Below are positions 1 through 64,000 of a stretch of 64,000 nt of DNA, one piece after another (within the stretch, counting starts at the first letter, position 1; every line of letters begins with the position of its first letter). Origin of the DNA: Micromonospora sp. AMSO31t (GTDB taxonomy: Bacteria > Actinomycetota > Actinomycetes > Mycobacteriales > Micromonosporaceae); NCBI RefSeq assembly GCF_008868175.1, contig NZ_WBKT01000009.1, positions 1 through 64,000 of the forward strand. The letters are read 5' to 3'. A model generated the notes under the pieces. The model had not been told where the DNA came from and ran no database searches. It worked only from the letters and a program-made list of their open reading frames with translations. The position numbers and the translations under genes were made by a program.

Positions 1-20
1 CGGGCCCGGTCGACTCGACG

Positions 21-1067
21 GTGGACGACAAGGCAGAGCCTGGCGACCCGGAGGCGAAGCCGGTCGGCGCGGAGGCCGGTCCGGCGGGTGAGCCGGCGGC
101 TGGTCGGCGGCGGCGGGTGCCGTTCGCGCACGCCGTCCGGATGCCGCCGCCCCGGCAGCTCGCCGCCGGCGCGGCCCGGGCCACCCGCGCCTGGTCGCGC
201 CGTCCCAGCGGGCGCACGACCCTGCCCGGCCTCTTCCTGCTCGCCCTGGTCGCGGCGACCGCCACGGCCGGCGCGGTGCTGGTGCCCACGGCGGTCCGCA
301 AGCCGCAGCCGGTGGCCGTCGACGCCACCACGAACGCGCCGGTCCAGGGCGTGCCCCAGGCCGGCGTGGTGCCCGGGGCGACCGGCGTGCCGGTGGGCCC
401 CGGCGCGACCGGGCTGCCGGGCACGGTCGGCCCGACCGGCACGGCCGTCCCCGGCGGCACACCGACCGGTCCGGTGGGCCCGCCGCTCCCCGGCCGCCCG
501 GCCGACGCGCTGGCCGGCTGGGCGCAGCAGGTCAGCGCGACCACCCGCATCCCACCGGTCGCCGTGCAGGCGTACGGCTACGCCGAGCTGGTGCTCGCCC
601 AGACCAACCGCAGCTGCCAGTTGAGCTGGACCACGCTGGCCGCGATCGGCTACGTCGAGTCCCGCCACGGGGCGGCCAACAAGGCCACCCTCCGGCCCGA
701 CGGGGTCGCCGCACCGGAGATCGTCGGCGCCCCGCTCGACGGGCAGGGCGGCCGCTCCCGGATCCTCGACACCGACCGGGGGCAGCTCGACCACGACCCG
801 GTCTACGACAAGGCGCTCGGCCCCATGCAGTTCATCCCCGGCACCTGGCAGGAGATCGGCGCGGACGCCGACAACGACGGCGTCAAGAACCCGCACGACA
901 TCGACGACGCGGCCCTGGCCGCCGGCCGTTACCTGTGCACGGGCGGCCGGAACATGACCATCCCGGGCGACTGGTGGGGCGCCATCCTGTCCTACAACGA
1001 TGTGCGCCGCTACGCCCAGGATGTCTTCAACAAGGCCGACGAGTACGGACGGCTGAGCGGTACGTGA
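21..1067 (+). CDS. Membrane-anchored lytic transglycosylase (MltB-like fold)
   Basis: Predicted peptidoglycan lytic transglycosylase that cleaves glycan strands outside the membrane. The 348-aa product has an Arg-rich cytoplasmic N-terminus, one membrane segment at about residues 69-89, a Pro/Gly/Val-rich linker to about residue 160, then the catalytic domain. The likely catalytic Glu is about residue 213 (IGYVESRHG). GPMQFIPGTW and the DADNDGVKNPHDIDDA stretch are typical of the MltB/SLT_2 group. GTG start about 20 nt into the window; upstream context is cut off, so a start further upstream cannot be excluded. The next gene follows after 69 nt on the same strand and is unrelated. The family is clear; a specific physiological role is not. 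Confidence 0.85.
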   Translation: MDDKAEPGDPEAKPVGAEAGPAGEPAAGRRRRVPFAHAVRMPPPRQLAAGAARATRAWSRRPSGRTTLPGLFLLALVAATATAGAVLVPTAVRKPQPVAVDATTNAPVQGVPQAGVVPGATGVPVGPGATGLPGTVGPTGTAVPGGTPTGPVGPPLPGRPADALAGWAQQVSATTRIPPVAVQAYGYAELVLAQTNRSCQLSWTTLAAIGYVESRHGAANKATLRPDGVAAPEIVGAPLDGQGGRSRILDTDRGQLDHDPVYDKALGPMQFIPGTWQEIGADADNDGVKNPHDIDDAALAAGRYLCTGGRNMTIPGDWWGAILSYNDVRRYAQDVFNKADEYGRLSGT

Positions 1068-1136
1068 CGTGACCGGTTGCATACATTCGCGGACTGAACC
1101 CTTCCCCCGGGCTGCCGTTGACGGCAAGCTAGACGG

Positions 1137-2156
1137 GTGATGGTGCGCGAGTGGGACCCTCGGACCGCGTCGTCCGCCGAGATCGCGTCGCTCCTGGACA
1201 CGCTGAACGCGGTGCTGGCGACCGACCTGCCGCAGGATCCGCCCTGGCGGGAGAGTTCCATGCGGGAATACCTCTCCGAGGTGATGCCGGGTGAACGGCG
1301 GATCTCCTGGGTCCACCAGGCCGATCCGGCCCCCGACGGCACGCCGGGCGCGATCCTGGGCCACGTGCACGTGCTGCTGCTCGGCGGCATCGGCGTGCTG
1401 GAGGTGCTGGTGCACCCGGCGCTGCGGCGCAGCGGGCTCGGCCGTGAGCTGGTGCGGGTGGCCGCCCGCCGGGTCTGGGACGAGGGCTTCCAGTCGATCG
1501 GCGTGGAGGTCGTCGGCGACACCCCGGCCGTGGCGTTCTACGAGGCGCTCGGCTTCACCAGGGAATACGTCGAGACCCGCAGCGTGCTCGACCTGGGCGC
1601 GGTGGAGTGGCCGGTGCTGGCCGAGATGGCCACCGAGGTGGGCGCCGGCTACCACGTCGAGTTCTGCCCGGGCGGGCCGCCGGACGACCTCATCGAGGCG
1701 TACGCGCGGGCCAAGGCCGAGGTGCGCGACGTGGACGACGGCGAGCTGCGGCCCAGCTCCTACGACCCCCAGCGGCTGCGGGACAGCCTCGACACGCTGC
1801 ACCGGCGGGGCATGAAGCCCTACATCGTGCTGGCCCTGCACGAGCAGACCGGCGAGGTGGCCGGGCTCACCGAGGTGGTGGTGCCGGCGCAGCACCCCAC
1901 CCGGGCCGACCAGTACGACACGATCGTGGTCCGCGACCACCGGGGCTACGGCATCGACCGCGCGATCAAGGCCCGGATGCTGCTGGAGCTGCGTTCCGCG
2001 GAGCCCGAGCTGGCCGAGGTGCAGACCTGGAACGCGCAAGCCAACGAGGCGATGTTGAAGGTCAACGCAGAGCTGGGCTACCGCCCCGACCGGGACTGGT
2101 GCGAATACAGCGTGGACGTGGCCGAGCTGGTGCATCGGCTCGACAGCCAGCGCTGA
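1137..2156 (+). CDS. GNAT N-acetyltransferase with two tandem GNAT domains
   Basis: Acetyl-CoA dependent acetyltransferase of unknown substrate, 339 aa. The N-terminal GNAT domain (about residues 5-150) carries the acetyl-CoA loop in VHPALRRSGLGRELV followed by VGDTPAVAFYEALGF. The C-terminal half (about 165-335) is a second, more divergent GNAT fold ending in NAQANEAMLKVNAELGYRP. This two-domain layout resembles mycothiol synthase MshD and related actinobacterial acetyltransferases, but I do not see grounds to call it MshD. The start is either GTG 1137 or the adjacent ATG 1140; a purine-rich AGACGG lies just upstream. It stands alone between the transglycosylase and the nuclease. Confidence 0.85.
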   Translation: MMVREWDPRTASSAEIASLLDTLNAVLATDLPQDPPWRESSMREYLSEVMPGERRISWVHQADPAPDGTPGAILGHVHVLLLGGIGVLEVLVHPALRRSGLGRELVRVAARRVWDEGFQSIGVEVVGDTPAVAFYEALGFTREYVETRSVLDLGAVEWPVLAEMATEVGAGYHVEFCPGGPPDDLIEAYARAKAEVRDVDDGELRPSSYDPQRLRDSLDTLHRRGMKPYIVLALHEQTGEVAGLTEVVVPAQHPTRADQYDTIVVRDHRGYGIDRAIKARMLLELRSAEPELAEVQTWNAQANEAMLKVNAELGYRPDRDWCEYSVDVAELVHRLDSQR

Positions 2157-2250
2157 CGGATATTCATCAAACGGCTGCCCGGGGGATGGACGGCGGACCG
2201 GAACGGCCCTTAACGTGCGTTAGTTCCTGTCCACCCATCGTGGAGGCTCC

Positions 2251-5200
2251 ATGCGCCCGCGCCGCACCTTAGCCGCGCTCGCGACCACCGCCGCCGTCTC
2301 CGTCACGGCCATCGGGATCGCACCCCCCGCGGCCAGCGCCGCGCCCACCGACCTGTTCATCTCCGAGTACGTCGAGGGCTCGTCCAACAACAAGGCCGTC
2401 GAGCTCTACAACGGCACCGGCGCGCCGATCGACCTGGCCGCCGCCGGCTACCAGCTCCAGCTCTTCTTCAACGGCGCCACCACCTCGACCAACGTGCCGC
2501 TGACCGGCACGGTCGCCGCCGGCGACGTCTTCGTCTTCGCCGCCTCGGCGGCCGCGCCGGCGATCCTCGCCCAGGCCGACCAGACCTACGGCGGCTCGCT
2601 CTACAACGGCGACGACGCGATCGTGCTGCGCAAGGGCACCACGGTGGTCGACTCGATCGGCCAGGTCGGCGTCGACCCGGGCAGCGAGTGGGGCACCGGG
2701 CTCACCAGCACCGCCGACAACACGCTGCGCCGGCTCCCCACGGTGAGCACCGGCGACACCGACCCGTCCAACGCGTTCGACCCGGCCGTGCAGTGGGAGG
2801 GCTTCGCCACCGACACCGTCGACGGGCTGGGCAGCCACCGCATCGACGACGGCGGCCCGGTCGACCAGGCACCCACGCTGACCTGCGGCGGCACGCTGAT
2901 CGTGGAGGCGGGCGCCACGGCGACCCGCCAGGTCACCGCCACCGACGCCGACGACACCGTCACCGACCTCGCGGTCACCACGGTCGACCCGGCGCCGTCG
3001 GCCGGCTCGATCAGCCGTACCGCGTTCACGCCGGCCGCCGCGGCCGGCGGCACGGCCACGGCCACGCTGACCGCCACCGGCCTCCCGGCCGGCGCCTACT
3101 CGGTCACCGTGACCTCGACGGACGCCGAGGGCGGCACCGCGACCTGCACGCTGACCGTGCAGGCCACCGCCGTGCTGTCGGTGGGCGAGGTGCAGGGCCG
3201 CACCGGTGACGACGAGGACGGCCGCGCCGACCGGTCGCCGCTCGCCCCGGCCAGCGGCAACGGCACCAGCTCCCTGCTCTACGACGTCCGCGGCGTCATC
3301 ACCCAGAAGTCGCTGACCCGCACCTCCGCCGGGGCCGACCAGTGGGGCTTCTACCTGCAGAGCCGCACCGGCACCGAGGACGGCGACGCGCTCACCTCGG
3401 ACGGCATCTTCGTCTTCATGGGCTCGTTCACCACGCTGATCGGCGGCTACGCCCCGACCGTCGGCGACGAGGTGGTGCTGCGCGGGCGGGTCTCCGAGTA
3501 CTTCAACCAGACCCAGCTCTCCAGCGCCTCGCTGGTGCGCAAGCTCGACTCGGGGCTGGACGTGGACACCGCCGTACGGGTGACGGACGCCCGGCCGCCG
3601 GCCGACGCGGCCGCCGCCGGCCTGTTCTGGGAGCGGCACGAGGGCGAGCGGATGCGGGTCCGTTCCGGCAGCGGGGTCTCCGCCCCGCGGCACATCTTCG
3701 CGTCCACCCTGGACTCGGAGATCTACGTGCTCGACCGCGAGGACCCGATCATGAAGCGGTCCGACCCGTACGCCCGCCGGGTGTTCCGGGACGCGCACCC
3801 GCTGGACGACATCCCGGGCACGCTCTTCGACAACGGCAACAACCAGCGGATCCTGCTGGGCGCCGGCGGCGTGAAGGCGACCGCCGGGGAGTCGACCGCG
3901 CTGCTGCCCGAGGCGCGCACCTACGACACGCTGACCGAGGACGCCTACGGCGCCGTCTCGTACGCGTTCAGCAAGTACAGCGTGCAGCCCGAGCAGCTCA
4001 CGCTGACCGGCGGCGCGGACCCGGCGGAGAACAACCCGCCGCGGCCGGCCGACCGGGGCAGCGAGGTCGCGGTCGCCACCTACAACGTGGAGAACCTGTA
4101 CGACTACCGGGACGACCCGTTCGACGGCTGCGACTTCGCCGGCAACCCGGGCTGCACCGGGGTCAACCCGCCGTTCGACTACGTGCCGGCCAGCGAGGCG
4201 GCCTACACCGAGAAGCTGGGCGTGCAGGCGCGGCAGATCACCGGCGCCCTGCACAGCCCGGACCTGGTGCTCGTGCAGGAGGCCGAGGACCAGGACATCT
4301 GCACGGTGGCCGACGGCAAGCTGGTCTGCGGCGGCACGAACAACGCCGACGGCGCGCCGGACACCGTCCAGGAGTTGGCGCTGGCCATCGCGGCCAACGG
4401 CGGCCCCGCCTACGCGGCGGCGTACGACCGCACGGGCGCGGACGCCCGGGGCATCGCCTCGGCGTTCCTCTACCGCACCGACCGGCTGACGCTCGCCCAG
4501 GCGAGCGCCACCGACCCGCTGCTGGGCTCGGCGCCGACCGTCCAGTACCGCTCGGCGGCCCTGCCGTCGAACGCCGACGTGCAGAACCCGAAGGGGTTCA
4601 ACGCCGTGCTGCCGGCCGACGTCGACCGCACGACCGGCGTGGACGGCAGCAACGTCTACACCCGGGCCGTCCAGCTGGCCAGGTTCACCGTGGCGGCGGC
4701 GCCCGGCTCGGCGGAGCACTTCACGCTCTGGGCGGCCACCAACCACTTCTCGTCCGGCCCGGACAGCCGGGTCGGGCAGCGGCGGGAGCAGGCCGCGTAC
4801 GGTGCGGCGCTGGTGCAGGCCGTCGAGGCGGCCGACCCGAACGCACGGGTGATCTACGGCGGTGACCTCAACGTCTTCCCCCGCCCCGACGACCCGATCG
4901 CCACGGGGGCGAATCCGACCCCGTCGGACCAGCTCGCCCCGCTGTACCAGGCCGGCCTGCACAACCTCTGGGACGACCTGGTGGCGGACGTGCCGGCGTC
5001 GGCGTACTCGTACACCTTCGACGGGCAGGCCCAGACGCTGGACAACCTCTTCGTCAACGGCCCGCTGCACGAGGACCTCGTCCAGGTCCGCACGGCCCAC
5101 ATCAACGCCGACTACCCCACCGACGCCGAGGGCCTGGGTGACCGGGGGGCCAGCGACCACGACCCGCAGGTGGCCCGGTTCCGCTCCCGCGCGTCGCTGC

Positions 5201-5523
5201 GCGTCTCTGACGCGGCGGTGGTGGAGGGCGACAAGGGAGCCAGCACCATGACGTTCACGGTGACCGTCTCCCGCCCGCTCTCGGCGGCGGCCCTGATCTG
5301 CGCCACCACCTACGGCACCACGGCGCAGGCCGGGTCGGACTACGACCCGTACGTGGGCTGTAAGACCCTGGCCGCCGGCCAGACGTCGCTGACCTTCCCG
5401 GTGACCGTCCGCGGTGACCGGAAGCGCGAGGCGGACGAGCAGCTCAAGCTGTACGTGGCGGGCGTGCCGGGCCTCCGGCTCGCCGACGTGAGCGGCATCG
5501 GCACCATTCGCAACGACGACTGA
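2251..5523 (+). CDS. Secreted ExeM/NucH-type nuclease: LTD + EEP + Calx-beta
   Basis: Large extracellular DNase/phosphoesterase of 1090 aa. A signal peptide covers about residues 1-30 (cleavage near ASAAPT). A lamin-tail domain follows (FISEYVEGSSNNKAVELYNGTG, about 34-150), then an Ig-like stretch (about 205-305), an OB-like linker region, and the endonuclease/exonuclease/phosphatase domain at about 605-965. Visible EEP motifs are VATYNVENLY, the Glu of VLVQEAED, GGDLNVFP and GASDHDPQV. A Calx-beta domain (about 980-1090) ends the protein at IGTIRNDD. A strong GGAGG lies upstream of ATG 2251. The architecture matches the ExeM/NucH family of extracellular nucleases that recycle DNA. No sortase motif is visible, so the protein is probably released. 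Confidence 0.92.
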   Translation: MRPRRTLAALATTAAVSVTAIGIAPPAASAAPTDLFISEYVEGSSNNKAVELYNGTGAPIDLAAAGYQLQLFFNGATTSTNVPLTGTVAAGDVFVFAASAAAPAILAQADQTYGGSLYNGDDAIVLRKGTTVVDSIGQVGVDPGSEWGTGLTSTADNTLRRLPTVSTGDTDPSNAFDPAVQWEGFATDTVDGLGSHRIDDGGPVDQAPTLTCGGTLIVEAGATATRQVTATDADDTVTDLAVTTVDPAPSAGSISRTAFTPAAAAGGTATATLTATGLPAGAYSVTVTSTDAEGGTATCTLTVQATAVLSVGEVQGRTGDDEDGRADRSPLAPASGNGTSSLLYDVRGVITQKSLTRTSAGADQWGFYLQSRTGTEDGDALTSDGIFVFMGSFTTLIGGYAPTVGDEVVLRGRVSEYFNQTQLSSASLVRKLDSGLDVDTAVRVTDARPPADAAAAGLFWERHEGERMRVRSGSGVSAPRHIFASTLDSEIYVLDREDPIMKRSDPYARRVFRDAHPLDDIPGTLFDNGNNQRILLGAGGVKATAGESTALLPEARTYDTLTEDAYGAVSYAFSKYSVQPEQLTLTGGADPAENNPPRPADRGSEVAVATYNVENLYDYRDDPFDGCDFAGNPGCTGVNPPFDYVPASEAAYTEKLGVQARQITGALHSPDLVLVQEAEDQDICTVADGKLVCGGTNNADGAPDTVQELALAIAANGGPAYAAAYDRTGADARGIASAFLYRTDRLTLAQASATDPLLGSAPTVQYRSAALPSNADVQNPKGFNAVLPADVDRTTGVDGSNVYTRAVQLARFTVAAAPGSAEHFTLWAATNHFSSGPDSRVGQRREQAAYGAALVQAVEAADPNARVIYGGDLNVFPRPDDPIATGANPTPSDQLAPLYQAGLHNLWDDLVADVPASAYSYTFDGQAQTLDNLFVNGPLHEDLVQVRTAHINADYPTDAEGLGDRGASDHDPQVARFRSRASLRVSDAAVVEGDKGASTMTFTVTVSRPLSAAALICATTYGTTAQAGSDYDPYVGCKTLAAGQTSLTFPVTVRGDRKREADEQLKLYVAGVPGLRLADVSGIGTIRNDD

Positions 5524-5539
5524 CAGCGGTACCGCGAAG

Positions 5540-5577
5540 CGGCCCGTCGCCCGGCTCACCAGCTGGGCGGCGGGCCG
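5540..5577. terminator. Hairpin between convergent nuclease and XRE genes
   Basis: Arms 5540-5552 and 5565-5577 pair over 13 bp with one mismatch around a 12-nt loop. It lies just after the nuclease stop and inside the last codons of the convergent XRE gene. There is no T-run, so termination is an inference. Confidence 0.5.
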
Positions 5578-6128
5578 TTGCGGTAGCCGCACCGCTGCGG
5601 GTCGCGCGGCGGCGGCACGCCCCGGTACTTGGCCACCCGTACCTCCCACTGGCTGCGCCGGCGGAGGGCGTCGCGGTGTGCCCGGTCCCGGTAGAAGGTC
5701 TCCGGCGGGCGGGCCAGCCCGTAAAGGTCGGCCCACCACTCCCCCGGCTCCGGGTCGGCGATCACGTCCAGGTGGGACGGGTATCGGCGCTCGGCGCCGT
5801 CGCGCAGGTCGTCGCGGTCCCGCATCGGACTGAGCACACGGCCGAACTCGTCGACCACGGCGAGACGGAACCCGGCCACGCCGATGATCCGACGCAGCAT
5901 GGCGATGCTCGGGGTGAGGGTGCCAGCCTCGATCCGGCCGATCGTCGTCGCATGGACCCGGGCAACTCGGGCGAGTTCCCGCTGGCTGACGTCGGCTCGG
6001 CGGCGGACCGCCCGAACGATGCCCGGGGCGGGCCACGGGATGTCGAAGGGGTCGGTGAGCATCGTGGGCGGCTCGCCGGCTTCATCGGTCGTGGCCGCCG
6101 GCTCGTCGGGGGTGGGTCGGTCGCTCAT
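5556..6128 (-). CDS. XRE-family helix-turn-helix regulator
   Basis: 190-aa DNA-binding regulator. After an acidic N-terminus of about 30 residues, an XRE-type HTH occupies about residues 38-95 (RRRADVSQRELARVARVHATTIGRIEAG). The remaining C-terminal half is rich in Arg, Asp and Trp (GEWWADLYGLARPPETFYRDRAHRD) and matches no domain I can name. ATG 6128 was chosen because the longer open frame upstream runs through an intergenic inverted repeat and lacks protein-like composition. The gene is convergent with the nuclease and stands alone; targets are unknown. Confidence 0.8.
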   Translation of the reverse strand: MSDRPTPDEPAATTDEAGEPPTMLTDPFDIPWPAPGIVRAVRRRADVSQRELARVARVHATTIGRIEAGTLTPSIAMLRRIIGVAGFRLAVVDEFGRVLSPMRDRDDLRDGAERRYPSHLDVIADPEPGEWWADLYGLARPPETFYRDRAHRDALRRRSQWEVRVAKYRGVPPPRDPQRCGYRNGPPPSW

Positions 6129-6635
6129 CCGGCCACACTCTTCGCCCGCCGACGACGCGGCGACCCCGACCGGTCCGCCTGTGGACAACCACGGCGCCTG
6201 TGGACAGGCCGCGGCCCCGCCGGCGGTGTGCGTCGTCGCCTGTCGCCGGCTTCGAGACGGTGACCGAGCGTCAAGAAGGCGGGTGTCACTCAACGCGACC
6301 ATACCTGGCGGCCGGTGAGAGCCCTTCGGGCTGAGGAAAGGCCCAATATGGACAAAGGAGCCCCGTTCCTCGTGGGTAGCCGTACCCCTCCACCCCGCTT
6401 TGCCCTGCAGCCACATACGCACCGGACACGCAGGGTTGCCGCTGCGCCGGTGGCTGCAGAGCAAAGCGGGCGTGGGTAGGGGTCTGGGTCGCGGATGTTC
6501 GGTACGCAGGGTGACGGTGTGCGTCCGCGTGTCCCGCACCGGTGCATCGAGCCAGCCGGCACGAATGCCGCTACCGCCCGTTCGAAACCCACGACGGCCC
6601 GGGAACGAAACAGGTACCCGGCGCGTGTACCGGAC
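6129..6635. other. 507-bp intergenic region between divergent XRE and ECF sigma genes
   Basis: It holds the upstream regions of two divergent genes and the long inverted repeat listed separately. No convincing gene. A 44-codon ATG frame starting near 6347 exists but runs straight through the inverted repeat and was not accepted. Confidence 0.6.
6394..6470. repeat. Long intergenic inverted repeat (21-nt arms)
   Basis: Left arm 6394-6414 (CCCGCTTTGCCCTGCAGCCAC) pairs with right arm 6450-6470, with one mismatch in 21, around a 35-nt loop. Looser complementarity extends outward (ACCCCT on the left, AGGGGT on the right). Being intergenic, upstream of a sigma factor gene, with no T-run, it looks more like a dispersed palindromic element or structured leader than a simple terminator. 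Confidence 0.7.
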
Positions 6636-7169
6636 ATGGGAAGCCAGGCCTCGGCACCGCCCGGTCCGCCGGACGTGCTGCCGCGCGACCGCGACACGTC
6701 CCCGCCCCTGCCGTTCGAGCAGTTCTACCGGGACCACGTGGACCGGATCCACCGCGCGCTCGCGCTGGCCGTCGGGGACACCGCGGTCGCCCGGGAGGCG
6801 ACCGACGAGGCGATGGCCCGGGCGTACGCCCGGTGGGACCGGGTGCGCCGGCTGGACAACCCGGGGGGCTGGGTCTTCCGGGTCGGGCTGAACTGGGCCA
6901 CCTCCTGGTGGCGGAAGGTGCGCCGGGAACGGCCGCCGGCCGAGGACCGGCATCCCGCGACGGCCGCCCCGGATCCCGCGGGGCTGGCCGCCCGGTCGGC
7001 CCTGGAGCGGCTGCCCGCGGGCCAGCGCACCGTGATCGTCTGCCGGGTGCTCCTGGACCTCTCCACCGCCGAGACCGCCGCCGTGCTGGACCTGACCGAG
7101 GGCACCGTCCGCAGCCGCCTCTCCCGGGGGCTGGCCGAGCTGCGAACCGTGCTGGCCGAGGAGGAGTGA
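6636..7169 (+). CDS. SigE-family ECF RNA polymerase sigma factor
   Basis: 177-aa group 4 (ECF) sigma factor. Region 2 is at about residues 25-100 (FEQFYRDHVDRIHRALALAVGD, then WRVRRLDNPGGWVFRVGLN-like). Region 4 is at about 115-170 (LERLPAGQRTVIVCRVLLDLSTAETAAVLDLTEGTVRSRLSRGL), with a clear HTH. The length fits actinobacterial SigE-type ECF factors when ATG 6636 is used; an in-frame upstream ATG at 6495 would add 47 low-complexity residues and is less likely. The gene ends 2 nt before the start of its membrane partner gene, which is probably the anti-sigma or sensor partner. Promoter targets are unknown. Confidence 0.85.
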   Translation: MGSQASAPPGPPDVLPRDRDTSPPLPFEQFYRDHVDRIHRALALAVGDTAVAREATDEAMARAYARWDRVRRLDNPGGWVFRVGLNWATSWWRKVRRERPPAEDRHPATAAPDPAGLAARSALERLPAGQRTVIVCRVLLDLSTAETAAVLDLTEGTVRSRLSRGLAELRTVLAEEE

Positions 7170-7171
7170 CC

Positions 7172-8325
7172 ATGGACGTCGTACCCGAGGACCTGGCCGA
7201 GCTGGTCCACCGCGCCGCCCGCGCGACCGGGCCGCACCCGGCGGACCTGGCGACCATCCGGCGGCGAGCCCGCGCCCGGCGTCGGAGCCGAAGCGTGACC
7301 GGCGTGGCCGGCCTGGCGGCGCTGATCGCCCTCACCGGCGGCGCCGTGCCGCTGCTCGTTCGCGAGCACCGGCCCGCCGCACCGGTGGCCGCGCCGTCGA
7401 CGTCTCCGACCGCTCCCGACTCGCCGCCGCCGACCCCCGCGCCGGCCCAGCGCCTGATGCTGAGTGGTGAGGGCGGCACGGTGCGACCGCACCGGGCCGG
7501 CCCGGAGATCGGTCTGGTCGGCGGCATCGCGGACGAGCTGCGCAGCGACGGCTCGATGGTCCGGCACCGGGTGCCCGCCGGTTGGCAGGAGAGCGCCGCG
7601 CTGTCCGACGGACGGCTGGTCGGCCTCAAGCTCACCGACCTCATGCCCGGTACGCGGCGGAGCGACGGCCCGGACGTGTCGGGCCTCTCGATCCGGCTCC
7701 TGGTGCTGGGCGCGGACGATCGGGTCGACATCAGCCGGGAGGTCCGGGTCAAGGGGCAGGGCCTGAAGCTGGCCGGCGCCGACGTGCGGTACGCCTACCT
7801 GGTCCGAGGCGGTGTGGGCCTGGTGGCCCACGAGCTGACCACCGGCCGGGAGAGGACACTGATCCCCGTTGCGGGCAGCGCCGGCGACGAGCTGCCGTTC
7901 CGTGACGCGGCGCTGGCGGCGGGCCTGGTGGTGTCGGTCACCGGCCCGGCCGACATGACCCGCTGCCAGCTCGACGTGCGCCGGCTGACCGGTGGAAACC
8001 GGCTGTCCCGCCTCACCGTGGACGGCGAGTGCGCGCCGTCGATCCGGCTCTCTCCGGACGGCACGATGGTCGCGGTCCCCTACCGCCGACCGGTCGGGCG
8101 GAACCTGGAATACCGGCTGGCGATTCTGGACACCGCCACCGGGCACCGCCGCGCCGACCAGCCGCTCGCGACGGCCGGCGCGACCTACGGCCTGATGGAC
8201 GGCGGGACATGGGGTGCCGCCTGGGTCGACGGCACCACCGTCCGCGTGGTGTGGGCGCAGCTACCGGACCCGCCCCGGAAGGTCTATTCCGTCGCGGAGC
8301 TGGCCCGGGTGCTGACCGTCAGGGT

Positions 8326-8332
<7 letters not shown>
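7172..8332 (+). CDS. Membrane protein with extracytoplasmic beta-propeller-like domain, sigma-linked
   Basis: 386-aa single-pass protein translated directly behind the ECF sigma gene (2-nt gap). The N-terminal cytoplasmic part (about 1-45) is Arg-rich ([13 protein letters not shown]). One membrane segment lies at about 46-68, followed by a Pro/Ser/Thr-rich linker. A C-terminal domain of about 280 residues shows WD40/TolB-like repeats ([18 protein letters not shown]). The position suggests the cognate anti-sigma factor or sensor, but no classical zinc anti-sigma motif (HxxxCxxC) is present, so this is inferred from context. Its last 7 nt overlap the 3' end of the convergent hemB gene. Confidence 0.75.
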
Positions 8333-9309
<977 letters not shown>

Positions 9310-9322
9310 GAGGGACCTCCTG

Positions 9323-10903
9323 TCAGCGGAACCTCAGGGCGGTCGGGCCCTGCACCTTCGAGCCGCGGCGCTGCTTGGCCGGCATGGCGGCGAGCTTCTC
9401 GCGCAGCTCGACGGCGTAGGCGGCGAGCGCCTCCACCAGGTCGGGCACCGAGGCGTGCGGCGGCTGCACGTCGACCCGCAGGCCGAACTCCGTCGCGGTC
9501 TCCGCCGTCTTGGGCCCGATAACGGCAACAACCGTACGCGCGTGCGGCTTCCCGGCGATGCCGACCAGGTTCCGGACGGTCGAGGACGAGGTGAAGAGCA
9601 CCGCGTCGAACCCGCCCGACTTGATCGCGTCGCGGATCTCGGCGGGCGGCGGCGCGGCCCGCACGGTCCGGTACGCGGTCACGTCGTCGACCTCCCAGCC
9701 CCGCTCGGTGAGCCCGGCGGCCAGGGTCTCGGTGGCGATGTCGGCGCGCGGCAGCAGCACCCGGCCGACCGGGTCGAGGATCTCGTCGTGCGGCGAGAAC
9801 TCGGCCAGCAGGCCCTCGGAGGACTGCTCCCCGGAGGGGATCAGCTCCGGCTGGATGCCGAAGGCGCGGACCGCCTCGGCGGTGGCCTCGCCGATGCAGG
9901 CGATCTTGACGCCGCCGAAGTGGCGGGCGTCCAGGCCGTGCTCGGCGAACTTCTCCCAGACCGCGCGGACCGCGTTCACCGAGGTGAAGATCACCCAGGC
10001 GTACCGGCCGTCGACCAGGCCCTTGACGGCCCGCTCCATCTGGGCCGGGGTGCGCGGCGGCTCGACCGCGATGGTCGGCACCTCGCACGGGATCGCCCCG
10101 TACGCGCGCAGCCGCGCGCTCATGGCGCCGGCCTGCTCCTTGGTGCGGGGGACGAGCACCTTCCAGCCGTACAGCGGCCGGTTCTCCCACCAGCTCAGCT
10201 TGTCCCGCTCGGTGACGCCCGCGCCGACGGTGAGCACGACCCGGCCGGTGAAGCCGAGCGCCGCCGCGACGAAGGAGTCGACGGTCGACGTGGTGGTGTA
10301 CTGCGTCTCTCCGGTGCCGTCACCGGTCACCGCGACGGCGGTGGTGCCCTCCACCCCGGCGGCCAGCAGGCCGTCCCGGATGGCGGCCAGGTCACCGGCG
10401 TCCACGGCGACGGCCAGGGAGCCCCGGGCCACGGCGGCGGCCAGCGCGTCGAAGTCCAGCGTGGTGACGTCCTCGACGTCGGCGGCGGTGCGCACGCCGG
10501 CCAGCGGCACACCGGCGTAGGTGGCCACACCCTCGGCCTGGCCGACGCCCGGCACCACCTCGAAGTGCGCGGCGGTGCGCGCCACCGCCTGCACCTCCTT
10601 GACCACCGAGTCGTGGCCGAACGGGTCACCGGCGACCAGGTGCACGGCGTTCTGGCCGGACCGGGCCGCGGAGATCAGCACCTTCGCCACGTCCCCCGGC
10701 ACACCCTCGGCGGGGCTGAACTCGGCATCGGGCCTGGCCTGGGCGCGGACGTGCTCCAGCAGCGACTCGGGGACTCCCCGGTCGTACACCACCTGGTCGG
10801 CGTCGACCAGGGCGTCCAGCGCCCGGCGGGTCAGCAGGCCCGGGTCGCCGGGACCGGCCCCGACGAACGCGATCCGGCCTACGGGCTTACGGGTGCGGGT
10901 CAT
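9323..10903 (-). CDS. hemD: Uroporphyrinogen-III synthase fused to a degenerate CobA-type methyltransferase domain
   Basis: 526-aa fusion. The C-terminal half (about 255-500) is HemD, which cyclises and inverts ring D of hydroxymethylbilane. The N-terminal half (about 8-250) has the uroporphyrinogen-III methyltransferase fold: [48 protein letters not shown] and [14 protein letters not shown]. The usual CobA core motif RLKGGDPFxFGRGGEE is replaced by [17 protein letters not shown], so SAM methyltransferase activity is doubtful. Such CysG/HemD fusions are common in actinobacteria. It overlaps hemC by 4 nt (ATGA) and sits within the heme operon, which favours a heme rather than siroheme role. 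Confidence 0.92.
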
Positions 10904-11868
10904 TCTGTGCTCCCAAATTGCTGGGTCCCCGGGCCGGTGTGTCCTTCTTGGCCGAGGATCGAGTCGGCGCCGAGTTCGAGGAGTTCGGCGGCGAGTGCCT
11001 TGCCGATCTCCGCCGCGTCGGCGGGCGTTCCGGTGCGGGACAGCCGGAGATCACGGGTGCCGTCCGGGCTGATCACCGCCCCGCGCAGGTAGATCTCCTC
11101 ACCGGCGTCACCCTCGGCGAGTTCGCCGTAGGCGGCGACGGGTGCGCTGCACCCGGCCTCCAGGGTGGCCAGCAGTGCCCGCTCCGCGACGACCGCGGCA
11201 CGGGACGGTGCGTGGTCGAGCATGCCGAGCAGCTCGACCAGGTCCTGATCGTCGATCCGGCACTCCACGGCCAGCGCGCCCTGGGCGGGCGCGGGCAGCA
11301 TGAGCATCGGGTCGAGCGTCTCGGTGATCACGTCGGCGCGGCCGAGCCGGGTGAGCCCGGCCCGGGCCAGCACGACGGCGTCGAGGTCGGCGTCCGGGCC
11401 GAGCACCCGGCCGAGCCGGGTGTCGACGTTGCCCCGGATCGGGGTGACCTCCAGTTGCAGGCCGAGGGCGTGCAACTGGGCCATGCGGCGCAGCGCGCCG
11501 GTGCCGACCCGCGCGCCGGGCGGCAGCTCGGCGAGGGTGCGGCCGTCCCGGGCGATCAACGCGTCCCGCGGGTCCTGCCGGGGCGGCACGGCGGCGATGT
11601 GCAGGCCGGGCGCCGCCGCGGTGGGCAGGTCCTTGTACGAGTGGACGGCGAAGTCGATCTCCCGGGCGGTCAGCGCGTCCCGCAGCGCGGAGACGAAGAC
11701 GCCGACGCCGAGCCGGTGCACCGGGGCCGTGGAGCGGTCACCGGCGGTCACCACCTGGACCAGTTCGACCGGGCGGCCGGTGGCCGCGGTGAGCGCCTCG
11801 GCGACGTGGCCGGACTGGGCCATCGCCAGGGCGCTGCCCCGGGTGCCGAGGCGCAGGGGGGCGGTCAT
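10900..11868 (-). CDS. hemC: Hydroxymethylbilane synthase (porphobilinogen deaminase)
   Basis: Polymerises four porphobilinogen units into hydroxymethylbilane using a covalent dipyrromethane cofactor. The 322-aa protein starts LRLGTRGSALAMAQSGHVAEAL. It contains HSYKDLPT near residue 75, ALRRMAQL, the GNVDTRL segment, and the cofactor-carrying Cys in LEAGCSAPVAAYGEL (about residue 243). Start and stop codons overlap those of hemA upstream and hemD downstream by 4 nt each, so translation is probably coupled along the operon. Confidence 0.97.
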   Translation of the reverse strand: MTAPLRLGTRGSALAMAQSGHVAEALTAATGRPVELVQVVTAGDRSTAPVHRLGVGVFVSALRDALTAREIDFAVHSYKDLPTAAAPGLHIAAVPPRQDPRDALIARDGRTLAELPPGARVGTGALRRMAQLHALGLQLEVTPIRGNVDTRLGRVLGPDADLDAVVLARAGLTRLGRADVITETLDPMLMLPAPAQGALAVECRIDDQDLVELLGMLDHAPSRAAVVAERALLATLEAGCSAPVAAYGELAEGDAGEEIYLRGAVISPDGTRDLRLSRTGTPADAAEIGKALAAELLELGADSILGQEGHTGPGTQQFGSTE

Positions 11869-13226
11869 CGCGCACCTCCGGTGGGCGGGGTGGTGTCGGC
11901 CGGCATGACGATCTCCGCCTCCACCACGTCGGGGACGGTGTCGACCGGGGAGGTCTGGGGCACCTGAAGGTCGAACAGCTCGCGCAGCAGGGCGGCGTAC
12001 TGGTCGCCGCCCGGCTCGGCCGCGAGCTGGCGGACCCGGACGGTGGGCTGGTGCAGCAGCCGCTGCACCACCCGGTGCACGGTGCGGGCGACCTCGGCGC
12101 GCTGGTCGTCGGTGAGGTCCGGGCGGCGCTGGGCCAGCCGGCGCAGCTCGGCGGTGACCACGTCGTCGGCGCGCCCGCGCAGGGCCGCCACGGTGGGGGC
12201 CACGTCGGCGCCGCGCAGCCAGCTCAGGAACGCCTCGACCTCGCCGGCCACGATCCGGGCCACCTCGGCGGCGTCGGCGGTGGCCGGGCCGTCGGCGAGG
12301 ATCCCCGCCATCCGGTCGATGTCGATCACCTCGACGCCGGGCAGCGCGGCGACGCCCTCCTCGACGTCGCGCGGGACGGCCAGGTCGAGCAGGACCAGCG
12401 GGCCGCGGGCGGCGTCCCGGCGGGCCAGCGCCCGGGTCACCACGTCGCGGGTGAGGACCGGCTCGGTGGCCGCGGTGGCGGCCACCACGATGTCCACTGT
12501 GCTGAGGGCCTCGACCAGCCCGGTCATCGGCACGGCGGTCGCCCCGTAGGACTCGGCCAGCCGGACGGCCCGCTCGGCGCCCCGGTTGGTGACGGTGAGC
12601 GGGCCGGCGCCCAGCCGGGAGAGCGTGGCCACGCCCAGCGAGCCCATCGCCCCGGCGCCGACCACCATGGCGGGCCGGCCGGTCAGGTCGCCGTCGAGCA
12701 GGCCGGCGGCCAGGTCGAGGGCGGCGGTGACCACGCTCTGCCCGGCCCGGTCGATGTTGGTCTCGGCGTGCGCGCGCTTGCCCACGCGCAGCGCCTGCTG
12801 CATGAGCTCGTGCAGGAGCCGGCCGGCGGAGTCGGCGCCGCTGGCCGAGTGGTAGGCGTCGCGGAGCTGGCCGAGGATCTGCGCCTCGCCGACCACCATC
12901 GAGTCCAGCCCGGTGGCCACCCGGAAGACGTGGTCGACGGCGGCGGCGTCGTAGTGCACGTAGAGGTGGGCGGCGAGCGCCGCCGGCGGGGCGCCGGCCT
13001 GCTCGGCCAGGACCGCGCAGATGTCACCGAGGCCGCCGTGGAAGCCGGTGACGGCCGCGTACACCTCGACGCGGTTGCAGGTGGAGACCAGGACGGCCTC
13101 GGCGACGTACGGCTGGGCGACCAGGCGGTCCAGGGTGCGGGTGAGGTCCGCGGGCGGGACCGCCAGCTGCTCCAGCGTGGCGACCGGGGCGGTGCGGTAG
13201 GACGCGCCGACGACGAGCAGTTTCAC
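11865..13226 (-). CDS. hemA: Glutamyl-tRNA reductase
   Basis: NADPH-dependent reduction of glutamyl-tRNA to glutamate-1-semialdehyde, the committed step of C5-pathway heme synthesis. The 453-aa protein has the catalytic Cys in VLVSTCNRVEVYA (about residue 50) and the typical VGEAQILGQLRDAY helix. The NADPH Rossmann segment is MVVGAGAMGSLGVATLSRLG, followed by LLDLAVPRDVEEGV. A C-terminal dimerisation helix carries RVVQRLLHQPTVRVRQLA. It overlaps rex by 4 nt and hemC by 4 nt. Sharing an operon with Rex ties the pathway to the NADH/NAD+ ratio. Confidence 0.97.
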   Translation of the reverse strand: MKLLVVGASYRTAPVATLEQLAVPPADLTRTLDRLVAQPYVAEAVLVSTCNRVEVYAAVTGFHGGLGDICAVLAEQAGAPPAALAAHLYVHYDAAAVDHVFRVATGLDSMVVGEAQILGQLRDAYHSASGADSAGRLLHELMQQALRVGKRAHAETNIDRAGQSVVTAALDLAAGLLDGDLTGRPAMVVGAGAMGSLGVATLSRLGAGPLTVTNRGAERAVRLAESYGATAVPMTGLVEALSTVDIVVAATAATEPVLTRDVVTRALARRDAARGPLVLLDLAVPRDVEEGVAALPGVEVIDIDRMAGILADGPATADAAEVARIVAGEVEAFLSWLRGADVAPTVAALRGRADDVVTAELRRLAQRRPDLTDDQRAEVARTVHRVVQRLLHQPTVRVRQLAAEPGGDQYAALLRELFDLQVPQTSPVDTVPDVVEAEIVMPADTTPPTGGAR

Positions 13227-13960
13227 GTGCCGATCGCCTCCTGGGTGTCGGTGGCCGCGAGCCCGCCGGGGAGCGCGGTCAGCGACGCCTTGCGGTGTTC
13301 GTGGAAGGACAGGATCTGCAGCTCGATCGCGAGGTCGACCTTGCGCACGTCGACTCCCTCCGGAACCGAGAGTACGCAGGGTGCGAAGTTGAGGATGCTC
13401 GTCACGCCGACCGCGACGAGCTGATCGGCGACCGCCTGCGCGGCCGGCGCCGGGGTGGCGATCACGCCGATCGAGATCGACTCCTCGACGGCGACCCGCG
13501 CCAGCTCGTCGACGTGCCGGACGACCAGCCCGTTGATCTCCTCACCGACCCGGGAGGGGTCGGCGTCGAAGAGCGCGGCGATCCGGAAGCCGCGGCTGGC
13601 GAAGCCGTCGTAGCCGGCCAGGGCGTGACCGAGGTTACCCACGCCGACCAGCGCGACCGAGCGGCACTGGGTGAGGCCGAGCACCGACTCGATCTGCTCG
13701 ATCAGCAGCGTGACGTCGTAGCCGACGCCCCGGGTGCCGTACGAGCCGAGGTGGGAGAGGTCCTTGCGGAGCTTCGCCGAGTTGACCCCGGCGGCGTTGG
13801 CCAGCCCCTCGCTGGAGACCGTCTCGTGGCCGGTGTCGGCGAGCGCGTGCAGCGCGCGGAGGTATTCCGGAAGCCGCGCGACGGTGGCCTCGGGCAGGTC
13901 CGGGAGCGCCGGTACGGCACCGGCGCGGCCGGGCGCGCCTGGGTGACGGTGCTGACTCAT
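13223..13960 (-). CDS. rex: Redox-sensing transcriptional repressor Rex
   Basis: Dimeric repressor that senses NADH/NAD+ and leaves DNA when NADH binds. The 245-aa protein has an N-terminal winged helix (ATVARLPEYLRALHALADTG, then SSEGLANAAGVNSAKLRKDLSHLGSYGTRGVGY) and a C-terminal Rossmann domain (VALVGVGNLGHALAGYDGF). It ends with the swap helix in IELQILSFHEHRK. ATG 13960 gives the usual family length; an in-frame upstream extension of 61 residues is non-homologous and runs into the operator region. It is first in the heme operon and overlaps hemA by 4 nt. A Rex-type operator lies 120 nt upstream, indicating autoregulation and control of hem genes. Confidence 0.96.
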   Translation of the reverse strand: MSQHRHPGAPGRAGAVPALPDLPEATVARLPEYLRALHALADTGHETVSSEGLANAAGVNSAKLRKDLSHLGSYGTRGVGYDVTLLIEQIESVLGLTQCRSVALVGVGNLGHALAGYDGFASRGFRIAALFDADPSRVGEEINGLVVRHVDELARVAVEESISIGVIATPAPAAQAVADQLVAVGVTSILNFAPCVLSVPEGVDVRKVDLAIELQILSFHEHRKASLTALPGGLAATDTQEAIGT

Positions 13961-14079
13961 GAGACTCCGTGCGGTGCGATCCTCGACCAGCGACGGTGAC
14001 CGGTCGTTCCGGGACTCCCGCTGGCGACCGATGTTGCCGGCTGTGCTAGCAGGGCGCGTCGGAACTACAGAGTAGGCGC

Positions 14080-14097
14080 TTGTGAAGAGGTGCACAA
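14080..14097. promoter_or_regulatory. Rex operator (ROP) upstream of rex-hem operon
   Basis: TTGTGAAGAGGTGCACAA matches the known Rex site TTGTGAA-N4-TTCACAA with a single mismatch (G for T) in the right half. It lies 120 nt before the rex start in the 391-bp gap between rex and the divergent histidine kinase gene. Recognition is by comparison with the published consensus; binding is inferred. Confidence 0.8.
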
Positions 14098-14351
14098 ATC
14101 GCGATCTTGCTAGCTCGCGACGCGCCTCCACCTGCCACTCCATTCCTACAAGATCGATAGACGGAGCTCCCTCGGCACCGCGTGGCGATTATTGCTCAAT
14201 CCCGACTTCTCTGACCAATCGCGCGCGCCCGGTAGCGCTGTGTCATCGTCGGGGAGAGGCGCGGGTCACTCCGGCAGGTAGGGAGAACCCCACCCCGGAG
14301 AGGCCCGCGCACGGGATGGGTCGGGCCGCCCCGGGCCCATAGCCTCAAAAC

Positions 14352-15656
14352 ATGACCGCCGTACCGCTGGGCGCCGCGCCCACCCCCACCACACCCGTCC
14401 GGGGCCTCGTCCGCCAACTCCTGAGCGACTCCGGCTACGTGCTCTTCAGCCTCCCGCTGGCGCTGGTCGGCTTCGTGCTCGCCGTGGCGGGGATCTCGCT
14501 CACCGCCGGGCTGCTGGTCACCACGCTCGGCCTGCCGGTCCTCGCCGGCACCCTGTACGTGGCCCGGGGGCTGGCCGACCTGGAGCGGTTGCGCCTGCCC
14601 GCAGTGCTCCGCAAGCCCCGGGTCCGCCCGATCTACCTGGCGCCCCAGCGGGGTTCCGGCTACTGGCGGCGCGTCCTGACCCCGATGCGCGACCCGCAGT
14701 CCTGGCTCGACCTGCTGCACGCCTTCGTGCGGCTGGTGGTGACCCTGCCCACCTTCGTGGTGGTGGTGGTCTGGTGGGCGCTGGCCCTGACCGGCACGCT
14801 CTACGGCGCGTACGACTGGGCCATCCCGCGCGGCCCCGGCGACCAGGACCTCAGCCAGCTCCTCGGGATGGGCGACGGGACCGGGGCACGGATCGCCCTG
14901 AACTCCGCGATCGGGGTGTTCGCCCTGTTCACCCTGCCCCTGGTGGCCCGGGCCTGCGCCAAGATCCAGGGCGGCCTGGCCTACTCGCTGCTGACCGGGG
15001 TGGCCGAGATGCGGCAGCGGATCACCACGCTGGAGGAGCAGAAGCGTGCCGCCGTGTCCGCCGAGGCGTCCGCCCTACGCCGGCTGGAGCGGGACATCCA
15101 CGACGGCCCGCAGCAGCGCCTGGTCCGCCTCGCCATGGACCTCAGCCGGGCCCGCCAGCAGCTCGCCGCCGACCCGGAGGCGGCCCGGCGGACCCTCGAC
15201 GAGGCGGTCACCCAGACCCGGGACACCCTCGACGAGCTGCGCGCCCTCTCCCGGGGCATCGCCCCGCCGATCCTGGTCGACCGGGGCCTGCCCAGCGCCC
15301 TGGCCGCGCTGGCCGCCCGCGCCCTGGTCCCCACCGAACTGGTGGTCGACGACGAGCTGGGCACCGCCGGCGGGCGGCTCGACCCGGCGCTGGAGAGCAC
15401 CGCCTACTTCGTGGTGGCCGAGGCGTTGACGAACGTCGCGAAGCACAGCCGGGCGGACGCCTGCCGGGTCGAGGTGACCCGGAAGGTCGGCCGGCTGGAG
15501 ATCACCGTGGCCGACGACGGGATCGGCGGCGCCCACCTGGCCAAGGGGCACGGGCTGAACGGCATCGCCGACCGGGTCCGGGCCGCCGGCGGGACCCTGG
15601 AGGTGGCCAGCCCGAGCGGCGGACCGACCCGGATCCACGCGGAACTTCCCCGGTGA
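14352..15656 (+). CDS. Sensor histidine kinase, NarL/DesK class with membrane sensor domain
   Basis: 434-aa membrane kinase. The N-terminal half (about 25-215) contains about four hydrophobic segments of the actinobacterial 'putative sensor' type. The dimerisation and phosphoacceptor helix of HisKA_3 type is LERDIHDGPQQRLVRLAMDL, with the phospho-His about residue 253. A compact HATPase domain follows: VVAEALTNVAKHSRADACRV, VADDGIGGAHLAKGHGLNGIADRV. The response regulator gene begins 90 nt after it. The signal is unknown; the shared 391-bp upstream gap with rex is the only visible regulatory context. Confidence 0.9.
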   Translation: MTAVPLGAAPTPTTPVRGLVRQLLSDSGYVLFSLPLALVGFVLAVAGISLTAGLLVTTLGLPVLAGTLYVARGLADLERLRLPAVLRKPRVRPIYLAPQRGSGYWRRVLTPMRDPQSWLDLLHAFVRLVVTLPTFVVVVVWWALALTGTLYGAYDWAIPRGPGDQDLSQLLGMGDGTGARIALNSAIGVFALFTLPLVARACAKIQGGLAYSLLTGVAEMRQRITTLEEQKRAAVSAEASALRRLERDIHDGPQQRLVRLAMDLSRARQQLAADPEAARRTLDEAVTQTRDTLDELRALSRGIAPPILVDRGLPSALAALAARALVPTELVVDDELGTAGGRLDPALESTAYFVVAEALTNVAKHSRADACRVEVTRKVGRLEITVADDGIGGAHLAKGHGLNGIADRVRAAGGTLEVASPSGGPTRIHAELPR

Positions 15657-15745
15657 CAGCCGACGCCCGTGATTCGGCCTCCGGCGGCGCTCCGGACCGG
15701 ATGAGGGCCGCACTGTGGGTCCTGGACGTGGTAGACACCGGACCC

Positions 15746-16408
15746 ATGCGGGTGGTGATCGCGGACGACGCCGTACTGCTCCGGGAGGGGCTGGTGCGGC
15801 TGCTGACCGAGTCGGGACACGAGGTGGTGGCCGCCGTCGGTGACGGGGACGCCCTGGTCGAGGCGGTGGTGGCGCACCGGCCGGACGTCTCGGTGGTGGA
15901 CGTGCGGATGCCGCCGTCGCACACGGACGAGGGGTTGCGGGCCGCCGTGGAGGCCCGCCGGCGGGTGCCGCGTACGCCGGTGCTGGTGCTCTCCCAGTAC
16001 GTCGAGGTGTCGTACGCCGACGACCTGCTGGCGACCACGGGCGGCGGGGCCGGCGGGGGCGGGATCGGCTACCTGCTCAAGGACCGGGTGGCCGCGATCG
16101 ACGAGTTCCTGGACGCGCTGGCCCGGGTGGCCGCCGGCGGCACGGTGCTGGACCCGGAGGTGATCAGCCAGCTCCTGGTGCGGCGCCGCCGCAACGACCC
16201 GCTGGCCGAGCTGACCCCCCGCGAACGGGAGGTGCTGGCCCTGATGGCCGAGGGCCGCTCGAACACCGCCATCGCCCGCGCGCTCGTGGTCAGCGACGGC
16301 GCCGTCGAGAAGCACGTCCGCAACATCTTCACCAAGCTGGACCTGCCTCCGGACGCCACCAACCACCACCGCCGGGTCCTCGCGGTCCTCACCCACCTCC
16401 GCGCCTGA
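15746..16408 (+). CDS. LuxR/NarL-family response regulator
   Basis: 220-aa partner of the upstream kinase. The receiver domain (about 1-125) has the acidic pocket in VVIADDAVLL, the phospho-Asp in SVVDVRMPP (about residue 52) and the Lys in GYLLKDRV. A Gly-rich insert (TTGGGAGGGG) before the Lys is a mild oddity. The C-terminal LuxR HTH is TPREREVLALMAEGRSNTAIARALVVSDGAVEKHVRNIFTKL. ATG 15746 puts the first beta strand at the N-terminus; an in-frame ATG at 15701 would add 15 residues. It ends 16 nt from a convergent HAD gene. Confidence 0.92.
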   Translation: MRVVIADDAVLLREGLVRLLTESGHEVVAAVGDGDALVEAVVAHRPDVSVVDVRMPPSHTDEGLRAAVEARRRVPRTPVLVLSQYVEVSYADDLLATTGGGAGGGGIGYLLKDRVAAIDEFLDALARVAAGGTVLDPEVISQLLVRRRRNDPLAELTPREREVLALMAEGRSNTAIARALVVSDGAVEKHVRNIFTKLDLPPDATNHHRRVLAVLTHLRA

Positions 16409-16423
16409 GGCGGGCGGCGCCGG

Positions 16424-17071
16424 TCAGCACGCCTGGGCGAGGGTGACCGCCTCGGTGAGCGTGTCGGCCACCGGGTGGCCGGAGGTGCGCAGGCGGGCCG
16501 GGTCGGACAGGCCGCCGGTGTAGAGGACGCAGCGGGCACCCACGGAGAGGGCGGCGTCGGCGTCGTCGAGGGAGTCGCCGATGAGCACGACGTGCCGGCC
16601 GTCGAGGCCCAGCTCGGCGAGGTGCTTCTCCAGCCATTCCGCCTTCGGGCCGCCGCCGATCGCGGCCCGCAGCCCGTCCACCCGGGTGAAGTGCGGGGTC
16701 AGCCCGTACGTGTGCACGGTGGGGACCAGCTCGTCGTGGAACCACATGGACAGCAGCGACTGGCTGCCCGGCCAGGCGGCGATCGCGGCGGTCGCGTCGG
16801 CGGCCAGCGCGCAGCTCGTCAACCCGGCCCGGTACGCCTCGTGGAAGACCCGGTCGAGCCGGCCGAACGCCTCGTCGTCGATGGCCTGGCCGAGCATCTC
16901 CGCGTAGTAGTCGGCGATCGGGCGGCGGAACCGGACGCGGTGCTCGTCGGCGGTGACCGCCGGGCCCCCGGCGCTGGCGAAGGCGACGTTGGTGGCCCGC
17001 ACCACCAGGTCGAGGTCGTCGAGGAGGGTTCCGTTCCAGTCCCACACCAGGTGGCGGCGCGCAGCGGTCAT
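16424..17071 (-). CDS. HAD-family hydrolase (phosphatase-like)
   Basis: 215-aa haloacid-dehalogenase superfamily phosphatase, phosphoglycolate-phosphatase-like. Motif I is VWDWNGTLLDD: the first Asp is the nucleophile and the second position is Asn rather than Asp, as in a subset of the family. A helical cap follows (about 20-95). Motif IV is VLIGDSLDDADAALSVGARCVLYTGG. The substrate is not predictable. It is the last gene of a three-gene minus-strand cluster (acyl-CoA synthetase, glutaredoxin, HAD), 21 nt after the glutaredoxin stop. Confidence 0.88.
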   Translation of the reverse strand: MTAARRHLVWDWNGTLLDDLDLVVRATNVAFASAGGPAVTADEHRVRFRRPIADYYAEMLGQAIDDEAFGRLDRVFHEAYRAGLTSCALAADATAAIAAWPGSQSLLSMWFHDELVPTVHTYGLTPHFTRVDGLRAAIGGGPKAEWLEKHLAELGLDGRHVVLIGDSLDDADAALSVGARCVLYTGGLSDPARLRTSGHPVADTLTEAVTLAQAC

Positions 17072-17092
17072 CGGTGCACTGTAAGGGGCAGG

Positions 17093-17347
17093 TCAGAGCT
17101 GCGGGGTGGTCAGGTCCCGCAGCAGCCGCTCCTCCTCGACCCGCCAGTAGCCGTGCTCCTTGCCGTCGAGCAGCACCACCGGCAGCCGGTCGCCGTAGTC
17201 GCGCTCCAGGTCGAGGTCGCCCGTCACGTCCTTCTCGACCCAGCGGTCCCCGGTGACCGCCACCACCCGGTCGAGCGCCGCCTTCGCGTCCTCGCAGAGG
17301 TGGCAGCCGGGCCGGGTGATGAGGGTGAGCCGGGCGTCACTGGACAT
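17093..17347 (-). CDS. Glutaredoxin-like small thioredoxin-fold protein
   Basis: 84-aa thioredoxin-fold protein of the DUF836/glutaredoxin-2 type. It begins LTLITRPGCHLCEDAKAALD, with the CxxC redox pair at about residues 15-18. The DRLPVVLLDGKEHG segment supplies the cis-Pro loop. In a mycothiol-using organism the physiological partner is probably not glutathione. Its ATG lies inside the 3' end of the acyl-CoA synthetase gene (11-nt overlap), indicating coupled translation. The same small protein sits between the rex-hem and bldN blocks in other actinomycetes, as far as I recall. Confidence 0.88.
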   Translation of the reverse strand: MSSDARLTLITRPGCHLCEDAKAALDRVVAVTGDRWVEKDVTGDLDLERDYGDRLPVVLLDGKEHGYWRVEEERLLRDLTTPQL

Positions 17348-18986
17348 CGGGAACCTCCGTGCGGATCTCGGTCGGCGGCGCGGGCGCGGGCACCCGGTGC
17401 GCCGCCGGGCGGAGCTCGGTCTTGCGTACCTTGCCGATCGCCGAGTGGGGCAGGTCGTCGACGAACTCGACGGCGGTCGGGCACTTGAACCGGGCCAGGT
17501 TACGCGCGCAGTGCCCGAGCAGTTCCTCCGCCGTCACCGTCGAGCCGGCCGCCCGCACCACGTACGCCCCGACAGTCTCGCCGGTCCGCGGGTGCGGCAC
17601 CCCCAGGACGGCCGACTCGGCCACACCGGGATGCGCCTGGAGCACCTGCTCCACCTCGTGCGGGTAGACGTTGAAGCCGTTGACGAGGATCAGCTCGCCG
17701 AGCCGGTCGACGAGGAACAGGTCGCCGTCGCCGTCGGCGTACGCCACGTCGCCGGTGGGCCACCAGCCGGCCGGGTCCGGGCCGCCCCGCCCGTCGGGCC
17801 AGTAGCCGTCGAACAGGTTGGCGCCGCGCACCACGATCTGCCCCGGGTCGGTGCCGGTCGGGTCGTCGGAGAGGTCCAGCTCGTCGTCGTCCTCCTCGAC
17901 CGTGGGCACCCCGTCGCGCCACAGCTCGGCGCCGTCGGCCCCGATCAGGCGCAGCTCGACGCCGGGCAGCGGGCGGCCGATGGAGCCCGGCTTCGGCTCG
18001 CCGCCGACCAGGGTGGAGGTGAGCACTGGGGCGGTCTCGGTGAGCCCGTACCCGACGTGCACCGGGTGCCCGGTCACCTCGGTGAAGCGGCCCCCGACGG
18101 CCGGCGGCAGCGGCGCCGCCCCGCACACGGCGACCCGCACCGAGTCCAGCGCCGCGGGCCGGTCACCCGCCGCGTCGGCCCAGGCCAGGAACATCGACGG
18201 TACGCCCACCAGCACGCTGACCCGGTGCCGGGCGATCTCGTCGAGCGCCCCGGTCGGGCCCGGCTCGTCGACCAGCACCCCGGTCGCGCCGTGGTGCACG
18301 ACGGCCCCGAGCCCGGAGTTCAGCCCGTACGCGTGGAACAGCGGCAGGGCGAGCAGCACGGTGTCGTCGGGCCCGACGACCGGCGGGTCGATCCGGTCGA
18401 CCTGGGCGTGGTTGGCGGCCAGGGCCCGGTGCGACAGCATGGCGCCCTTGGGGCGGCCCTCGGTGCCGGAGGTGTAGAGCAGGACGGCGAGGTCGTCGCC
18501 GCCCCGGGCCGGGAACCCGGCCGCCCCGTCACCGTCGGTGACCGGCGGGGTGGTGTGGACGGCGCGGAGCGCGGGCAGGTCGCCGGCGGACACCCGGCCG
18601 GCCACCTCGGCCGCGGCGACCAGCACGGCGGCCCCGGAGTCGGTGAGCACGTGCCGCAGCTCCCGGGCGGTGAAGCCGGGGTTGACCGGCACCGCCACGA
18701 GGCCGGCCCGGAGCACGGCCAGGTACGTGACCACGAAGTCCGGGGTGTTGCCGAAGGCGATCGCCACCCGGGCGGGCCGGCCGTCCGGGGCGGACGGCGG
18801 CGCCTCCGCGGCCAGCGCGCGGGCGGTCGCAGTGACCGAGGTGTCCAGGGCCGACCAGGTCAGCGTCCGGTCGCGCCAGTGCAGCGCGGGACGGTCACCG
18901 TGGGCGGCGGCCGCCCGGCGGAGCCGGTCGGCGAGGTTCGGCGCGGAGCTGTCGGCTGCGTCCTGCACGGTGGCTGAGTCTGGCAC
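17337..18986 (-). CDS. AMP-binding acyl-CoA synthetase / ligase
   Basis: About 549-aa ANL-superfamily adenylating enzyme that activates a carboxylic (probably fatty) acid to acyl-AMP and then acyl-CoA. The P-loop core is LLYTSGTEGRPKGAMLSHRA (about 180-200). Further motifs are GYGLTETAPVLT, the WWPTGDVAYADGDG Asp motif, and near the C-terminus the adenylation Lys in LPHSAIGKVRKTEL. A 17-residue acidic insert near SDDPTG precedes the C-terminal subdomain. GTG 18986 is preferred because GGGGGGAC lies upstream; GTG 18968 is an alternative. It is first in the operon with the glutaredoxin and HAD genes. Substrate chain length is unknown. Confidence 0.88.
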   Translation of the reverse strand: MPDSATVQDAADSSAPNLADRLRRAAAAHGDRPALHWRDRTLTWSALDTSVTATARALAAEAPPSAPDGRPARVAIAFGNTPDFVVTYLAVLRAGLVAVPVNPGFTARELRHVLTDSGAAVLVAAAEVAGRVSAGDLPALRAVHTTPPVTDGDGAAGFPARGGDDLAVLLYTSGTEGRPKGAMLSHRALAANHAQVDRIDPPVVGPDDTVLLALPLFHAYGLNSGLGAVVHHGATGVLVDEPGPTGALDEIARHRVSVLVGVPSMFLAWADAAGDRPAALDSVRVAVCGAAPLPPAVGGRFTEVTGHPVHVGYGLTETAPVLTSTLVGGEPKPGSIGRPLPGVELRLIGADGAELWRDGVPTVEEDDDELDLSDDPTGTDPGQIVVRGANLFDGYWPDGRGGPDPAGWWPTGDVAYADGDGDLFLVDRLGELILVNGFNVYPHEVEQVLQAHPGVAESAVLGVPHPRTGETVGAYVVRAAGSTVTAEELLGHCARNLARFKCPTAVEFVDDLPHSAIGKVRKTELRPAAHRVPAPAPPTEIRTEVPDVQ

Positions 18987-19430
18987 AGCGGCGTCCCCCC
19001 GGCCATGCCCGAACGCCGGGCCGCGCCCCGTGGCGGCGCGCCCGTTCACCGGACACGCCGGACCGGCGTCCCCTGCACGGGACTGTCCACCCCGCCATGC
19101 GGGATTCTCGAATGTGGGACGGGTCCTCCACCGGTCGGCGGACGCGGTCCCCCGGGCAGCCGGAACCGGCCCGGCCGGGCCGCCGCCACGACACGCCGAG
19201 GATGCAAGAAAGTTGGCTCCGACCAGGACTTTCCACTCCGGACCAGGTGACGGCGCGAAAGTCAACCACACACGACGGACAAGGCGTCCGCCAATTGTGC
19301 GACGGGACCGGAAATACTTCCGCTCTGTGTAACGGACTTGCCACGCGCGGGTGACGTTGGCCCTATCATCACTCGGGTCGGCTCACCCCATTTGCCGTGA
19401 GTCGACACCCCTCAGCCCGAGGAGGCCCCC
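18987..19430. promoter_or_regulatory. 444-bp divergent promoter region upstream of the bldN block
   Basis: No gene seen. It contains the least GC-rich stretch nearby (about 19260-19340). At 19351-19372 GTGA and TCAC half sites form an imperfect dyad that resembles the loose BldD consensus (AGTGA-n-TCACC). A TATCAT at 19364-19369 overlaps it and could be a -10 element. In Streptomyces bldN is a BldD target, which makes this a reasonable but unproven operator call. Confidence 0.35.
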
Positions 19431-19586
19431 GTGCCTGTGAGCGCATTGGACCAGCACCTCAAGCGGACGTGCCGCCCGTCGGCCCGTCCCGAAACCGCCG
19501 CGCCCGGCCGGGGCGTACCCGGTCCCGCCGCGACGCCGCGGCGCCCGGTGCGGCCCTGCCCCGCCTGGATCGGGGAGGCGCGGTGA
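19431..19586 (+). CDS. 51-aa small protein translationally coupled to bldN
   Basis: Small frame beginning GTG 19431 (MPVSALDQHLKRTCRPSARP...) and ending WIGEAR. A textbook Shine-Dalgarno GAGGAGG lies 5 nt upstream. Third codon positions are G or C in 45 of 51 codons, as expected for a real gene here. Its TGA overlaps the GTG start of bldN (GTGA), so ribosomes leaving it could initiate bldN directly. The product is basic, with two cysteines (about residues 14 and 43), a Pro/Arg-rich middle, and no domain I recognise. It could be a leader peptide controlling bldN translation or a small functional protein. Confidence 0.6.
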   Translation: MPVSALDQHLKRTCRPSARPETAAPGRGVPGPAATPRRPVRPCPAWIGEAR

Positions 19587-20563
19587 CCACCTTCGGTTAC
19601 GCGGACCGGCCGGCCGGGGTGACCGGCCCCGCCCAGCGAACACCCATGAACGAGCGCCTGGAGCCCGCTCCACGGGCCGCCGCCGACGGAACACGCGGCC
19701 TCGCGGTCCGCGGTGAGGGGCGGCGCGTCCGCAACCGCACACACCACAACGAGGCGCCGGCTCGCCCGGCGGTGCCCGGCGGCAACGCGAAACCCGCCGC
19801 GGGCCGGCTCGGCGCCCCGTCCCGGCCGACCATGCCGGCCCAGGGCCGGCGTGGCGAGGCCGCGGCGAACAGCGAGCCCTCGGCCGCCGAGACCGCCGTG
19901 CTGCCCGCGGTGGCCGCCGGCGACACGGCCGTGCTGCCGGCCGTTCCGGCCGCCGTCGTCCCGGCCACCGGCTTCCCGAGCCGCCCCGACCCGTCCGACC
20001 CGGCCACCGAGGTCTGGGCGCTGGTCGAGCGGGCGCAGGCCGGCGAGGCCGAGGCGTTCGGCCTGATCTACGACCGCTACGTCGACACGGTGTTCCGGTT
20101 CGTCTACTTCCGGGTCGGCAACCGCCAGCTCGCCGAGGACCTCACCTCGGACACGTTCCTCCGGGCGCTCAAGCGCATCGGCAGCTTCACCTGGCAGGGC
20201 CGCGACCTGGGCGCCTGGCTGGTCACCATCGCCCGCAACCTGGTCGCCGACCACTTCAAGTCCGGCCGCTACCGGCTGGAGGTGACCACCGGCGACGTGC
20301 TCGACGCCGACCGGGAGGACCGGGGGCCCGAGGGCAGCCCGGAGGCCGCGGTGGTCGAGCACATCACCAACGTCGCCCTGCTCACCGCCGTGAAGCAGCT
20401 CAACCCGGAGCAGCAGGAGTGCATCGTGCTCCGCTTCCTCCAGGGCTTCTCCGTGGCCGAGACGGCCCGCGCCATGGGCAAGAACGAGGGCGCCATCAAG
20501 GCCCTCCAGTACCGGGCGGTCCGGGCCCTGGCCCGGCTGCTGCCCGACGGCTTCCAGCCCTGA
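19583..20563 (+). CDS. bldN: BldN-type ECF sigma factor with long N-terminal extension
   Basis: 326-aa ECF sigma factor. Sigma-2 begins at about residue 148 (WALVERAQAGEAEAFGLIYDRYVDTVFRFVYF) and contains LAEDLTSDTFLRALKRIGSFTWQGRDLGAWLVTIARNL. Sigma-4 is VKQLNPEQQECIVLRFLQGFSVAETARAMGKNEGAIKALQYRAVRALARLLP. These match Streptomyces BldN, which controls aerial development genes and is made with a processed N-terminal extension. Here the extension is about 145 residues, basic then Ala/Pro/Val-rich, with a repeated TAVLPAV motif at about 107-126. GTG 19583 is chosen for the GGGGAGG upstream. The anti-sigma gene follows after 290 nt. Confidence 0.9.
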   Translation: MTTFGYADRPAGVTGPAQRTPMNERLEPAPRAAADGTRGLAVRGEGRRVRNRTHHNEAPARPAVPGGNAKPAAGRLGAPSRPTMPAQGRRGEAAANSEPSAAETAVLPAVAAGDTAVLPAVPAAVVPATGFPSRPDPSDPATEVWALVERAQAGEAEAFGLIYDRYVDTVFRFVYFRVGNRQLAEDLTSDTFLRALKRIGSFTWQGRDLGAWLVTIARNLVADHFKSGRYRLEVTTGDVLDADREDRGPEGSPEAAVVEHITNVALLTAVKQLNPEQQECIVLRFLQGFSVAETARAMGKNEGAIKALQYRAVRALARLLPDGFQP

Positions 20564-20853
20564 CCCGACCCGCTCCAGCCGCCCGGCGACCCACCCGGGC
20601 GCGGGCGAACGTACCCTCCGCAGCTCGTGACCGCGATCACTCTTGGTGATTTCGCCACCGACCGGGCCGTAACCGGCGACCGCCGCGAACCGTTTCTCCG
20701 GGTGCGACCAGTGGTTGTCCCGGCGTCCCCCGGGCCACCCGGTCCGGCGGGTCAGGTCGGCCGTCCCGGTCGACCCTCGGCCTCACGCTGCCACCGGTCG
20801 CTGGTGACGACGACGGCCAACGCGGCCGTGACCAGCGAGAGGGGGTGCCTGCG

Positions 20854-21714
20854 GTGGACAGCGACCTCTTCTCCCGTCGGCGTGCCGAGCGCTTCGCGCA
20901 GCTCCTCGACGAGGCCAACGGCGGCCGGCGGCACCACGTCCGTTCCCGGGCCGACGACGAACTCACCGCGCTCGTCGCGGTGAGCCGGCGACTCACCGCC
21001 GACCGGCCCGACGTCGAGGTGGACGCCGAATTCCGCACCGGGCTGCGGGCGATGCTCGTCGCCACCGTCGAGCGCGAGGGCGTCGGCGCCCCGGCGAAAA
21101 CCGGCACCGCCACCGGCGTTCGCGGCTCGCTGCTGCCGGCCATGACCGGGCGACGGGCCCGGGCCCGGGGCGCGATCCTGGTCGGCGTGGCCGCCGGCGC
21201 GATCGCCCTCTCCGGCATCTCCGCCGCCAGCGAGAACGCCCTGCCCGGCGACGCCCTCTACGGCATGAAGCGCTCGACCGAGCGCGCCCAGCTCGCCCTG
21301 GCCAGCTCCGACATCAGCCGGGGGCAGCTCTTCCTCGACTTCGCCCGCACCCGGCTCGACGAGGCCGCCACGGTCCGCGACGACCGGCTGGGCTTCAGCG
21401 CCGTGCTCGACGACATGGACGCCGACACCCGGCAGGGCGTCCGCCTGCTGACCACGGTGGCCGCGCAGCGCTCCGACCCGGCCGCGCTGGACGCCGTCGA
21501 CACGTTCCTCGGCGGCCAGCGCCGGGTGGTCAGCGGGCTGCTCGACCGGTCCGACCACGCCGACCGGGACCGCACCCGCCGCTCGCTCGCCCTGCTGGAC
21601 GCGGCCGGCCAGCGCGCCGACGCGCTCCGCGAGGCGATCGCCTGCGGGCTGCCGGCCCCGGCGGCCAGCGACGCGCTCGGGCCCGCCCCGGCCGCCTGCC
21701 CCGGCGACCGCTGA
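20854..21714 (+). CDS. rsbN: RsbN-like transmembrane anti-sigma factor (DUF5667)
   Basis: About 286-aa single-pass protein. The N-terminal cytoplasmic part (SRRRAERFAQLLDEA, about 1-100) would hold the sigma-binding region. A membrane segment lies at about 110-130 (ILVGVAAGAIALSGISAAS). The extracellular DUF5667 domain starts LPGDALYGMKRSTERAQLAL. In Streptomyces the DUF5667 protein encoded right after bldN is RsbN, which holds sigma-BldN inactive; position and domain here match. GTG 20854 is preferred over GTG 20845 because GAGAGGGG precedes it at good spacing. Confidence 0.85.
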   Translation: MDSDLFSRRRAERFAQLLDEANGGRRHHVRSRADDELTALVAVSRRLTADRPDVEVDAEFRTGLRAMLVATVEREGVGAPAKTGTATGVRGSLLPAMTGRRARARGAILVGVAAGAIALSGISAASENALPGDALYGMKRSTERAQLALASSDISRGQLFLDFARTRLDEAATVRDDRLGFSAVLDDMDADTRQGVRLLTTVAAQRSDPAALDAVDTFLGGQRRVVSGLLDRSDHADRDRTRRSLALLDAAGQRADALREAIACGLPAPAASDALGPAPAACPGDR

Positions 21715-21825
21715 CCGCGGCCCGGACAGCCGTCCACGCCACACTTCTCCCGCCGGACACCCGTCCGTCACATCCCGCCGGATAGGCTCGGAAGTGGCGT
21801 ACGCGGTCGTCGAGGGGAGGTCGTC

Positions 21826-22704
21826 GTGACCCGGAGCCGGAAGGTGACGGTCAGCACCGACGTCCACGGCCACACCGCCGGCTGGGCGGAGACCCCAGAG
21901 GCGCCCCCGGTCACCGCCACGCCCGACCCGACGGCCGCCGCGTTCTTCGACGTGGACAACACGATGATGCAGGGCGCGTCGATCTACTGGTTCGCCCGCG
22001 GCCTGGCCGCCCGGAAGTACTTCACCACCGGTGACCTGGCCCGGTTCGCCTGGCAGCAGGCCAAGTTCCGGTTGTTCGCCACCGAGCACGCCGGGGACAT
22101 GTCGCAGGCCAAGGAGGCCGCGCTCGCCTTCGTCCAGGGCTGGCGGGTGGACGACGTCGAACGCCTCGCCGAGGAGATCTTCGACGAGCTGATGGCCCCG
22201 CGCATCTGGGCCGGCACCCGCAAGCTGGCCCAGCGCCACCTCGACGCGGGCGAGCGGGTCTGGCTGGTCAGCGCCGCCCCGGTGGAGATCGGCCGGGTCA
22301 TCGCCACCCGGCTCGGCCTGACCGGGGCGATCGGCACGGTGGCCGAGGTGGTCGACGGCGCCTACACCGGCCGGCTGGTCGGTGAGCTGATGCACGGGCC
22401 GGCCAAGGCCGAGGCGATCACCCAGCTCGCCGCGGTGGAGGGGCTGGAGCTGGGCCGCTGCGCGGCCTACAGCGACTCCGCCAACGACCTGCCGATGCTC
22501 TCCACCGTGGGGCGTCCGGTGGCGGTCAACCCGGATCCGGCGCTGCTCCGGCGGGCCCGCGAGCGGGGCTGGGACGTCCGGGACTTCCGCACCGGGCGGC
22601 GGGCCGTGAAGATCGCGGTGCCGTCCACGGCCGCCGCGGGGGTGCTCGCCGGCGCGGTCACCGCCGGGCTGGCCCTGCACCGCCGCCGCCAGCGCGTCGA
22701 CTGA
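21826..22704 (+). CDS. HAD-IB family phosphatase (SerB-like)
   Basis: 292-aa HAD subfamily IB hydrolase. Motif I is AAFFDVDNTMMQGASIYWFARG (about 42-64, DxDNT form). Motif II lies in VWLVSAAPVEIGRVIATRLG, and motifs III/IV are in GPAKAEAITQLA and CAAYSDSANDLPML. A C-terminal hydrophobic segment of about 20 residues (AAAGVLAGAVTAGLALH) before a basic tail suggests membrane tethering. Relatives are annotated as phosphoserine-phosphatase-like or lipid-phosphate phosphatases. The neighbouring convergent PlsC acyltransferase makes a phospholipid role plausible, but the substrate is unproven. Confidence 0.85.
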   Translation: MTRSRKVTVSTDVHGHTAGWAETPEAPPVTATPDPTAAAFFDVDNTMMQGASIYWFARGLAARKYFTTGDLARFAWQQAKFRLFATEHAGDMSQAKEAALAFVQGWRVDDVERLAEEIFDELMAPRIWAGTRKLAQRHLDAGERVWLVSAAPVEIGRVIATRLGLTGAIGTVAEVVDGAYTGRLVGELMHGPAKAEAITQLAAVEGLELGRCAAYSDSANDLPMLSTVGRPVAVNPDPALLRRARERGWDVRDFRTGRRAVKIAVPSTAAAGVLAGAVTAGLALHRRRQRVD

Positions 22705-22725
22705 CGCCGGGCCCCGGCTCGCGGG

Positions 22726-23934
22726 TCAGGGGCCGAACGGGTCCGGCCGGCGTTCGAGCAGCCGGTGCAGGGTCTGCTGGATGGTCTCCCGCACCTGGTC
22801 GGCGAGGTTGAACACGACCAGTGGGTCGTCGGCCGAGTCGCGCAGGTGCGCGGTGGGGATCGGCGGGCAGAACTCGATCAGCCACTTGCTCGGCAGCGGC
22901 ACCATGCCCAGCGGCCCCAGCCAGGGGAAGGTCGGCGTCACCGGGAAGTAGGGCAGCTTCAGCAGCCGGGCCAGCGGCTTGATGTCGGCGAGCATCGGAT
23001 AGATCTCCTCGCCGCCGACGATCGCCACCGGCACGATCGGCGTGCCGGTGCGCAGCGCCGCCGAGACGAAACCGCCCCGCCCGAAGCGCTGGAGCTTGTA
23101 GCGGTCGGCGTAGAGCTTGCCGACGCCCTTGAAGCCCTCCGGGAAGACGCCGACCAGCTCGCCGTTGCCGAGCAGCCGTTCCGCGTCCGGGTTGCAGGCC
23201 ACCGTGCCACCGGTCTTGCGGGCGATCTCGGAGACCACCGGCATCCGGAAGACCAGGTCGGCGCCGAGCAGCCGCAGGTAGCGGCGCTCCGGGTGCCGGT
23301 CGTGCAGCGCCGTGGCGAGCACCAGCGCGTCCAGCGCCACCGTGCCGGAGTGGTTGCCGACCACCAGACCGGCCCCCTCGGCGGGCACGTGCTCGACGCC
23401 GCTCACCTCGGTGCGGAACCAGTCGCGGTAGAGCAGCCGGACCAGCGGGTGGAACACGGCGTCGGTCAGGTCGGGGTCGAAGCCGAACTCGTCCACCTCG
23501 TAGTCGCCGGCCAGCCGCCGCCGCAGGAAGGCGAGCCCCTTGGCGACCTTCCGGTCCCAGTGGTCCCCCGGCCGGTCCGCCACCGCCGGTCCGGGCGGGG
23601 TCAGGTCGCCCGCCCCGCGTTCCGCCGGCCCGTCCGCCGGCTTCCCGGCGACGGCCTTCCTGGCGACGGCCTTCTTGGCGACGGCCTTCTTGGCCATGGC
23701 CTTCTTCGCGACGGGCTTGTTCGGGACGGCGTCGCCCGTCCTGGGGGCCGGCGCGGGCTCGTCGGCGGAGGTGTCCGGCTCGTCGGAGGCCGCCGGCGCG
23801 GCCTTCATCGTCGGCTCGGCGGCGGCCGCCGCGGCCCGCCGGTGCCCGTTGCGCCGCGCCGGCTCCGCGTCCGGTCCGGGCACGGTCAGCGGTACGTCGT
23901 AGCGCGCGTCGCCCCGCTCCTCGGCCGCGCTCAC
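22726..23934 (-). CDS. Lysophospholipid acyltransferase (PlsC family) with Lys/Ala-rich N-terminus
   Basis: 402-aa 1-acylglycerol-3-phosphate-type acyltransferase. The catalytic domain starts at about residue 150. Motif I is VVGNHSGTVALDAL, motif III VFPEGFKGVGK, and VPVAIVGGEEIYP follows. The first 130 residues are a low-complexity extension with AKKA repeats (PVAKKAMAKKAVAKKAVARKAV) that could bind acidic lipids or nucleic acid. Its GTG start overlaps the stop of the upstream epimerase gene (GTGA), so the two are coupled. It is convergent with the HAD-IB phosphatase. The acyl acceptor cannot be decided from sequence. Confidence 0.87.
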   Translation of the reverse strand: MSAAEERGDARYDVPLTVPGPDAEPARRNGHRRAAAAAAEPTMKAAPAASDEPDTSADEPAPAPRTGDAVPNKPVAKKAMAKKAVAKKAVARKAVAGKPADGPAERGAGDLTPPGPAVADRPGDHWDRKVAKGLAFLRRRLAGDYEVDEFGFDPDLTDAVFHPLVRLLYRDWFRTEVSGVEHVPAEGAGLVVGNHSGTVALDALVLATALHDRHPERRYLRLLGADLVFRMPVVSEIARKTGGTVACNPDAERLLGNGELVGVFPEGFKGVGKLYADRYKLQRFGRGGFVSAALRTGTPIVPVAIVGGEEIYPMLADIKPLARLLKLPYFPVTPTFPWLGPLGMVPLPSKWLIEFCPPIPTAHLRDSADDPLVVFNLADQVRETIQQTLHRLLERRPDPFGP

Positions 23935-25004
23935 GGGCGCTCCCGCACGGCCGCCCGGACCTGCCGGATGCCCTCCAGCACCAACTGCTCGGCCGTGGCG
24001 AGCTGGTCGCGGGTCACCACCACCCCGCCGTGGTGCGCGCGGATGAAGTCGTCGAAGGCGGCCGCGGTCGAGCGGGGTGTGAAGCCGTACTCGCGCTCCA
24101 GTCTCGTGGTGTCCACCACCCGACCGTGCACGAAGAGGTCGACCTGGTCCAGCCCGTAGCGGCCGAAGCCCATGCTGCGGGCGATCGCGGCCACCCCGGC
24201 GAGACCCGGCTCGAGCACCGGCATGGCGACCCGTCCGGCCCGGCGGATGGCCTGGGACAGCGAGAGCACCCCCGGCCCGGCGACGTTGTAGGTGCCGGCG
24301 TGGTCCTCGGCGACCGACCGGTGCAGCACCTCCAGGGCGTCGTCGAAGTGGACGAACTGCAGCCGCGGGTCCCGGCCGAAGACGGTGGGCACCACCGGCT
24401 GGGCGAAGTATCGGGTGAGCGTCGTGTCGGCCGTTGAGCCGATGAACGGCGCGAAGCGCAGCACGGTCGCGGTGACGTCGGGCCGGCGGCGGCGGAACCC
24501 GCGGACGTACCCCTCGATGTCGAGGATGTCGCGGCCGAAACCGCCGCGCGGCACCTCGCGCGGCTCGGTCTCCTCGGTGAAGACGGCCGGGTCCCGGAAC
24601 GACACCCCGTACGCGGCGGTCGACGAACGGACCACGAGCTTGCGCAGCCGGGGCGCCCGCTGGCAGGCGGCGAGGAGCTGCATGGTGCCGATGACGTTCT
24701 GTTCCTTCATGGCCGCCCGGCCGCCCTGTTGCGGGTCGGGGGCGGTGACCAGCGCCAGGTGCACCACGGCGTCGACGTCGAGGTCGACCAGGAGGCCGCC
24801 GAGCGAATCGAGGTCGAGGCGGACCCGCTCGACGCCGGACAGCAGGTCGGCCAGCTCGGGATTGGGGCTGGCCGGGTCGACCCCGATGACGCGGTCGATG
24901 CGCGGGTCGGCGGCGAGCCGGGCGGCGACGTGCGCGCCGAGGTAGCGGCCGACCCCGGTCACGACAACGACCCCCGGAGCACCTGGGGTGCCACCGGGGG
25001 TCAT
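23931..25004 (-). CDS. NAD-dependent epimerase/dehydratase (extended SDR)
   Basis: 357-aa extended short-chain dehydrogenase/reductase. The nucleotide-binding motif is VVVTGVGRYLGAHVAARLAAD, with Tyr where the middle Gly of GxxGxxG is expected. The active-site region shows VVRSSTAAYG. Downstream are VHFDDALEVLHRSV and the PRSTAAAFDDF segment typical of sugar-nucleotide epimerase-like proteins. It precedes and overlaps the PlsC gene by 4 nt. Proteins of this type sit next to bldN and bS22 in many actinomycetes; the substrate is unknown. Confidence 0.88.
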   Translation of the reverse strand: MTPGGTPGAPGVVVVTGVGRYLGAHVAARLAADPRIDRVIGVDPASPNPELADLLSGVERVRLDLDSLGGLLVDLDVDAVVHLALVTAPDPQQGGRAAMKEQNVIGTMQLLAACQRAPRLRKLVVRSSTAAYGVSFRDPAVFTEETEPREVPRGGFGRDILDIEGYVRGFRRRRPDVTATVLRFAPFIGSTADTTLTRYFAQPVVPTVFGRDPRLQFVHFDDALEVLHRSVAEDHAGTYNVAGPGVLSLSQAIRRAGRVAMPVLEPGLAGVAAIARSMGFGRYGLDQVDLFVHGRVVDTTRLEREYGFTPRSTAAAFDDFIRAHHGGVVVTRDQLATAEQLVLEGIRQVRAAVRERP

Positions 25005-25084
25005 GCCGTGCGCCTTGCCCGGCAGGCGGGATCGAGCCGGGATGTCCGCGGCCTGATCACCTGAGCCTCCGGGGGTCGACAGAT

Positions 25085-25133
25085 GGCAAGTGGTGCCGGG
25101 TGCCGGGCGGAAGCCCGGCCCGGGTCACTTGCC
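25085..25133 (-). terminator. Hairpin over the end of the bS22 gene
   Basis: Outer arms 25085-25092 and 25126-25133 (GGCAAGTG/CACTTGCC) and inner arms 25102-25108 and 25113-25119 (GCCGGGC, GGAA loop) form a two-tier hairpin spanning the bS22 stop codon. Termination for the minus strand is inferred. Confidence 0.55.
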
Positions 25134-25226
25134 GAGACGGCGACGCTGGACGCGGGTCTTGCGCAGCAGCTTGCGGTGCTTCTTCTTAGCCATGCGCTTG
25201 CGGCGCTTCTTGACCACCGAGCCCAT
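25125..25226 (-). CDS. 30S ribosomal protein bS22 (AURKAIP1/COX24-type)
   Basis: 33-aa extremely basic protein, [19 protein letters not shown] followed by [14 protein letters not shown]. It is the actinobacterial bS22 subunit found in mycobacterial ribosome structures, sharing the COX24/AURKAIP1 motif with mitochondrial ribosomal protein mS38. ATG 25226 follows an AAAGGCTG purine-rich site. It lies between the SDR gene and the excisionase-like HTH gene, the arrangement seen in many actinobacteria. A hairpin covers its stop codon. Confidence 0.93.
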
Positions 25227-25445
25227 ACGACAGCCTTTCGATGCAACGTGCGGGGCGGACCGGCAGACACCAAGGGGGTGGTGTCGGTGACCGCTTGCGG
25301 ACAACGGACCGGACCAGCGTGGTGGGCAGGGCACACCAGGATGCGGTCACGGTCGGGGTCCAGGGTAGCCGGAGTGCGTCAGCAGGACCAACGCGGCCCC
25401 GTCGATGCCCGTTACGTCGCACTCGCCGGCCTGGCCGGCGACGTG

Positions 25446-25655
25446 TCAGGCGGTCTCCTGGAAGGCGCCCCGGAGGTATTCGTGCACGGCGTGCTCGGGC
25501 ACCCGGAACGACCGGCCGACCCGCACGGCGGTCAGCTCACCGCTGTGCACGAGACGGTAGACCGTCATCTTCGACACCCGCATGACCGTCGCCACCTCGG
25601 CGACGGTCAGGAACCTGACATCCGACAGTCGAGCGTCGGACTGCGACCCGGCCAT
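25446..25655 (-). CDS. Excisionase-type HTH DNA-binding protein (MerR-like)
   Basis: 69-aa protein that is essentially one winged helix: FLTVAEVATVMRVSKMTVYRLVHSGELTAVRVGRSFRVPEHAVHEYL. This is the conserved excisionase-family DNA-binding protein encoded next to bS22 in most actinobacteria. Its Streptomyces counterpart near bldN is, from memory, the BldD target BdtA. No phage or integrase is nearby, so a regulatory rather than a recombination role is likely. It lies 219 nt upstream of bS22 on the same strand. Confidence 0.9.
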   Translation of the reverse strand: MAGSQSDARLSDVRFLTVAEVATVMRVSKMTVYRLVHSGELTAVRVGRSFRVPEHAVHEYLRGAFQETA

Positions 25656-25853
25656 GGCTCACCGACCCATTCCCATGCCCGGCGCGTGCCGCCGGACAGG
25701 TTGCTCCCGCCACGACGAGCGACGCGCGTGTTACCAGTACGGTAGCGGGACGGCTGTGACCGGCGCGATCCCTTCCTTCCTTTGATCATGGACGGGTCAC
25801 CTTCTCCCCCGGTTGAGCTGGTGTTTTTCGCCCGGACGGGTGGAGCGTCCCGT
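25656..25853. other. 198-bp gap upstream of the excisionase-like gene
   Basis: Carries the promoter of the minus-strand HTH gene and the tail end of the ABC permease gene. GTGA (25756) and TCACC (25793) could be BldD half sites, but they are too far apart to claim. No gene seen. Confidence 0.4.
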
Positions 25854-27038
25854 TCACTCGGCGCGCAGGGCCACGACGGGATCGAGCCGGCCGGCGCGCT
25901 GGGCGGGCACCACCCCGAAGACGATGCCGACGGCCGCCGACACCCCGAAGGCGAGCGCCAGCGACCACCAGGTGATGGCCGCCGGGATCGGTGAGACCGC
26001 GTCCACCAGCAGCGCGGTGCCGACCCCGAGCGCCATCCCGGTCAGCCCGCCGATCGACGTGAGCAGCACGGCCTCCAGCAGGAACTGCACGCCGATGTCC
26101 CGGGGCCGCGCGCCGACCGCCTTGCGCAGGCCGATCTCGCGGGTCCGCTCGCGCACCGAGACCAGCATGATGTTGGAGACGCCGACGCCGCCGACCAGCA
26201 GCGAGATGCCGGCGATGGCGGCCAGCACCCCGGTGAGCACGCCGAGGATGTCGCCGAGCACACCGAGGATCTGCTGCTGGGTGACCGCGCTGAACTCGGT
26301 GTCCGGGTGCCGGCGGGACAGCTCGGCGACGATCCGATCGCCGAGCTGGTCGATCCGCTCCCGGTCGGGCGCCTTGACGGCGATGCCGTCGATCCGCTGG
26401 GTGCCCCAGAGCCGCTGCGCGGCGGTCACCGGGATGTGCACCTCGTCGTCCCGGTCCACGCCGAGACTCTGGCCCAGCGGGGTGAAGACGCCGATCACCC
26501 GGAACCGGACCCCGGCCAGGGTGACCTGCTGGCCGAGCGGGTCCCGGTCGGGGAAGAGCGCCCGGGCCACGGACGCGCCGAGCACCGCCACCCGGCGGCT
26601 GGTGTCCACGTCCGCGCCGGTCAGGTAGCGGCCGCGGGCCAGCGATCGGGTGAAGACCGCCGGCGTGGTCTCCAGCACACCCTGGACGGTCGTGAAGTCG
26701 GACCGGGTGCCGGCCCGGGCGGTCGCGCCGGAGGCGATGGTGACGGCCACGCGCCCGGGGTCGCCGACCACCCGGGAGACGGCGTCCACGTCCTTGAGGT
26801 CCAGCGGCGAGACCACCGGCGCGGTGCCGACGTCGAGCTTGCCCGGCACCACGAGGAGCAGGTTCGAGCCGAGCCCCTCCACCTGCTGTTCGACCTTCTG
26901 CTTGGTGCCTGTGCCGATGGCCACCAAAAGCACCACCGAGGCGACCCCGATGATCACGCCGAGCATGGTGAGCGCGCTGCGCAAGCGGTTGGCCCGCAGC
27001 GCGTCCAGCGCCACCCGCCAGGCCTCGGCCACCCTCAC
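25854..27038 (-). CDS. MacB-type ABC transporter permease (FtsX domain)
   Basis: 394-aa permease of the MacB/LolC superfamily. A first membrane helix at about 20-42 (ALTMLGVIIGVASVVLLVAIG) is followed by a MacB-PCD periplasmic domain (about 45-235). Three C-terminal helices form the FtsX core (ILGVLTGVLAAIAGISLLVGGVG, VRERTREIGLRKAVGAR, then two more). It is the last gene of the three-gene exporter operon, overlapping the ATPase gene by 4 nt. It probably drives mechanotransmission export of a lipophilic compound, peptide or lipoprotein; the cargo is unknown. Confidence 0.93.
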   Translation of the reverse strand: MRVAEAWRVALDALRANRLRSALTMLGVIIGVASVVLLVAIGTGTKQKVEQQVEGLGSNLLLVVPGKLDVGTAPVVSPLDLKDVDAVSRVVGDPGRVAVTIASGATARAGTRSDFTTVQGVLETTPAVFTRSLARGRYLTGADVDTSRRVAVLGASVARALFPDRDPLGQQVTLAGVRFRVIGVFTPLGQSLGVDRDDEVHIPVTAAQRLWGTQRIDGIAVKAPDRERIDQLGDRIVAELSRRHPDTEFSAVTQQQILGVLGDILGVLTGVLAAIAGISLLVGGVGVSNIMLVSVRERTREIGLRKAVGARPRDIGVQFLLEAVLLTSIGGLTGMALGVGTALLVDAVSPIPAAITWWSLALAFGVSAAVGIVFGVVPAQRAGRLDPVVALRAE

Positions 27039-27913
27039 CCGGCACCCCCGGGCCCGCCCGGGCCACCGGTCCCACCAGCACGCGGAAGGCGTCCGGTGGC
27101 TCCGGTGGCGCCACCGGAGCCACCGGACGGGTGCCCCGGGCCGCTTCCGGACGCGGACCGGGGCTCCGCGCTGGGAGCGGCGTCCAGTGTCTCAGGTCGA
27201 CCGTCGCCGCCCGACAGCGGTCGATCATGAACGGTGTCGGAGCGGATCAGCCCGTCCCGGACGGCGACCCGCCGGCGGGCCCGGGCCGCCACCTCCGGGT
27301 CGTGGGTCACCATCACGAGGGCCACACCGGACTCGACGTTGAGCCGCTCCAGCAGCTCCAGCACCGCCTCGCCGGTGGCGCTGTCCAGGTTGCCGGTGGG
27401 CTCGTCGGCGAGCAGCACCGCCGGGTCGGTGACCAGGGCGCGGGCGATGGCCACCCGCTGCTGCTCGCCGCCGGAGAGCTGGTTGGGGCGGTGGCCCAGC
27501 CGGTGCCCCAACCCGACCCGGCCGAGCATCGCGGCCGCGCGTTCCCGCCGCTGCCGCGCCCCGACACCCCGGTAGACCAGGGGCAGCGCCACGTTGTCCA
27601 CGGCGGACGTCCGGGGCAGCAGGTGGAACGCCTGGAACACGAAGCCGATGGTCTCGTTGCGCAGTGTCGCCAGCTCCGGCGCGGTCAGCGTGGCCACGTC
27701 CCGCCCACCGATCACCAGCCGGCCGCCGGTCGGCCGGTCCAGCCCGCCGAGCAGGTGCATGAGCGTGGACTTGCCCGAGCCGGACGGCCCGATCACGGCC
27801 ACGTACTCGCCCTGCCCGATGGTGAGCGACACCCCCCGCAGCGCGGGCACCGACACCCCGTCCAGCTCGTACGTGCGGGACACGTCGACCGCCTCGATCG
27901 CGGCGACGGTCAC
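27035..27913 (-). CDS. MacB-type ABC transporter ATP-binding protein
   Basis: 292-aa ATPase. Walker A is [16 protein letters not shown], the Q-loop lies in [18 protein letters not shown], the signature is [15 protein letters not shown], and Walker B is [16 protein letters not shown] with the H-loop in MVTHDPEVA. The ABC domain ends near residue 225. A 65-residue Gly/Pro/Ser-rich tail ([19 protein letters not shown]...) is unusual for this family and ends at the overlap with the permease gene. It overlaps the upstream adaptor gene by 4 nt. Confidence 0.93.
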
Positions 27914-29304
27914 CGGAGTTCCTGGCCGTCGTGGACCTGGTCGGCGCCGCGCACCACGATCCGGTCGCCGGCGCGCACCCCGCTGACGATCTGCACCAGG
28001 TCCTGCCCCTGCACGCCCACGGTGACCGGCACCCGGTCGGCCTTCCCGTCCCGCAGCAGCCAGATCGAGTCCCGCCCGTCGGCGGAGAAGACCGCCGAGG
28101 CGGGCACGGCCACCGCGTCGGCCGCCTCGCGGACGCGGAGGTGGACCACGGCGTTCATGCCGGGGCGGGGCGCCGGGGCGGCCTCCCCCTCGCCGAGCCG
28201 CCCGGCGCCGAGGCCGAGGCGCACCCGGTAGGTGACCCCGCCCCGGGCCGAACTGGTCGGCAGCACGTCCACCGAGCGGACCGTGGCGTCGTACGTCGCG
28301 CCGGTCACCGCGTCCAGCTCCACCGACGCGGCCAGCCCGGCCCGGACCAGCAGCACGTCGGTCTCGTCCACCTCGGCGAGCAGGCCCAGCTGCCCGGTGT
28401 CCACCACGGTCAGCACCGGCGTGCCGGCGGTCACCCGGCCACCGGCCGGCACCGCGTCGTCCACCCCGGCCGGCGGGCCGCCCTGCCCGGCCGCGCCGAG
28501 GGCCGACGGGTCGAGACCGGGCACCCCGCCTCCGGCCGCCCCGAGCAGCCCGCTGAGGTCGGTGGGGGTGGCCGCCCGGGTCCCGCCCGGCTGCACCACC
28601 CCGGCGACCGGGGCGCGCAGGGTCAGCGCGTCGACCGTCGCCTTCGCCAGGTCGTACGCCTGCTGGGCCTGGAGGCGCTGCGCGGTCGACAGCGCGCCGA
28701 CGGCGCTGTTCAGCCCGGCGACGCCGCGCTGCACGGCGTTGACCGCCCGGTCGGCGGCGCGGGCGGCCGACGCGTACTGCTGCTGCGCCGACTCGACCTG
28801 GAGCAGCAGCGCGGACCGCAGCTGGGGATCGCCGACCTTCCCGGCCGCCTTGCGGGCGGCGGCGAACGCCTCATCGGCGGCCCGGTCGGTGTTCCGCCGG
28901 CTCCCACCGAGGTCGCCGGCGCCGACTCCCGGTCCGGCCCGCTTCGCGGCGCGCAGCGCCGCGCGGGCCTGCGTCAACCGGGCCCGCGCGGACGGCGAGT
29001 CGAGCACGGCGAGCACCTGCCCGCGGGCGACCCGCTGTCCGGGCTGGACGCGCAGGCTGGCCAGGGTGCCGTCGGCCGGGGCGGTGAGGGTGGCGGCGGC
29101 CCGGGCGGTCACCGCGGCCGGCGCGTCGATCACCTCGGCCACCGGAGAGCGGCCCACCTCGGCCACGGTGACCGCGGGCGGGTCGTCGCCACACGAGGCG
29201 GCGGTGGTGCCGGTCAGTGCGACGACGGCGAGCAGGGCGACGAGGAGGCGCGGGCGGCGGGCCGCGGGCAGCCGCGGCGAGGGGGTGCGGGCCACCCGGC
29301 CCAT
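27910..29304 (-). CDS. Efflux periplasmic-adaptor-like (HlyD/MacA) lipoprotein
   Basis: 464-aa membrane fusion protein homologue. The N-terminal signal runs to about residue 38 (LLVALLAVVALTGTTAASCGDD), with a plausible lipoprotein Cys. A split lipoyl/barrel-sandwich domain is visible at LRVQPGQRVARGQVLAVLDS and in the region DALTLRAPVAGVVQPG. Between them is an Ala/Arg-rich coiled coil of about 100 residues; after them are beta-barrel segments ending in VRAGDRIVVRGADQVHDGQEL. In Gram-positives such adaptors pair with MacB-like transporters without an outer-membrane channel. It is first in the operon; ATG 29304 gives the signal sequence at the N-terminus. Confidence 0.88.
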   Translation of the reverse strand: MGRVARTPSPRLPAARRPRLLVALLAVVALTGTTAASCGDDPPAVTVAEVGRSPVAEVIDAPAAVTARAAATLTAPADGTLASLRVQPGQRVARGQVLAVLDSPSARARLTQARAALRAAKRAGPGVGAGDLGGSRRNTDRAADEAFAAARKAAGKVGDPQLRSALLLQVESAQQQYASAARAADRAVNAVQRGVAGLNSAVGALSTAQRLQAQQAYDLAKATVDALTLRAPVAGVVQPGGTRAATPTDLSGLLGAAGGGVPGLDPSALGAAGQGGPPAGVDDAVPAGGRVTAGTPVLTVVDTGQLGLLAEVDETDVLLVRAGLAASVELDAVTGATYDATVRSVDVLPTSSARGGVTYRVRLGLGAGRLGEGEAAPAPRPGMNAVVHLRVREAADAVAVPASAVFSADGRDSIWLLRDGKADRVPVTVGVQGQDLVQIVSGVRAGDRIVVRGADQVHDGQELR

Positions 29305-29333
29305 GCTACGACCCGTCGACCAGCGTCGACGTC

Positions 29334-30797
29334 TCAGCCGACGGCCGCGCGGACGTAGGCGACGCAGTCGTCGTGCAGCCCCGGCCAGGGGTCGCCGAAC
29401 ACCTCGTCGGCGGCCTCGGCCACCGACCGCTGGTCGTGCACCACGGCCCGGAAGAAGGCCAGCACCCGCTGCTCCCCGTACCGGTCGACCAGGTGGCGCA
29501 CCGCCAGGTAGCCGGTGCCGTAGGCGCCGCCCACCCGGTCGTCGGCCGCGTTGTCGGCCGGGGCGAGCGCGTCGAGCCGGCCGTTCCACCCGCCGCGGAC
29601 GAGCTTGCGCACCTCGGCCAGGCCCTCGTAGCGGTCCACCGGCTGGCCGTCCGCGCCCGCGTACTCGGCCAGGCCCTCCACGAGCCACCAGCTCGACCGG
29701 TCCGCGTAGCCCCGGTCCGGCAGCGACGCGGCATGGGTCAGCTCGTGCCGGAGCAGGTCGTCGACGCCCGTCGGGGTGAGGCTCTGCGCGTTCAGCACGA
29801 CGTCGTGGTGCCCGCCGCCGACGCCGACCGCGTAGCCGGCGGTCCACTTCGGCCGCCCGCCCCCGTACCAGCGCTGCCACTCGGCCCGGCCGGCGTAGTA
29901 GACGAGATAGCGGTCGGGCGGCGCGCCGGCCACCGCGTACAGGTCGGCGACCTTCGCGGCCGCCTCGGCCTGAGCCAGCAGGCCGGGCAGCTTGGCCCGC
30001 AGCGCCGGGGTGGTGGCGACCACGGCCCGCTTGCCGACCGCCACGGCCAGGTCGCTGACCTCCCAGGGCCGCGCGCCGGCCGGGGCCGCCCGGGACTCCT
30101 CGACCGCGGTCAGCCGGGGCTCCCCGTCGCCCGTCACCCGCCACCGGGTGCCCAGCTCGACACTGCTCGGCGTGCAGCCCGGCACCACGAAGCAGTAGCC
30201 GACGGTCACCGCCAGCCGCCACTCCCCCGGCTGCCGCTCGACCGCCGCCGGCACCCCGTCGGCCGCCGGCCGCCAGGCGGTGACCCGGAGCGCGCGCAGC
30301 GCGGTGTACCGCCGGATGAGCGCCGGTCGGGCGGCGGGCTCGGCGACGGCGAGGAAACCGGCGCGGTCACCGTCGAGCAGCGCGGCGGCCTGCCGGTCGA
30401 GCTGGGCCGCCATCCGCTCGCGGAGACGCCGCTCGGCCGGCGTGCCCCGGTCGTCCCGCTCCGCCGCCGGCCGTCCGGCCGCGCCGGGCACCAGCCCGAG
30501 CAGGAGTACGCCGGGAACACCGCACGCCAGCAGCACGAGTACGAGCCCGACGGCGGCCCAGAGCCGCCACCGCCGCCGGGTGGCCGGAAGCTGCGGGCCC
30601 TCGGCTCGTTGAGTGCCCCCGGTTCGGTCGTCGCCGTCGGCTGGCCGGGTGCCGTTCGGCGCGGCCGTTCCGGCCGGGACGTTGTCGACGGCGGGGGCCG
30701 GGTGGCCGGGTGGACCGTCGCCGTCCCGTGGCGCGGTGGCCGGCGGCTCGTCGCCGCTCGACGCCGCGCCGGCGGGCTGCTGGTCACCGTCGGTCAC
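29334..30797 (-). CDS. Membrane-anchored gluzincin-type metallopeptidase
   Basis: 487-aa protein. A Pro/Gly/Thr-rich cytoplasmic N-terminus (about 1-75) is followed by one membrane helix at about 76-100 (WAAVGLVLVLLACGVPGVLLLG) and a large extracytoplasmic region. The zinc motif LLRHELTHAASLPD (HExxH, about residue 340-347) is followed by WWLVEGLAEYAGAD, giving the third zinc ligand Glu, as in the peptidase-MA clan. The middle part has a nuclear-transport-factor-like feel (WRVTGDGEPRLTAVEE) that I cannot assign. It lies 29 nt upstream of the exporter operon on the same strand, so it may act on the exported product. Substrate unknown. Confidence 0.82.
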   Translation of the reverse strand: MTDGDQQPAGAASSGDEPPATAPRDGDGPPGHPAPAVDNVPAGTAAPNGTRPADGDDRTGGTQRAEGPQLPATRRRWRLWAAVGLVLVLLACGVPGVLLLGLVPGAAGRPAAERDDRGTPAERRLRERMAAQLDRQAAALLDGDRAGFLAVAEPAARPALIRRYTALRALRVTAWRPAADGVPAAVERQPGEWRLAVTVGYCFVVPGCTPSSVELGTRWRVTGDGEPRLTAVEESRAAPAGARPWEVSDLAVAVGKRAVVATTPALRAKLPGLLAQAEAAAKVADLYAVAGAPPDRYLVYYAGRAEWQRWYGGGRPKWTAGYAVGVGGGHHDVVLNAQSLTPTGVDDLLRHELTHAASLPDRGYADRSSWWLVEGLAEYAGADGQPVDRYEGLAEVRKLVRGGWNGRLDALAPADNAADDRVGGAYGTGYLAVRHLVDRYGEQRVLAFFRAVVHDQRSVAEAADEVFGDPWPGLHDDCVAYVRAAVG

Positions 30798-31154
30798 CGG
30801 CGAAGGGTACGACCAATCGGGCGTTCCGGGAAGACTCCCCGCGCGTCCCCGGAGCCAACTCTCTGTCGCGGCGCCTGTCGAGCTGATGTCACGGACGACT
30901 CAACCGCGAGGCGACCCCCGGCGGCCGGCAGCGACCTCCCCGCCGCCGCACGCGACTGGTCACGGCCCCCGGCGAGATCTTGGTAGGAAGCGGCCCCTAT
31001 AGGGGCCATAATCGTCCAAGATCCAGGATGGTGAGGCGGCGGACGAGCGCCTGGGTGCTCGTGGACGTTCGGCGGGTTCGGCGTGAGTATTTTGCGACGT
31101 CAGCTCGACAGGCGGGCGACCAGAGGCGCCGCCCGGCCGCCGGGTCGGCTCGGG
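30798..31154. other. 357-bp intergenic region with a concentric palindrome
   Basis: No gene supported. It holds the promoter region of the metallopeptidase gene, the 48-bp dyad element listed separately, and the 3' flank of the YrdB gene. Short frames here have poor codon use and no recognisable product. Confidence 0.6.
30976..31023. repeat. Concentric double palindrome (48 bp)
   Basis: Inner perfect palindrome GGCCCCTATAGGGGCC (30992-31007) is flanked at equal distance by GATCTTGG (30976-30983) and CCAAGATC (31016-31023). Both pairs share the same centre, at 30999.5. The intervening 8-nt spacers are not complementary. No T-run. Candidate dispersed intergenic element or binding site for a dimeric or tetrameric protein. 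Confidence 0.75.
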
Positions 31155-31490
31155 TCAGACCTTTTCGCCGGAGACGGTGAGCAGGGTCTTGTCGAGGGCC
31201 CACAGGGCCACCAGGATCGCGCCGGGCAGCGGCCGGCCGGCCAGGGCGAGCAGCACCCCGCCGGTGACGAAGCAGGCCGCCTGCACGCCCAGCTTGGCCG
31301 GCGCGGGCAGCGTCACGCCGGCCCGGGGCGAGCAGAACAGCCCCCAGACCACGGCGATCACCAGCGGCGCGCCGAGCCCGGCGAGCAGCCGCACCGGCCA
31401 GCCGGCGTCGAGGGTGAACCCCCACCAGCCGGCCGCCGCGAGCAGGGCCAGCTCCAGCAGGAAGATGAGCGTGAGCAGGGCGGCCTTCAC
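31155..31490 (-). CDS. YrdB-family (DUF2568) small membrane protein
   Basis: 111-aa integral membrane protein with about four hydrophobic segments (LTLIFLLELALLAAAGWWGF; LLAGLGAPLVIAVVWGLF; VQAACFVTGGVLLALAG; ALWALDKTLL). The FCSPRAGVTLP loop is typical of DUF2568/YrdB proteins, whose function is unknown. Its start overlaps the TetR gene by 4 nt. It is the last gene of the hydrolase-TetR-YrdB operon and should be controlled by the palindromic operator in front of that operon. Confidence 0.85.
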   Translation of the reverse strand: MKAALLTLIFLLELALLAAAGWWGFTLDAGWPVRLLAGLGAPLVIAVVWGLFCSPRAGVTLPAPAKLGVQAACFVTGGVLLALAGRPLPGAILVALWALDKTLLTVSGEKV

Positions 31491-32056
31491 CGGGACCTCC
31501 AGTTGCGGTACGCGGTGTCCAGCGCGGCCACCATCTCGTCGAAGGACCGGTCGATGTCGCGGGGCAGCCCGAACCCGCCGGCCGCCTCGAGGGTGATGAA
31601 GCCGTGCACGGCGGCCCGGAACATCCGGGTGGCGTCGACCGCCGCGTCGCCGCTGAGGTCGTACCCGCGCAGGATCGCGTAGATGGCGCCCACGGCCCGT
31701 TCCGCGGCGGCGAGATGCTCGGGGTCGTCGGGGGCCGGCGCCCGCTGGGTGGCCGGGTAGCGGCCGGGGTGCCGGCGGGCGTACTCCCGTAGGGCGCTGG
31801 CGGCGGCGCGCAGCGCGTCGCCGCCGGCCCGGCCCGCGGCGGCGCTGGTCAGCTCGGTGGCGACCTCGGTGGTGGCCAGTACGGCCAGCTTCTGGTGCAG
31901 CGCGTCGACGCCCCGGACGTGCTTGTAGAGGCTGGGCAGCGCCACACCGAGCCGGGCGGCGAGCGCGGCCAGGGTGAGCCGGTCGTGGCCGACCTCGTCG
32001 GCGAGCACGGCCGCCTCACGGACCACGGTCTGCGGGGTCAGGCCGGCCCTAGGCAC
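31487..32056 (-). CDS. TetR-family repressor with WHG-type C-terminal domain
   Basis: 189-aa TetR regulator. The N-terminal HTH is VVREAAVLADEVGHDRLTLAALAARLGVALPSLYKHVRG (about 10-50). The C-terminal ligand domain (TetR_C with WHG-like FRAAVHGFITLEAAGGFG, about 85-185) is of the subtype often linked to lipophilic ligands. It is encoded between the hydrolase (8-nt overlap) and the YrdB protein (4-nt overlap), so it lies inside the operon it most likely represses through the operator at 32850-32870. Confidence 0.9.
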   Translation of the reverse strand: MPRAGLTPQTVVREAAVLADEVGHDRLTLAALAARLGVALPSLYKHVRGVDALHQKLAVLATTEVATELTSAAAGRAGGDALRAAASALREYARRHPGRYPATQRAPAPDDPEHLAAAERAVGAIYAILRGYDLSGDAAVDATRMFRAAVHGFITLEAAGGFGLPRDIDRSFDEMVAALDTAYRNWRSR

Positions 32057-32843
32057 GGGTGGTCACCGCCAGGAACTCCAGCAGGTCGGCGGCGGTGGCG
32101 TCGGGCTGGTCGGCGTGCGGGTAGTGACCGGAGTCGGCGATCATACGCGCCTCGGCGGTGGCGAAGTGCCGGCGGGCGGCCCGCGCCTCGGCGCCGGGGT
32201 CCGGGAAGTCCGGGTCCTTCGTGCCCATGAGCACCAGCACCGGCTGCCGCACCTCCCGGGCCCGCGCGGTCCAGTGCGGGTCGACCGGCGCCACCACGCC
32301 GCGCACGGCGGCCATCCGGCCGCGCAGCTTGGCGACCAGCTCCTTCCGGTACGCGGCGTCGTCGGCCGGCCGCCCGCACGGGAACAGGGTGCGGTGGAAC
32401 ATCCCGAACAGCCGTGGGCTGCGCAGCACGACCGCCTGGGTGGCCCGCAGCAGCGGGTTCGGCTTGGGCGGGGCGACGAACGGGCTGACCTGCACGATGC
32501 CGGTGACCAGCGCGGGGGCGTCGGCGGCGGCGAAGACCACGGCGGCGGCGCTGGACGAGCTGCCGACCAGGGTGGCCGGGCCGCCGCCGAGCGCGCGGAC
32601 CACGGCGAGCAGGTCGACGCCCACCTCGGCGGGGGCGTAGCTGGGCCAGCGCGGGCTGGAGTCACCGTGCCCGCGCACGTCGACCGAGGCGACCCGGTAG
32701 CCGGCCGACACCAGCCGGGGCACCAGGTGCCGGAAGGACGCCCGGTTCTCCCCCATGCCGTGCGAGAGGACCACGAGCGGCCCCTCCCCGTGCACCTCGT
32801 ATGCGATGGTTCCGCCGTCCCGCGCCATCTGGCTAACTGTCAT
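32049..32843 (-). CDS. Alpha/beta hydrolase
   Basis: About 264-aa alpha/beta-fold hydrolase. The oxyanion region is VVLSHGMGENRASFRHLV. SVDVRGHGDSSPRW follows, the nucleophile elbow is LVGSSSSAAAVVFAA (Ser about residue 97), and the catalytic His is in MIADSGHYPHADQPD. Several ATG starts are possible (32849, 32843, 32828); 32843 leaves the 21-bp palindrome just upstream, with no clear ribosome site, so the mRNA may be leaderless or nearly so. It is first in an operon with the TetR repressor. The substrate could be an ester, lactone or haloalkane. Confidence 0.85.
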   Translation of the reverse strand: MTVSQMARDGGTIAYEVHGEGPLVVLSHGMGENRASFRHLVPRLVSAGYRVASVDVRGHGDSSPRWPSYAPAEVGVDLLAVVRALGGGPATLVGSSSSAAAVVFAAADAPALVTGIVQVSPFVAPPKPNPLLRATQAVVLRSPRLFGMFHRTLFPCGRPADDAAYRKELVAKLRGRMAAVRGVVAPVDPHWTARAREVRQPVLVLMGTKDPDFPDPGAEARAARRHFATAEARMIADSGHYPHADQPDATAADLLEFLAVTTRA

Positions 32844-32849
32844 AGCCAT

Positions 32850-32870
32850 AAAGCTAATGCCATTAGCTTT
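32850..32870. promoter_or_regulatory. Perfect 21-bp operator for the TetR regulator
   Basis: AAAGCTAATG-C-CATTAGCTTT: 10-bp perfect arms around a single base, 6 bp upstream of the chosen hydrolase start. It is markedly AT-rich in a sequence of over 70% GC. The TetR gene in the same operon is the obvious candidate ligand, implying autoregulation. Confidence 0.8.
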
Positions 32871-32891
32871 CGGCGTCAAGGCCCCGGAACG

Positions 32892-32932
32892 CGGAACGGG
32901 CCGGCAGGACGACGTCCCACCGGCCCGTTCCG
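32892..32932 (-). terminator. Terminator hairpin after proline dehydrogenase
   Basis: Arms 32892-32904 and 32920-32932 (CGGAACGGGCCGG/CCGGCCCGTTCCG) form a perfect 13-bp stem with a 15-nt loop, beginning 6 nt beyond the proline dehydrogenase stop. It would insulate the TetR operon from readthrough. Confidence 0.75.
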
Positions 32933-32938
32933 TTCAGC

Positions 32939-33859
32939 TCACTTCTTCGACATCAGGGCGCGGCCGAAGAACATCATGTTCGCCGGGCGCTCGGCCAGGC
33001 GGCGCATGAGGTAGCCGTACCACTGGTCGCCGTAGGGGACGTAGGTGCGCACGGTGTAGCCGTCACCCACGAGACGCTTCTGCTCCTCCGGGCGGATGCC
33101 GAAGAGCATCTGGAACTCGAACCGCTCCGGGCCGCGGTCGAACCAGCGGGCCCGGTCCTCGCCGATGGCGATCAGGCGCGGGTCGTGGGTGGCCAGCATC
33201 GGGTAGCCGTCCCCGGACATCAGCACGTTCAGGCAGCGCACGTACGACTTGTCGACCTCGCGGGCGGACTGGTAAGCCACCGACTCGGGCTCCTTGTACG
33301 CGCCCTTGCAGAGCCGCACCCGGGAACCGGCGCCGGACAGCTCGCGGCAGTCCGACTCGGTCCGCCGCAGGTACGCCTGGAGCACCGCACCCGTCGACGG
33401 GTAGTCCTTGCGCAGCTTCGCCAGGATGTCCAGGGTCGAGTCGGTGGTGGTGTGGTCCTCCATGTCCAGGGTGACCGTGCTGCCGGCCGCGTCGGCCGCC
33501 GCGCAGATCGCCCGCGCGTTGTCGTACGCGAGCTGCTCGTCGAACAACTGCCCGAGCGCGGAGAGCTTCACGCTCACCTCTGCGGCCGGGGTGAGCCCGG
33601 CGGCGCCCAGCAGTCGCAGCAGCCTGAGGTATTCGTCCCGGGTGGCGTTCGCCTGCTCCGGGGTGACGGTGTCCTCACCGAGGAAGTCGAGGGTGACCGC
33701 TTGGCCGTCGGCGACGAGTACGCGGGTCGCGCGCAGCGCGTCGTCGGTGCCGGCGCCGGCGACGAACCGGCGGACGACGTCCCGGGTGAACGGGGCCGTC
33801 GCGACGAGCCGCTCGACCTGGGATGACCGGGAGGCGGCGAGGATGACGGAACGGAGCAT
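32939..33859 (-). CDS. Proline dehydrogenase (monofunctional, FAD-dependent)
   Basis: Oxidises proline to pyrroline-5-carboxylate with FAD and passes electrons to quinone. The 306-aa protein is the short monofunctional actinobacterial type, starting MLRSVILAASRSSQVERLV. Landmarks are VSVKLSALGQLFDEQLAYDNAR, TLDMEDHTTTDSTLDI, VRLCKGAYKEPESVAY, MLATHDPRLIAIGED, EFQMLFGIRPEEQKRL and YVPYGDQWYGYLMRRLAERPAN, all typical of the PRODH barrel. ATG 33859 matches the family start. The P5C dehydrogenase partner is not next to it in this window. A strong terminator follows. Confidence 0.95.
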   Translation of the reverse strand: MLRSVILAASRSSQVERLVATAPFTRDVVRRFVAGAGTDDALRATRVLVADGQAVTLDFLGEDTVTPEQANATRDEYLRLLRLLGAAGLTPAAEVSVKLSALGQLFDEQLAYDNARAICAAADAAGSTVTLDMEDHTTTDSTLDILAKLRKDYPSTGAVLQAYLRRTESDCRELSGAGSRVRLCKGAYKEPESVAYQSAREVDKSYVRCLNVLMSGDGYPMLATHDPRLIAIGEDRARWFDRGPERFEFQMLFGIRPEEQKRLVGDGYTVRTYVPYGDQWYGYLMRRLAERPANMMFFGRALMSKK

Positions 33860-33977
33860 GAGCCGAGCGTAACGCCCGGCGGTGGGCCCGCGCCGGGGGG
33901 CGGCGGGCAACGTCACGCAGCGTTCCGGCGGGCACCGCGGGGCGGCCCCGCTGGCGGGGATCCGCTACAACCATCAC

Positions 33978-34253
33978 GTGGAACGACGCCCCCGACGCCG
34001 GCTCCGGTCGGCCACCGTGCAGCTCGGCGCCCTGACCGCCCTGGCCCTCGCCCTGTCCGGCTGCAACAACGGATACGACGACGACGATGACGACTGCGCC
34101 CTCGGTCCGGCGGGCGGGGGCGGCGACACGGTCGCCCTGGCCCTGCGGGTCCCCGCGCCGGCCGCCGCCGCCCGGGACACCCCGGCGCCGGTCGCCGCGC
34201 CCCTGCCCGAGCGCGGCGGCTTCGGCACCCACCTCGCCTCCTGCGGGGGCTGA
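33978..34253 (+). CDS. Small Asp-rich lipoprotein paired with an ATP-grasp enzyme
   Basis: 91-aa precursor. The signal sequence LGALTALALALSGCNNGY carries a clear lipobox (LSGC, Cys about residue 29), followed by a run of six Asp (residues 33-38) and a Cys. An Ala/Pro/Val-rich segment follows, and the protein ends LPERGGFGTHLASCGG. No known domain. GTG 33978 is the start that puts the signal at the N-terminus. The stop is 1 nt before the GTG of the glutathionylspermidine-synthase-like gene. In enterobacteria a similar enzyme (YgiC) is paired with an acidic lipoprotein (YgiB), so a functional pair is likely. Confidence 0.72.
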   Translation: MERRPRRRLRSATVQLGALTALALALSGCNNGYDDDDDDCALGPAGGGGDTVALALRVPAPAAAARDTPAPVAAPLPERGGFGTHLASCGG

Positions 34254-34254
34254 C

Positions 34255-35421
34255 GTGCGGCGCGAGGCCAGCACGCCGCGCCCGGACTGGGACGCCACGG
34301 TCCGGGCCCAGGGCCTGGTGTACGTCGACACCGAGCTGCCTGACGGCGGCGTCATGTCGTACTGGGACGAGACCGCCGCGTACGCCTTCGAGCTGGACGA
34401 GGTGCTCCGGCTGGAGGAGGCCACCGAGGAGCTGCACCGGATGTCGGTGGCCGCGGCCGAGCACGTGGTGGCCCGCAACCGGTACGCCGAGTTCGGCATC
34501 CCGGAGTGGGCCGCCGAGGCGGTCGCCCGGTCGCTGCGGGAGGGGCCGCCGACCCTCTACGGCCGCTTCGACCTCTGGTACGACGGCAGCTGGCCGCCGA
34601 AGCTGCTGGAGTACAACGCCGACACCCCGACCGCGCTGGTCGAGGCGAGCATCGTGCAGTGGTACTGGCTGGAGCACACCCGGCCGGACGCCGACCAGTG
34701 GAACAGCCTGCACGAGCGGCTGGTCGGCGCCTGGGCGAAGATCGGCGCCGGCCTGCACGACCCGCGGGTGCACGTGGTCTGGTCCGCGGAGGAGGAGTCC
34801 GGCGAGGACCAGATCACCGCCGGCTACCTGGCCGAGACCGCCCGCCAGGCGGGGCTCGACGTCACGCTCCTGCCGATCCAGCGGGTCGGCTGGGACGGCC
34901 GGCGCTTCGTCGACGCCGCCGACCGCCCCGTCACCACCTGCTTCAAGCTCTACCCCTGGGAGTGGATGCTGGCCGAGCCGTACGGGCCGCCGGCGCTGGA
35001 GCCGGGCACCCCCACCACCTGGATCGAGCCCGCCTGGAAGCTGCTGCTCTCGAACAAGGCGCTGCTGGCGGTGCTCTGGGAGCTCTACCCCGGCCACGAC
35101 TACCTGCTCCCCGCCTACCTCGACTCGCCGCGCGGGATGACCGGGTACGTGGCCAAGCCGCTGCTCGGCCGGGAGGGCGGCTCGGTGCGCATCGTCACCG
35201 GTGGCACCGAGATCACCAATCCGGGGATCTACGGCGACGAGGGCTTCTGCTATCAGGAGTTCCGGGCGCTGCCCGAATTCGGGGGCAGCCGGATGGTGCT
35301 GGGCAGCTGGATCGTGGACGGCGAATCGGCCGGCGCGGGCCTCCGGGAGAGCGATAGCCTCATCACGGACGGTTACGCGCGGTTCCTGCCCCACTACATC
35401 GACGCGCCGCGTACCCCGTGA
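34255..35421 (+). CDS. Glutathionylspermidine synthase-family ATP-grasp ligase (YgiC/YjfC-like)
   Basis: 388-aa ATP-grasp amide ligase of the GSP_synth family without the amidase half, the same size as YgiC/YjfC. Family signatures are GRFDLWYDGSWPPKLLEYNADTPTALVEAS, TTWIEPAWKLLLSNKALLAVLWE, YVAKPLLGREGGSV, and GFCYQEFRALPEF followed by LGSWIVDGE. Actinobacteria with mycothiol usually lack glutathione, so the substrate is probably not glutathionylspermidine. Translation is directly coupled to the Asp-rich lipoprotein (1-nt gap). It may ligate an amine or peptide onto a cell-envelope component; this is inference. Confidence 0.88.
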   Translation: MRREASTPRPDWDATVRAQGLVYVDTELPDGGVMSYWDETAAYAFELDEVLRLEEATEELHRMSVAAAEHVVARNRYAEFGIPEWAAEAVARSLREGPPTLYGRFDLWYDGSWPPKLLEYNADTPTALVEASIVQWYWLEHTRPDADQWNSLHERLVGAWAKIGAGLHDPRVHVVWSAEEESGEDQITAGYLAETARQAGLDVTLLPIQRVGWDGRRFVDAADRPVTTCFKLYPWEWMLAEPYGPPALEPGTPTTWIEPAWKLLLSNKALLAVLWELYPGHDYLLPAYLDSPRGMTGYVAKPLLGREGGSVRIVTGGTEITNPGIYGDEGFCYQEFRALPEFGGSRMVLGSWIVDGESAGAGLRESDSLITDGYARFLPHYIDAPRTP

Positions 35422-35440
35422 GTCGTCTACCGTTGGGGTC

Positions 35441-36016
35441 GTGAACTTCGACGCGTACGCCCGGACCGGTGTTGATCTCGTCAACGCCCGTCTGGACGAC
35501 CTCGACGACCTGCGGGCCATCTTCCCGGACGACAACGCGTGGATGCGCGACGAGGTCGCCGACCGGGACCTGGCGATCTTCCGGCGGGCGCAGAAGCGCC
35601 TGCGCGACGTCTTCGAGTACGGCACCTCGGGCCGGGACGCCGAGGCGGTGACGGAGCTGAACACGCTGCTGGAGGCGTTCCCCGTCCAGCCGCGCATCTC
35701 CGGTCACGACTCCTCCGACTGGCACATGCACGTGACCAGCCGGGGCGCCTCGGTCAGCTCCGAATACCTGGCCGGCGCCGTCTGGGGCCTGTCGGTCTGG
35801 CTCTGCGAGTACGGCAGCGCCCGGTTCGGGGTCTGCGCCGACGAGCGCTGCGGCAACGTCTACCTGGACACCTCGTCGAACTGCTGCCGGCGGTTCTGCT
35901 CGGAGCGCTGCGCCACCCGCTCGCACGTGGCCGCGCACCGGGCCCGCAAGCGCGCCGCCGTGGGCGACCAGGTGACCGTCCCGACCCAGCCCGAACCGCT
36001 CACCCCGGTCAGCTGA
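35441..36016 (+). CDS. CGNR zinc-finger transcriptional regulator
   Basis: 191-aa protein with an N-terminal stress-response-like ABATE region (VDLVNARLDDLDDLRAIFPDDNAW, about 1-120) and a C-terminal zinc finger. The finger is FGVCADERCGNVYLDTSSNCCRRFCSERCATRSHVAAHRARK, with the CGN(x) signature and additional cysteines in the later part. The family binds DNA and is mostly uncharacterised. GTG 35441 lies 20 nt after the ATP-grasp gene stop on the same strand, so it might be co-transcribed with the lipoprotein/ligase pair. Confidence 0.87.
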   Translation: MNFDAYARTGVDLVNARLDDLDDLRAIFPDDNAWMRDEVADRDLAIFRRAQKRLRDVFEYGTSGRDAEAVTELNTLLEAFPVQPRISGHDSSDWHMHVTSRGASVSSEYLAGAVWGLSVWLCEYGSARFGVCADERCGNVYLDTSSNCCRRFCSERCATRSHVAAHRARKRAAVGDQVTVPTQPEPLTPVS

Positions 36017-36033
36017 CCGGCACTTCCCCGGCG

Positions 36034-36840
36034 TCAGGCGTCGACCGGGGAGGGGGCGGTCAGGTGGGCCCGGGCGAACTCGAGGGACTCGCGCAGGTCC
36101 GCCTCGCGGACCGCGCGGCTCTTCGCGCCCCGGGTGGTCACCTCGACCGCCACCGAGCCGGCGAAGCCCCGCCCGGCCAGCGAGCGGAGCAGCTCCGCGC
36201 AGGGCTGGCCGCCGCGCCCGGGCACCAGGTGCTCGTCGCGCCCCTCGCCGGTGCCGTCACCCAGGTGCACGTGGGCCAGAGCGGACCCCATCCGGTCGGC
36301 CATGGCCAGGGCGTCGGTGTGCGAGGCCGCGCAGTGCGACAGGTCCAGCGTGTACGCGGCGTAGCCGGTGTCGGTCGGGTCCCAGCCCGGCACGTACGGG
36401 ACGAACTGCCGGCCGGCCATCCGGACCGGGTACATGTTCTCCACGGCGAAGCGCAGCCCGTCGAAGCGGCCGGCGATCCGGTCGAGGCCGTCGGCGAAGT
36501 TGCGGGCGTAGTCACGCTGCCAGGTGAACGGCGGGTGCACCACGACGGTGGGCGCCTCCAGCGTCTCGGCCAGCTCGGCGGCCCTGCGCAGCCGCTCCCA
36601 CGGGTCGGGGCTCCACACCCGCTGGGTGACCAGCAGGCAGGGCGCGTGCACCGAGAGGACCGGGACGCCGTAGTGGTCGGCGAGGCCGCGCAGCGCGCCC
36701 GGGTCCTGGCTGACCGGGTCGGTCCAGACCATCACCTCGATGCCGTCGTAACCGAGCGTCGAGGCCAGCTGGAACGCCGCCGCGGTCCGCTCAGGGAAGA
36801 CCGAGGACGTGGACAGGAGCACCGGAACGCGGGAAGTCAC
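36034..36840 (-). CDS. Sugar phosphate isomerase/epimerase (AP-endonuclease-2 TIM barrel)
   Basis: 268-aa xylose-isomerase-like TIM barrel. Landmarks are [96 protein letters not shown] and [12 protein letters not shown]: the His/Glu/Asp metal-binding pattern of the family. The substrate is unknown; relatives act on inositols or ketoses. GTG 36840 was preferred to a start 9 codons upstream. It is convergent with the CGNR gene and followed upstream by the Ppx/GppA gene on the same strand (76-nt gap). Confidence 0.87.
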
Positions 36841-36916
36841 GCCCCTCAGGGTAGCCGCACCCGCCACCGCGCATCGGGACGAGCATCCGCAAAATACGTA
36901 GAACGGCAGGCCAGGA

Positions 36917-37861
36917 TCACATCGGCGCCAGCTGATCCAGCCGGCGCAGGATGACCCCCTCGCGCAGCGCCCAGGGGCAGATGTCCAGGCTGTCCACGTC
37001 GAGCCGGCGCATCACCGCCTCGGCCACCACCGCCCCGGCGAGGAGCTGGTGGGCCCGCTGCGCGCTGACCCCCTCCAGCTCGGGCAGCTGGGCCGGCGGG
37101 ATGTGCCGGATGAACCCGAGCACCTGCCGCAGCCCGGTGCGGGTCAGGCTGCGCCGCGCCCAGAGCCCCGCCCCGGAGGGCGCCGCGCCGGCCAGCCGGG
37201 CCAGCGTCCGGAACGTCTTCGAGGTGGCCACCGGACGCTCCCAGCCGACCTCGGTGAGCTGCTCGACCACCGGGTCGAGCTGAGCGTCGACGTACTCCCG
37301 CAGCTCCTCGACGGCCTCGGCCGGCGGGGGAACGATGCCGGCCGCGTCGACCTTCAGCCGCTCGCGGCTCAGCCGCCCCGCACCCAGCGGCAGCGAGACC
37401 GCCACGTCCGGGCCCTCGTCGATGCCGGCCGCCAGCTCCAGCGAGCCGCCCCCGATGTCCATCACGAGCAGCCGGCCGGCGGACCACCCGAACCAGCGCC
37501 GCACCGCCAGGAAGGTCATCCGCGCCTCGTCCGCGCCGGAGAGCACCTCCAGGCGTACGCCGGACTCGTCCCGGACCCGGGCCAGCACCTCGCCGGCGTT
37601 GGTGGCGTCACGGACCGCGCTGGTCGCGAAGGCCAGCAGGTCGTCGGCCTCCAGCCCGTCCGCCGCGGCCCGGGCCATGCTGACGGCCTTGACCAGCCCG
37701 TCCGCGCCCACATCGGTCAGCGCGCCGTCCGGGCCGATCTGCTCGGCCAGCCGGAGCACCACCTTCTCGGAGTGCGCCGGCCACGGGTGGGCGCCGTGAT
37801 GGGCGTCGACCACCAGCAGGTGCACCGTGTTGGAACCGACGTCGAGGACACCCAGTCGCAT
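36917..37861 (-). CDS. Ppx/GppA family exopolyphosphatase/phosphatase
   Basis: 314-aa ASKHA-fold phosphatase. The N-terminal phosphate-binding strand is [20 protein letters not shown]. The catalytic Glu region lies at [18 protein letters not shown], and the second glycine-rich loop is [16 protein letters not shown]. Short Ppx/GppA proteins of this size are paired in actinobacteria and may hydrolyse polyphosphate or pppGpp. The insert near [20 protein letters not shown] is typical. It is divergent from the Cys-rich gene at 37936 and 76 nt upstream of the epimerase gene. Confidence 0.92.
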
Positions 37862-37935
37862 GCTGACGACCCTAGGGCCAACACGTTTCGCCGGCTCGCC
37901 AGCCGGGTGGGGTCACCCCGCGTACGCTGGTCCGG

Positions 37936-38745
37936 GTGACTGGGCAGATCGAGCTTCACGTGCTGGTGGACGACCCTGACGACCCGCGCAGCCGGGAGGT
38001 CGGGCTGGACTTCCCCCGGGAGTGGATCGAGTTCGTCGACCCGGCCGACGCCAAGCACCTGGTGCGGGCCGACCTGACGTGGCTGCTCTCCCGCTGGACG
38101 TGCATCTTCGGCCGGGGCTGCCACGGCATCGTCGCGGGTCGCGCCGCGGACGGCTGCTGCTCGCACGGCGCGTTCTTCACCGACGGCGACGACGAGAAGC
38201 GGGTCCGGGCGGCGGTCAAGCGGCTCACCCCGGAGACCTGGCAGCACTTCCGCCGGGGCTTCAAGAACTGGACCGAGAACGACACGATCGACGGGAAGAA
38301 CCCCGCCCGGCGGACGGCCACCCGCGCCGTCGACGCGCCCTGCGTCTTCCTCAACGACGCCGACTTCCCGGGTGGGGGCGGCTGCGCGCTGCACGCCCAG
38401 GCGCTGCGCGACGGGGTGCACCCGCTGGAATACAAGCCGGACGTCTGCTGGCAGTTGCCGATCCGCCGCGACCAGGACTGGCACAAGCGGCCGGACAACA
38501 CGAAGGTGCTGATCTCCACGCTCGCCGAGTTCGACCGGCGCGGCTGGGGCGCGGGCGGTCACGACCTCGACTGGTGGTGCACCTCCTCCACCGACGCGCA
38601 CGTCGGCGCCGAGCCGATGTACATCTCCTACGGCCCGGAGCTGACCGCCCTGATTGGCGCCCCCGCGTACGCGAAGCTGGCCGAACTCTGCGCGGCCCGG
38701 CTCCGCCAGGGCCAGGTCGCCCCGCACCCGGCCACCGAGGGCTAG
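37936..38745 (+). CDS. Conserved Cys-rich protein of unknown function
   Basis: 269-aa cytoplasmic protein with about nine cysteines. Two clusters stand out: [28 protein letters not shown] (about 55-82) and [18 protein letters not shown] (about 138-155), followed by DVCWQLP and [10 protein letters not shown]. The CxxxxxC...CC...C spacing recalls YkgJ-type or DUF3109 metal-binding proteins, but I do not assign it. It opens with a hydrolase-free beta region ([23 protein letters not shown]). GTG 37936 follows a 74-nt divergent gap with the Ppx/GppA gene. Its stop shares a CTAG with the convergent rraA stop. Confidence 0.8.
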
Positions 38746-39227
38746 TCCCGCCCGGCGACCGGCAGCACGACGACGCCGTCGTCGTCACTGTGCACCTCGG
38801 CTCCGGGCGGGAAGACGCAGTTGCCGAACGACACCGGCACGTCCCGCTCGCCGGCACCGGTCTTGGCGCTCTTGCGCGGGTTCGTGCCGAGCGCCTTGAT
38901 GCCGATCGGCAGGGCACCGAGGGCGACGACGTCGCGGACCGCGCCGTTGATCACCACGCCGGCCCAGCCGTTCTCCGCGGCGGTGCCGGCGATGAGGTCA
39001 CCCATGAGGGCGGTGTGCAGTGAGCCGCCGCCGTCCACCACCAGCACCCGTCCCTCCCCGGGTTCGGCCACGATCGACTTGACCAGGGCGTTGTCCTGGA
39101 AGCAGCGCACCGTGACGGCCCGGCCGGCGAAGGCCCGGACACCGCCGAACTGGCGTAGTTGGGTGTCGCACGAGCCGAGGGCGTCGCCGTGCCGGTCGTA
39201 GAGGTCGGCGGTCGTGGGGGTCTCCAT
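38742..39227 (-). CDS. rraA: RraA family protein (RNase E inhibitor / HMG aldolase-like)
   Basis: 161-aa RraA homologue: [25 protein letters not shown] at the N-terminus, then [71 protein letters not shown] and [15 protein letters not shown]-like strands. The family includes the RNase E regulator RraA and 4-hydroxy-4-methyl-2-oxoglutarate aldolases. The Arg/Asp pair of the aldolase site (GAVRD, then acidic) is present, so either activity is possible. Convergent 4-nt overlap with the Cys-rich gene. The MFS gene ends 20 nt upstream on the same strand. Confidence 0.9.
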
Positions 39228-39247
39228 GGTCGTACCTTCTCTCTCAT

Positions 39248-40447
39248 TCAGGGGTTCGGGTCCGCGGGCGGTGACCGGTGCAGGCGGGTGGCGGCGACGG
39301 CCGCGCCGGCCAGGCCGGCCGCGGTGCAGCCGAGGACGCCGGCCGCGCCGGTGCCGGCGGCGAGCGCGCCGGCCGCGCTGGGGATGAGAACCTGACCGAG
39401 CCGGTTGCCGGTGAGCCGCAGCGACATCGCCCGGCCGCGCAGCCCGGGCGGGGCCACCTCGGCCAGGAACGACATGGTCAGCGGCTGGCCCGCACCCAGC
39501 CCGAGCCCGGCCACCGCGACCACGACCACCAGGACCGCGAACGGCAGCGGTGGCAGCAGCAGGGCCAGCCCGACGGCGGAGAGCACCACGGTGCCGACCA
39601 GCACGACCCGCCGGCCGAGGGCCGCCACCAGCCGGCCGAGCAGGAGCCGGGACGCCATCGAGGCGACCGCCCGGACCCCGAGCAGGATGCCGATGGCACC
39701 GGCGGCGATGCAGCGTTCCGCGCCGAGCGCGGGCAGGTAGACCAGGGTGATGTCGACCGCCGCCAGGACGACGCAGCTCACCGTGAGGGCACGGGCCAGG
39801 CCGGGCTCGCGGAGCAGGTCGCGCAGCCCACCGGCGCCGGGACCGTCGACGGCCTGCCGGTGGTGCCCGGACGGGCGCAGGAACAGCGCGACGACCAGCA
39901 GCGGCAGCGCCACCACCGTGGCGCCGAGGAAGATGGCCCGGGTGTCGGGGATCGTGCGGTCCCCGCCGAAGAGCACGATCAGGCCAGGGCCGAGCGCCTG
40001 CCCCAGCGAGGCCGCGAAGGTGTAGTAGCCGAACGCGGCGTCGTACCGGTCGGCCGGGGTGCGGTTGGCGACCAGCGCCTGCTGGGCGACCACCGCGCAG
40101 AGGTGCGCGGTGCCGAGCGCCATGCTGGCCAGGACCAGGCCGGCCACCGAGCCGGCGAGCAGCACGAAGCCGAGGCCGGCGGCGACCAGCAGGGCCGACC
40201 CGGCGAGCGCGACGCGGCGCTCGCCGAGCCGGTCCACGGCGTGCCCGGAGGGCACTGCCAGCACCAGGGGTACGACGGCGAAGCTGGCCCCGAGCACGCC
40301 CAGCCACGCCCCCGGCACGTCCAGCTCCAACGCCCGGTACGCGGACGCCGGCCGGAGCATGAAGGTGACCGCCTGCACCGCGACGGTGTGCGTGAGCAGA
40401 AGGCCGGTCTGGGCGCGCCCAGGGACCCGGGAGCCCCCGGGCGCCAC
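39248..40447 (-). CDS. MFS transporter
   Basis: 399-aa major facilitator with about 11-12 hydrophobic segments. MFS signature A-like loops are [21 protein letters not shown] after TM2 and its counterpart [20 protein letters not shown] in the second half. No drug-specific motif stands out; it could export a metabolite or drug. Its GTG start is immediately adjacent to the TGA of the universal stress protein gene, with no gap, making it the tail of the tct operon. Function within that operon is unclear. Confidence 0.88.
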
Positions 40448-40840
40448 TCAGTCGGCCTTCACGGCGAGCACCGGGCAGGGCACCCGGAGCAGGATCTCCT
40501 GCGCGGTCGAACCCATGATCAGCTTGCCGACCGGGGTGCGGTGCCGGATGCCGATCACGACCAGCGACACGTTTTCCCGCTCGGCGATCTCGGCGATCTC
40601 CTCCGCCGCGTCCCGCCCCCGCATGAGCTGCCGGACGTTGTGCGGCACCCCGGCGGCGACCAGCTCGCGGACCACCCGGTCCAGGTCCGGCTCCTGAGCG
40701 AGCCGCGGATCGACGTACGCGTCGCCGCGCGACGTGTTCACCACCAGCACCGGCTCGTCGCGGAACCGGGCCTGCTCGATCGCGGCCCGCAGGGCCGCCT
40801 CGCCCAGCGGCGAGGGGACGTACCCCACCAGCACCGTCAT
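40448..40840 (-). CDS. Universal stress protein (UspA domain)
   Basis: 130-aa single UspA domain. It begins [36 protein letters not shown] and ends with the ATP-binding loop [21 protein letters not shown], preceded by [15 protein letters not shown] (G-2x-G-9x-G[ST] form), so it probably binds ATP. It is inserted between tctA (4-nt overlap) and the MFS gene (0-nt gap) in one operon. USPs fused to or next to transporters often regulate them, which is the best guess here. Confidence 0.93.
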
Positions 40841-42339
40841 GCCGTCACCGACCTTCCGCGCAGCGGACGGACCACGAACCGGCCGATCAGCGGCCAGAGG
40901 AGCACCACCGCGACCGTGGCGTAGATCAGCCAGGACACCCAGCCACCGATCAGCCCGTGCAGCTCACCGCCGGAGAGCTGCAACGCGCGCCGGCCCTGCA
41001 GCTCGGCCCGCGGGCCGAGGATGGTGCCGACGATCAGCGGCAGGATCGGCAGCCCGAAGCGGCGCATGCCGAAGCCGAGCAGGCCGAGGGCGAGCAGCAG
41101 GAACAGGTCGAACGGCTGCGCGTTGACCGCGTACGCGCCCATCGAGGCGAAGAAGAGGATCCCGGCGTAGAGATAGGGGCGCGGGATCCGCAGCAGCCGC
41201 GCCCAGGCCGGGGCGAGCGGCAGGTTGAGCACCAGCAGCAGCAGGTTGCCCACGAAGAGGCTGGCGATCAGCGTCCAGACCAGGCTGGACTCCCGTGTGA
41301 AAAGCAGCGGGCCGGGCTGGATGCCGTACCCCTCGAAGGCGGCCAGCATCACCGCGGCGGTGGCGTTGGTCGGCAGGCCGATCGCCAGCATCGGCACGAG
41401 CGTGCCGGCGGCCGAGGCGTTGTTCGCGGCCTCCGGCCCGGCGACGCCCTCGATCGCCCCCCGGCCGAACTCCTCCGGGTGCTTCGTCAGCTTCTTCTCG
41501 GTCACGTACGACAGGAAGGTGGGGATCTCCGCCCCGCCCGCCGGCACCGCGCCGAACGGGAACCCGAACGCCGTGCCGCGCAGCCACGGCTTCCAGGACC
41601 GCTTCCAGTCCTGCTTCCCCATCCACGGCTGACCGACGGGGATCACCTCGCCGGACTTGCGGCGCAGGTGCGCGGCGATCCAGAGCGCCTCGCCCACGGC
41701 GAAGATGCCGACCGCCACCACGACCACGTCGATGCCGTCGGCGAGCTGCGGCAGCCCGAAGGTGAGCCGCTGCTGGCCGGACTGGTCGATGCCGATCACG
41801 CCGATCACGAGGCCGAGCAGCAGCGAGGCGAAGCCGCGTACCCGGGACGCGCCGAGCACCGCGGTGACGGATACGAACGCCAGCAGCATCAGCGCGAAGT
41901 AGTCGGGTGCGCCGAGGCTGATCGCGAACTGCACCACCGGCGGGGTGACCACCACCAGCAGCACGGTGGCGATGGTGCCGGCGACGAACGAGCCGATCGC
42001 GGCGGTGGCCAGCGCCTGTGCGGCCCGACCTGCCTTCGCCATCTTGTTGCCCTCGATCGCGGTCACCACCGACGAGGACTCGCCGGGGGTGTTCAGCAGG
42101 ATCGAGGTGGTCGAGCCGCCGTACATGCCGCCGTAGAAGATGCCGGCGAACATGATGAAGGCCTGGGCCGGCTCCATGCCGTAGGTGACCGGCAGGAGCA
42201 GCGCCACGGTCATGGCCGGGCCGATGCCGGGCAGCACGCCGACGGCGGTGCCGATGGTCACCCCGATCAGCGCGAACAGCAGGTTCATCGGGGTCAGCAC
42301 GTTGGCGAACCCGTCGAGCAGATTGGCGAAGTTGTCCAT
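40837..42339 (-). CDS. tctA: Tripartite tricarboxylate transporter, large permease TctA
   Basis: 500-aa large membrane subunit of a TTT system with about 11-12 helices. Diagnostic segments are [55 protein letters not shown]-like at the N-terminus, [16 protein letters not shown], and [22 protein letters not shown] with [11 protein letters not shown]. Together with TctB and the binding protein TctC it imports citrate or other carboxylates by secondary transport. tctB precedes it with no gap. A divergent citrate-type two-component system lies upstream of tctC. Confidence 0.96.
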
Positions 42340-42948
42340 CTACAGGATCCCTTGCAAAACGCCGGCGGGCAGATCGACGCCGAGCCCGATGGCGAAGGTG
42401 TAGAACGTGATCAACGACAGCGCGACGGCGATCAGCAGGTTGCGCACGTAGTGCCGGTTGCCGAGGGCATAGGCCGAACCCCAGAAGAGGATCGTCCCGC
42501 TGATCACCCAGCCGAGCCGGTCGATGAGCACGGCGTTGACCAGGAACGAGCCGATCAGCAGCAGCACGGTGCGCCAGTCGATGGGAAGGCTCAGATCGAC
42601 GTCCTCGCCGGCCTCCGGCTCGCCGGCGCCGCCGCGGGCCACGTCCACCGCGTAGACCGCCGCGATGACGAGCAGCAGCACGCCGAGCAGGATCGGCACC
42701 GGCTTGGGGCCGATCGGGTCGGCCGTGTTGATCGCGCTCCCGATCCGGGTCGTGGCGTCGACGATCACCAGCGCGCCGACCAGGGCGAGAAACGCACAGA
42801 CGCCGTACTGCGCCCGGTCGGGCCGCGGTGCCGGCTCCGGTCCGTCCGCGGCGGCCTCCGGGCCCGGCTGCGCCGGGATGTCCGGTACGGCCGGGGGCCG
42901 GGACGGCAGGTCGCCGTCCCGGTCCGGTCGCGTCGTCAGGTCGCTCAT
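42340..42948 (-). CDS. tctB: Tripartite tricarboxylate transporter, small permease TctB
   Basis: 202-aa small subunit with a Pro/Asp-rich cytoplasmic N-terminus of about 48 residues and four hydrophobic segments (VCAFLALVGALVIVDATTRIG; PVPILLGVLLLVIAAVYAV; TVLLLIGSFLVNAVLIDRLGW; NLLIAVALSLITFYTFAIGLGVDLP). This is the layout of TctB-family proteins. Its ATG overlaps the tctC stop by 4 nt, and its own stop abuts the tctA start, so all three are coupled. Confidence 0.94.
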   Translation of the reverse strand: MSDLTTRPDRDGDLPSRPPAVPDIPAQPGPEAAADGPEPAPRPDRAQYGVCAFLALVGALVIVDATTRIGSAINTADPIGPKPVPILLGVLLLVIAAVYAVDVARGGAGEPEAGEDVDLSLPIDWRTVLLLIGSFLVNAVLIDRLGWVISGTILFWGSAYALGNRHYVRNLLIAVALSLITFYTFAIGLGVDLPAGVLQGIL

Positions 42949-43955
42949 GCCAACCCGAGCTGCTTGAGTACGTCGGCCACGGCCTTGTCCTGTGCGGTGA
43001 GGAAGCTGCCGAACTCGTCGCCGGTGACGAACGCGTCGGTCCAGCCGCGCTTCTTGAGCTCGGCCTTCCACTCCTCCGACTCGTGCATCTCGGTCAGCAC
43101 GTCGATCCAGACCTTCTTGTCGGCGTCGCTGATGCCGGGCGGCGCGACGATGCCCCGCCAGTTCGTGAAGACGAGGTCGATGCCGGCGGACTTCAGGGTC
43201 GGCACGTCCTTGAGCGCCTCGATCGGCGCCTCGCTGGTGACCGCGAGGACCCGGATCTGGCCGGCCTCGACCTGGTCGAGGAACTCGCCGAACCCGCTGG
43301 CGGCGAAGGCCACCTTGCCACCGAGGACGGCGGGCAGCAGTTCGCCGCCGCCGTCGTACGAGACGAAGTTGACCTGGCGGGGGTCGATACCGACGGTCTT
43401 GGCGAGCTGCATGGGCAGCAGGTGGTCCGGGCCGCCGGGCGAGGAGCCGCCGCCGACCGCGATGCCCTTCGGGTTGGCCTTCCACGCCGCGACCAGGTCG
43501 TTGATGGTCTTGTACGGGGAGTTCTTCGGCACCACGATGGCGCCGGCCTCCTCGATCAGCTTGGCCAGCGGGGTGGTCTGGGTCAGCGTCGCCGACGACT
43601 TGGAGGTGTACGAGGCACCAACCACGCCCAGGCCCATCTGCATGGCCAGCTTGCCGTTGCCCTTCTCGTTCACGGTCCGCTGGAGGCCGACCGTGCCGCC
43701 CGCGCCGGGCAGGTTGAACACCTGCACGCCGGTAGCGATCTTGGCGTCCTCCATGACCTTCGCGGCGGTCCGGGCGGTGGTGTCGTATCCGCCACCCGGG
43801 GTGTTCGGGACCATGATCCGCAGTCCGCTGACCGGCTTGCCGTCGCTTCCGGAGCCGGCCTCGTCCTTGTCGGCCGTGGCACCACAGGCTCCCAGGGCGA
43901 GCGCCGTCGCGGCGGCCACGCCCATGACCAGCAGGTTTCTCCTAGTTGCCATCAT
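42945..43955 (-). CDS. tctC: Tripartite tricarboxylate transporter substrate-binding lipoprotein TctC
   Basis: 336-aa extracytoplasmic binding protein (Bug/TctC fold). Signal and lipobox: LLVMGVAAATALALGACGATAD (Cys about residue 24). Domain hallmarks are LRIMVPNTPGGGYDTTARTAAKVMEDA, FNLPGAGGTVGLQRTVNEKGNG, VGGGSSPGGPDHLLPMQLAKTVGID and FVSYDGGGELLPAVLGGKVAFAASGFGEF. It captures a dicarboxylate or tricarboxylate-like ligand for TctAB. It is the first gene of the operon, 96 nt from the divergent sensor kinase gene. Confidence 0.96.
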   Translation of the reverse strand: MMATRRNLLVMGVAAATALALGACGATADKDEAGSGSDGKPVSGLRIMVPNTPGGGYDTTARTAAKVMEDAKIATGVQVFNLPGAGGTVGLQRTVNEKGNGKLAMQMGLGVVGASYTSKSSATLTQTTPLAKLIEEAGAIVVPKNSPYKTINDLVAAWKANPKGIAVGGGSSPGGPDHLLPMQLAKTVGIDPRQVNFVSYDGGGELLPAVLGGKVAFAASGFGEFLDQVEAGQIRVLAVTSEAPIEALKDVPTLKSAGIDLVFTNWRGIVAPPGISDADKKVWIDVLTEMHESEEWKAELKKRGWTDAFVTGDEFGSFLTAQDKAVADVLKQLGLA

Positions 43956-44051
43956 GTTTCTCTTCCGTTTCGAATGAGTCCGGCGGCAAGATGATGGCCT
44001 TCGGGCGGGTCGCCCGTCTGCGTTGTGTCACCAGCGGAAGTTGAGGTCTTT

Positions 44052-45671
44052 GTGGTCGCGGTCACGTCCCGGCGGCGTACGCTCGCCGGGCAGTTGCTCG
44101 TCCTCCAGCTGGCGATCATCGTCGTGGTGCTGGTGGCGGTGGCCGCCGTCTCGCTGGCGCAGTCGGCGGCGACCTTCGACCGGGTCGAGGGGCGCCGCGT
44201 CGCCGCCCTGGGCGAACGGCTCGGCGGCAGCCCCCTGCTCCGCGACCAACTCGACCAGCCCGCACCCGGCGAGGCGATCGCCCCGCTGGTGCAGACCATC
44301 CCCGACCAGTACGGCGTCACGTCGGTGACCGTCGCGAACGCCCGGGGCCGGGTGGTCGCCTCGACGAACCCGACGCTGGTGGGCAGCCGGATCAAGCTCG
44401 GCGACCCCGAGGTGGCGGAGGGCCGGAGCTGGTTCGGCGAGCTGGAGATCGACGGTTCGCGGGAACTGGTGGCCCAGGTGCCGGTGCTCGGCGACGACCC
44501 GAAGACGAAGAAGAACCTCGGCCGGTACCTCGGCGTGGTGGTGGTCGGCGAGGCCTCGCCGACCTGGTCGGAGCGGCTGGTCGGTGCGTCGTCGTACCTG
44601 CTCACCTACCTGGGCATCGCCTGCGGCCTCGGGGTGGTCGGGTCGTGGCTGCTGGCTCGCCGGATCAAACGGCAGACCCTCGGCCTGGAGCCCCGCGAGA
44701 TCGCCGGGCTGGCCGAGCACCGGGAGGCGCTGCTGCACGGCATCGCCGAGGGGGTGATCGCGCTGGACCCGCAGCACCGGATCACCCTGGTCAACGCGGT
44801 CGGCCGGCGGTTGCTCGACCTGCCCGAACAGAGCCTCGGCCGCAGCCTCGCCGAGCTGCGGATCAACGGCCGGCTGCGGGATGTGCTGGCCGGCGCGGGC
44901 AGCGGACCGGAGGCCCGGGACCAGGTGGTGGTCCGGGGCGGCCGGGTGCTCGTGATGAACCGGATGACGGTCCGCAAGGACGGTCGCCGGCTCGGCTCCG
45001 TCACCACCTTGCGGGACCGGACCGAGCTGGCCCGGCTGGAGCAGGAGATCGGCGGGTTCCGCAGCACCACCGAGCTGCTCCGGGCGCAGACTCACGAGTT
45101 CGCCAACCAGTTGCACACCATCTCCGGGCTCATCCAGATCGGCGAGCACGACGAGGTGGTCCGGTACGTCGACGCGCTGAGCCGCCACCGCGCCTCGCTC
45201 GACCTCACGGTGACCAGCCGGATCCACGACACGGCCGTGGCGGCGCTGCTCATGGCCAAGTCGGCGGTCGCCGCCGAACGCCGGGTGGAGCTGCGGGTCT
45301 CCGAACGGACCGGGCTGGACCGGCTGCCGCCGGAGCTGGCCGCGGACGTGGCCACCGTGCTCGGCAACCTGCTGGACAACGCCGTCGAGGCGGTGGGTGG
45401 CGACCTGTCCGACCGCCCCGCCTGGGTCGAGGTCGAGCTGCGCCAGGACGCCGCCTCGGTCGAGATCGTGGTCCGCGACTCCGGACCGGGGGTGGCACCG
45501 GAACTGGCCCAGGAGGTCTTCACCCACGGTTTCACCACCAAGGCGGCCGAGGGCGGCGAGCGCGGCATCGGCCTGGCGCTCACCCGGCTGGTCTGCCACC
45601 GTCGCGGGGGCGAGGTCGCGGTGACCAACACCGACGAGGGCGCGATGTTCACCGCCCGGATGTCGGGCTGA
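44052..45671 (+). CDS. CitA/DcuS-type sensor histidine kinase
   Basis: About 539-aa kinase of the citrate/C4-dicarboxylate sensor family. Two membrane helices (about 12-34 and 180-200) flank an extracytoplasmic PAS-like sensor (VQTIPDQYGVTSVTVANARGRVVASTNP..RIKLGDPEV). A cytoplasmic PAS follows (ALLHGIAEGVIALDPQHRITLVNAVG). The H-box is LLRAQTHEFANQLHTISGLI, and the HATPase domain has VLGNLLDNAVEAV and GERGIGLALTRLVCHRRGG. GTG 44052 is preferred for the GAGG just upstream; GTG 44025 is an alternative. Divergent to tctCBA, it probably senses the transported carboxylate and, with the next gene, induces the transporter. Confidence 0.92.
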   Translation: MVAVTSRRRTLAGQLLVLQLAIIVVVLVAVAAVSLAQSAATFDRVEGRRVAALGERLGGSPLLRDQLDQPAPGEAIAPLVQTIPDQYGVTSVTVANARGRVVASTNPTLVGSRIKLGDPEVAEGRSWFGELEIDGSRELVAQVPVLGDDPKTKKNLGRYLGVVVVGEASPTWSERLVGASSYLLTYLGIACGLGVVGSWLLARRIKRQTLGLEPREIAGLAEHREALLHGIAEGVIALDPQHRITLVNAVGRRLLDLPEQSLGRSLAELRINGRLRDVLAGAGSGPEARDQVVVRGGRVLVMNRMTVRKDGRRLGSVTTLRDRTELARLEQEIGGFRSTTELLRAQTHEFANQLHTISGLIQIGEHDEVVRYVDALSRHRASLDLTVTSRIHDTAVAALLMAKSAVAAERRVELRVSERTGLDRLPPELAADVATVLGNLLDNAVEAVGGDLSDRPAWVEVELRQDAASVEIVVRDSGPGVAPELAQEVFTHGFTTKAAEGGERGIGLALTRLVCHRRGGEVAVTNTDEGAMFTARMSG

Positions 45672-45693
45672 GCAGCATGCCGGAGGGAGCGCG

Positions 45694-46368
45694 ATGATCG
45701 ACGTACTCGTCGTCGACGACGACTTCATGGTGGCCCGGATCCACCGCGGCTTCGTGGAGCGGATCGCCGGCTTCCAGGTGGTGGGCACGGCCAGCACCGG
45801 CGAGGAGGCGGTCGCCGCCGTCGACCGGCTGCGCCCCGACCTGGTTCTGCTCGACCTCTACCTGCCGGACATGTTCGGCCTCGACGTGGTGACCCGGCTC
45901 CGGGCCGCCCGGCACGACTGCGACGTGCTCGTGATCAGCGCCGCCAGGGAGGCGGAGGCGGTCCGCCGGGCGGTCCGCTACGGCGCGGTCAACTACCTGC
46001 TCAAGCCGTTCGGCTTCGACGAGCTGCGCACCCGGCTGGAGCAGTACGCCGTCCGCCGTACCGCGCTGCGCGCGGCGGTCGTCGCCGACCAGGCCGACGT
46101 CGACCGGGTGCTGTCCCGCAGCGGCTCTCCGGCCGCCATCGCGAGCCTGCCCCGGGGCCTCAGCCCGGAGACCGCCGAGCTGGTGGAACGCGCCCTGCGC
46201 GAGCACTCGGGGACGCTCTCGGCCAGGGAGTGTGCCGACCGGGTCGGCATCTCCCGGGTCAGCGCCCGCCGCTACCTGGAGCACTTCTCCGCCGCCGGGC
46301 GGGCCGAGGTCACCCTGAAGTACGGGGCGGCCGGCCGCCCCGAACGCCGCTACACCTGGCTGGCCTGA
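45694..46368 (+). CDS. CitB/DcuR-type response regulator
   Basis: 224-aa partner of the CitA-type kinase, 22 nt downstream of it. Receiver: VLVVDDDFMVARIHRGFV, phospho-Asp in LVLLDLYLPDMFGLDV (about residue 54), and Lys in NYLLKPFGFDELRTRL. The C-terminal DNA-binding domain is the family-specific HTH: SARECADRVGISRVSARRYLEHFSAAGRAEVTLKYGAAGRPERRY. Its expected target is the divergent tctC promoter 1.7 kb away. A long inverted repeat and a hairpin separate it from the convergent gene. Confidence 0.94.
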   Translation: MIDVLVVDDDFMVARIHRGFVERIAGFQVVGTASTGEEAVAAVDRLRPDLVLLDLYLPDMFGLDVVTRLRAARHDCDVLVISAAREAEAVRRAVRYGAVNYLLKPFGFDELRTRLEQYAVRRTALRAAVVADQADVDRVLSRSGSPAAIASLPRGLSPETAELVERALREHSGTLSARECADRVGISRVSARRYLEHFSAAGRAEVTLKYGAAGRPERRYTWLA

Positions 46369-46422
46369 TTCTGTACGGCCGGCTCGGCACCGCCCTCTTG
46401 CACATCACGATCGTCAGCTCGC

Positions 46423-46489
46423 CCCGTTGATCATGAAGTTATTGCCCGATGGAAGCGCTATCCCAGGCAATATCTTCATGATCAACGGG
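46423..46489. repeat. Long intergenic inverted repeat (24-nt arms)
   Basis: Arm 46423-46446 pairs with 46466-46489: CCCGTTGATCATGAAG..TTGCC against its complement, one mismatch in 24, with a 19-nt loop that itself contains the AGCGCT palindrome. The arms are less GC-rich than the surroundings. It lies between two convergent genes. It could serve as a bidirectional terminator, but the arm length and AT content suggest a dispersed element. Confidence 0.75.
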
Positions 46490-46520
46490 CTGGGGTCGGT
46501 TCGGGCTGGGCTGAGACGCC

Positions 46521-46557
46521 GCTGGCCGGCACCCCGGTTGTCGGGGTGCCGGCCAGC
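46521..46557 (-). terminator. Perfect 16-bp stem terminator after secreted lysozyme-like gene
   Basis: Arms 46521-46536 and 46542-46557 (GCTGGCCGGCACCCCG and its complement) form a perfect stem with a 5-nt loop, starting 14 nt past the stop of the minus-strand gene at 46572. No U-run. Confidence 0.75.
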
Positions 46558-46571
46558 GGTCGTTGTTTGGG

Positions 46572-47114
46572 TCAGCTGTTCCAGTGCTGGGCGACGATGT
46601 CGGTGGCCTGCTGCTCCCACTGGGCGTAGGCGTCCGGGTAGGCCGAGACCTGCACGGTCTGCGCGGCCTCGGTCAGCGGCATGCTCTCCCAGCCGTCGAC
46701 CTGCTTGAGGCCCTTGAGGAAGGCGAGGGTGGAGTACTCGGGGTTGGTGATCTGCTCCGGGGTGCCCCAACCACTGGTCGGGCGCTGCTGGAACAGGCCC
46801 AGCGAGTCGTGGTCATTGGCGTCGCCGAGGTGGCCGAGGTTCTCCAGCTTCGACTCCTGCAGGCTCGTGGCGATGGAGATGACCGCGGCCCGCTCGGGCA
46901 GGCCGGCCTTCTTCGTCGCCGCGATGATCGCCTTGGCGTTGGCGGTCTGCTCGTCGTTCAGGTCGATGTGCGACTGGGCGCCCTGCACACTCACCGCCAC
47001 CGGCCTGGTGTCCACCGGCTCAGCAGCGTGGGCGGCGATCGGACCGGCGAAGACACCACCGGTGAAAGCCAGACCAGCAATACCCAGCACACTCTTACGC
47101 AGCATCGTGTTCAT
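46572..47114 (-). CDS. Secreted lysozyme-fold (SLT-like) protein
   Basis: 180-aa secreted protein. Signal peptide SVLGIAGLAFTGGVFAGPIAAHAAEP, cleaved near residue 31. The mature domain contains ANAKAIIAATKKAGLPERAAVISIATSLQESKLENLGHLGDANDHDSLGLFQQRPTSGWG. The Glu in LQESKL is positioned like the catalytic Glu of lytic transglycosylases, and GLFQQRP resembles their QxxP loop. It ends with TLAFLKGLKQVDGWESMPLTEAAQTVQVSAYPDAYAQWE. It probably acts on, or recognises, peptidoglycan. ATG 47114 gives the signal at the N-terminus. The gene stands alone. Confidence 0.85.
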   Translation of the reverse strand: MNTMLRKSVLGIAGLAFTGGVFAGPIAAHAAEPVDTRPVAVSVQGAQSHIDLNDEQTANAKAIIAATKKAGLPERAAVISIATSLQESKLENLGHLGDANDHDSLGLFQQRPTSGWGTPEQITNPEYSTLAFLKGLKQVDGWESMPLTEAAQTVQVSAYPDAYAQWEQQATDIVAQHWNS

Positions 47115-47798
47115 GGGGATGGCTCCATTCGGGGGTTGGCGCACACACGCCGATGGGGGTCGGCTGTGTGTGCGCAAGCACCGTCAGGCGCTCAAGAAAG
47201 TCTTAGGGGGATCATCCGGCGCGCGGGGCGGGGCCTCTTCGTCGCGCCGGGACCATGTACAACGACCGGCGGCCCGCCATCATTCCGGGCCCGGCACACC
47301 CACCTCACCGGTGGGCGGCCCACCCCGTCGCGCAGGGCCTGGTCCTCGGCCGTTCACGGGGATACAACGACCCCCACCCGCCGGCCATTCCACCGCCGGG
47401 ATGCCACCGGTCACACGGCGAAACGGACATCCCGCCCAGGCCGACACGGTCGGTGGAACGGTATGGAGGTATCCCGGCACCGGAGACACACATAGCGTTC
47501 CACTCAGTGGGGCGGGGGCGGCGCGAGAGCGGACATTCGATCCCAAGCCGAGCCGGCCCCGGGCTGGGGCAGTCGGGCTGAATCGGCCGCCGGTAGCCGG
47601 GCGAAGCCCGGTGGGGTCCGCGGTTCGCGTACCCCTTGGGGTTACCGGGCGTGGAACCCCGGCCGGCGGGCGAAGGCCGCGGCCCGGGCGTGGCGCCCCG
47701 GCCGGCGGGCGAAGGCGGCGGCCCGGGCGAGCGGCGGCCGACTCACTCCCGTTCGCGGCGCCGGCGGCAACCACGCCCTGCCGGACCCCGCGAACCCG
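47115..47798. other. 684-bp intergenic region with tandem GC repeat
   Basis: No supported gene. A 164-codon minus-strand frame here is made of repeated Arg/Pro/Gly triplets from the tandem repeat and has no domain. The region holds the promoter of the 46572-47114 gene (near 47170-47210, where tcttaggggg and the most relaxed composition occur) and the 3' flank of the RegX3 gene. Confidence 0.6.
47657..47729. repeat. 39-bp tandem repeat, about 1.9 copies
   Basis: CCCCGGCCGGCGGGCGAAGGC begins at 47657 and recurs at 47696, exactly 39 bp later. The following GCGGCCCGGGCG is also repeated, with one base difference between the copies. Intergenic, extremely GC-rich. Confidence 0.75.
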
Positions 47799-48482
47799 TC
47801 ACGGCTCGAACTTGTAGCCCAGGCCCCGGACCGTGACGATGTAGCGCGGGGCGGACGGCTCCGGCTCGACCTTGGAGCGCAGCCGCTTCACGTGCACGTC
47901 CAGCGTCTTGGTGTCGCCCACGTAGTCGGCACCCCAGACCCGGTCGATGAGCTGCCCGCGGGTGAGCACCCGGCCGGCGTTGCGGAGCAGCAGCTCCAGC
48001 AGCTCGAACTCCTTGAGCGGGAGCTGCACGGCGCCGCCGTCGACGGTCACCACGTGCCGCTCGATGTCCATCCGGACCGGCCCGGCCGCCAGGGTCGGCG
48101 CACCCGACTCGGTCGCGTCGGCGGTCTGCCGGCGCAGGACGGCCCGGATCCGGGCGACCAGCTCACGCGGCGAGTACGGCTTGGTGACGTAGTCGTCGGC
48201 CCCGATCTCCAGGCCGACCACCTTGTCGATCTCACTGTCCCGGGCGGTGACCATGATGATCGGCACGTGGGACCGCTGCCGGAGCTGGCGGCAGACCTCG
48301 GTGCCCGACATCTCCGGCAGCATCAGGTCGAGCAGCACGATGTCGGCGCCGGTCCGGTCGAACTCGGTGAGGGCGGAGGGACCCGTCGCGGCGACGGAGA
48401 CCTCGAAGCCCTCCTTGCGGAGCATGTAGGACAGGGCGTCGGAGAACGATTCCTCGTCCTCCACCACCAGTACGCGGCTCAA
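47799..48482 (-). CDS. regX3: OmpR-family response regulator RegX3/PhoP type
   Basis: 227-aa response regulator of the phosphate-starvation system. Receiver: VLVVEDEESFSDALSYMLRKEGFEV, phospho-Asp in IVLLDLMLPEMSGTEV (about residue 52), VTKPYSPRELVARI. Winged helix: LPLKEFELLELLLRNAGRVLTRGQLIDRVWG and TKTLDVHVKRLRSKVE. The start is TTG 48482 (LSRVLVVED), preceded by AGGAAA at good spacing; no ATG or GTG fits. The kinase gene is 22 nt upstream. RegX3/PhoP binds PHO boxes such as those between the kinase and phoU genes. Confidence 0.95.
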   Translation of the reverse strand: MSRVLVVEDEESFSDALSYMLRKEGFEVSVAATGPSALTEFDRTGADIVLLDLMLPEMSGTEVCRQLRQRSHVPIIMVTARDSEIDKVVGLEIGADDYVTKPYSPRELVARIRAVLRRQTADATESGAPTLAAGPVRMDIERHVVTVDGGAVQLPLKEFELLELLLRNAGRVLTRGQLIDRVWGADYVGDTKTLDVHVKRLRSKVEPEPSAPRYIVTVRGLGYKFEP

Positions 48483-48504
48483 CGGGTGTTTCCTTTCCTG
48501 TCGG

Positions 48505-49797
48505 TCAGACCTGCCGGAGCTCGGCCGGGCCGGCCTCGATCTCAGCGGAGGAGAGTGTCGCCTCCAGGTCGTCCGGGGGACGGGTGGGCAGCCGGAGGGT
48601 GAACGTCGACCCCCCACCAAGAGTGCTCGACACATCCACCCGGCCGCCATGGTTGCTGGCGATGTGTTTGACGATGGCCAGGCCCAGGCCGGTGCCCCCG
48701 GTTGCCCGGGAGCGGGCCTGGTCGGCCCGGTAGAACCGCTCGAAGATCCGGTCGACCTCATTCGGGGCGATGCCGATGCCCTGGTCGGCGACGGCGATCT
48801 CGACGTGCTCGTCGGTGGCCCGGGCGGTCACCCGGACCGTGGTGTCCTCGCCCGAGTAGTTGACGGCGTTCTCCACGAGGTTCGCCACGGCGGTGGCGAG
48901 CTGGCTGTCGCTCCCGTACGCGGTGAGCCCGCGCTGCCCGTCCACGACGATGTCCACGTGCCGGGCGCTGGCCGCCGTGCGGGTCCGGTCGATCACCTCG
49001 GCGATCACCCAGTCCAGCGAGACGGGCTCGGGGGCGGGCTGCGGCTCGGCGCCCTGGAGCCGGGTCAGCTCCAGCAACTCCTGCACCAGCCGGCCGAGCC
49101 GGGTCGACTCGTGCTGGATCCGCTCGGCGAACCGCCGGGCGGCGACCATGTCCTCGGACAGCTCGGCCGGCCCGTCGCCCGCCGGTTCGGTGGCGTCCAC
49201 CAGCGCCTCGGCGAGCAGTTGGAGGGCGCCGATCGGGGTCTTCAGCTCGTGGCTCACGTTGGCCACGAAGTCGCGCCGTACCCGGGCCAGCCGGTGCGAC
49301 TCGGTGACGTCGGCCGCCTCGATCGAGATGTAGCCGGCGCCCAGCCCCATGGCGCGCAGGTGCACGCCGAGCGGGTTGTCGCCCGCGCTGTCGCGACCGC
49401 GGGGCAGGTCCAGCTCGATCTCGCGGCGCACGCCCGTGCGGCGGACCTGCCCGGCGAGGGTACGGATCAGGGGGTGCGCGGCGATGGAGCCGGGTGTCGC
49501 CCCGGTGCGGAGCAGGCCCATCGCCCGAGCGGCGGGGTTCACCAGCACCGGCATGTCGTCCGCGTCGAGCACCACCACGCCGGCGCGCAGGGCGTCGACG
49601 GTCTTGCGGCCGAGCCCGGTGAGCCCGCCCTGCTGGTCGTCGGGAATCGCGAGCCTCCCTGAACTGCGGCGGGAGGTCCTGCCTCCCGGCGACGCCGACC
49701 GGCGTCGCCATTCCTGAACGGGTCCGGACAGCAGCAGGCCGGCGACCAGTCCGGTCACCAGCGCCACGGCCACCGCGACCGCCACCGCCCGTTCCAC
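48505..49797 (-). CDS. senX3: Phosphate-responsive sensor histidine kinase (SenX3/PhoR type)
   Basis: 430-aa kinase with a short N-terminal membrane helix (ALVTGLVAGLLLSGPVQEW) and little extracytoplasmic sequence. A PAS domain follows (VDALRAGVVVLDADDMPVLVNPAARAMGLL). The H-box is RRDFVANVSHELKTPIGALQLLAEAL (His about residue 187). ATPase motifs are ATAVANLVENAVNYSG, VADQGIGIAPNEVDRIFERFYR and TGGTGLGLAIVKHIASNHGG. SenX3/PhoR works with PhoU and the Pst transporter to sense phosphate. It is divergent from phoU, sharing a 210-bp region with the PHO-box array. Confidence 0.95.
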   Translation of the reverse strand: MERAVAVAVAVALVTGLVAGLLLSGPVQEWRRRSASPGGRTSRRSSGRLAIPDDQQGGLTGLGRKTVDALRAGVVVLDADDMPVLVNPAARAMGLLRTGATPGSIAAHPLIRTLAGQVRRTGVRREIELDLPRGRDSAGDNPLGVHLRAMGLGAGYISIEAADVTESHRLARVRRDFVANVSHELKTPIGALQLLAEALVDATEPAGDGPAELSEDMVAARRFAERIQHESTRLGRLVQELLELTRLQGAEPQPAPEPVSLDWVIAEVIDRTRTAASARHVDIVVDGQRGLTAYGSDSQLATAVANLVENAVNYSGEDTTVRVTARATDEHVEIAVADQGIGIAPNEVDRIFERFYRADQARSRATGGTGLGLAIVKHIASNHGGRVDVSSTLGGGSTFTLRLPTRPPDDLEATLSSAEIEAGPAELRQV

Positions 49798-49869
49798 CCG
49801 GCGATCGTAGGGTCATTGTTAACCCGGCGATCGGGCAGAACGGGACGAACCACTCTCACTTTCGGGAAT

Positions 49870-49912
49870 GTTCACTCGCGGGTCCCGCGTCGTTCACCCG
49901 CGTTCATCTTGA
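49870..49912. promoter_or_regulatory. PHO-box array between senX3 and phoU
   Basis: Direct 11-nt units: GTTCACTCGCG at 49870 and GTTCACCCGCG at 49892 both match the actinobacterial PhoP unit G(G/T)TCAYYYR(G/C)G perfectly and are exactly 22 nt apart. The in-phase unit between them (49881, GGTCCCGCGTC) and the one after (49903, TTCATCTTGAC) are degenerate copies. It lies about 95 nt upstream of phoU and 72 nt upstream of senX3, implying autoregulation. Confidence 0.8.
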
Positions 49913-50007
49913 CGCCGGTTCCCCGGGCCTACCGTGGGTCGCGCACCTGCTCACGCCGTTTCCGGCCATCCGGTCGGTGCGGCGAACACCGACCCCAGGA
50001 AGTGACG

Positions 50008-50661
50008 ATGCGCGACGAGTTCCGGGCCGACCTGCAGATTGTCAGCCAGCTGCTGGTGGACATGGCCGAGGGGGTGCGGGCGGCCATGCGGCAGGCCACC
50101 CGGGGCCTGCTCACCGCGGACCGCTCCGCGTCCGAGACGGTGATCGCGCGGGACGCCGAGATCGACGAGCTGTACCGGCACGTGGAGGAGCGGGTCTGCG
50201 ACCTGCTGGCCCGGCAGGCGCCGGTCGCCTCCGACCTGCGCGCCATGATCACCGCCCTGCACGTGGCCGCCGACCTCGAGCGGATGGGCGACCTCGCCGA
50301 CCACGTCGCCAAGACGGCGCTGCGCCGGCACCCCTCGCCGGCCGTGCCGGCCGAGCTGCGCCCGGTCTTCACCGACATGGCGGCCATCGCCGACCGGATG
50401 GCCGAGAAGATCGCCTCGGTGCTGGCGAAGCCCGACGCCGACCTGGCCGCCGAGCTGGACCGCGACGACGACACCATGGACGACCTGCACAAGAGCCTCT
50501 TCGGCGTGCTGCTCGGCGACGACTGGCCGTACGGGGTGGAGACCGCGATCGACGCGACCCTGCTGGGCCGCTTCTACGAGCGCTTCGCCGACCACGCGGT
50601 GAACGCCGGCGAGCACGTGGTCTACCTGATCACCGGCGAGACGGCGTCCTCGGCGGGCTGA
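50008..50661 (+). CDS. phoU: Phosphate transport system regulator PhoU
   Basis: 217-aa two-repeat PhoU protein. It begins MRDEFRADLQIVSQLLVDMAEGVRAAMRQAT. The conserved metal-site helices are RDAEIDELYRHVEERVCDLLARQAPVASDLRAMITALHVAADLERMGDLADHVAK and, in the second repeat, DRDDDTMDDLHKSLFGVL...LLGRFYERFADHAVNAGEHVVYLITGE. PhoU restrains SenX3/PhoR when phosphate is plentiful. ATG 50008 follows a purine-rich AGGAAGTG. PHO boxes upstream suggest induction by phosphate limitation. The Pst transporter itself is not in the window. Confidence 0.96.
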   Translation: MRDEFRADLQIVSQLLVDMAEGVRAAMRQATRGLLTADRSASETVIARDAEIDELYRHVEERVCDLLARQAPVASDLRAMITALHVAADLERMGDLADHVAKTALRRHPSPAVPAELRPVFTDMAAIADRMAEKIASVLAKPDADLAAELDRDDDTMDDLHKSLFGVLLGDDWPYGVETAIDATLLGRFYERFADHAVNAGEHVVYLITGETASSAG

Positions 50662-50668
50662 GCCGGAC

Positions 50669-50706
50669 ACGACGAAGGCCCCCGGTCACCCGGGGGCCTT
50701 CGTCGT
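50669..50706. terminator. Bidirectional terminator between phoU and gpmA
   Basis: Perfect 17-bp stem: 50669-50685 (ACGACGAAGGCCCCCGG) with 50690-50706 and a TCAC loop, centred in the 49-bp gap between the two convergent genes. Confidence 0.9.
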
Positions 50707-50710
50707 CGGG

Positions 50711-51478
50711 TCAGCGGCCCTGGTTGGCGACCGCGGCGGCGGCTTCCTTGGCCGCGGCCGGGTCCAGGTAGGTCCCGCCGAGGACCTGCGGGCGCAGGTT
50801 CGTGTCCAGGTCGTAGCGCAGCGGGATGCCGGTGGGGATGTTCAGCTTGGCGATCGCCTCGTCGGAGATCTCGTCGAGGTGCTTGACCAGGGCGCGCAGC
50901 GAGTTGCCGTGCGCCGCCACCAGCACGGTCCGGCCGGCCAGGATGTCCGGCACGATCGAGTCGTACCAGTAGGGCAGCATCCGGTCGACGACGTCCTTGA
51001 GGCACTCCGTGCGCGGCATCAGCTCGGTGGGCAGCAGCGCGTAGCGGGGGTCGCCGACCTGCGACCACTCGTCGGCGTCGTCGATCGGCGGCGGCGGGGT
51101 GTCGTAGGACCGGCGCCAGAGCATGAACTGCTCCTCGCCGTACTCGTCCAGGGTCTGCTTCTTGTTCTTGCCCTGCAGGGCGCCGTAGTGGCGCTCGTTG
51201 AGCCGCCACGACCGGCGCACCGCGATCCAGTGCCGGTCGGCGGCGTTCAGCGCCAGCTCGGCGGTGCGGATCGCGCGGCGCATGACGCTCGTATGCACCA
51301 CGTCGGGCAGCAGGTTGTGCTCGCGGAGCAGCTCACCGCCGCGCCGCGCCTCGGTCTCGCCCTTGGCCGTCAGGTCGACGTCGACCCAGCCGGTGAAGAG
51401 GTTCTTGGCGTTCCAGTCGCTCTCGCCGTGCCGCAGCAGGACCAGCGTCCCGACGGTGGGCCCCTCGCTCGCAGTCAT
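50711..51478 (-). CDS. gpmA: 2,3-bisphosphoglycerate-dependent phosphoglycerate mutase
   Basis: Glycolytic enzyme interconverting 3- and 2-phosphoglycerate via a phospho-His. The 255-aa protein has [25 protein letters not shown] (catalytic His about residue 18), [17 protein letters not shown], the YDTPPPPI and [15 protein letters not shown] segments, [18 protein letters not shown] (second His) and [15 protein letters not shown] 51478 is favoured over 51487 because AGGA lies 8 nt before it. Neighbourhood with senX3-regX3 and mshA mirrors the mycobacterial gpm1 locus. Confidence 0.97.
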
Positions 51479-51628
51479 GCGGATCATCCTGCCGTACCGC
51501 GTCGGCGGACACGCGGGGACGGGTCGTGACGACCGCCACGTGGAAAAGCTGATGACCGGCGTTCCGGGGCGGCACTAGGTTGTAAGGCGCTGAGGATAGC
51601 TCGGTCATTACCAATCGGGGGCGCGGGG

Positions 51629-52954
51629 ATGCGGACGGTGCGGGGCTGGTTCCGGGACACGACAGGCGGGCTGCCGAGGACCTTCTGGTACCTCTGGACC
51701 GGCACCCTCATCAACCGGCTCGGCTCGTTCGTCCTGGTCTTCCTGGCCATCTACCTCACCCAGGAGCGCGACTTCTCCGCCTCGCAGGCCGGCCTGGTCA
51801 TCGGGCTGTGGGGCGTCGGCGGCGCGGTCGGCACCACGATCGGCGGCACCCTGACCGACCGGTGGGGACGCCGGCCCACCCTGCTCACGGCGCACCTCGG
51901 CGCGGCCACCATGATGGTGGCGCTCGGCCTGGCCCGGCCGCTCTGGGCGGTGGCGCTGGGCGCGCTGCTGCTCGGCACCTTCGCCGAGGCCGCCCGTCCC
52001 GCGTTCGGCGCCATGATGGTCGACGTGGTGCCGGAGAAGGACCGGCTGCGCGCCTTCTCGCTGAACTACTGGGCCATCAACCTGGGCTTCGCCTGCGCCG
52101 CGGTGCTGGCCGGCGTCGCCGCCCAGTCCGGCTACCTGCTGCTCTTCCTGGTCGACGCGGCGACCACGCTGGTCACCGCGCTGATCATCTTCACCCGGGT
52201 CGGTGAGACCCGGTCGGCGCACACCGGCCCGGTGAGCAAGGGTGCGGCCGCCCCCGCGGGCGCCCTGCGGACCATCCTCGGCGACCGGGTCTTCCTGGGC
52301 TTCGTGGCGCTCAACCTGTTCGGCGCGCTGGTCTTCCTCCAGCACATCTCGATGCTGCCGATCGCCATGGGCGACTCCGGGTTGAGCCCCGCGACCTACG
52401 GCTCGGTGATCGCGCTCAACGGGGTGCTGATCGTGGTCGGTCAGCTCTTCGTGCCCAAGCTGATCAGGGGCCGGAGCCGCTCGCACGTGCTGGCGCTCGC
52501 CGCGCTGGTCATGGGCGCCGGGTTCGGGCTCACCGCGTGGGCCGACACCGCCTGGCTCTACGGCCTGACCGTGCTGATCTGGACGGTCGGCGAGATGCTC
52601 AACTCGCCGTCCAACGCGACCCTCATCGCCGAACTGTCCCCCGCCGCGTTGCGCGGCCGCTACCAGGGGGCCTTCTCACTCTCCTGGCAGCTCGCTGGCG
52701 CGACCGCGCCGGTCCTCGGCGGCGTGGTGCGGGAGCACGCCGGCAACACGACACTCTGGCTCGGCTGCGCCGTGATCGGCGCCGTGATGGCGGTGGCCCA
52801 CCTGGTGTCCGGCCCCGCCCGGGAGCGGCGCGCGGCCCGGCTGCGCACCGCGGGCACCCCCGTCACGCCGGTCACCGTGGTCCGGAACCCGGTCCCGGGG
52901 GCGGCCGAGGCCGCCGCCACCGCACCGGCCGAACCGGTCCGCGCCGGCTCCTGA
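51629..52954 (+). CDS. MFS multidrug-type transporter (paralogue A)
   Basis: 441-aa MFS protein with 12 predicted helices. N-terminal signature: VRGWFRDTTGGLPRTFWYLWTGTLINRLGSFVLVFLAIYLT. The MFS motif A loop is GGTLTDRWGRRPTLLTAHLG, and AEAARPAFGAMMVDVVPEKDRLRAFSLNYWAINLGF is the TM4-5 motif C-like region. A Pro/Ala/Val-rich tail of about 35 residues ends the protein. It resembles YdhP/YitG-type efflux proteins. The next gene is a clear paralogue, 104 nt downstream, same strand. The tandem pair interrupts the gpmA-ybjN-mshA block. Confidence 0.9.
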   Translation: MRTVRGWFRDTTGGLPRTFWYLWTGTLINRLGSFVLVFLAIYLTQERDFSASQAGLVIGLWGVGGAVGTTIGGTLTDRWGRRPTLLTAHLGAATMMVALGLARPLWAVALGALLLGTFAEAARPAFGAMMVDVVPEKDRLRAFSLNYWAINLGFACAAVLAGVAAQSGYLLLFLVDAATTLVTALIIFTRVGETRSAHTGPVSKGAAAPAGALRTILGDRVFLGFVALNLFGALVFLQHISMLPIAMGDSGLSPATYGSVIALNGVLIVVGQLFVPKLIRGRSRSHVLALAALVMGAGFGLTAWADTAWLYGLTVLIWTVGEMLNSPSNATLIAELSPAALRGRYQGAFSLSWQLAGATAPVLGGVVREHAGNTTLWLGCAVIGAVMAVAHLVSGPARERRAARLRTAGTPVTPVTVVRNPVPGAAEAAATAPAEPVRAGS

Positions 52955-53058
52955 GGTACGCCATCCGGCGGTCGTGACCAGCGCCACCAGGCGAACGCCG
53001 GGACGGGCCACTACGGTCAGCAGGGCGGATCGGTTAACAAACTTTCCCAGGAGGACGG

Positions 53059-54315
53059 GTGCGCGGCCTGCGGCGCTGGTGGGACGACACAGCCGGCGGG
53101 CTCCCCGCCGCCTTCTGGTACCTCTGGTCCGGGCTGCTCATCAACCGGGCCGGCGCCTTCGCCATGCTCTTCCTGTCGCTCTACCTGACGGCCGCGCGGG
53201 GCGCCTCGGCGTCGCTCGCCGGCCTGGTGGTCGGGGCGTACGGGGCCGGCGGCGCGGCCGGCACGCTGCTCGGCGGGGTGCTGGCCGACCGGTGGGGCCG
53301 GCGGTCCACCCTGCTCGCCGCCCACCTGGGCGCGGCCGGGCTGATGGTGGCGCTGGCGTTCAGCCGGCACCTGGCCGTCATCGCCGTGCTGGCCGCGCTG
53401 GTCGGGGTGGTGCACTCGATGCCCAGCCCGGCGTTCGTGGCCGCCATCGTGGACGTGGTGCCGGAGGCCCGCCGCTCCCGCGCGTTCAACCTGCAGTTCT
53501 GGGCGTTCAACCTGGGGATGGCGGTGGCCTCGCTGCTGGCCGGGGTGCTCGCCGAGGCGAGCTTCGTGGCGCTGTTCCTGGTCGACGCCGCGGCGACGCT
53601 GGCGGCCGCCGTGGTCATCGCGCTGAAGGTCCCGGAGACCCTCACCCGCCGCCCGGCGGTCACGGTGCGCGCGGTGGCGGGCCGGAGGCCCGGGCTGCAC
53701 ACCGCGCTGACCGACCGCACCTTCCTGACCTTCGTCGGGCTGACCTTCCTGCTGGCCGTGCTCACCATGCAGACCTCGACGATCATGCCGCTCGCGATGC
53801 GGGCCGACGGCCTGCGTCCCTCGGCGTACGGGCTCGTGGTGGCGCTCGGCGGTGCGCTGATCGTGGCCGGGCAGCTCTTCGTGCCCCGGCTCATCGAGCC
53901 CTTCCGGAAGTCGACAGTGCTGGCGGTCTCCACCGGGCTCATGGCGCTCGGCTTCGGGGCGCTGACCGTCGCCGACGGCCTGCCGCTCTACCTGGGCGCG
54001 GCGGTGGTGTGGACGGTGGGTCAGATGCTCGCCGCGCCGCCGAACGCGCAGATCAACGCGGATCTCGCGCCGCCCGAGCTGCGCGCCCGCTACCAGTCGG
54101 TGTTCTACCTGACCTTCCCGGCCGCGTCCTTCGTGGCGCCGGCGCTGGGCGGGCTCAGCCTCCAGCATCTGAATGAGCGGCACTGGCTGGTGGTGGGCGC
54201 CCTGGGCCTGGTCGCGGCGGCCGGTCATCTGCTGGCGGGGCCGCCCCGGGAACGCCGGGTCGCCGCGCTGCGGGCGGCGGCGGAACGGTCGGAGACGGTG
54301 TCGGCGGGGCGCTGA
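53059..54315 (+). CDS. MFS multidrug-type transporter (paralogue B)
   Basis: 418-aa MFS protein clearly homologous along its length to the upstream gene. The shared opening is WWDDTAGGLPAAFWYLWSGLLINRAGAFAMLF against RDTTGGLPRTFWYLWTGTLINRLGSFVLVF; both have GGVLADRWGRRSTLLAAHLGAA-type motif A and ALGGALIVAGQLFVPRLI-type TM7 segments. It lacks the long C-terminal tail of its neighbour. GTG 53059 follows CAGGAGGACGG, a strong ribosome site. A long hairpin terminator follows. Presumed efflux; substrate unknown. Confidence 0.9.
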   Translation: MRGLRRWWDDTAGGLPAAFWYLWSGLLINRAGAFAMLFLSLYLTAARGASASLAGLVVGAYGAGGAAGTLLGGVLADRWGRRSTLLAAHLGAAGLMVALAFSRHLAVIAVLAALVGVVHSMPSPAFVAAIVDVVPEARRSRAFNLQFWAFNLGMAVASLLAGVLAEASFVALFLVDAAATLAAAVVIALKVPETLTRRPAVTVRAVAGRRPGLHTALTDRTFLTFVGLTFLLAVLTMQTSTIMPLAMRADGLRPSAYGLVVALGGALIVAGQLFVPRLIEPFRKSTVLAVSTGLMALGFGALTVADGLPLYLGAAVVWTVGQMLAAPPNAQINADLAPPELRARYQSVFYLTFPAASFVAPALGGLSLQHLNERHWLVVGALGLVAAAGHLLAGPPRERRVAALRAAAERSETVSAGR

Positions 54316-54333
54316 CCCTCCCCGGAAACGGCT

Positions 54334-54371
54334 CGAGCGCCCACCACGACCCCCGTCGTGATGGGCGCTCG
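54334..54371 (+). terminator. Terminator hairpin after MFS paralogue B
   Basis: Arms 54334-54343 (CGAGCGCCCA) and 54362-54371, continuing inward with CACGAC/GTCGTG (54345-54350 and 54355-54360) around a CCCC loop; one mismatch. It starts 19 nt after the stop codon. Confidence 0.85.
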
Positions 54372-54693
54372 CACCGTACGCCCGGCGGCGGCGGGCGACC
54401 CTCACCCCCGTAAGCGTCGCCCGCTCGCGCCGCCGGTTCCACGGATGGCACCGTCCCCCAACGGTGTGCTCCACCCGATCCTCGCACCTCGCTTGCGCGG
54501 ATCTGATCGATCCGCCGCTCCCCCGAACGATTCCAAGCGTGGCGCGGTGCAATAAAGTTAGTTCGCCCGGATTCCGGATTCAACCCGGATCGCTGTCTTA
54601 CCCGTCACAGCATCCGTGTCGGAAACCCGGCTGTCCCTGCTCCGGTCTCTCCCTGGCCAACAAGCGAATCCCCGTCGGCCATTCCCCTAAACC
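54372..54693. other. 322-bp gap between MFS B and histone-like gene
   Basis: Downstream flank of two convergent transcription units. It includes a relatively AT-rich spot near 54540-54565 (AATAAAGTTAGTT). No gene or clear site recognised. Confidence 0.5.
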
Positions 54694-55773
54694 TCAGCCG
54701 TCCTCGCGATTCGGGTTCTCGGTCCGGAAGAAGTTGCTCTGCCGGCCGTCCCGCATCTGCTCCTGGTAGATCAGGTTCAGGCCGCGCAGGTCGAACGTCC
54801 GGAACCAGTCGTCCCAGCTCACCTCGCGGATTCGGCTGCTCTCCCGGTATCCGGGGATGTTGAACGTCAGCACGCCGGGTCGGTCGCCGCGCTCGGTGCC
54901 GGCGATCGTGGCCGGCTTGGCGTTGCGGGCCCGGGCCCAACGCTGGATGACCTCGTGGTTGGTCGTCACCAGGCTCCGCCCCGGACGCTCGGGGCGATCG
55001 TCCAGGGACATGATCTGCTGGGACGAACTCACCGACCGGGACGCCGACCGCCCGCTCCGGATCTGGGTGGTCGTTGCGGCCGTACCCCGTGCCAGGGCCG
55101 GCCCGGCCGCGGCGGGCGCCTTCTTCGCGGGCGCCGCCCTGGCAGCCGTCTTCCTCGCCGGGGCCGCCTTCGCGCGGGTGCCCGCCGCCTTCCTCGCGGG
55201 CGCCGCCTTCGCGCGGGCGCCCGCCGCCTTCTTCGCCGGGGCCGCCTTCGCGCGGGCGCCCGCCGCCTTCTTCGCCGGGGCCGCCTTCGCCCGGGTGCCC
55301 GCCGCCTTCCGCGCCGGGGCCGCCTTCGCCCGGGTGCCCGCCGCCTTCCGCGCCGGTGCGGCCTTCGCCCGGGTGCCCGCGGCCTTCCGCGCCGGGGCCG
55401 CCTTCGCGCGGGCGCCGGTGGCCTTCACGGCCGGTGTGGCCTTGGCCCGCGACGGCGCGGTCCGGCGCGCCGCGGTCGTCTTCTTGGCCGCGGCCGTCTT
55501 CTTCGTCGCGGACGGCCGGCCGGCCGGGCCGGTGCTCTTCCGGGCCGCCCCGCCCTGTTCGGATCGCAGCGTCCGGACCATGGTCTTCACCAGGTCCGGC
55601 TTGCGCATGGCGGAGATCCCGGAGACCCCGCGCCGGCGCAGCTGACCGCGGATGTCGTCGACCTTCATCCGGGAGATCTCGGATTCGTTGATGCCCGGGG
55701 TGTTCGCGGTCTGGTTGCCGGGCTTGCGTTTGGTCGCAGTCGTGCCGCGACTTGAGCTGTTCCGCTGAGCCAT
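54694..55773 (-). CDS. Histone-H1-like Lys/Ala repeat protein with Rho-N/SAP-like head and DUF-type tail
   Basis: 359-aa basic protein in three parts. Head (about 30-72): ISRMKVDDIRGQLRRRGVSGISAMRKPDLVKTMV, a Rho-N/SAP-like helix-loop-helix for nucleic acid binding. Middle (about 80-220): H1-like Lys/Ala/Pro sequence, with seven perfect-length 13-residue repeats KAAGTRAKAAPAR at residues 117-207. Tail (about 250-355): NHEVIQRWARARNAKPATIAGTERGD, VLTFNIPGYRESSRIREVSWDDWFRTFDLRGLNLIYQEQ, a domain otherwise seen as small standalone bacterial proteins often mislabelled as branching enzymes. Probably nucleoid-associated and possibly stress-related. ATG 55773 was chosen as the first codon before MAQRNSSS. 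Confidence 0.85.
   Translation of the reverse strand: MAQRNSSSRGTTATKRKPGNQTANTPGINESEISRMKVDDIRGQLRRRGVSGISAMRKPDLVKTMVRTLRSEQGGAARKSTGPAGRPSATKKTAAAKKTTAARRTAPSRAKATPAVKATGARAKAAPARKAAGTRAKAAPARKAAGTRAKAAPARKAAGTRAKAAPAKKAAGARAKAAPAKKAAGARAKAAPARKAAGTRAKAAPARKTAARAAPAKKAPAAAGPALARGTAATTTQIRSGRSASRSVSSSQQIMSLDDRPERPGRSLVTTNHEVIQRWARARNAKPATIAGTERGDRPGVLTFNIPGYRESSRIREVSWDDWFRTFDLRGLNLIYQEQMRDGRQSNFFRTENPNREDG
55153..55425 (-). repeat. Seven 39-bp tandem repeats inside the histone-like gene
   Basis: 273 bp = 7 x 39, encoding seven copies of a 13-residue Lys/Ala/Arg/Pro unit. Copies differ mainly at A/T (ARAK vs TRAK) and R/K at the last position. Such arrays change copy number readily, so this locus may be length-variable between strains and prone to assembly error. 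Confidence 0.9.
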
Positions 55774-55849
55774 GGGACACGCTCCTCGACAGTCCGTCCT
55801 CGGCACGCGGTGGGTCCCAAGTGCCGCACCGCGCGGTGCGGCATACCCG

Positions 55850-56383
55850 TCAGGACGGGTCCGAACCTCCGGCGGCCGAGCCGGCGGGGGCCGAGGGTTC
55901 GAAGAGGTGGGCGAACGCGGCCAGGTTGGCCGTGGACTCGCCCCGCTTGACCCGCCACTCCCACTCCCGGCGGATGGCGGTGCCGAAGCCGATCTCCAGC
56001 ATGCTGTCGAAGGACTCGTCGGCGTAGGTCAGCACCGCCCCGAGCAGGCGGTCCAGCTCGTCCTCGTCGACCCCGGACAGGTTGACCCGCCCGGTCAGGT
56101 AGACGTCGCCGACCGCGTCGATGGAGAAGGACACCCCGTACATCCGGGCGTTGCGCTGGAGCAGCCAGGCCCACAGCTCCTCCCGGCGCTCGTCGGGCTG
56201 GCGCATCACGAACGCCTCGACCCGCAGCGCGTGCTCGCCGACGATGAGGTTGCAGATCGTCTTGAGCTTGTGCGTGCCCGGCAGGGTGACCGCGTACGAC
56301 GTCTCGCCGGTGGACTCCCACTCCAGCTCGCGCTCGGCGCAGACGGCCTCGATCAGCGCGGCGACCTCACTCCTGCGGCTCAT
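55850..56383 (-). CDS. YbjN-domain protein
   Basis: 177-aa protein of the bacterial YbjN sensory-transduction-like family: RSEVAALIEAVCAERELEWESTGETSYAVTLPGTHKLKTICNLIVGEHALRVEAFVMRQPDE, then AWLLQRNARMYGVSFSIDAVGDVYLTGRV and DELDRLLGAVLTYADESFDSMLEIGF. The same family is encoded right after mshA in mycobacteria (Rv0487 position), and here it follows mshA by 47 nt on the same strand. Function is unknown; the fold resembles chaperone-like type III secretion proteins. Confidence 0.93.
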   Translation of the reverse strand: MSRRSEVAALIEAVCAERELEWESTGETSYAVTLPGTHKLKTICNLIVGEHALRVEAFVMRQPDERREELWAWLLQRNARMYGVSFSIDAVGDVYLTGRVNLSGVDEDELDRLLGAVLTYADESFDSMLEIGFGTAIRREWEWRVKRGESTANLAAFAHLFEPSAPAGSAAGGSDPS

Positions 56384-56430
56384 CGCACCCACTCTACGGC
56401 CGAGCACCGGAGGCCGCCGGCCGGCGGCGC

Positions 56431-57810
56431 TCACCAGGAACAGGTGAGGGCGGGGTCGCCGAGCCGGCCGGCCAGCCGGACCCGGTGCTCGGCGATCGCC
56501 TCGCCGTAGACGGCGAGGAGGCTGGAAGCCGTGCGGTTCCAGGAGAAGTCGCGGGAGTGCCGTTGCGCGCCCCGGGCCAGGGTGGCCCGGCGCAGCCGAT
56601 CGGGCAGCAGGCGGGCCAGCGTACGGGCCCAGTCGACCGGATCGTGGCCGTCGATGAGGACGCCGCTGACGCCGTCCCGGACGGCGGTGACCAGCCCGCC
56701 CACGGCGGCGGCCAGCACCGGCGTGCCGCAGGCCTGGGCCTCCAGCGCGACCAGCCCGAACGACTCGTTGTGCGAGGGCACCGCGACCAGGTCGGCCGCG
56801 CGGTAGAGGGCCGGCAGGTCGTCGCCGGTCTGCGGCGGGAGGAACCGCACCCGGTCGGCCACGCCGAGCGAGCCGGCCAGCTCGATGAGGGCGGTGGGCC
56901 GGTCCAGCCCCGTGCCGCTCGGGCCGCCGCAGATCACCACGGTCACCTCGTCGGCGAGGGCGGGCTCCCGCTCGCGCAGCGCGGCGACCGCCCGGATCAG
57001 CACGTCGGGGGCCTTGAGCGGCTGGATCCGGCCGACGAAGGCCACCACGTAGCCGCCGGTCGGCAGGCCGAGGCGGCGGCGGGCCGCCAGCATGGCCGCG
57101 TCCCGGTCGCCGGGAGCCGGGCGGAAGCGGTCCAGGTCCACGCCGGGCTCCACGACGGCCACCCGGGCCGGCTCGGCGTCGTACCGGTCGATGAGGTCGC
57201 GGGCCTCGACCCCGGTGTTGGCGACCAGCCGGTCGGACTCGGCGACCACCTGCTCCTCGCCGATGACCCGCGCCTTGGGCTCGGGCCGGTCCCCGGCGGC
57301 GAGCTGGGCGTTCTTGACCTTGGCCAGGGTGTGCGCCGTGTGCACCAGCGGCACGCCCCAGCGCTCCTTGGCCAGCCAGCCCACCTGGCCGGAGAGCCAG
57401 TAGTGCGAGTGGATCAGGTCGTAGTGGCCCGGCGGGCGGGCCGCCTCGGCGCGGAGCACACCGGCCGTGAAGGCGCAGAGCTGGCCGGGCAGCTCCTCCT
57501 TGGTGAGCCCCTCCAGGGGACCGGCCGTGACGTGCCGGACGCTCACCCCGGGCGCCATCTCGACCACCGGCGGCAGGTCGCCGGAGGTGGCCCGGGTGAA
57601 GATCTCCACCTCGACGTCGGCCTCGGCCAGCCGCCGGGCGACCTCCAGGATGTAGACGTTCATGCCGCCGGCGTCGCCCGTGCCGGGCTGGTGCAGCGGC
57701 GAGGTGTGCACGGAGAGGGTGGCGATGCGGCGCGGCCGAGGCCACGGCAGGGCACCTCGCTGACGACCGACACCGGTGTGCACATCCGCCACGTCCGCTC
57801 CCTCTGTCAC
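56431..57810 (-). CDS. mshA: D-inositol-3-phosphate glycosyltransferase (mycothiol synthesis)
   Basis: GT4 glycosyltransferase that joins UDP-GlcNAc to inositol-3-phosphate, the first step of mycothiol synthesis. The roughly 459-aa protein has the MshA hallmark [69 protein letters not shown] follows, then [35 protein letters not shown], and the nucleotide-sugar site [31 protein letters not shown] 57810 is a plausible start; the true one could be a few codons further in. It heads the mshA-ybjN pair and fits the actinobacterial identity of the genome. Confidence 0.95.
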
Positions 57811-57963
57811 GGTTGATGCCGTCCCGCACGACCGGCGCTCTTCGGTCAACCTCCGCGCCGGATGTCATCTTCCCCATCGGGCTTCGGAAATGCGTCGCGG
57901 CGGGTCCCGGGCGTGACGGACCTCATCACCGCGCCGGGTGGGCCGGCGGGTGAGAATGACCGG

Positions 57964-58728
57964 ATGACCTCAGTCGCCATCGTCACCGGGGCGTCCAGCG
58001 GGATCGGCGCGGCCACCGCCCGCCGGCTGGCCGCCGAAGGTTTCCACGTGCTCGCCGCCGCGCGGCGTACCGACCGGCTGGCCGGCCTGGTCGCCGAGAT
58101 CGAGGCGGCCGGCGGCGCGGCCACCGCGGTGGAGTGCGACGTGACCTCGGACGGGTCGGTCGCCGGTCTCGCCGCCGCGGCCGCCGACGCGCCCGGCCCG
58201 GTGACCCTGCTGGTGAACAACGCCGGTGGGGCGCGCGGCCTCGACCCGGTGGAGTCCGCCGACGTCGGCGACTGGCAGTGGATGTACGACGTCAACGTGC
58301 TCGGCACGCTCCGGGTCACCAAGGCGCTGCTGCCCGCGCTGGAGTCCTCCGGCGCCGGCACGGTCGTGATCGTCAGCTCCACCGCCGGCCGCGTCGTCTA
58401 CGAGGGCGGCGGCGGTTACACGGCGGCCAAGCACGCGCAGACGGCGATGGCCGGCACGCTGCGGCTGGAGCTGTGCGGCCGGCCGGTCCGGGTGATCGAG
58501 ATCGACCCGGGCATGGTGAAGACCGAGGAGTTCGGCCTGGTCCGCTTCGACGGCGACGCCGACCGGGCCGCCGCCGTCTACGCGGGGGTGGCCGAACCGC
58601 TGGTCGCCGAGGACGTGGCCGACTGCGTCGCCTGGTGCGCCACGCGTCCGCACCACGTCAACATCGACCAGCTCGTGGTCCGCCCGCTGGCCCAGGCCGC
58701 GCAGCACAAGGTGCACCGGACCTCCTGA
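57964..58728 (+). CDS. Short-chain dehydrogenase/reductase
   Basis: 254-aa classical SDR. Cofactor motif VTGASSGIGAATARRLAAEGF (TGxxxGIG); NNAG motif in LLVNNAGGARG; catalytic Ser in VIVSSTAGRVVYEGGGGYTAAKHA with the YxxxK pair; DPGMVKTEEF after it. The C-terminus (VAWCATRPHHVNIDQLVVRPLAQA) places it in the YdfG/serine-3-dehydrogenase-like group, which acts on L-allo-threonine, serine or 3-hydroxy acids. The methyltransferase-like gene begins 1 nt inside its stop (TGATG), so the two are coupled. Confidence 0.93.
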   Translation: MTSVAIVTGASSGIGAATARRLAAEGFHVLAAARRTDRLAGLVAEIEAAGGAATAVECDVTSDGSVAGLAAAAADAPGPVTLLVNNAGGARGLDPVESADVGDWQWMYDVNVLGTLRVTKALLPALESSGAGTVVIVSSTAGRVVYEGGGGYTAAKHAQTAMAGTLRLELCGRPVRVIEIDPGMVKTEEFGLVRFDGDADRAAAVYAGVAEPLVAEDVADCVAWCATRPHHVNIDQLVVRPLAQAAQHKVHRTS

Positions 58729-59513
58729 TGGTCCGGCCGCTCGGGGTCGTCACCCGGGGCACGACGAATCCGAACCGGCTCCGGCGGGTCGACAACTGGA
58801 TCGCCGCGACCTGCGGCGACGCGCTGCGCGCCGCCGCCGACCCCCTCGTGGTCGACCTGGGCTACGGCGCCACCCCGGTGACCGCCGTCGAGCTGCGGGC
58901 CCGGCTCGCCGCCGCCGTCCGCGCCGACGTCCGGGTGGTCGGGCTGGAGATCGATCCGGTACGCGTGGCCGCCGCCCAGCCGGCCGCCGAACCGCCCGGG
59001 CTCACCTTCGCCCGGGGCGGCTTCGAGCTGGCCGGGCTGCGTCCCGCCCTGGTGCGCGCGTTCAACGTGCTGCGCCAGTACGACGAGGGCGAGGTGGCTG
59101 ACGCCTGGCGTACGGTCACGGGGCGACTCGCCCCGGGTGGGCTGCTGGTCGAGGGCACCTGCGACGAGCTGGGGCGGCTCGGCGCCTGGGTGCTGCTCGA
59201 CGCCACCGGCCCGCGCACGCTGACCCTGGCCGCGAAGCTCACCACCCTGGAGAGCCCGGCCCAGCTCGCCGAGCGGCTGCCCAAGGCGCTCATCCACCGC
59301 AACATCCCCGGCGAACCGATCCACGACCTGCTCCAGGCCCTGGAGAGCGCCTGGCACGCCACCGCCGGCTACGCACCCTTCGGTCCCCGCGACCGCTGGA
59401 CGAGGACGGTGGCCGCCGTGAAGGCGGCCGGCTGGCCCGTCCTGGACCGCCCCCGCCGCTGGCGCCGGGGCGAACTGACGATCCCCTGGCCGGCGATCGC
59501 CCCCGCGGGCTAG
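58728..59513 (+). CDS. SAM-dependent methyltransferase-like protein
   Basis: 261-aa Rossmann-fold protein. PLVVDLGYGATPVTAVELRARL resembles SAM motif I, with GYG in place of the usual GxGxG. VVGLEIDPVRVAAAQPA follows like motif II, and VRAFNVLRQYDEGEVADAWRTVTGRLAPGGLLVEGT like motifs IV-V. The RPLGVVTRGTTNPNRLRRVDNWI opening is a conserved actinobacterial family marker, as far as I recall. Substrate unknown. It is coupled to the upstream SDR (TGATG) and overlaps murB convergently by 4 nt. Confidence 0.8.
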   Translation: MVRPLGVVTRGTTNPNRLRRVDNWIAATCGDALRAAADPLVVDLGYGATPVTAVELRARLAAAVRADVRVVGLEIDPVRVAAAQPAAEPPGLTFARGGFELAGLRPALVRAFNVLRQYDEGEVADAWRTVTGRLAPGGLLVEGTCDELGRLGAWVLLDATGPRTLTLAAKLTTLESPAQLAERLPKALIHRNIPGEPIHDLLQALESAWHATAGYAPFGPRDRWTRTVAAVKAAGWPVLDRPRRWRRGELTIPWPAIAPAG

Positions 59514-60601
59514 ATGGCGCAGTTGATCAGGACGGGTTCGGGGTGGAGGGTTACTCCGAGGCGGGTCTGCACGCCGTCGCGGATTTCCCGGGCCAGGGCG
59601 ATCAGGGACGCCGTGCTTGCCGCGCCGGTGCGGTTCGTCAGGGCCAGGGTGTGCTTGGTGGAGATGGCGACGCCCTCGGGGCCGGTGTGGCCCCTGCCGA
59701 AGCCGGCCTTGTCGATCAGCCAGGCCGCGCTCACCTTCACCGTGTCCCCCGGGCACGGCCAGGACGGCGGCTCGCCCAGGTCGGCGGCGCGCTCCCGGAG
59801 CCGCTCGTACGCCTCCCGCTCCAGCACCGGGTTGGTGAAAAACGAACCCACCGACCAGGTGTCCGGGTCCCGCGCGTCGAGCACCATGCCCTTGCCGGCG
59901 CGCAGCCGCCGCACGGTGGCCCGGGCTTCCGCCAGCGGCACCCGGTCGCCCACCTCGACGCCGAGCGCGCGGGCCAGCTCGGCGTAGCGCACCGGGCCGG
60001 AGAGCGGCGAGCGGGTGAGCCGGAAGTCGACCGAGAGCACCACCCAGCGGTCGCTGTACTTGAAGATGCTGCCCCGGTAGGCGAACCCGCAGTCCGCCGC
60101 CGGGATGCGGACCACAACGCGCCGGGTGCGGTCGTACGCCTGCACGGCGGTGATCGTCTCGGCCACCTCCTGTCCGTACGCGCCGACGTTCTGGATCGGG
60201 GTGGCGCCGGCCGAGCCGGGGATGCCGGAGAGGCACTCCAGCCCCGACCAGCCGCGCTCGACGGTGGCGGCGACCAGGTCGTCCCAGGGCTCGCCGGCCT
60301 CGACGCGTACGGTGACCGTGTCGGTGTCCTCGGCGACCACCTGGAAGCCCCGGGAGCGGATGAGCACGACGGCGCCCGGGAAGCCCTGGTCGCCGATCAC
60401 CACGTTGCTGCCGCCGGCCAGCAGCAGGACGGCCTGCTCCCGGGCCTCCGCCTCCCGGACCTTCCGAACGATCTCGTCGGCGCTGGTGGCGACCTCCAGC
60501 CGCCCGGCGGGGCCGCCGAGGCGCAGCGTGGTGTAGCGCGCCAGGGTGGCCGGGTCGGTCGGGTCGGCTCCGGTCGTCGGTTCGGCGTAGACGTCTGACA
60601 C
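59510..60601 (-). CDS. murB: UDP-N-acetylenolpyruvoylglucosamine reductase
   Basis: FAD/NADPH enzyme reducing UDP-GlcNAc-enolpyruvate to UDP-MurNAc in peptidoglycan precursor synthesis. The 363-aa protein opens ARYTTLRLGGPAGRLEVATSADEIV. Its FAD-binding motif is LLLAGGSNVVIGDQGF, followed by LECLSGIPGSAGATPIQNVGAYGQEVAETI and the proton-donor Ser in WSVGSFFTNPVL. The C-terminal type I part is SAAWLIDKAGFGRGHTGPEGVAISTKHTLALTNR. GTG 60601 is the best start. The gene is cytoplasmic and stands alone, divergent from the mycothiol-isomerase-like gene. Confidence 0.96.
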   Translation of the reverse strand: MSDVYAEPTTGADPTDPATLARYTTLRLGGPAGRLEVATSADEIVRKVREAEAREQAVLLLAGGSNVVIGDQGFPGAVVLIRSRGFQVVAEDTDTVTVRVEAGEPWDDLVAATVERGWSGLECLSGIPGSAGATPIQNVGAYGQEVAETITAVQAYDRTRRVVVRIPAADCGFAYRGSIFKYSDRWVVLSVDFRLTRSPLSGPVRYAELARALGVEVGDRVPLAEARATVRRLRAGKGMVLDARDPDTWSVGSFFTNPVLEREAYERLRERAADLGEPPSWPCPGDTVKVSAAWLIDKAGFGRGHTGPEGVAISTKHTLALTNRTGAASTASLIALAREIRDGVQTRLGVTLHPEPVLINCAI

Positions 60602-60671
60602 GCCTCTCACCCTAGGCTGAGGGGTAGCCGCGGCACCCACTGGTGGCCCGGTCACCCCCGGGAGGATTGCG

Positions 60672-61427
60672 ATGAGCAGACTGCACGGCACGAAGGACTT
60701 CTGGATCGGCGCGTTGCGGACGGAGGGTCCCGCCTTCGCCGCCGCCGTCGCGGAGGCGCCCCCCGACACTCCGGTGCTGTCCTGTCCCGGCTGGACGGTC
60801 TCCGACCTCGCCCATCACCTCACCAGGATGTATGTCTGGGCCCGCACGGTGTTGACCGCCGGGACGACCAGCCGTCCGGAGCGGCACGACCCGGAGCCGC
60901 CGGCCGGCCTCACGCCGGCCCAGTGGTACGGCCAGGAGTACGAGCGGCTGCTGGCGCTGTTCGAGACGCTGGACCCGGAGGCGCCGGCGTGGAACTTCGC
61001 CCCGCAGCCGAAGAAGGCGGCCTTCTGGCCGCGCCGGGCGGCGCACGAGACCGCGGTGCACCGCTGGGACGCCCAGCTCGCGATCGGCGCGGGTGAGCCG
61101 ATCGAGGCGAAGCTCGCGGCCGACGGGGTGAGCGAGGTGCTGGACACCTGGCTGCCGGCGGGCCGGCGGGTCCAGCCCGGTCAGTGGCACGGGGTGGTCC
61201 AGCTGACCGCGACCGACGCCGCGCAGGAGTGGTACCTGCGGCTGCGCGGCGAGGGGATGGCCCTGCTGGACACCGCGACGATCCTCGACCACGACGAGCA
61301 CCACGCCCGGGCGCAGATCACCGGCACCGCCAGTGACCTGCTGCTCGCGGTGATGGGCCGGATCAGTTTCGACGCCCTCGGGGTGGCGGGCGACCGCCGC
61401 CTGCTCGACGGGCTGCGGGTGGGCTGA
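60672..61427 (+). CDS. Maleylpyruvate-isomerase family mycothiol-dependent enzyme (DinB-like)
   Basis: 251-aa member of the MDMPI/DinB_2 superfamily. The N-terminal four-helix bundle has LSCPGWTVSDLAHHLTRMYVWARTV, whose His residues with later AAHETAVHRWDAQLAIG (HExxxHRxD) would form the metal site, as in mycothiol maleylpyruvate isomerase. The C-terminal sterol-carrier-like part contains DTATILDHDEHHARAQITGTASDLLLAVMGR. Substrate unknown. GGAGG upstream of ATG 60672. Followed by a canonical intrinsic terminator. Confidence 0.9.
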   Translation: MSRLHGTKDFWIGALRTEGPAFAAAVAEAPPDTPVLSCPGWTVSDLAHHLTRMYVWARTVLTAGTTSRPERHDPEPPAGLTPAQWYGQEYERLLALFETLDPEAPAWNFAPQPKKAAFWPRRAAHETAVHRWDAQLAIGAGEPIEAKLAADGVSEVLDTWLPAGRRVQPGQWHGVVQLTATDAAQEWYLRLRGEGMALLDTATILDHDEHHARAQITGTASDLLLAVMGRISFDALGVAGDRRLLDGLRVG

Positions 61428-61454
61428 CCCCGCCGGGGGGTCGTGCGGACATCG

Positions 61455-61500
61455 GGCGGAGAGCGGCGTTTCCCACCGGAGCGCCACTCTCCGCCTTTTT
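61455..61500 (+). terminator. Intrinsic terminator with T-run
   Basis: 14-bp stem (61455-61468 with 61482-61495, one mismatch), 13-nt loop, followed by TTTTT at 61496-61500. It ends the 60672-61427 gene just before the sugar operon promoter. One of the few with a genuine T-run in this GC-rich window. Confidence 0.9.
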
Positions 61501-61511
61501 CCGGACGCTCT

Positions 61512-61523
61512 GAGAGCGCTCTC
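61512..61523. promoter_or_regulatory. LacI-type operator O1
   Basis: Perfect palindrome GAGAGCGCTCTC with a central CG, the LacI/GalR-family hallmark. It directly abuts the TTGACA -35 element (61524-61529). An identical copy lies 46 bp downstream. Confidence 0.85.
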
Positions 61524-61552
61524 TTGACACGGTCCGGGGCAGCCACCACCCT
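61524..61552 (+). promoter_or_regulatory. Promoter of the sugar ABC operon
   Basis: A perfect -35 TTGACA at 61524-61529; with 17-nt spacing the -10 would be CACCCT at 61547-61552, a weak match. The promoter sits exactly between the two operators. Confidence 0.55.
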
Positions 61553-61557
61553 GTCGT

Positions 61558-61569
61558 GAGAGCGCTCTC
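61558..61569. promoter_or_regulatory. LacI-type operator O2
   Basis: Second identical GAGAGCGCTCTC palindrome, just past the predicted -10 element and 55 bp before the binding-protein start. The pair brackets the promoter. The cognate LacI-family repressor gene is not in the window. Confidence 0.85.
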
Positions 61570-61624
61570 TGAGTACCGGAACCGCCCGCCACCACCCGAT
61601 ACACCTAGAGGGGTCAGATAAGAG

Positions 61625-62935
61625 ATGGTCACCTTCACGCGCCGCCGCCTGGCCGCGGTGGCCCTGGTCGCCACCACCGCGCTGCTGGGCGCCACCGCCT
61701 GCGGAGGCGGTGACAACGAGGCCGCCGCCGGTGGCCCGGTCACGCTCACCGTCGATGTCTTCGGCCAGTTCGGCTACGCGGAGCTCTACAAGGAGTACAT
61801 GGCCAGCCACCCCGACGTGAAGATCGTCGAGCGGGGCACCGGCAGCAACCTGGACGAGTACTCGCCGAAGCTCACCCAGTGGCTCGCCGCGGGCAAGGGC
61901 GCGGGCGACATCGTCGCCATCGAGGAGGGCCTGCTCGTCGAGTACAAGGCCAACCCGCAGAACTTCGTCAACCTGCTCGACCACGGCGCCGCCGACCTGA
62001 AGGGCAACTTCCTCGACTGGAAGTGGAACCAGGGGCTCACCGCCGACGGCAAGCAGCTCATCGGCCTCGGCACCGACGTCGGCGGCATGGCCATGTGTTA
62101 CCGCAAGGACCTGTTCGCCAAGGCCGGCCTGCCCACCGACCGCGAGGCCGTCTCGAAGCTCTGGCCCACCTGGCCCGACTACATCAAGGTCGGCGAGCAG
62201 TTCAAGGCGAAGAACACCGGCGCCGCGTTCCTCGACGCGGCGACCAACACGTTCAACACCATCCTGCTCCAGACCGCCGGCAACACCACCGGCTACAGCT
62301 ACTACGACACCGGCGACAAGCTGGTCGTCGACAGCAACCCGGCGGTCCGGCAGGCGTACGACACCACCATGGACATCATCGACTCCGGCCTGTCCGGCCG
62401 GTACGGGTCGTGGTCGGAGGAGTGGGTCTCCGCGTTCAAGCAGTCGAAGTTCGCCACCATCGCCTGCCCGGCGTGGATGACCGGCGTCATCGAGGGCAAC
62501 GCCGGGCCGGGCGCCAAGGGCAAGTGGGACATCGCCCAGGTTCCTGGCAACGGCGGCAACTGGGGCGGCTCCTTCCTGGCGGTGCCGAAGCAGAGCAAGC
62601 ACCAGGCCGCGGCGATCGAGCTGGCGAAGTTCCTGACCAGCGCCCAGGGCCAGATCGGCGCGTTCAAGGCCAAGGGCCCCCTGCCCTCCTCGCCGCAGGC
62701 GCTGGCGGACCCGGCCATCGTCGACTCGACGAACGCGTACTTCTCGACGGCACCGGTCGGCAGGATCTTCGCCGAGGGCGCCAAGAACCTGAAGCCGGTC
62801 TACATGGGCCCGAAGAACCAGGCCGTCCGCACCGAGGTGGAGAACGCCGTCCGCTCGGTGGAGCTGGGCAAGCGCAGCCCGGAGCAGGGCTGGGCCGACG
62901 CGGTCGGGAACGCCGAGAAGGCCGCTGCCAAGTAA
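61625..62935 (+). CDS. Sugar ABC transporter substrate-binding lipoprotein (CUT1 family)
   Basis: 436-aa extracellular solute-binding protein family 1. Lipoprotein signal VALVATTALLGATACGGGD (Cys about residue 24). Mature domain: TLTVDVFGQFGYAELYKEYMASHPDVKIVERG, GIGTDVGGMAMCYRKDLFAKAGLP, FLDAATNTFNTILLQ, ACPAWMTGVIEG, and WGGSFLAVPKQSKHQAAAIELAKFLTSAQGQ. The family takes oligosaccharides (cellobiose, xylobiose, alpha-glucosides). A cellobiose CebE-like role is possible, but the operator here is GAGAGCGCTCTC rather than the CebR box. First in the operon; two permeases follow. Confidence 0.92.
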   Translation: MVTFTRRRLAAVALVATTALLGATACGGGDNEAAAGGPVTLTVDVFGQFGYAELYKEYMASHPDVKIVERGTGSNLDEYSPKLTQWLAAGKGAGDIVAIEEGLLVEYKANPQNFVNLLDHGAADLKGNFLDWKWNQGLTADGKQLIGLGTDVGGMAMCYRKDLFAKAGLPTDREAVSKLWPTWPDYIKVGEQFKAKNTGAAFLDAATNTFNTILLQTAGNTTGYSYYDTGDKLVVDSNPAVRQAYDTTMDIIDSGLSGRYGSWSEEWVSAFKQSKFATIACPAWMTGVIEGNAGPGAKGKWDIAQVPGNGGNWGGSFLAVPKQSKHQAAAIELAKFLTSAQGQIGAFKAKGPLPSSPQALADPAIVDSTNAYFSTAPVGRIFAEGAKNLKPVYMGPKNQAVRTEVENAVRSVELGKRSPEQGWADAVGNAEKAAAK

Positions 62936-63005
62936 CCCGAGCCAGGCGTGCGGGCGGTCCCCGGTCGACGGGTGCCGCCCGCACGGCGGAAAGGAGTCCC
63001 GGGCC

Positions 63006-63995
63006 ATGGCAGTCCAGCTCGACGCCCGCCCGCCGGTCGCACCGACGCCCGGCACCACCCGCCCCTCCCGAAGCGTCCGGCTCAGCCGGTTCGACACGAG
63101 GTACTCGCCCTACCTGTACATCGCCCCGTTCTTCCTGCTCTTCGGGGTCTTCGGGATCTACCCGCTGGCCTACACCTTCTGGGTCTCGCTGCACGACTGG
63201 GACCTGCTCGGCGCCGACCACCCGTTCGTCGGGCTCGACAACTACAGCGAGTTGCTGGCCGACCCGGACTTCTGGCACTCGGTGGTCAACACCCTGGGCA
63301 TCTTCGTCATCTCCACGGTCCCCCAGCTGCTGCTCGCGCTCTGGCTCGCCAACCTGCTCAACCGGCAGCTCCGGGCCCGGACCACCTGGCGGATGGCGGT
63401 GCTCATCCCCAACGTCACCTCGACGGCCGCGGTCGCGATCGTCTTCGCGGTGCTCTTCGGCCGCGACTTCGGCATGATCAACTGGCTGCTCGACCACGTC
63501 GGCGTCGACGCGATCGACTGGAAGGCCAACCGGCTCGCCTCCTGGGTGGCCATCTCCGCCATGGTCGACTGGCGGTGGACCGGCTACAACGCGCTGATCT
63601 TCCTGGCCGCCATGCAGGCCATCCCGCGCGACCTCTACGAGTCCGCGGCCATCGACGGCGCCGGCCGCGCCCGGCAGTTCTGGTCGATCACCGTGCCACT
63701 GCTCAAGCCGACGATCATCTTCGCGGTCATCATCTCCACCATCGGCGGCCTCCAGCTCTTCACCGAGCCCCGGCTGTTCAACTCGGGCACCAACGCGATC
63801 CGCGGCGGGCCGCTGCGCGAGTCGCAGACCGTGACCATGTACATGTTCGAGAACGCGTTCGCGCCGCACTACAACTTCGGCTACGGCTCCGCGATCGCCT
63901 GGCTGCTCTTCGCGCTCATCGCGGTGGTCGCGGCCGTCAACGTCCTGCTCCTCCGCCGGCTCGGCGGCGGCGCGCGCAAGGAGGACTCCCGATGA
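63006..63995 (+). CDS. Sugar ABC transporter permease 1 (MalF-like)
   Basis: 329-aa inner-membrane permease with six predicted helices (first: LYIAPFFLLFGVFGIYPLAYTFWVSL). The EAA loop interacting with the ATPase is ESAAIDGAGRARQFWSITVPLLKP (about 218-240). The N-terminal tail of about 30 residues is basic and Pro-rich. It is 70 nt after the binding protein gene and overlaps the next permease start by 4 nt (ATGA). Such CUT1 operons usually use the shared ATPase MsiK encoded elsewhere; none is visible here. Confidence 0.94.
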   Translation: MAVQLDARPPVAPTPGTTRPSRSVRLSRFDTRYSPYLYIAPFFLLFGVFGIYPLAYTFWVSLHDWDLLGADHPFVGLDNYSELLADPDFWHSVVNTLGIFVISTVPQLLLALWLANLLNRQLRARTTWRMAVLIPNVTSTAAVAIVFAVLFGRDFGMINWLLDHVGVDAIDWKANRLASWVAISAMVDWRWTGYNALIFLAAMQAIPRDLYESAAIDGAGRARQFWSITVPLLKPTIIFAVIISTIGGLQLFTEPRLFNSGTNAIRGGPLRESQTVTMYMFENAFAPHYNFGYGSAIAWLLFALIAVVAAVNVLLLRRLGGGARKEDSR

Positions 63996-64000
63996 CCCGC
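63992..64000 (+). CDS. Start of second sugar ABC permease, cut by window end
   Basis: Only ATG ACC CGC is present. The ATGA overlap with permease 1, with GGAGGA upstream, is the standard arrangement for a MalG-like second permease; the identity is inferred from operon structure alone. Confidence 0.6.

Follow-up and report, generated by a model that had tools for sequence, protein, structure and literature searches.

A short acidic lipoprotein and an ATP-grasp ligase encoded side by side in Micromonospora sp. AMSO31t probably form a substrate and its enzyme: on balance, we favor a reading in which the ligase links the C-terminal carboxylate of the lipoprotein, before export, to a primary amine for which a polyamine is the likeliest candidate. 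New here is a candidate acceptor, the C-terminus of the neighboring membrane protein, which is suggested by a sequence tail common to partners that are otherwise unlike one another. In the literature passages searched, a physiological acid substrate of the E. coli enzymes YgiC and YjfC is not named. The window that we analyzed is a stretch of 64,000 nucleotides of this genome. The lipoprotein gene (91 aa; positions 33978–34253, forward strand) starts with GTG at 33978 and has its stop codon at 34251–34253, and a lone C (a spacing of 1 nt) separates this stop codon from the GTG at 34255 that opens the ligase gene (388 aa; 34255–35421, forward strand). A gene for an ABATE/CGNR zinc-finger regulator follows on the same strand (35441–36016), 19 nt 3′ of the ligase gene. 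The ligase gene is the only PF03738 gene found in its own 6.36-Mb genome. Among the matches listed, the closest named relatives are Micromonospora species, with a ligase identity of 97%, and the pair is uncommon in the phylum: of 396 actinobacterial genomes sampled, 25 scored above the PF03738 cut-off.

From its N-terminus, the lipoprotein comprises a signal-like Arg-rich segment (ERRPRRRLRS), a hydrophobic stretch and the lipobox LSGC with Cys29 (33978–34064, forward strand), six consecutive Asp residues (DDDDDD, residues 34–39; 34077–34094, forward strand), a Gly/Ala/Pro-rich middle and the tail RGGFGTHLASCGG, which together with the stop codon occupies 34212–34253 (forward strand) and which, given its conservation, we propose as docking motif and acceptor carboxylate. 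The tail peptide PERGGFGTHLASCGG is a candidate acid substrate of the ligase. LSGC after a hydrophobic stretch is the sequence pattern of a signal peptide with a lipobox, and lipidation is predicted; R7, R8, L9, R10 and S11, as well as L26, G28 and C29, were invariant in an alignment of 29 rows. The length of the Asp run varied from 4 to 7 in 45 aligned Micromonosporaceae copies. Searching Pfam with the 91-aa protein returned no family at E ≤ 1, DUF1190 (PF06693) included, and an AF2 model built from the 29-row alignment (mean pLDDT 55.6) contained one helix, residues 13–28, with no confident structure outside it. Among 39 Micromonospora-type copies, pN/pS was 0.577 in the middle of the lipoprotein, 0.154 over the last 12 codons and 0.072 over seven Asp columns (the run of six and one other). 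Since the pair is kept in relatives and pN/pS is low in the tail and Asp columns, the pairing is more than chance. A DNA pattern for the tail had a single match in the genome, the window lipoprotein gene; because the pattern covers only some codons, the same genome may have further tail carriers.

PF03738 (GSP_synth) matched residues 12–382 of the ligase with an E value of 1.8e-139 (465.5 bits against a cut-off of 29.3), covering profile positions 1–371 of 371. The best PDB sequence matches were E. coli YgiC (E = 2e-80) and YjfC (E = 9.6e-76), followed by trypanothione synthetase and Gss, the glutathionylspermidine synthetase/amidase. The AF2 model of the ligase (mean pLDDT 89.8, pTM 0.90; alignment of 40 sequences, its own included) aligned with YjfC (7uk6) over 371 residues (Z 50.6, rmsd 1.7; 39% identity in the YgiC/YjfC structural alignments) and with Gss containing GSH and ADP at Z 43.3. 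The sequence and the full-length family match therefore confirm the original prediction of a 91-aa Asp-run lipoprotein 1 nt before a 388-aa YgiC-like ligase. In an alignment of 17 proteins, R104, D106, E119 and N121 (34564–34617, forward strand) corresponded to R316, D318, E330 and N332 of Gss, which we take to be phosphate and Mg2+ contacts; K268, K301 and R306 (35056–35172, forward strand) corresponded to Gss K498, K533 and R538, presumably ATP contacts; and R364 (35344–35346, forward strand) corresponded to Gss R598. Apart from the single Pfam domain, at 12–382 of 388 aa, there is no N-terminal amidase domain, and the score against the NCBIfam model for the bifunctional Gss synthetase/amidase (124 bits) falls below its cut-off of 882. 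Because the Gss residues are kept and PF03738 is the only domain, the protein resembles a full synthetase half that lacks the amidase half and, as judged from sequence and model, looks like an intact YgiC/YjfC-type enzyme with a predicted peptide–spermidine ligase activity. No signal sequence was evident in the ligase. In Catelliglobosispora koreensis (L044, 4001–5122), the ligase frame stops after 363 codons while similarity continues past the stop, which reflects either a truncation or a sequencing error; an acceptor with the usual tail lies upstream. This ligase was omitted from the alignment used for the structure model because of its in-frame stop.

In the Gss reaction, glutathione is joined through its glycine carboxylate to spermidine. 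The acid substrate of the window ligase might likewise be a small free molecule, a peptide or a thiol, with a polyamine as the amine; the lipoprotein would then act separately at the membrane, binding either the product or a metal. Gss and trypanothione synthetase, which share the synthetase fold and catalytic residues and provide the model for the C-terminal glycine activation proposed here, are indeed the nearest enzymes beyond the YgiC/YjfC type, but the window ligase comes without the amidase half, and in the alignment Gss S335, S337 and C338 are replaced by T, T and A. Moreover, according to the accessible passages of PMC12506659, which cites Sui 2012, YgiC is without Gss activity. None of the results obtained here lent support to glutathione or to mycothiol precursors as substrates. 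We consider a free small substrate unlikely, and the acid substrate that we propose, unlike that of Gss, is a protein tail.

To ask how general this tail is, we compared 122 loci: the window, 80 loci from genome_contigs (the best 80 of 592 confirmed matches; 44 from Micromonosporaceae and 36 from others), 25 further actinobacterial loci, 14 plasmid or phage records and two E. coli loci. The actinobacterial loci came from the 396 sampled genomes, 26 of which had a match, one being the genome of the window itself. In the plasmid and phage collections, 147 plasmid and 115 phage records matched, of which 8 and 6, respectively, were examined; since these records were picked for diversity, their rates are not population rates. 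A strict tail was defined as GG[FLYWI]G within the last 45 residues and an end of the form [GSA][GS]; the ORF had to be 60 codons or longer, and its end had to fall in a range from 1300 nt upstream to 60 nt downstream of the start of the ligase match. An upstream ORF had a strict tail at 110 of the 122 loci (the best 80 of 592 among them) and a looser form at 6. These counts measure conservation and do not amount to a blind test, since the tails were already known when the motif was written, and many of the loci come from close relatives. The remaining six comprised two contig edges (L006 and L070), a ligase match under the family cut-off (L111), a locus with the tail RGGFG and the end CCG (L137), a locus where a DUF1190 gene that carries the tail lies downstream of the ligase (L135) and an Azospirillum locus (L138) that is discussed below. 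Among the other ORFs of the same loci, on both strands, 5 of 7678 passed the strict definition, one of which was the L135 acceptor and the other four unrelated; among predicted neighbor genes, 4 of 672 passed, all being one gene, TetR-like by eye, in four relatives.

The strict tails ended in Gly in 79 cases and in Ser in 31 of 110. The E. coli partners end in RGGFG...SMGG (YgiB) and RGGYG...HWGG (YjfM). YgiB, YjfM and three phage proteins matched DUF1190 (PF06693), and the protein of phage Motura scored 20.9 bits against a cut-off of 22; the window lipoprotein and the acceptors of four other loci (L123, L129, L131 and L136) had no Pfam match. At the level of sequence, then, the tail is common to acceptors otherwise without detected similarity, namely the Micromonospora Asp-run proteins, the DUF1190 proteins and unclassified actinobacterial proteins. 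A simple lipobox pattern was found in 68 of 116 acceptors, so that lipoprotein status is not universal. Among the 48 without it, 35 came from the non-Micromonosporaceae loci of the best 80, mostly Nonomuraea, and by eye these have an N-terminal membrane stretch instead. These observations bear on the free-substrate explanation as well. DUF1190 is called a metal-chelating lipoprotein in the accessible passages of Ravi et al. 2024 (PMC11237479), in line with a separate role for the partner, but such a role leaves unexplained why unlike partners share their last residues and not a folded body.

Alternatively, the tail might serve only for docking or export, and the ligase might, like graspetide or tubulin-tail ligases, modify Asp side chains. 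In Micromonospora-type copies, constraint is strongest in the Asp columns (pN/pS 0.07), and 97 of 116 acceptors have at least four D/E within some 8-residue stretch; against this, 7 of the 116 have only a weak acidic cluster (two or fewer of eight) despite their tail, and the nearest enzymes, as known for Gss, use a C-terminal glycine. (For the acidic-cluster counts, the final 130 residues of each stop-to-stop read were considered.) Modification of Asp side chains thus seems to us very unlikely. The Asp run was rejected as acceptor site because fewer acceptors have an acidic cluster than have the tail, and a graspetide system was set aside because the ligase belongs to PF03738. The most general shared feature is the RGGFG...G(G/S) tail, not the Asp run. 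The pairing of an ATP-grasp ligase with a short acidic protein whose end is conserved also recalls the amino-group carrier LysW and its ligase LysX; on this reading, the tail would hold an amine or amino acid transiently, for the duration of a pathway. LysX/ArgX with LysW did appear in the fold list, far down at rank 28 (Z 8.1), but LysW is cytosolic, whereas the window protein has a signal and a lipobox, and the six scanned window neighbors are not evident amine-pathway enzymes, one of them being a divergent proline dehydrogenase. We regard such a carrier role as highly improbable.

The Azospirillum brasilense plasmid locus (L138, 3016–4167) was the sole one examined where a ligase well above the cut-off had open upstream sequence but no acceptor nearby. 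Its ligase matches PF03738 (E = 1.3e-70), and no tail-bearing acceptor was present in the 7 kb examined. At the positions of Gss D318, E330, K498, K533 and R538 it has T, A, H, R and L, whereas the other 16 aligned proteins keep D318, E330, K498 and K533. Ligase competence and acceptor thus seem, from the sequence of this one case and a view of 7 kb, to have been lost together, and the protein is perhaps an inactive paralogue with another role.

Other neighbors of the pair depended on lineage. Among the best 80 of 592 matches, DUF350 was encoded 3′ of the ligase at 33 of 36 non-Micromonosporaceae loci (25 assigned by cluster and 8 more, two members having been checked by Pfam) and at 0 of 44 Micromonosporaceae loci, which eliminates it as an obligatory part. 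In the 25 ligase-bearing actinobacterial genomes, DUF350 was adjacent by coordinates in 9 and found nowhere in 8. Conversely, a CGNR-type gene followed the ligase at 39 of 44 Micromonosporaceae and 0 of 36 other loci of the same 80, as called by a simple ORF caller; being confined to Micromonosporaceae among the loci examined, it was likewise dismissed as a part of the system. Since both neighbors are lineage-limited, the smallest common unit is acceptor plus ligase. Conservation of this pair, which was a check on the original prediction, was found in relatives and also outside the actinobacteria, at plasmid, phage and E. coli loci. The phage carriers (L139, L140 and L142–L144) are large Ochrobactrum, Sinorhizobium and Achromobacter phages and Aeromonas Straboviridae phages, in which the acceptor precedes the ligase by as much as about 500 nt. 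In a further record, Acinetobacter phage MD-2021a (L141), the bacterial genes ybjG, alx and guanine deaminase adjoin the pair, and this record is probably a bacterial chromosome filed as phage.

As to the amine, an actinobacterial locus (L123, genome G327) carries, on one strand and within 6 kb, genes for the acceptor, the ligase, DUF350, a class-III aminotransferase (after a gap of ~0.6 kb from DUF350), two AdoMet decarboxylases and the spermidine synthase SpeE. The Achromobacter phage Motura (L142, 2530–4812) carries genes for a homospermidine synthase, a DUF1190-like lipoprotein with the tail RGGFG...SAGG, the ligase, a small protein and DUF350; the homospermidine synthase is so named in the record and has Pfam saccharopine dehydrogenase domains with no NCBIfam match. 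These two operons, with AdoMet decarboxylase and SpeE in one and homospermidine synthase in the other, support a polyamine as the amine. The accessible passages of PMC9992855 list the Motura enzyme as a homospermidine synthase homolog and read phage hss beside gss as a potential for glutathionylhomospermidine, which favors a free small substrate; we propose instead that the small gene between phage hss and gss encodes the acceptor. At two loci (L131 and L126), the end of the ligase gene is overlapped by a gene for an amino acid permease, an arrangement that would suit amine uptake. AdoMet_dc was present in 6 of the 25 ligase-bearing actinobacterial genomes and in 1 of 18 others, and PF01276 in 10 of the 25. 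In the genome of the window itself, neither AdoMet_dc nor PF01276 was found, and the only PF02784 gene is lysA; since AdoMet_dc and the searched ODC/ADC families were not found there, the case for a polyamine is weaker in this genome. A carboxynorspermidine route in this genome was rejected, a distant relative only having been found (171 bits against a cut-off of 800). Elsewhere in the same genome (L114, 2808–7197 of contig C89), an operon encodes DUF4178, DUF2617, DUF4247, DUF350, a membrane-fused spermidine-synthase-like protein and a further membrane or secreted protein. Its DUF4247 protein, considered as a second tail protein, ends in VRGGGPGSGK, outside the tail definition, and was discarded.

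The chemistry of YgiB/YgiC had been taken as unsolved in the original prediction, a statement that is outdated, given that the RefSeq product name of both E. coli ygiC and yjfC is peptide--spermidine ligase. Pederick et al. 2023 are said to make this claim for YgiC/YjfC in their title and may well discuss the acceptor, and Iyer et al. 2009 reportedly treat amidoligases as their subject. The parallel with E. coli ygiB–ygiC that had also been drawn holds for gene order and ligase family and extends to the partner tail, RGGFG...GG; taken together, YgiB–YgiC and YjfM–YjfC share gene order, ligase family and fold, and an RGG[F/Y]G...GG partner tail with the window pair. The window partner differs from YgiB and YjfM in its length of 91 aa, its Asp run and the lack of a DUF1190 match; in addition, unlike at E. 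coli yjf, no DUF350, PspA or other yjf-type gene lies among the six scanned window neighbors, and, unlike for the E. coli pairs, AdoMet_dc was not found in the genome. In its accessible passages, Ravi et al. 2024 (PMC11237479) describes polyamine/ATP-grasp operons with DUF350 and with DUF1190 or DUF4247; the ligase family is the same, and DUF350 adjoins the pair in E. coli yjf, whereas the shared C-terminal tail and the short actinobacterial Asp-run lipoprotein are not described in those passages. The accessible passages of PMC12270671 report that the C-terminal Gly-Gly of SUMO and ubiquitin is conjugated to spermidine, with a mass shift of +127.15 Da for the spermidine amide; a protein C-terminus is thereby amidated as in our proposal, but through E1/E2 rather than an ATP-grasp enzyme, on a beta-grasp protein and in eukaryotes. 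A description of the tail was not found in the literature searched, a scope outside which subscription papers and preprints lay.

The Gly-Gly or Gly-Ser end is conserved to the last residue and a Gss-fold enzyme is encoded next to it, and the tail is for these reasons best read as the acid substrate. We infer that the lipoprotein is the acceptor and its C-terminus the site; the lipoprotein had been predicted to be the acceptor, and the tail conserved across loci supports this idea and narrows it to the C-terminus. In the proposed mechanism, the ligase would bind the disordered C-terminal tail of the lipoprotein precursor in the cytoplasm through the RGGFG motif and, with ATP, would phosphorylate the carboxylate of the last glycine to an acyl phosphate. 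A primary amine, most likely a polyamine, would attack this intermediate, leaving an amide bond at the tail end, and the modified lipoprotein would then be exported and lipidated. The acidic surface lipoprotein would thus bear a cationic C-terminal arm beside the membrane, which might, speculatively, contact anionic lipids or its own Asp run. Counted against this mechanism is the last residue, which is Ser and not Gly in the 31 strict tails given above, and the tail could be only a docking or export signal. It also counts against it that, with an export signal on the acceptor and no signal sequence on the ligase, modification would have to precede export.

More broadly, and tentatively, since we hold it somewhat less likely to be right than wrong, we suggest that the YgiC-type members of PF03738 are dedicated protein-tail ligases in at least three phyla and several phages, which would place an amine on the last residue of a membrane-anchored protein before export, with an RGGFG-like motif as guide and, in Micromonospora, with an amine that does not come from the AdoMet-decarboxylase route. 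If true, the phage hss–gss cluster would lead to a homospermidine-tagged lipoprotein, not to glutathionylhomospermidine, and C-terminal polyamine amidation would join the modifications of bacterial surface proteins and would be carried by phages as well. With a candidate acceptor named, the question of the YgiC/YjfC substrate can be put directly to mass spectrometry in E. coli K-12.
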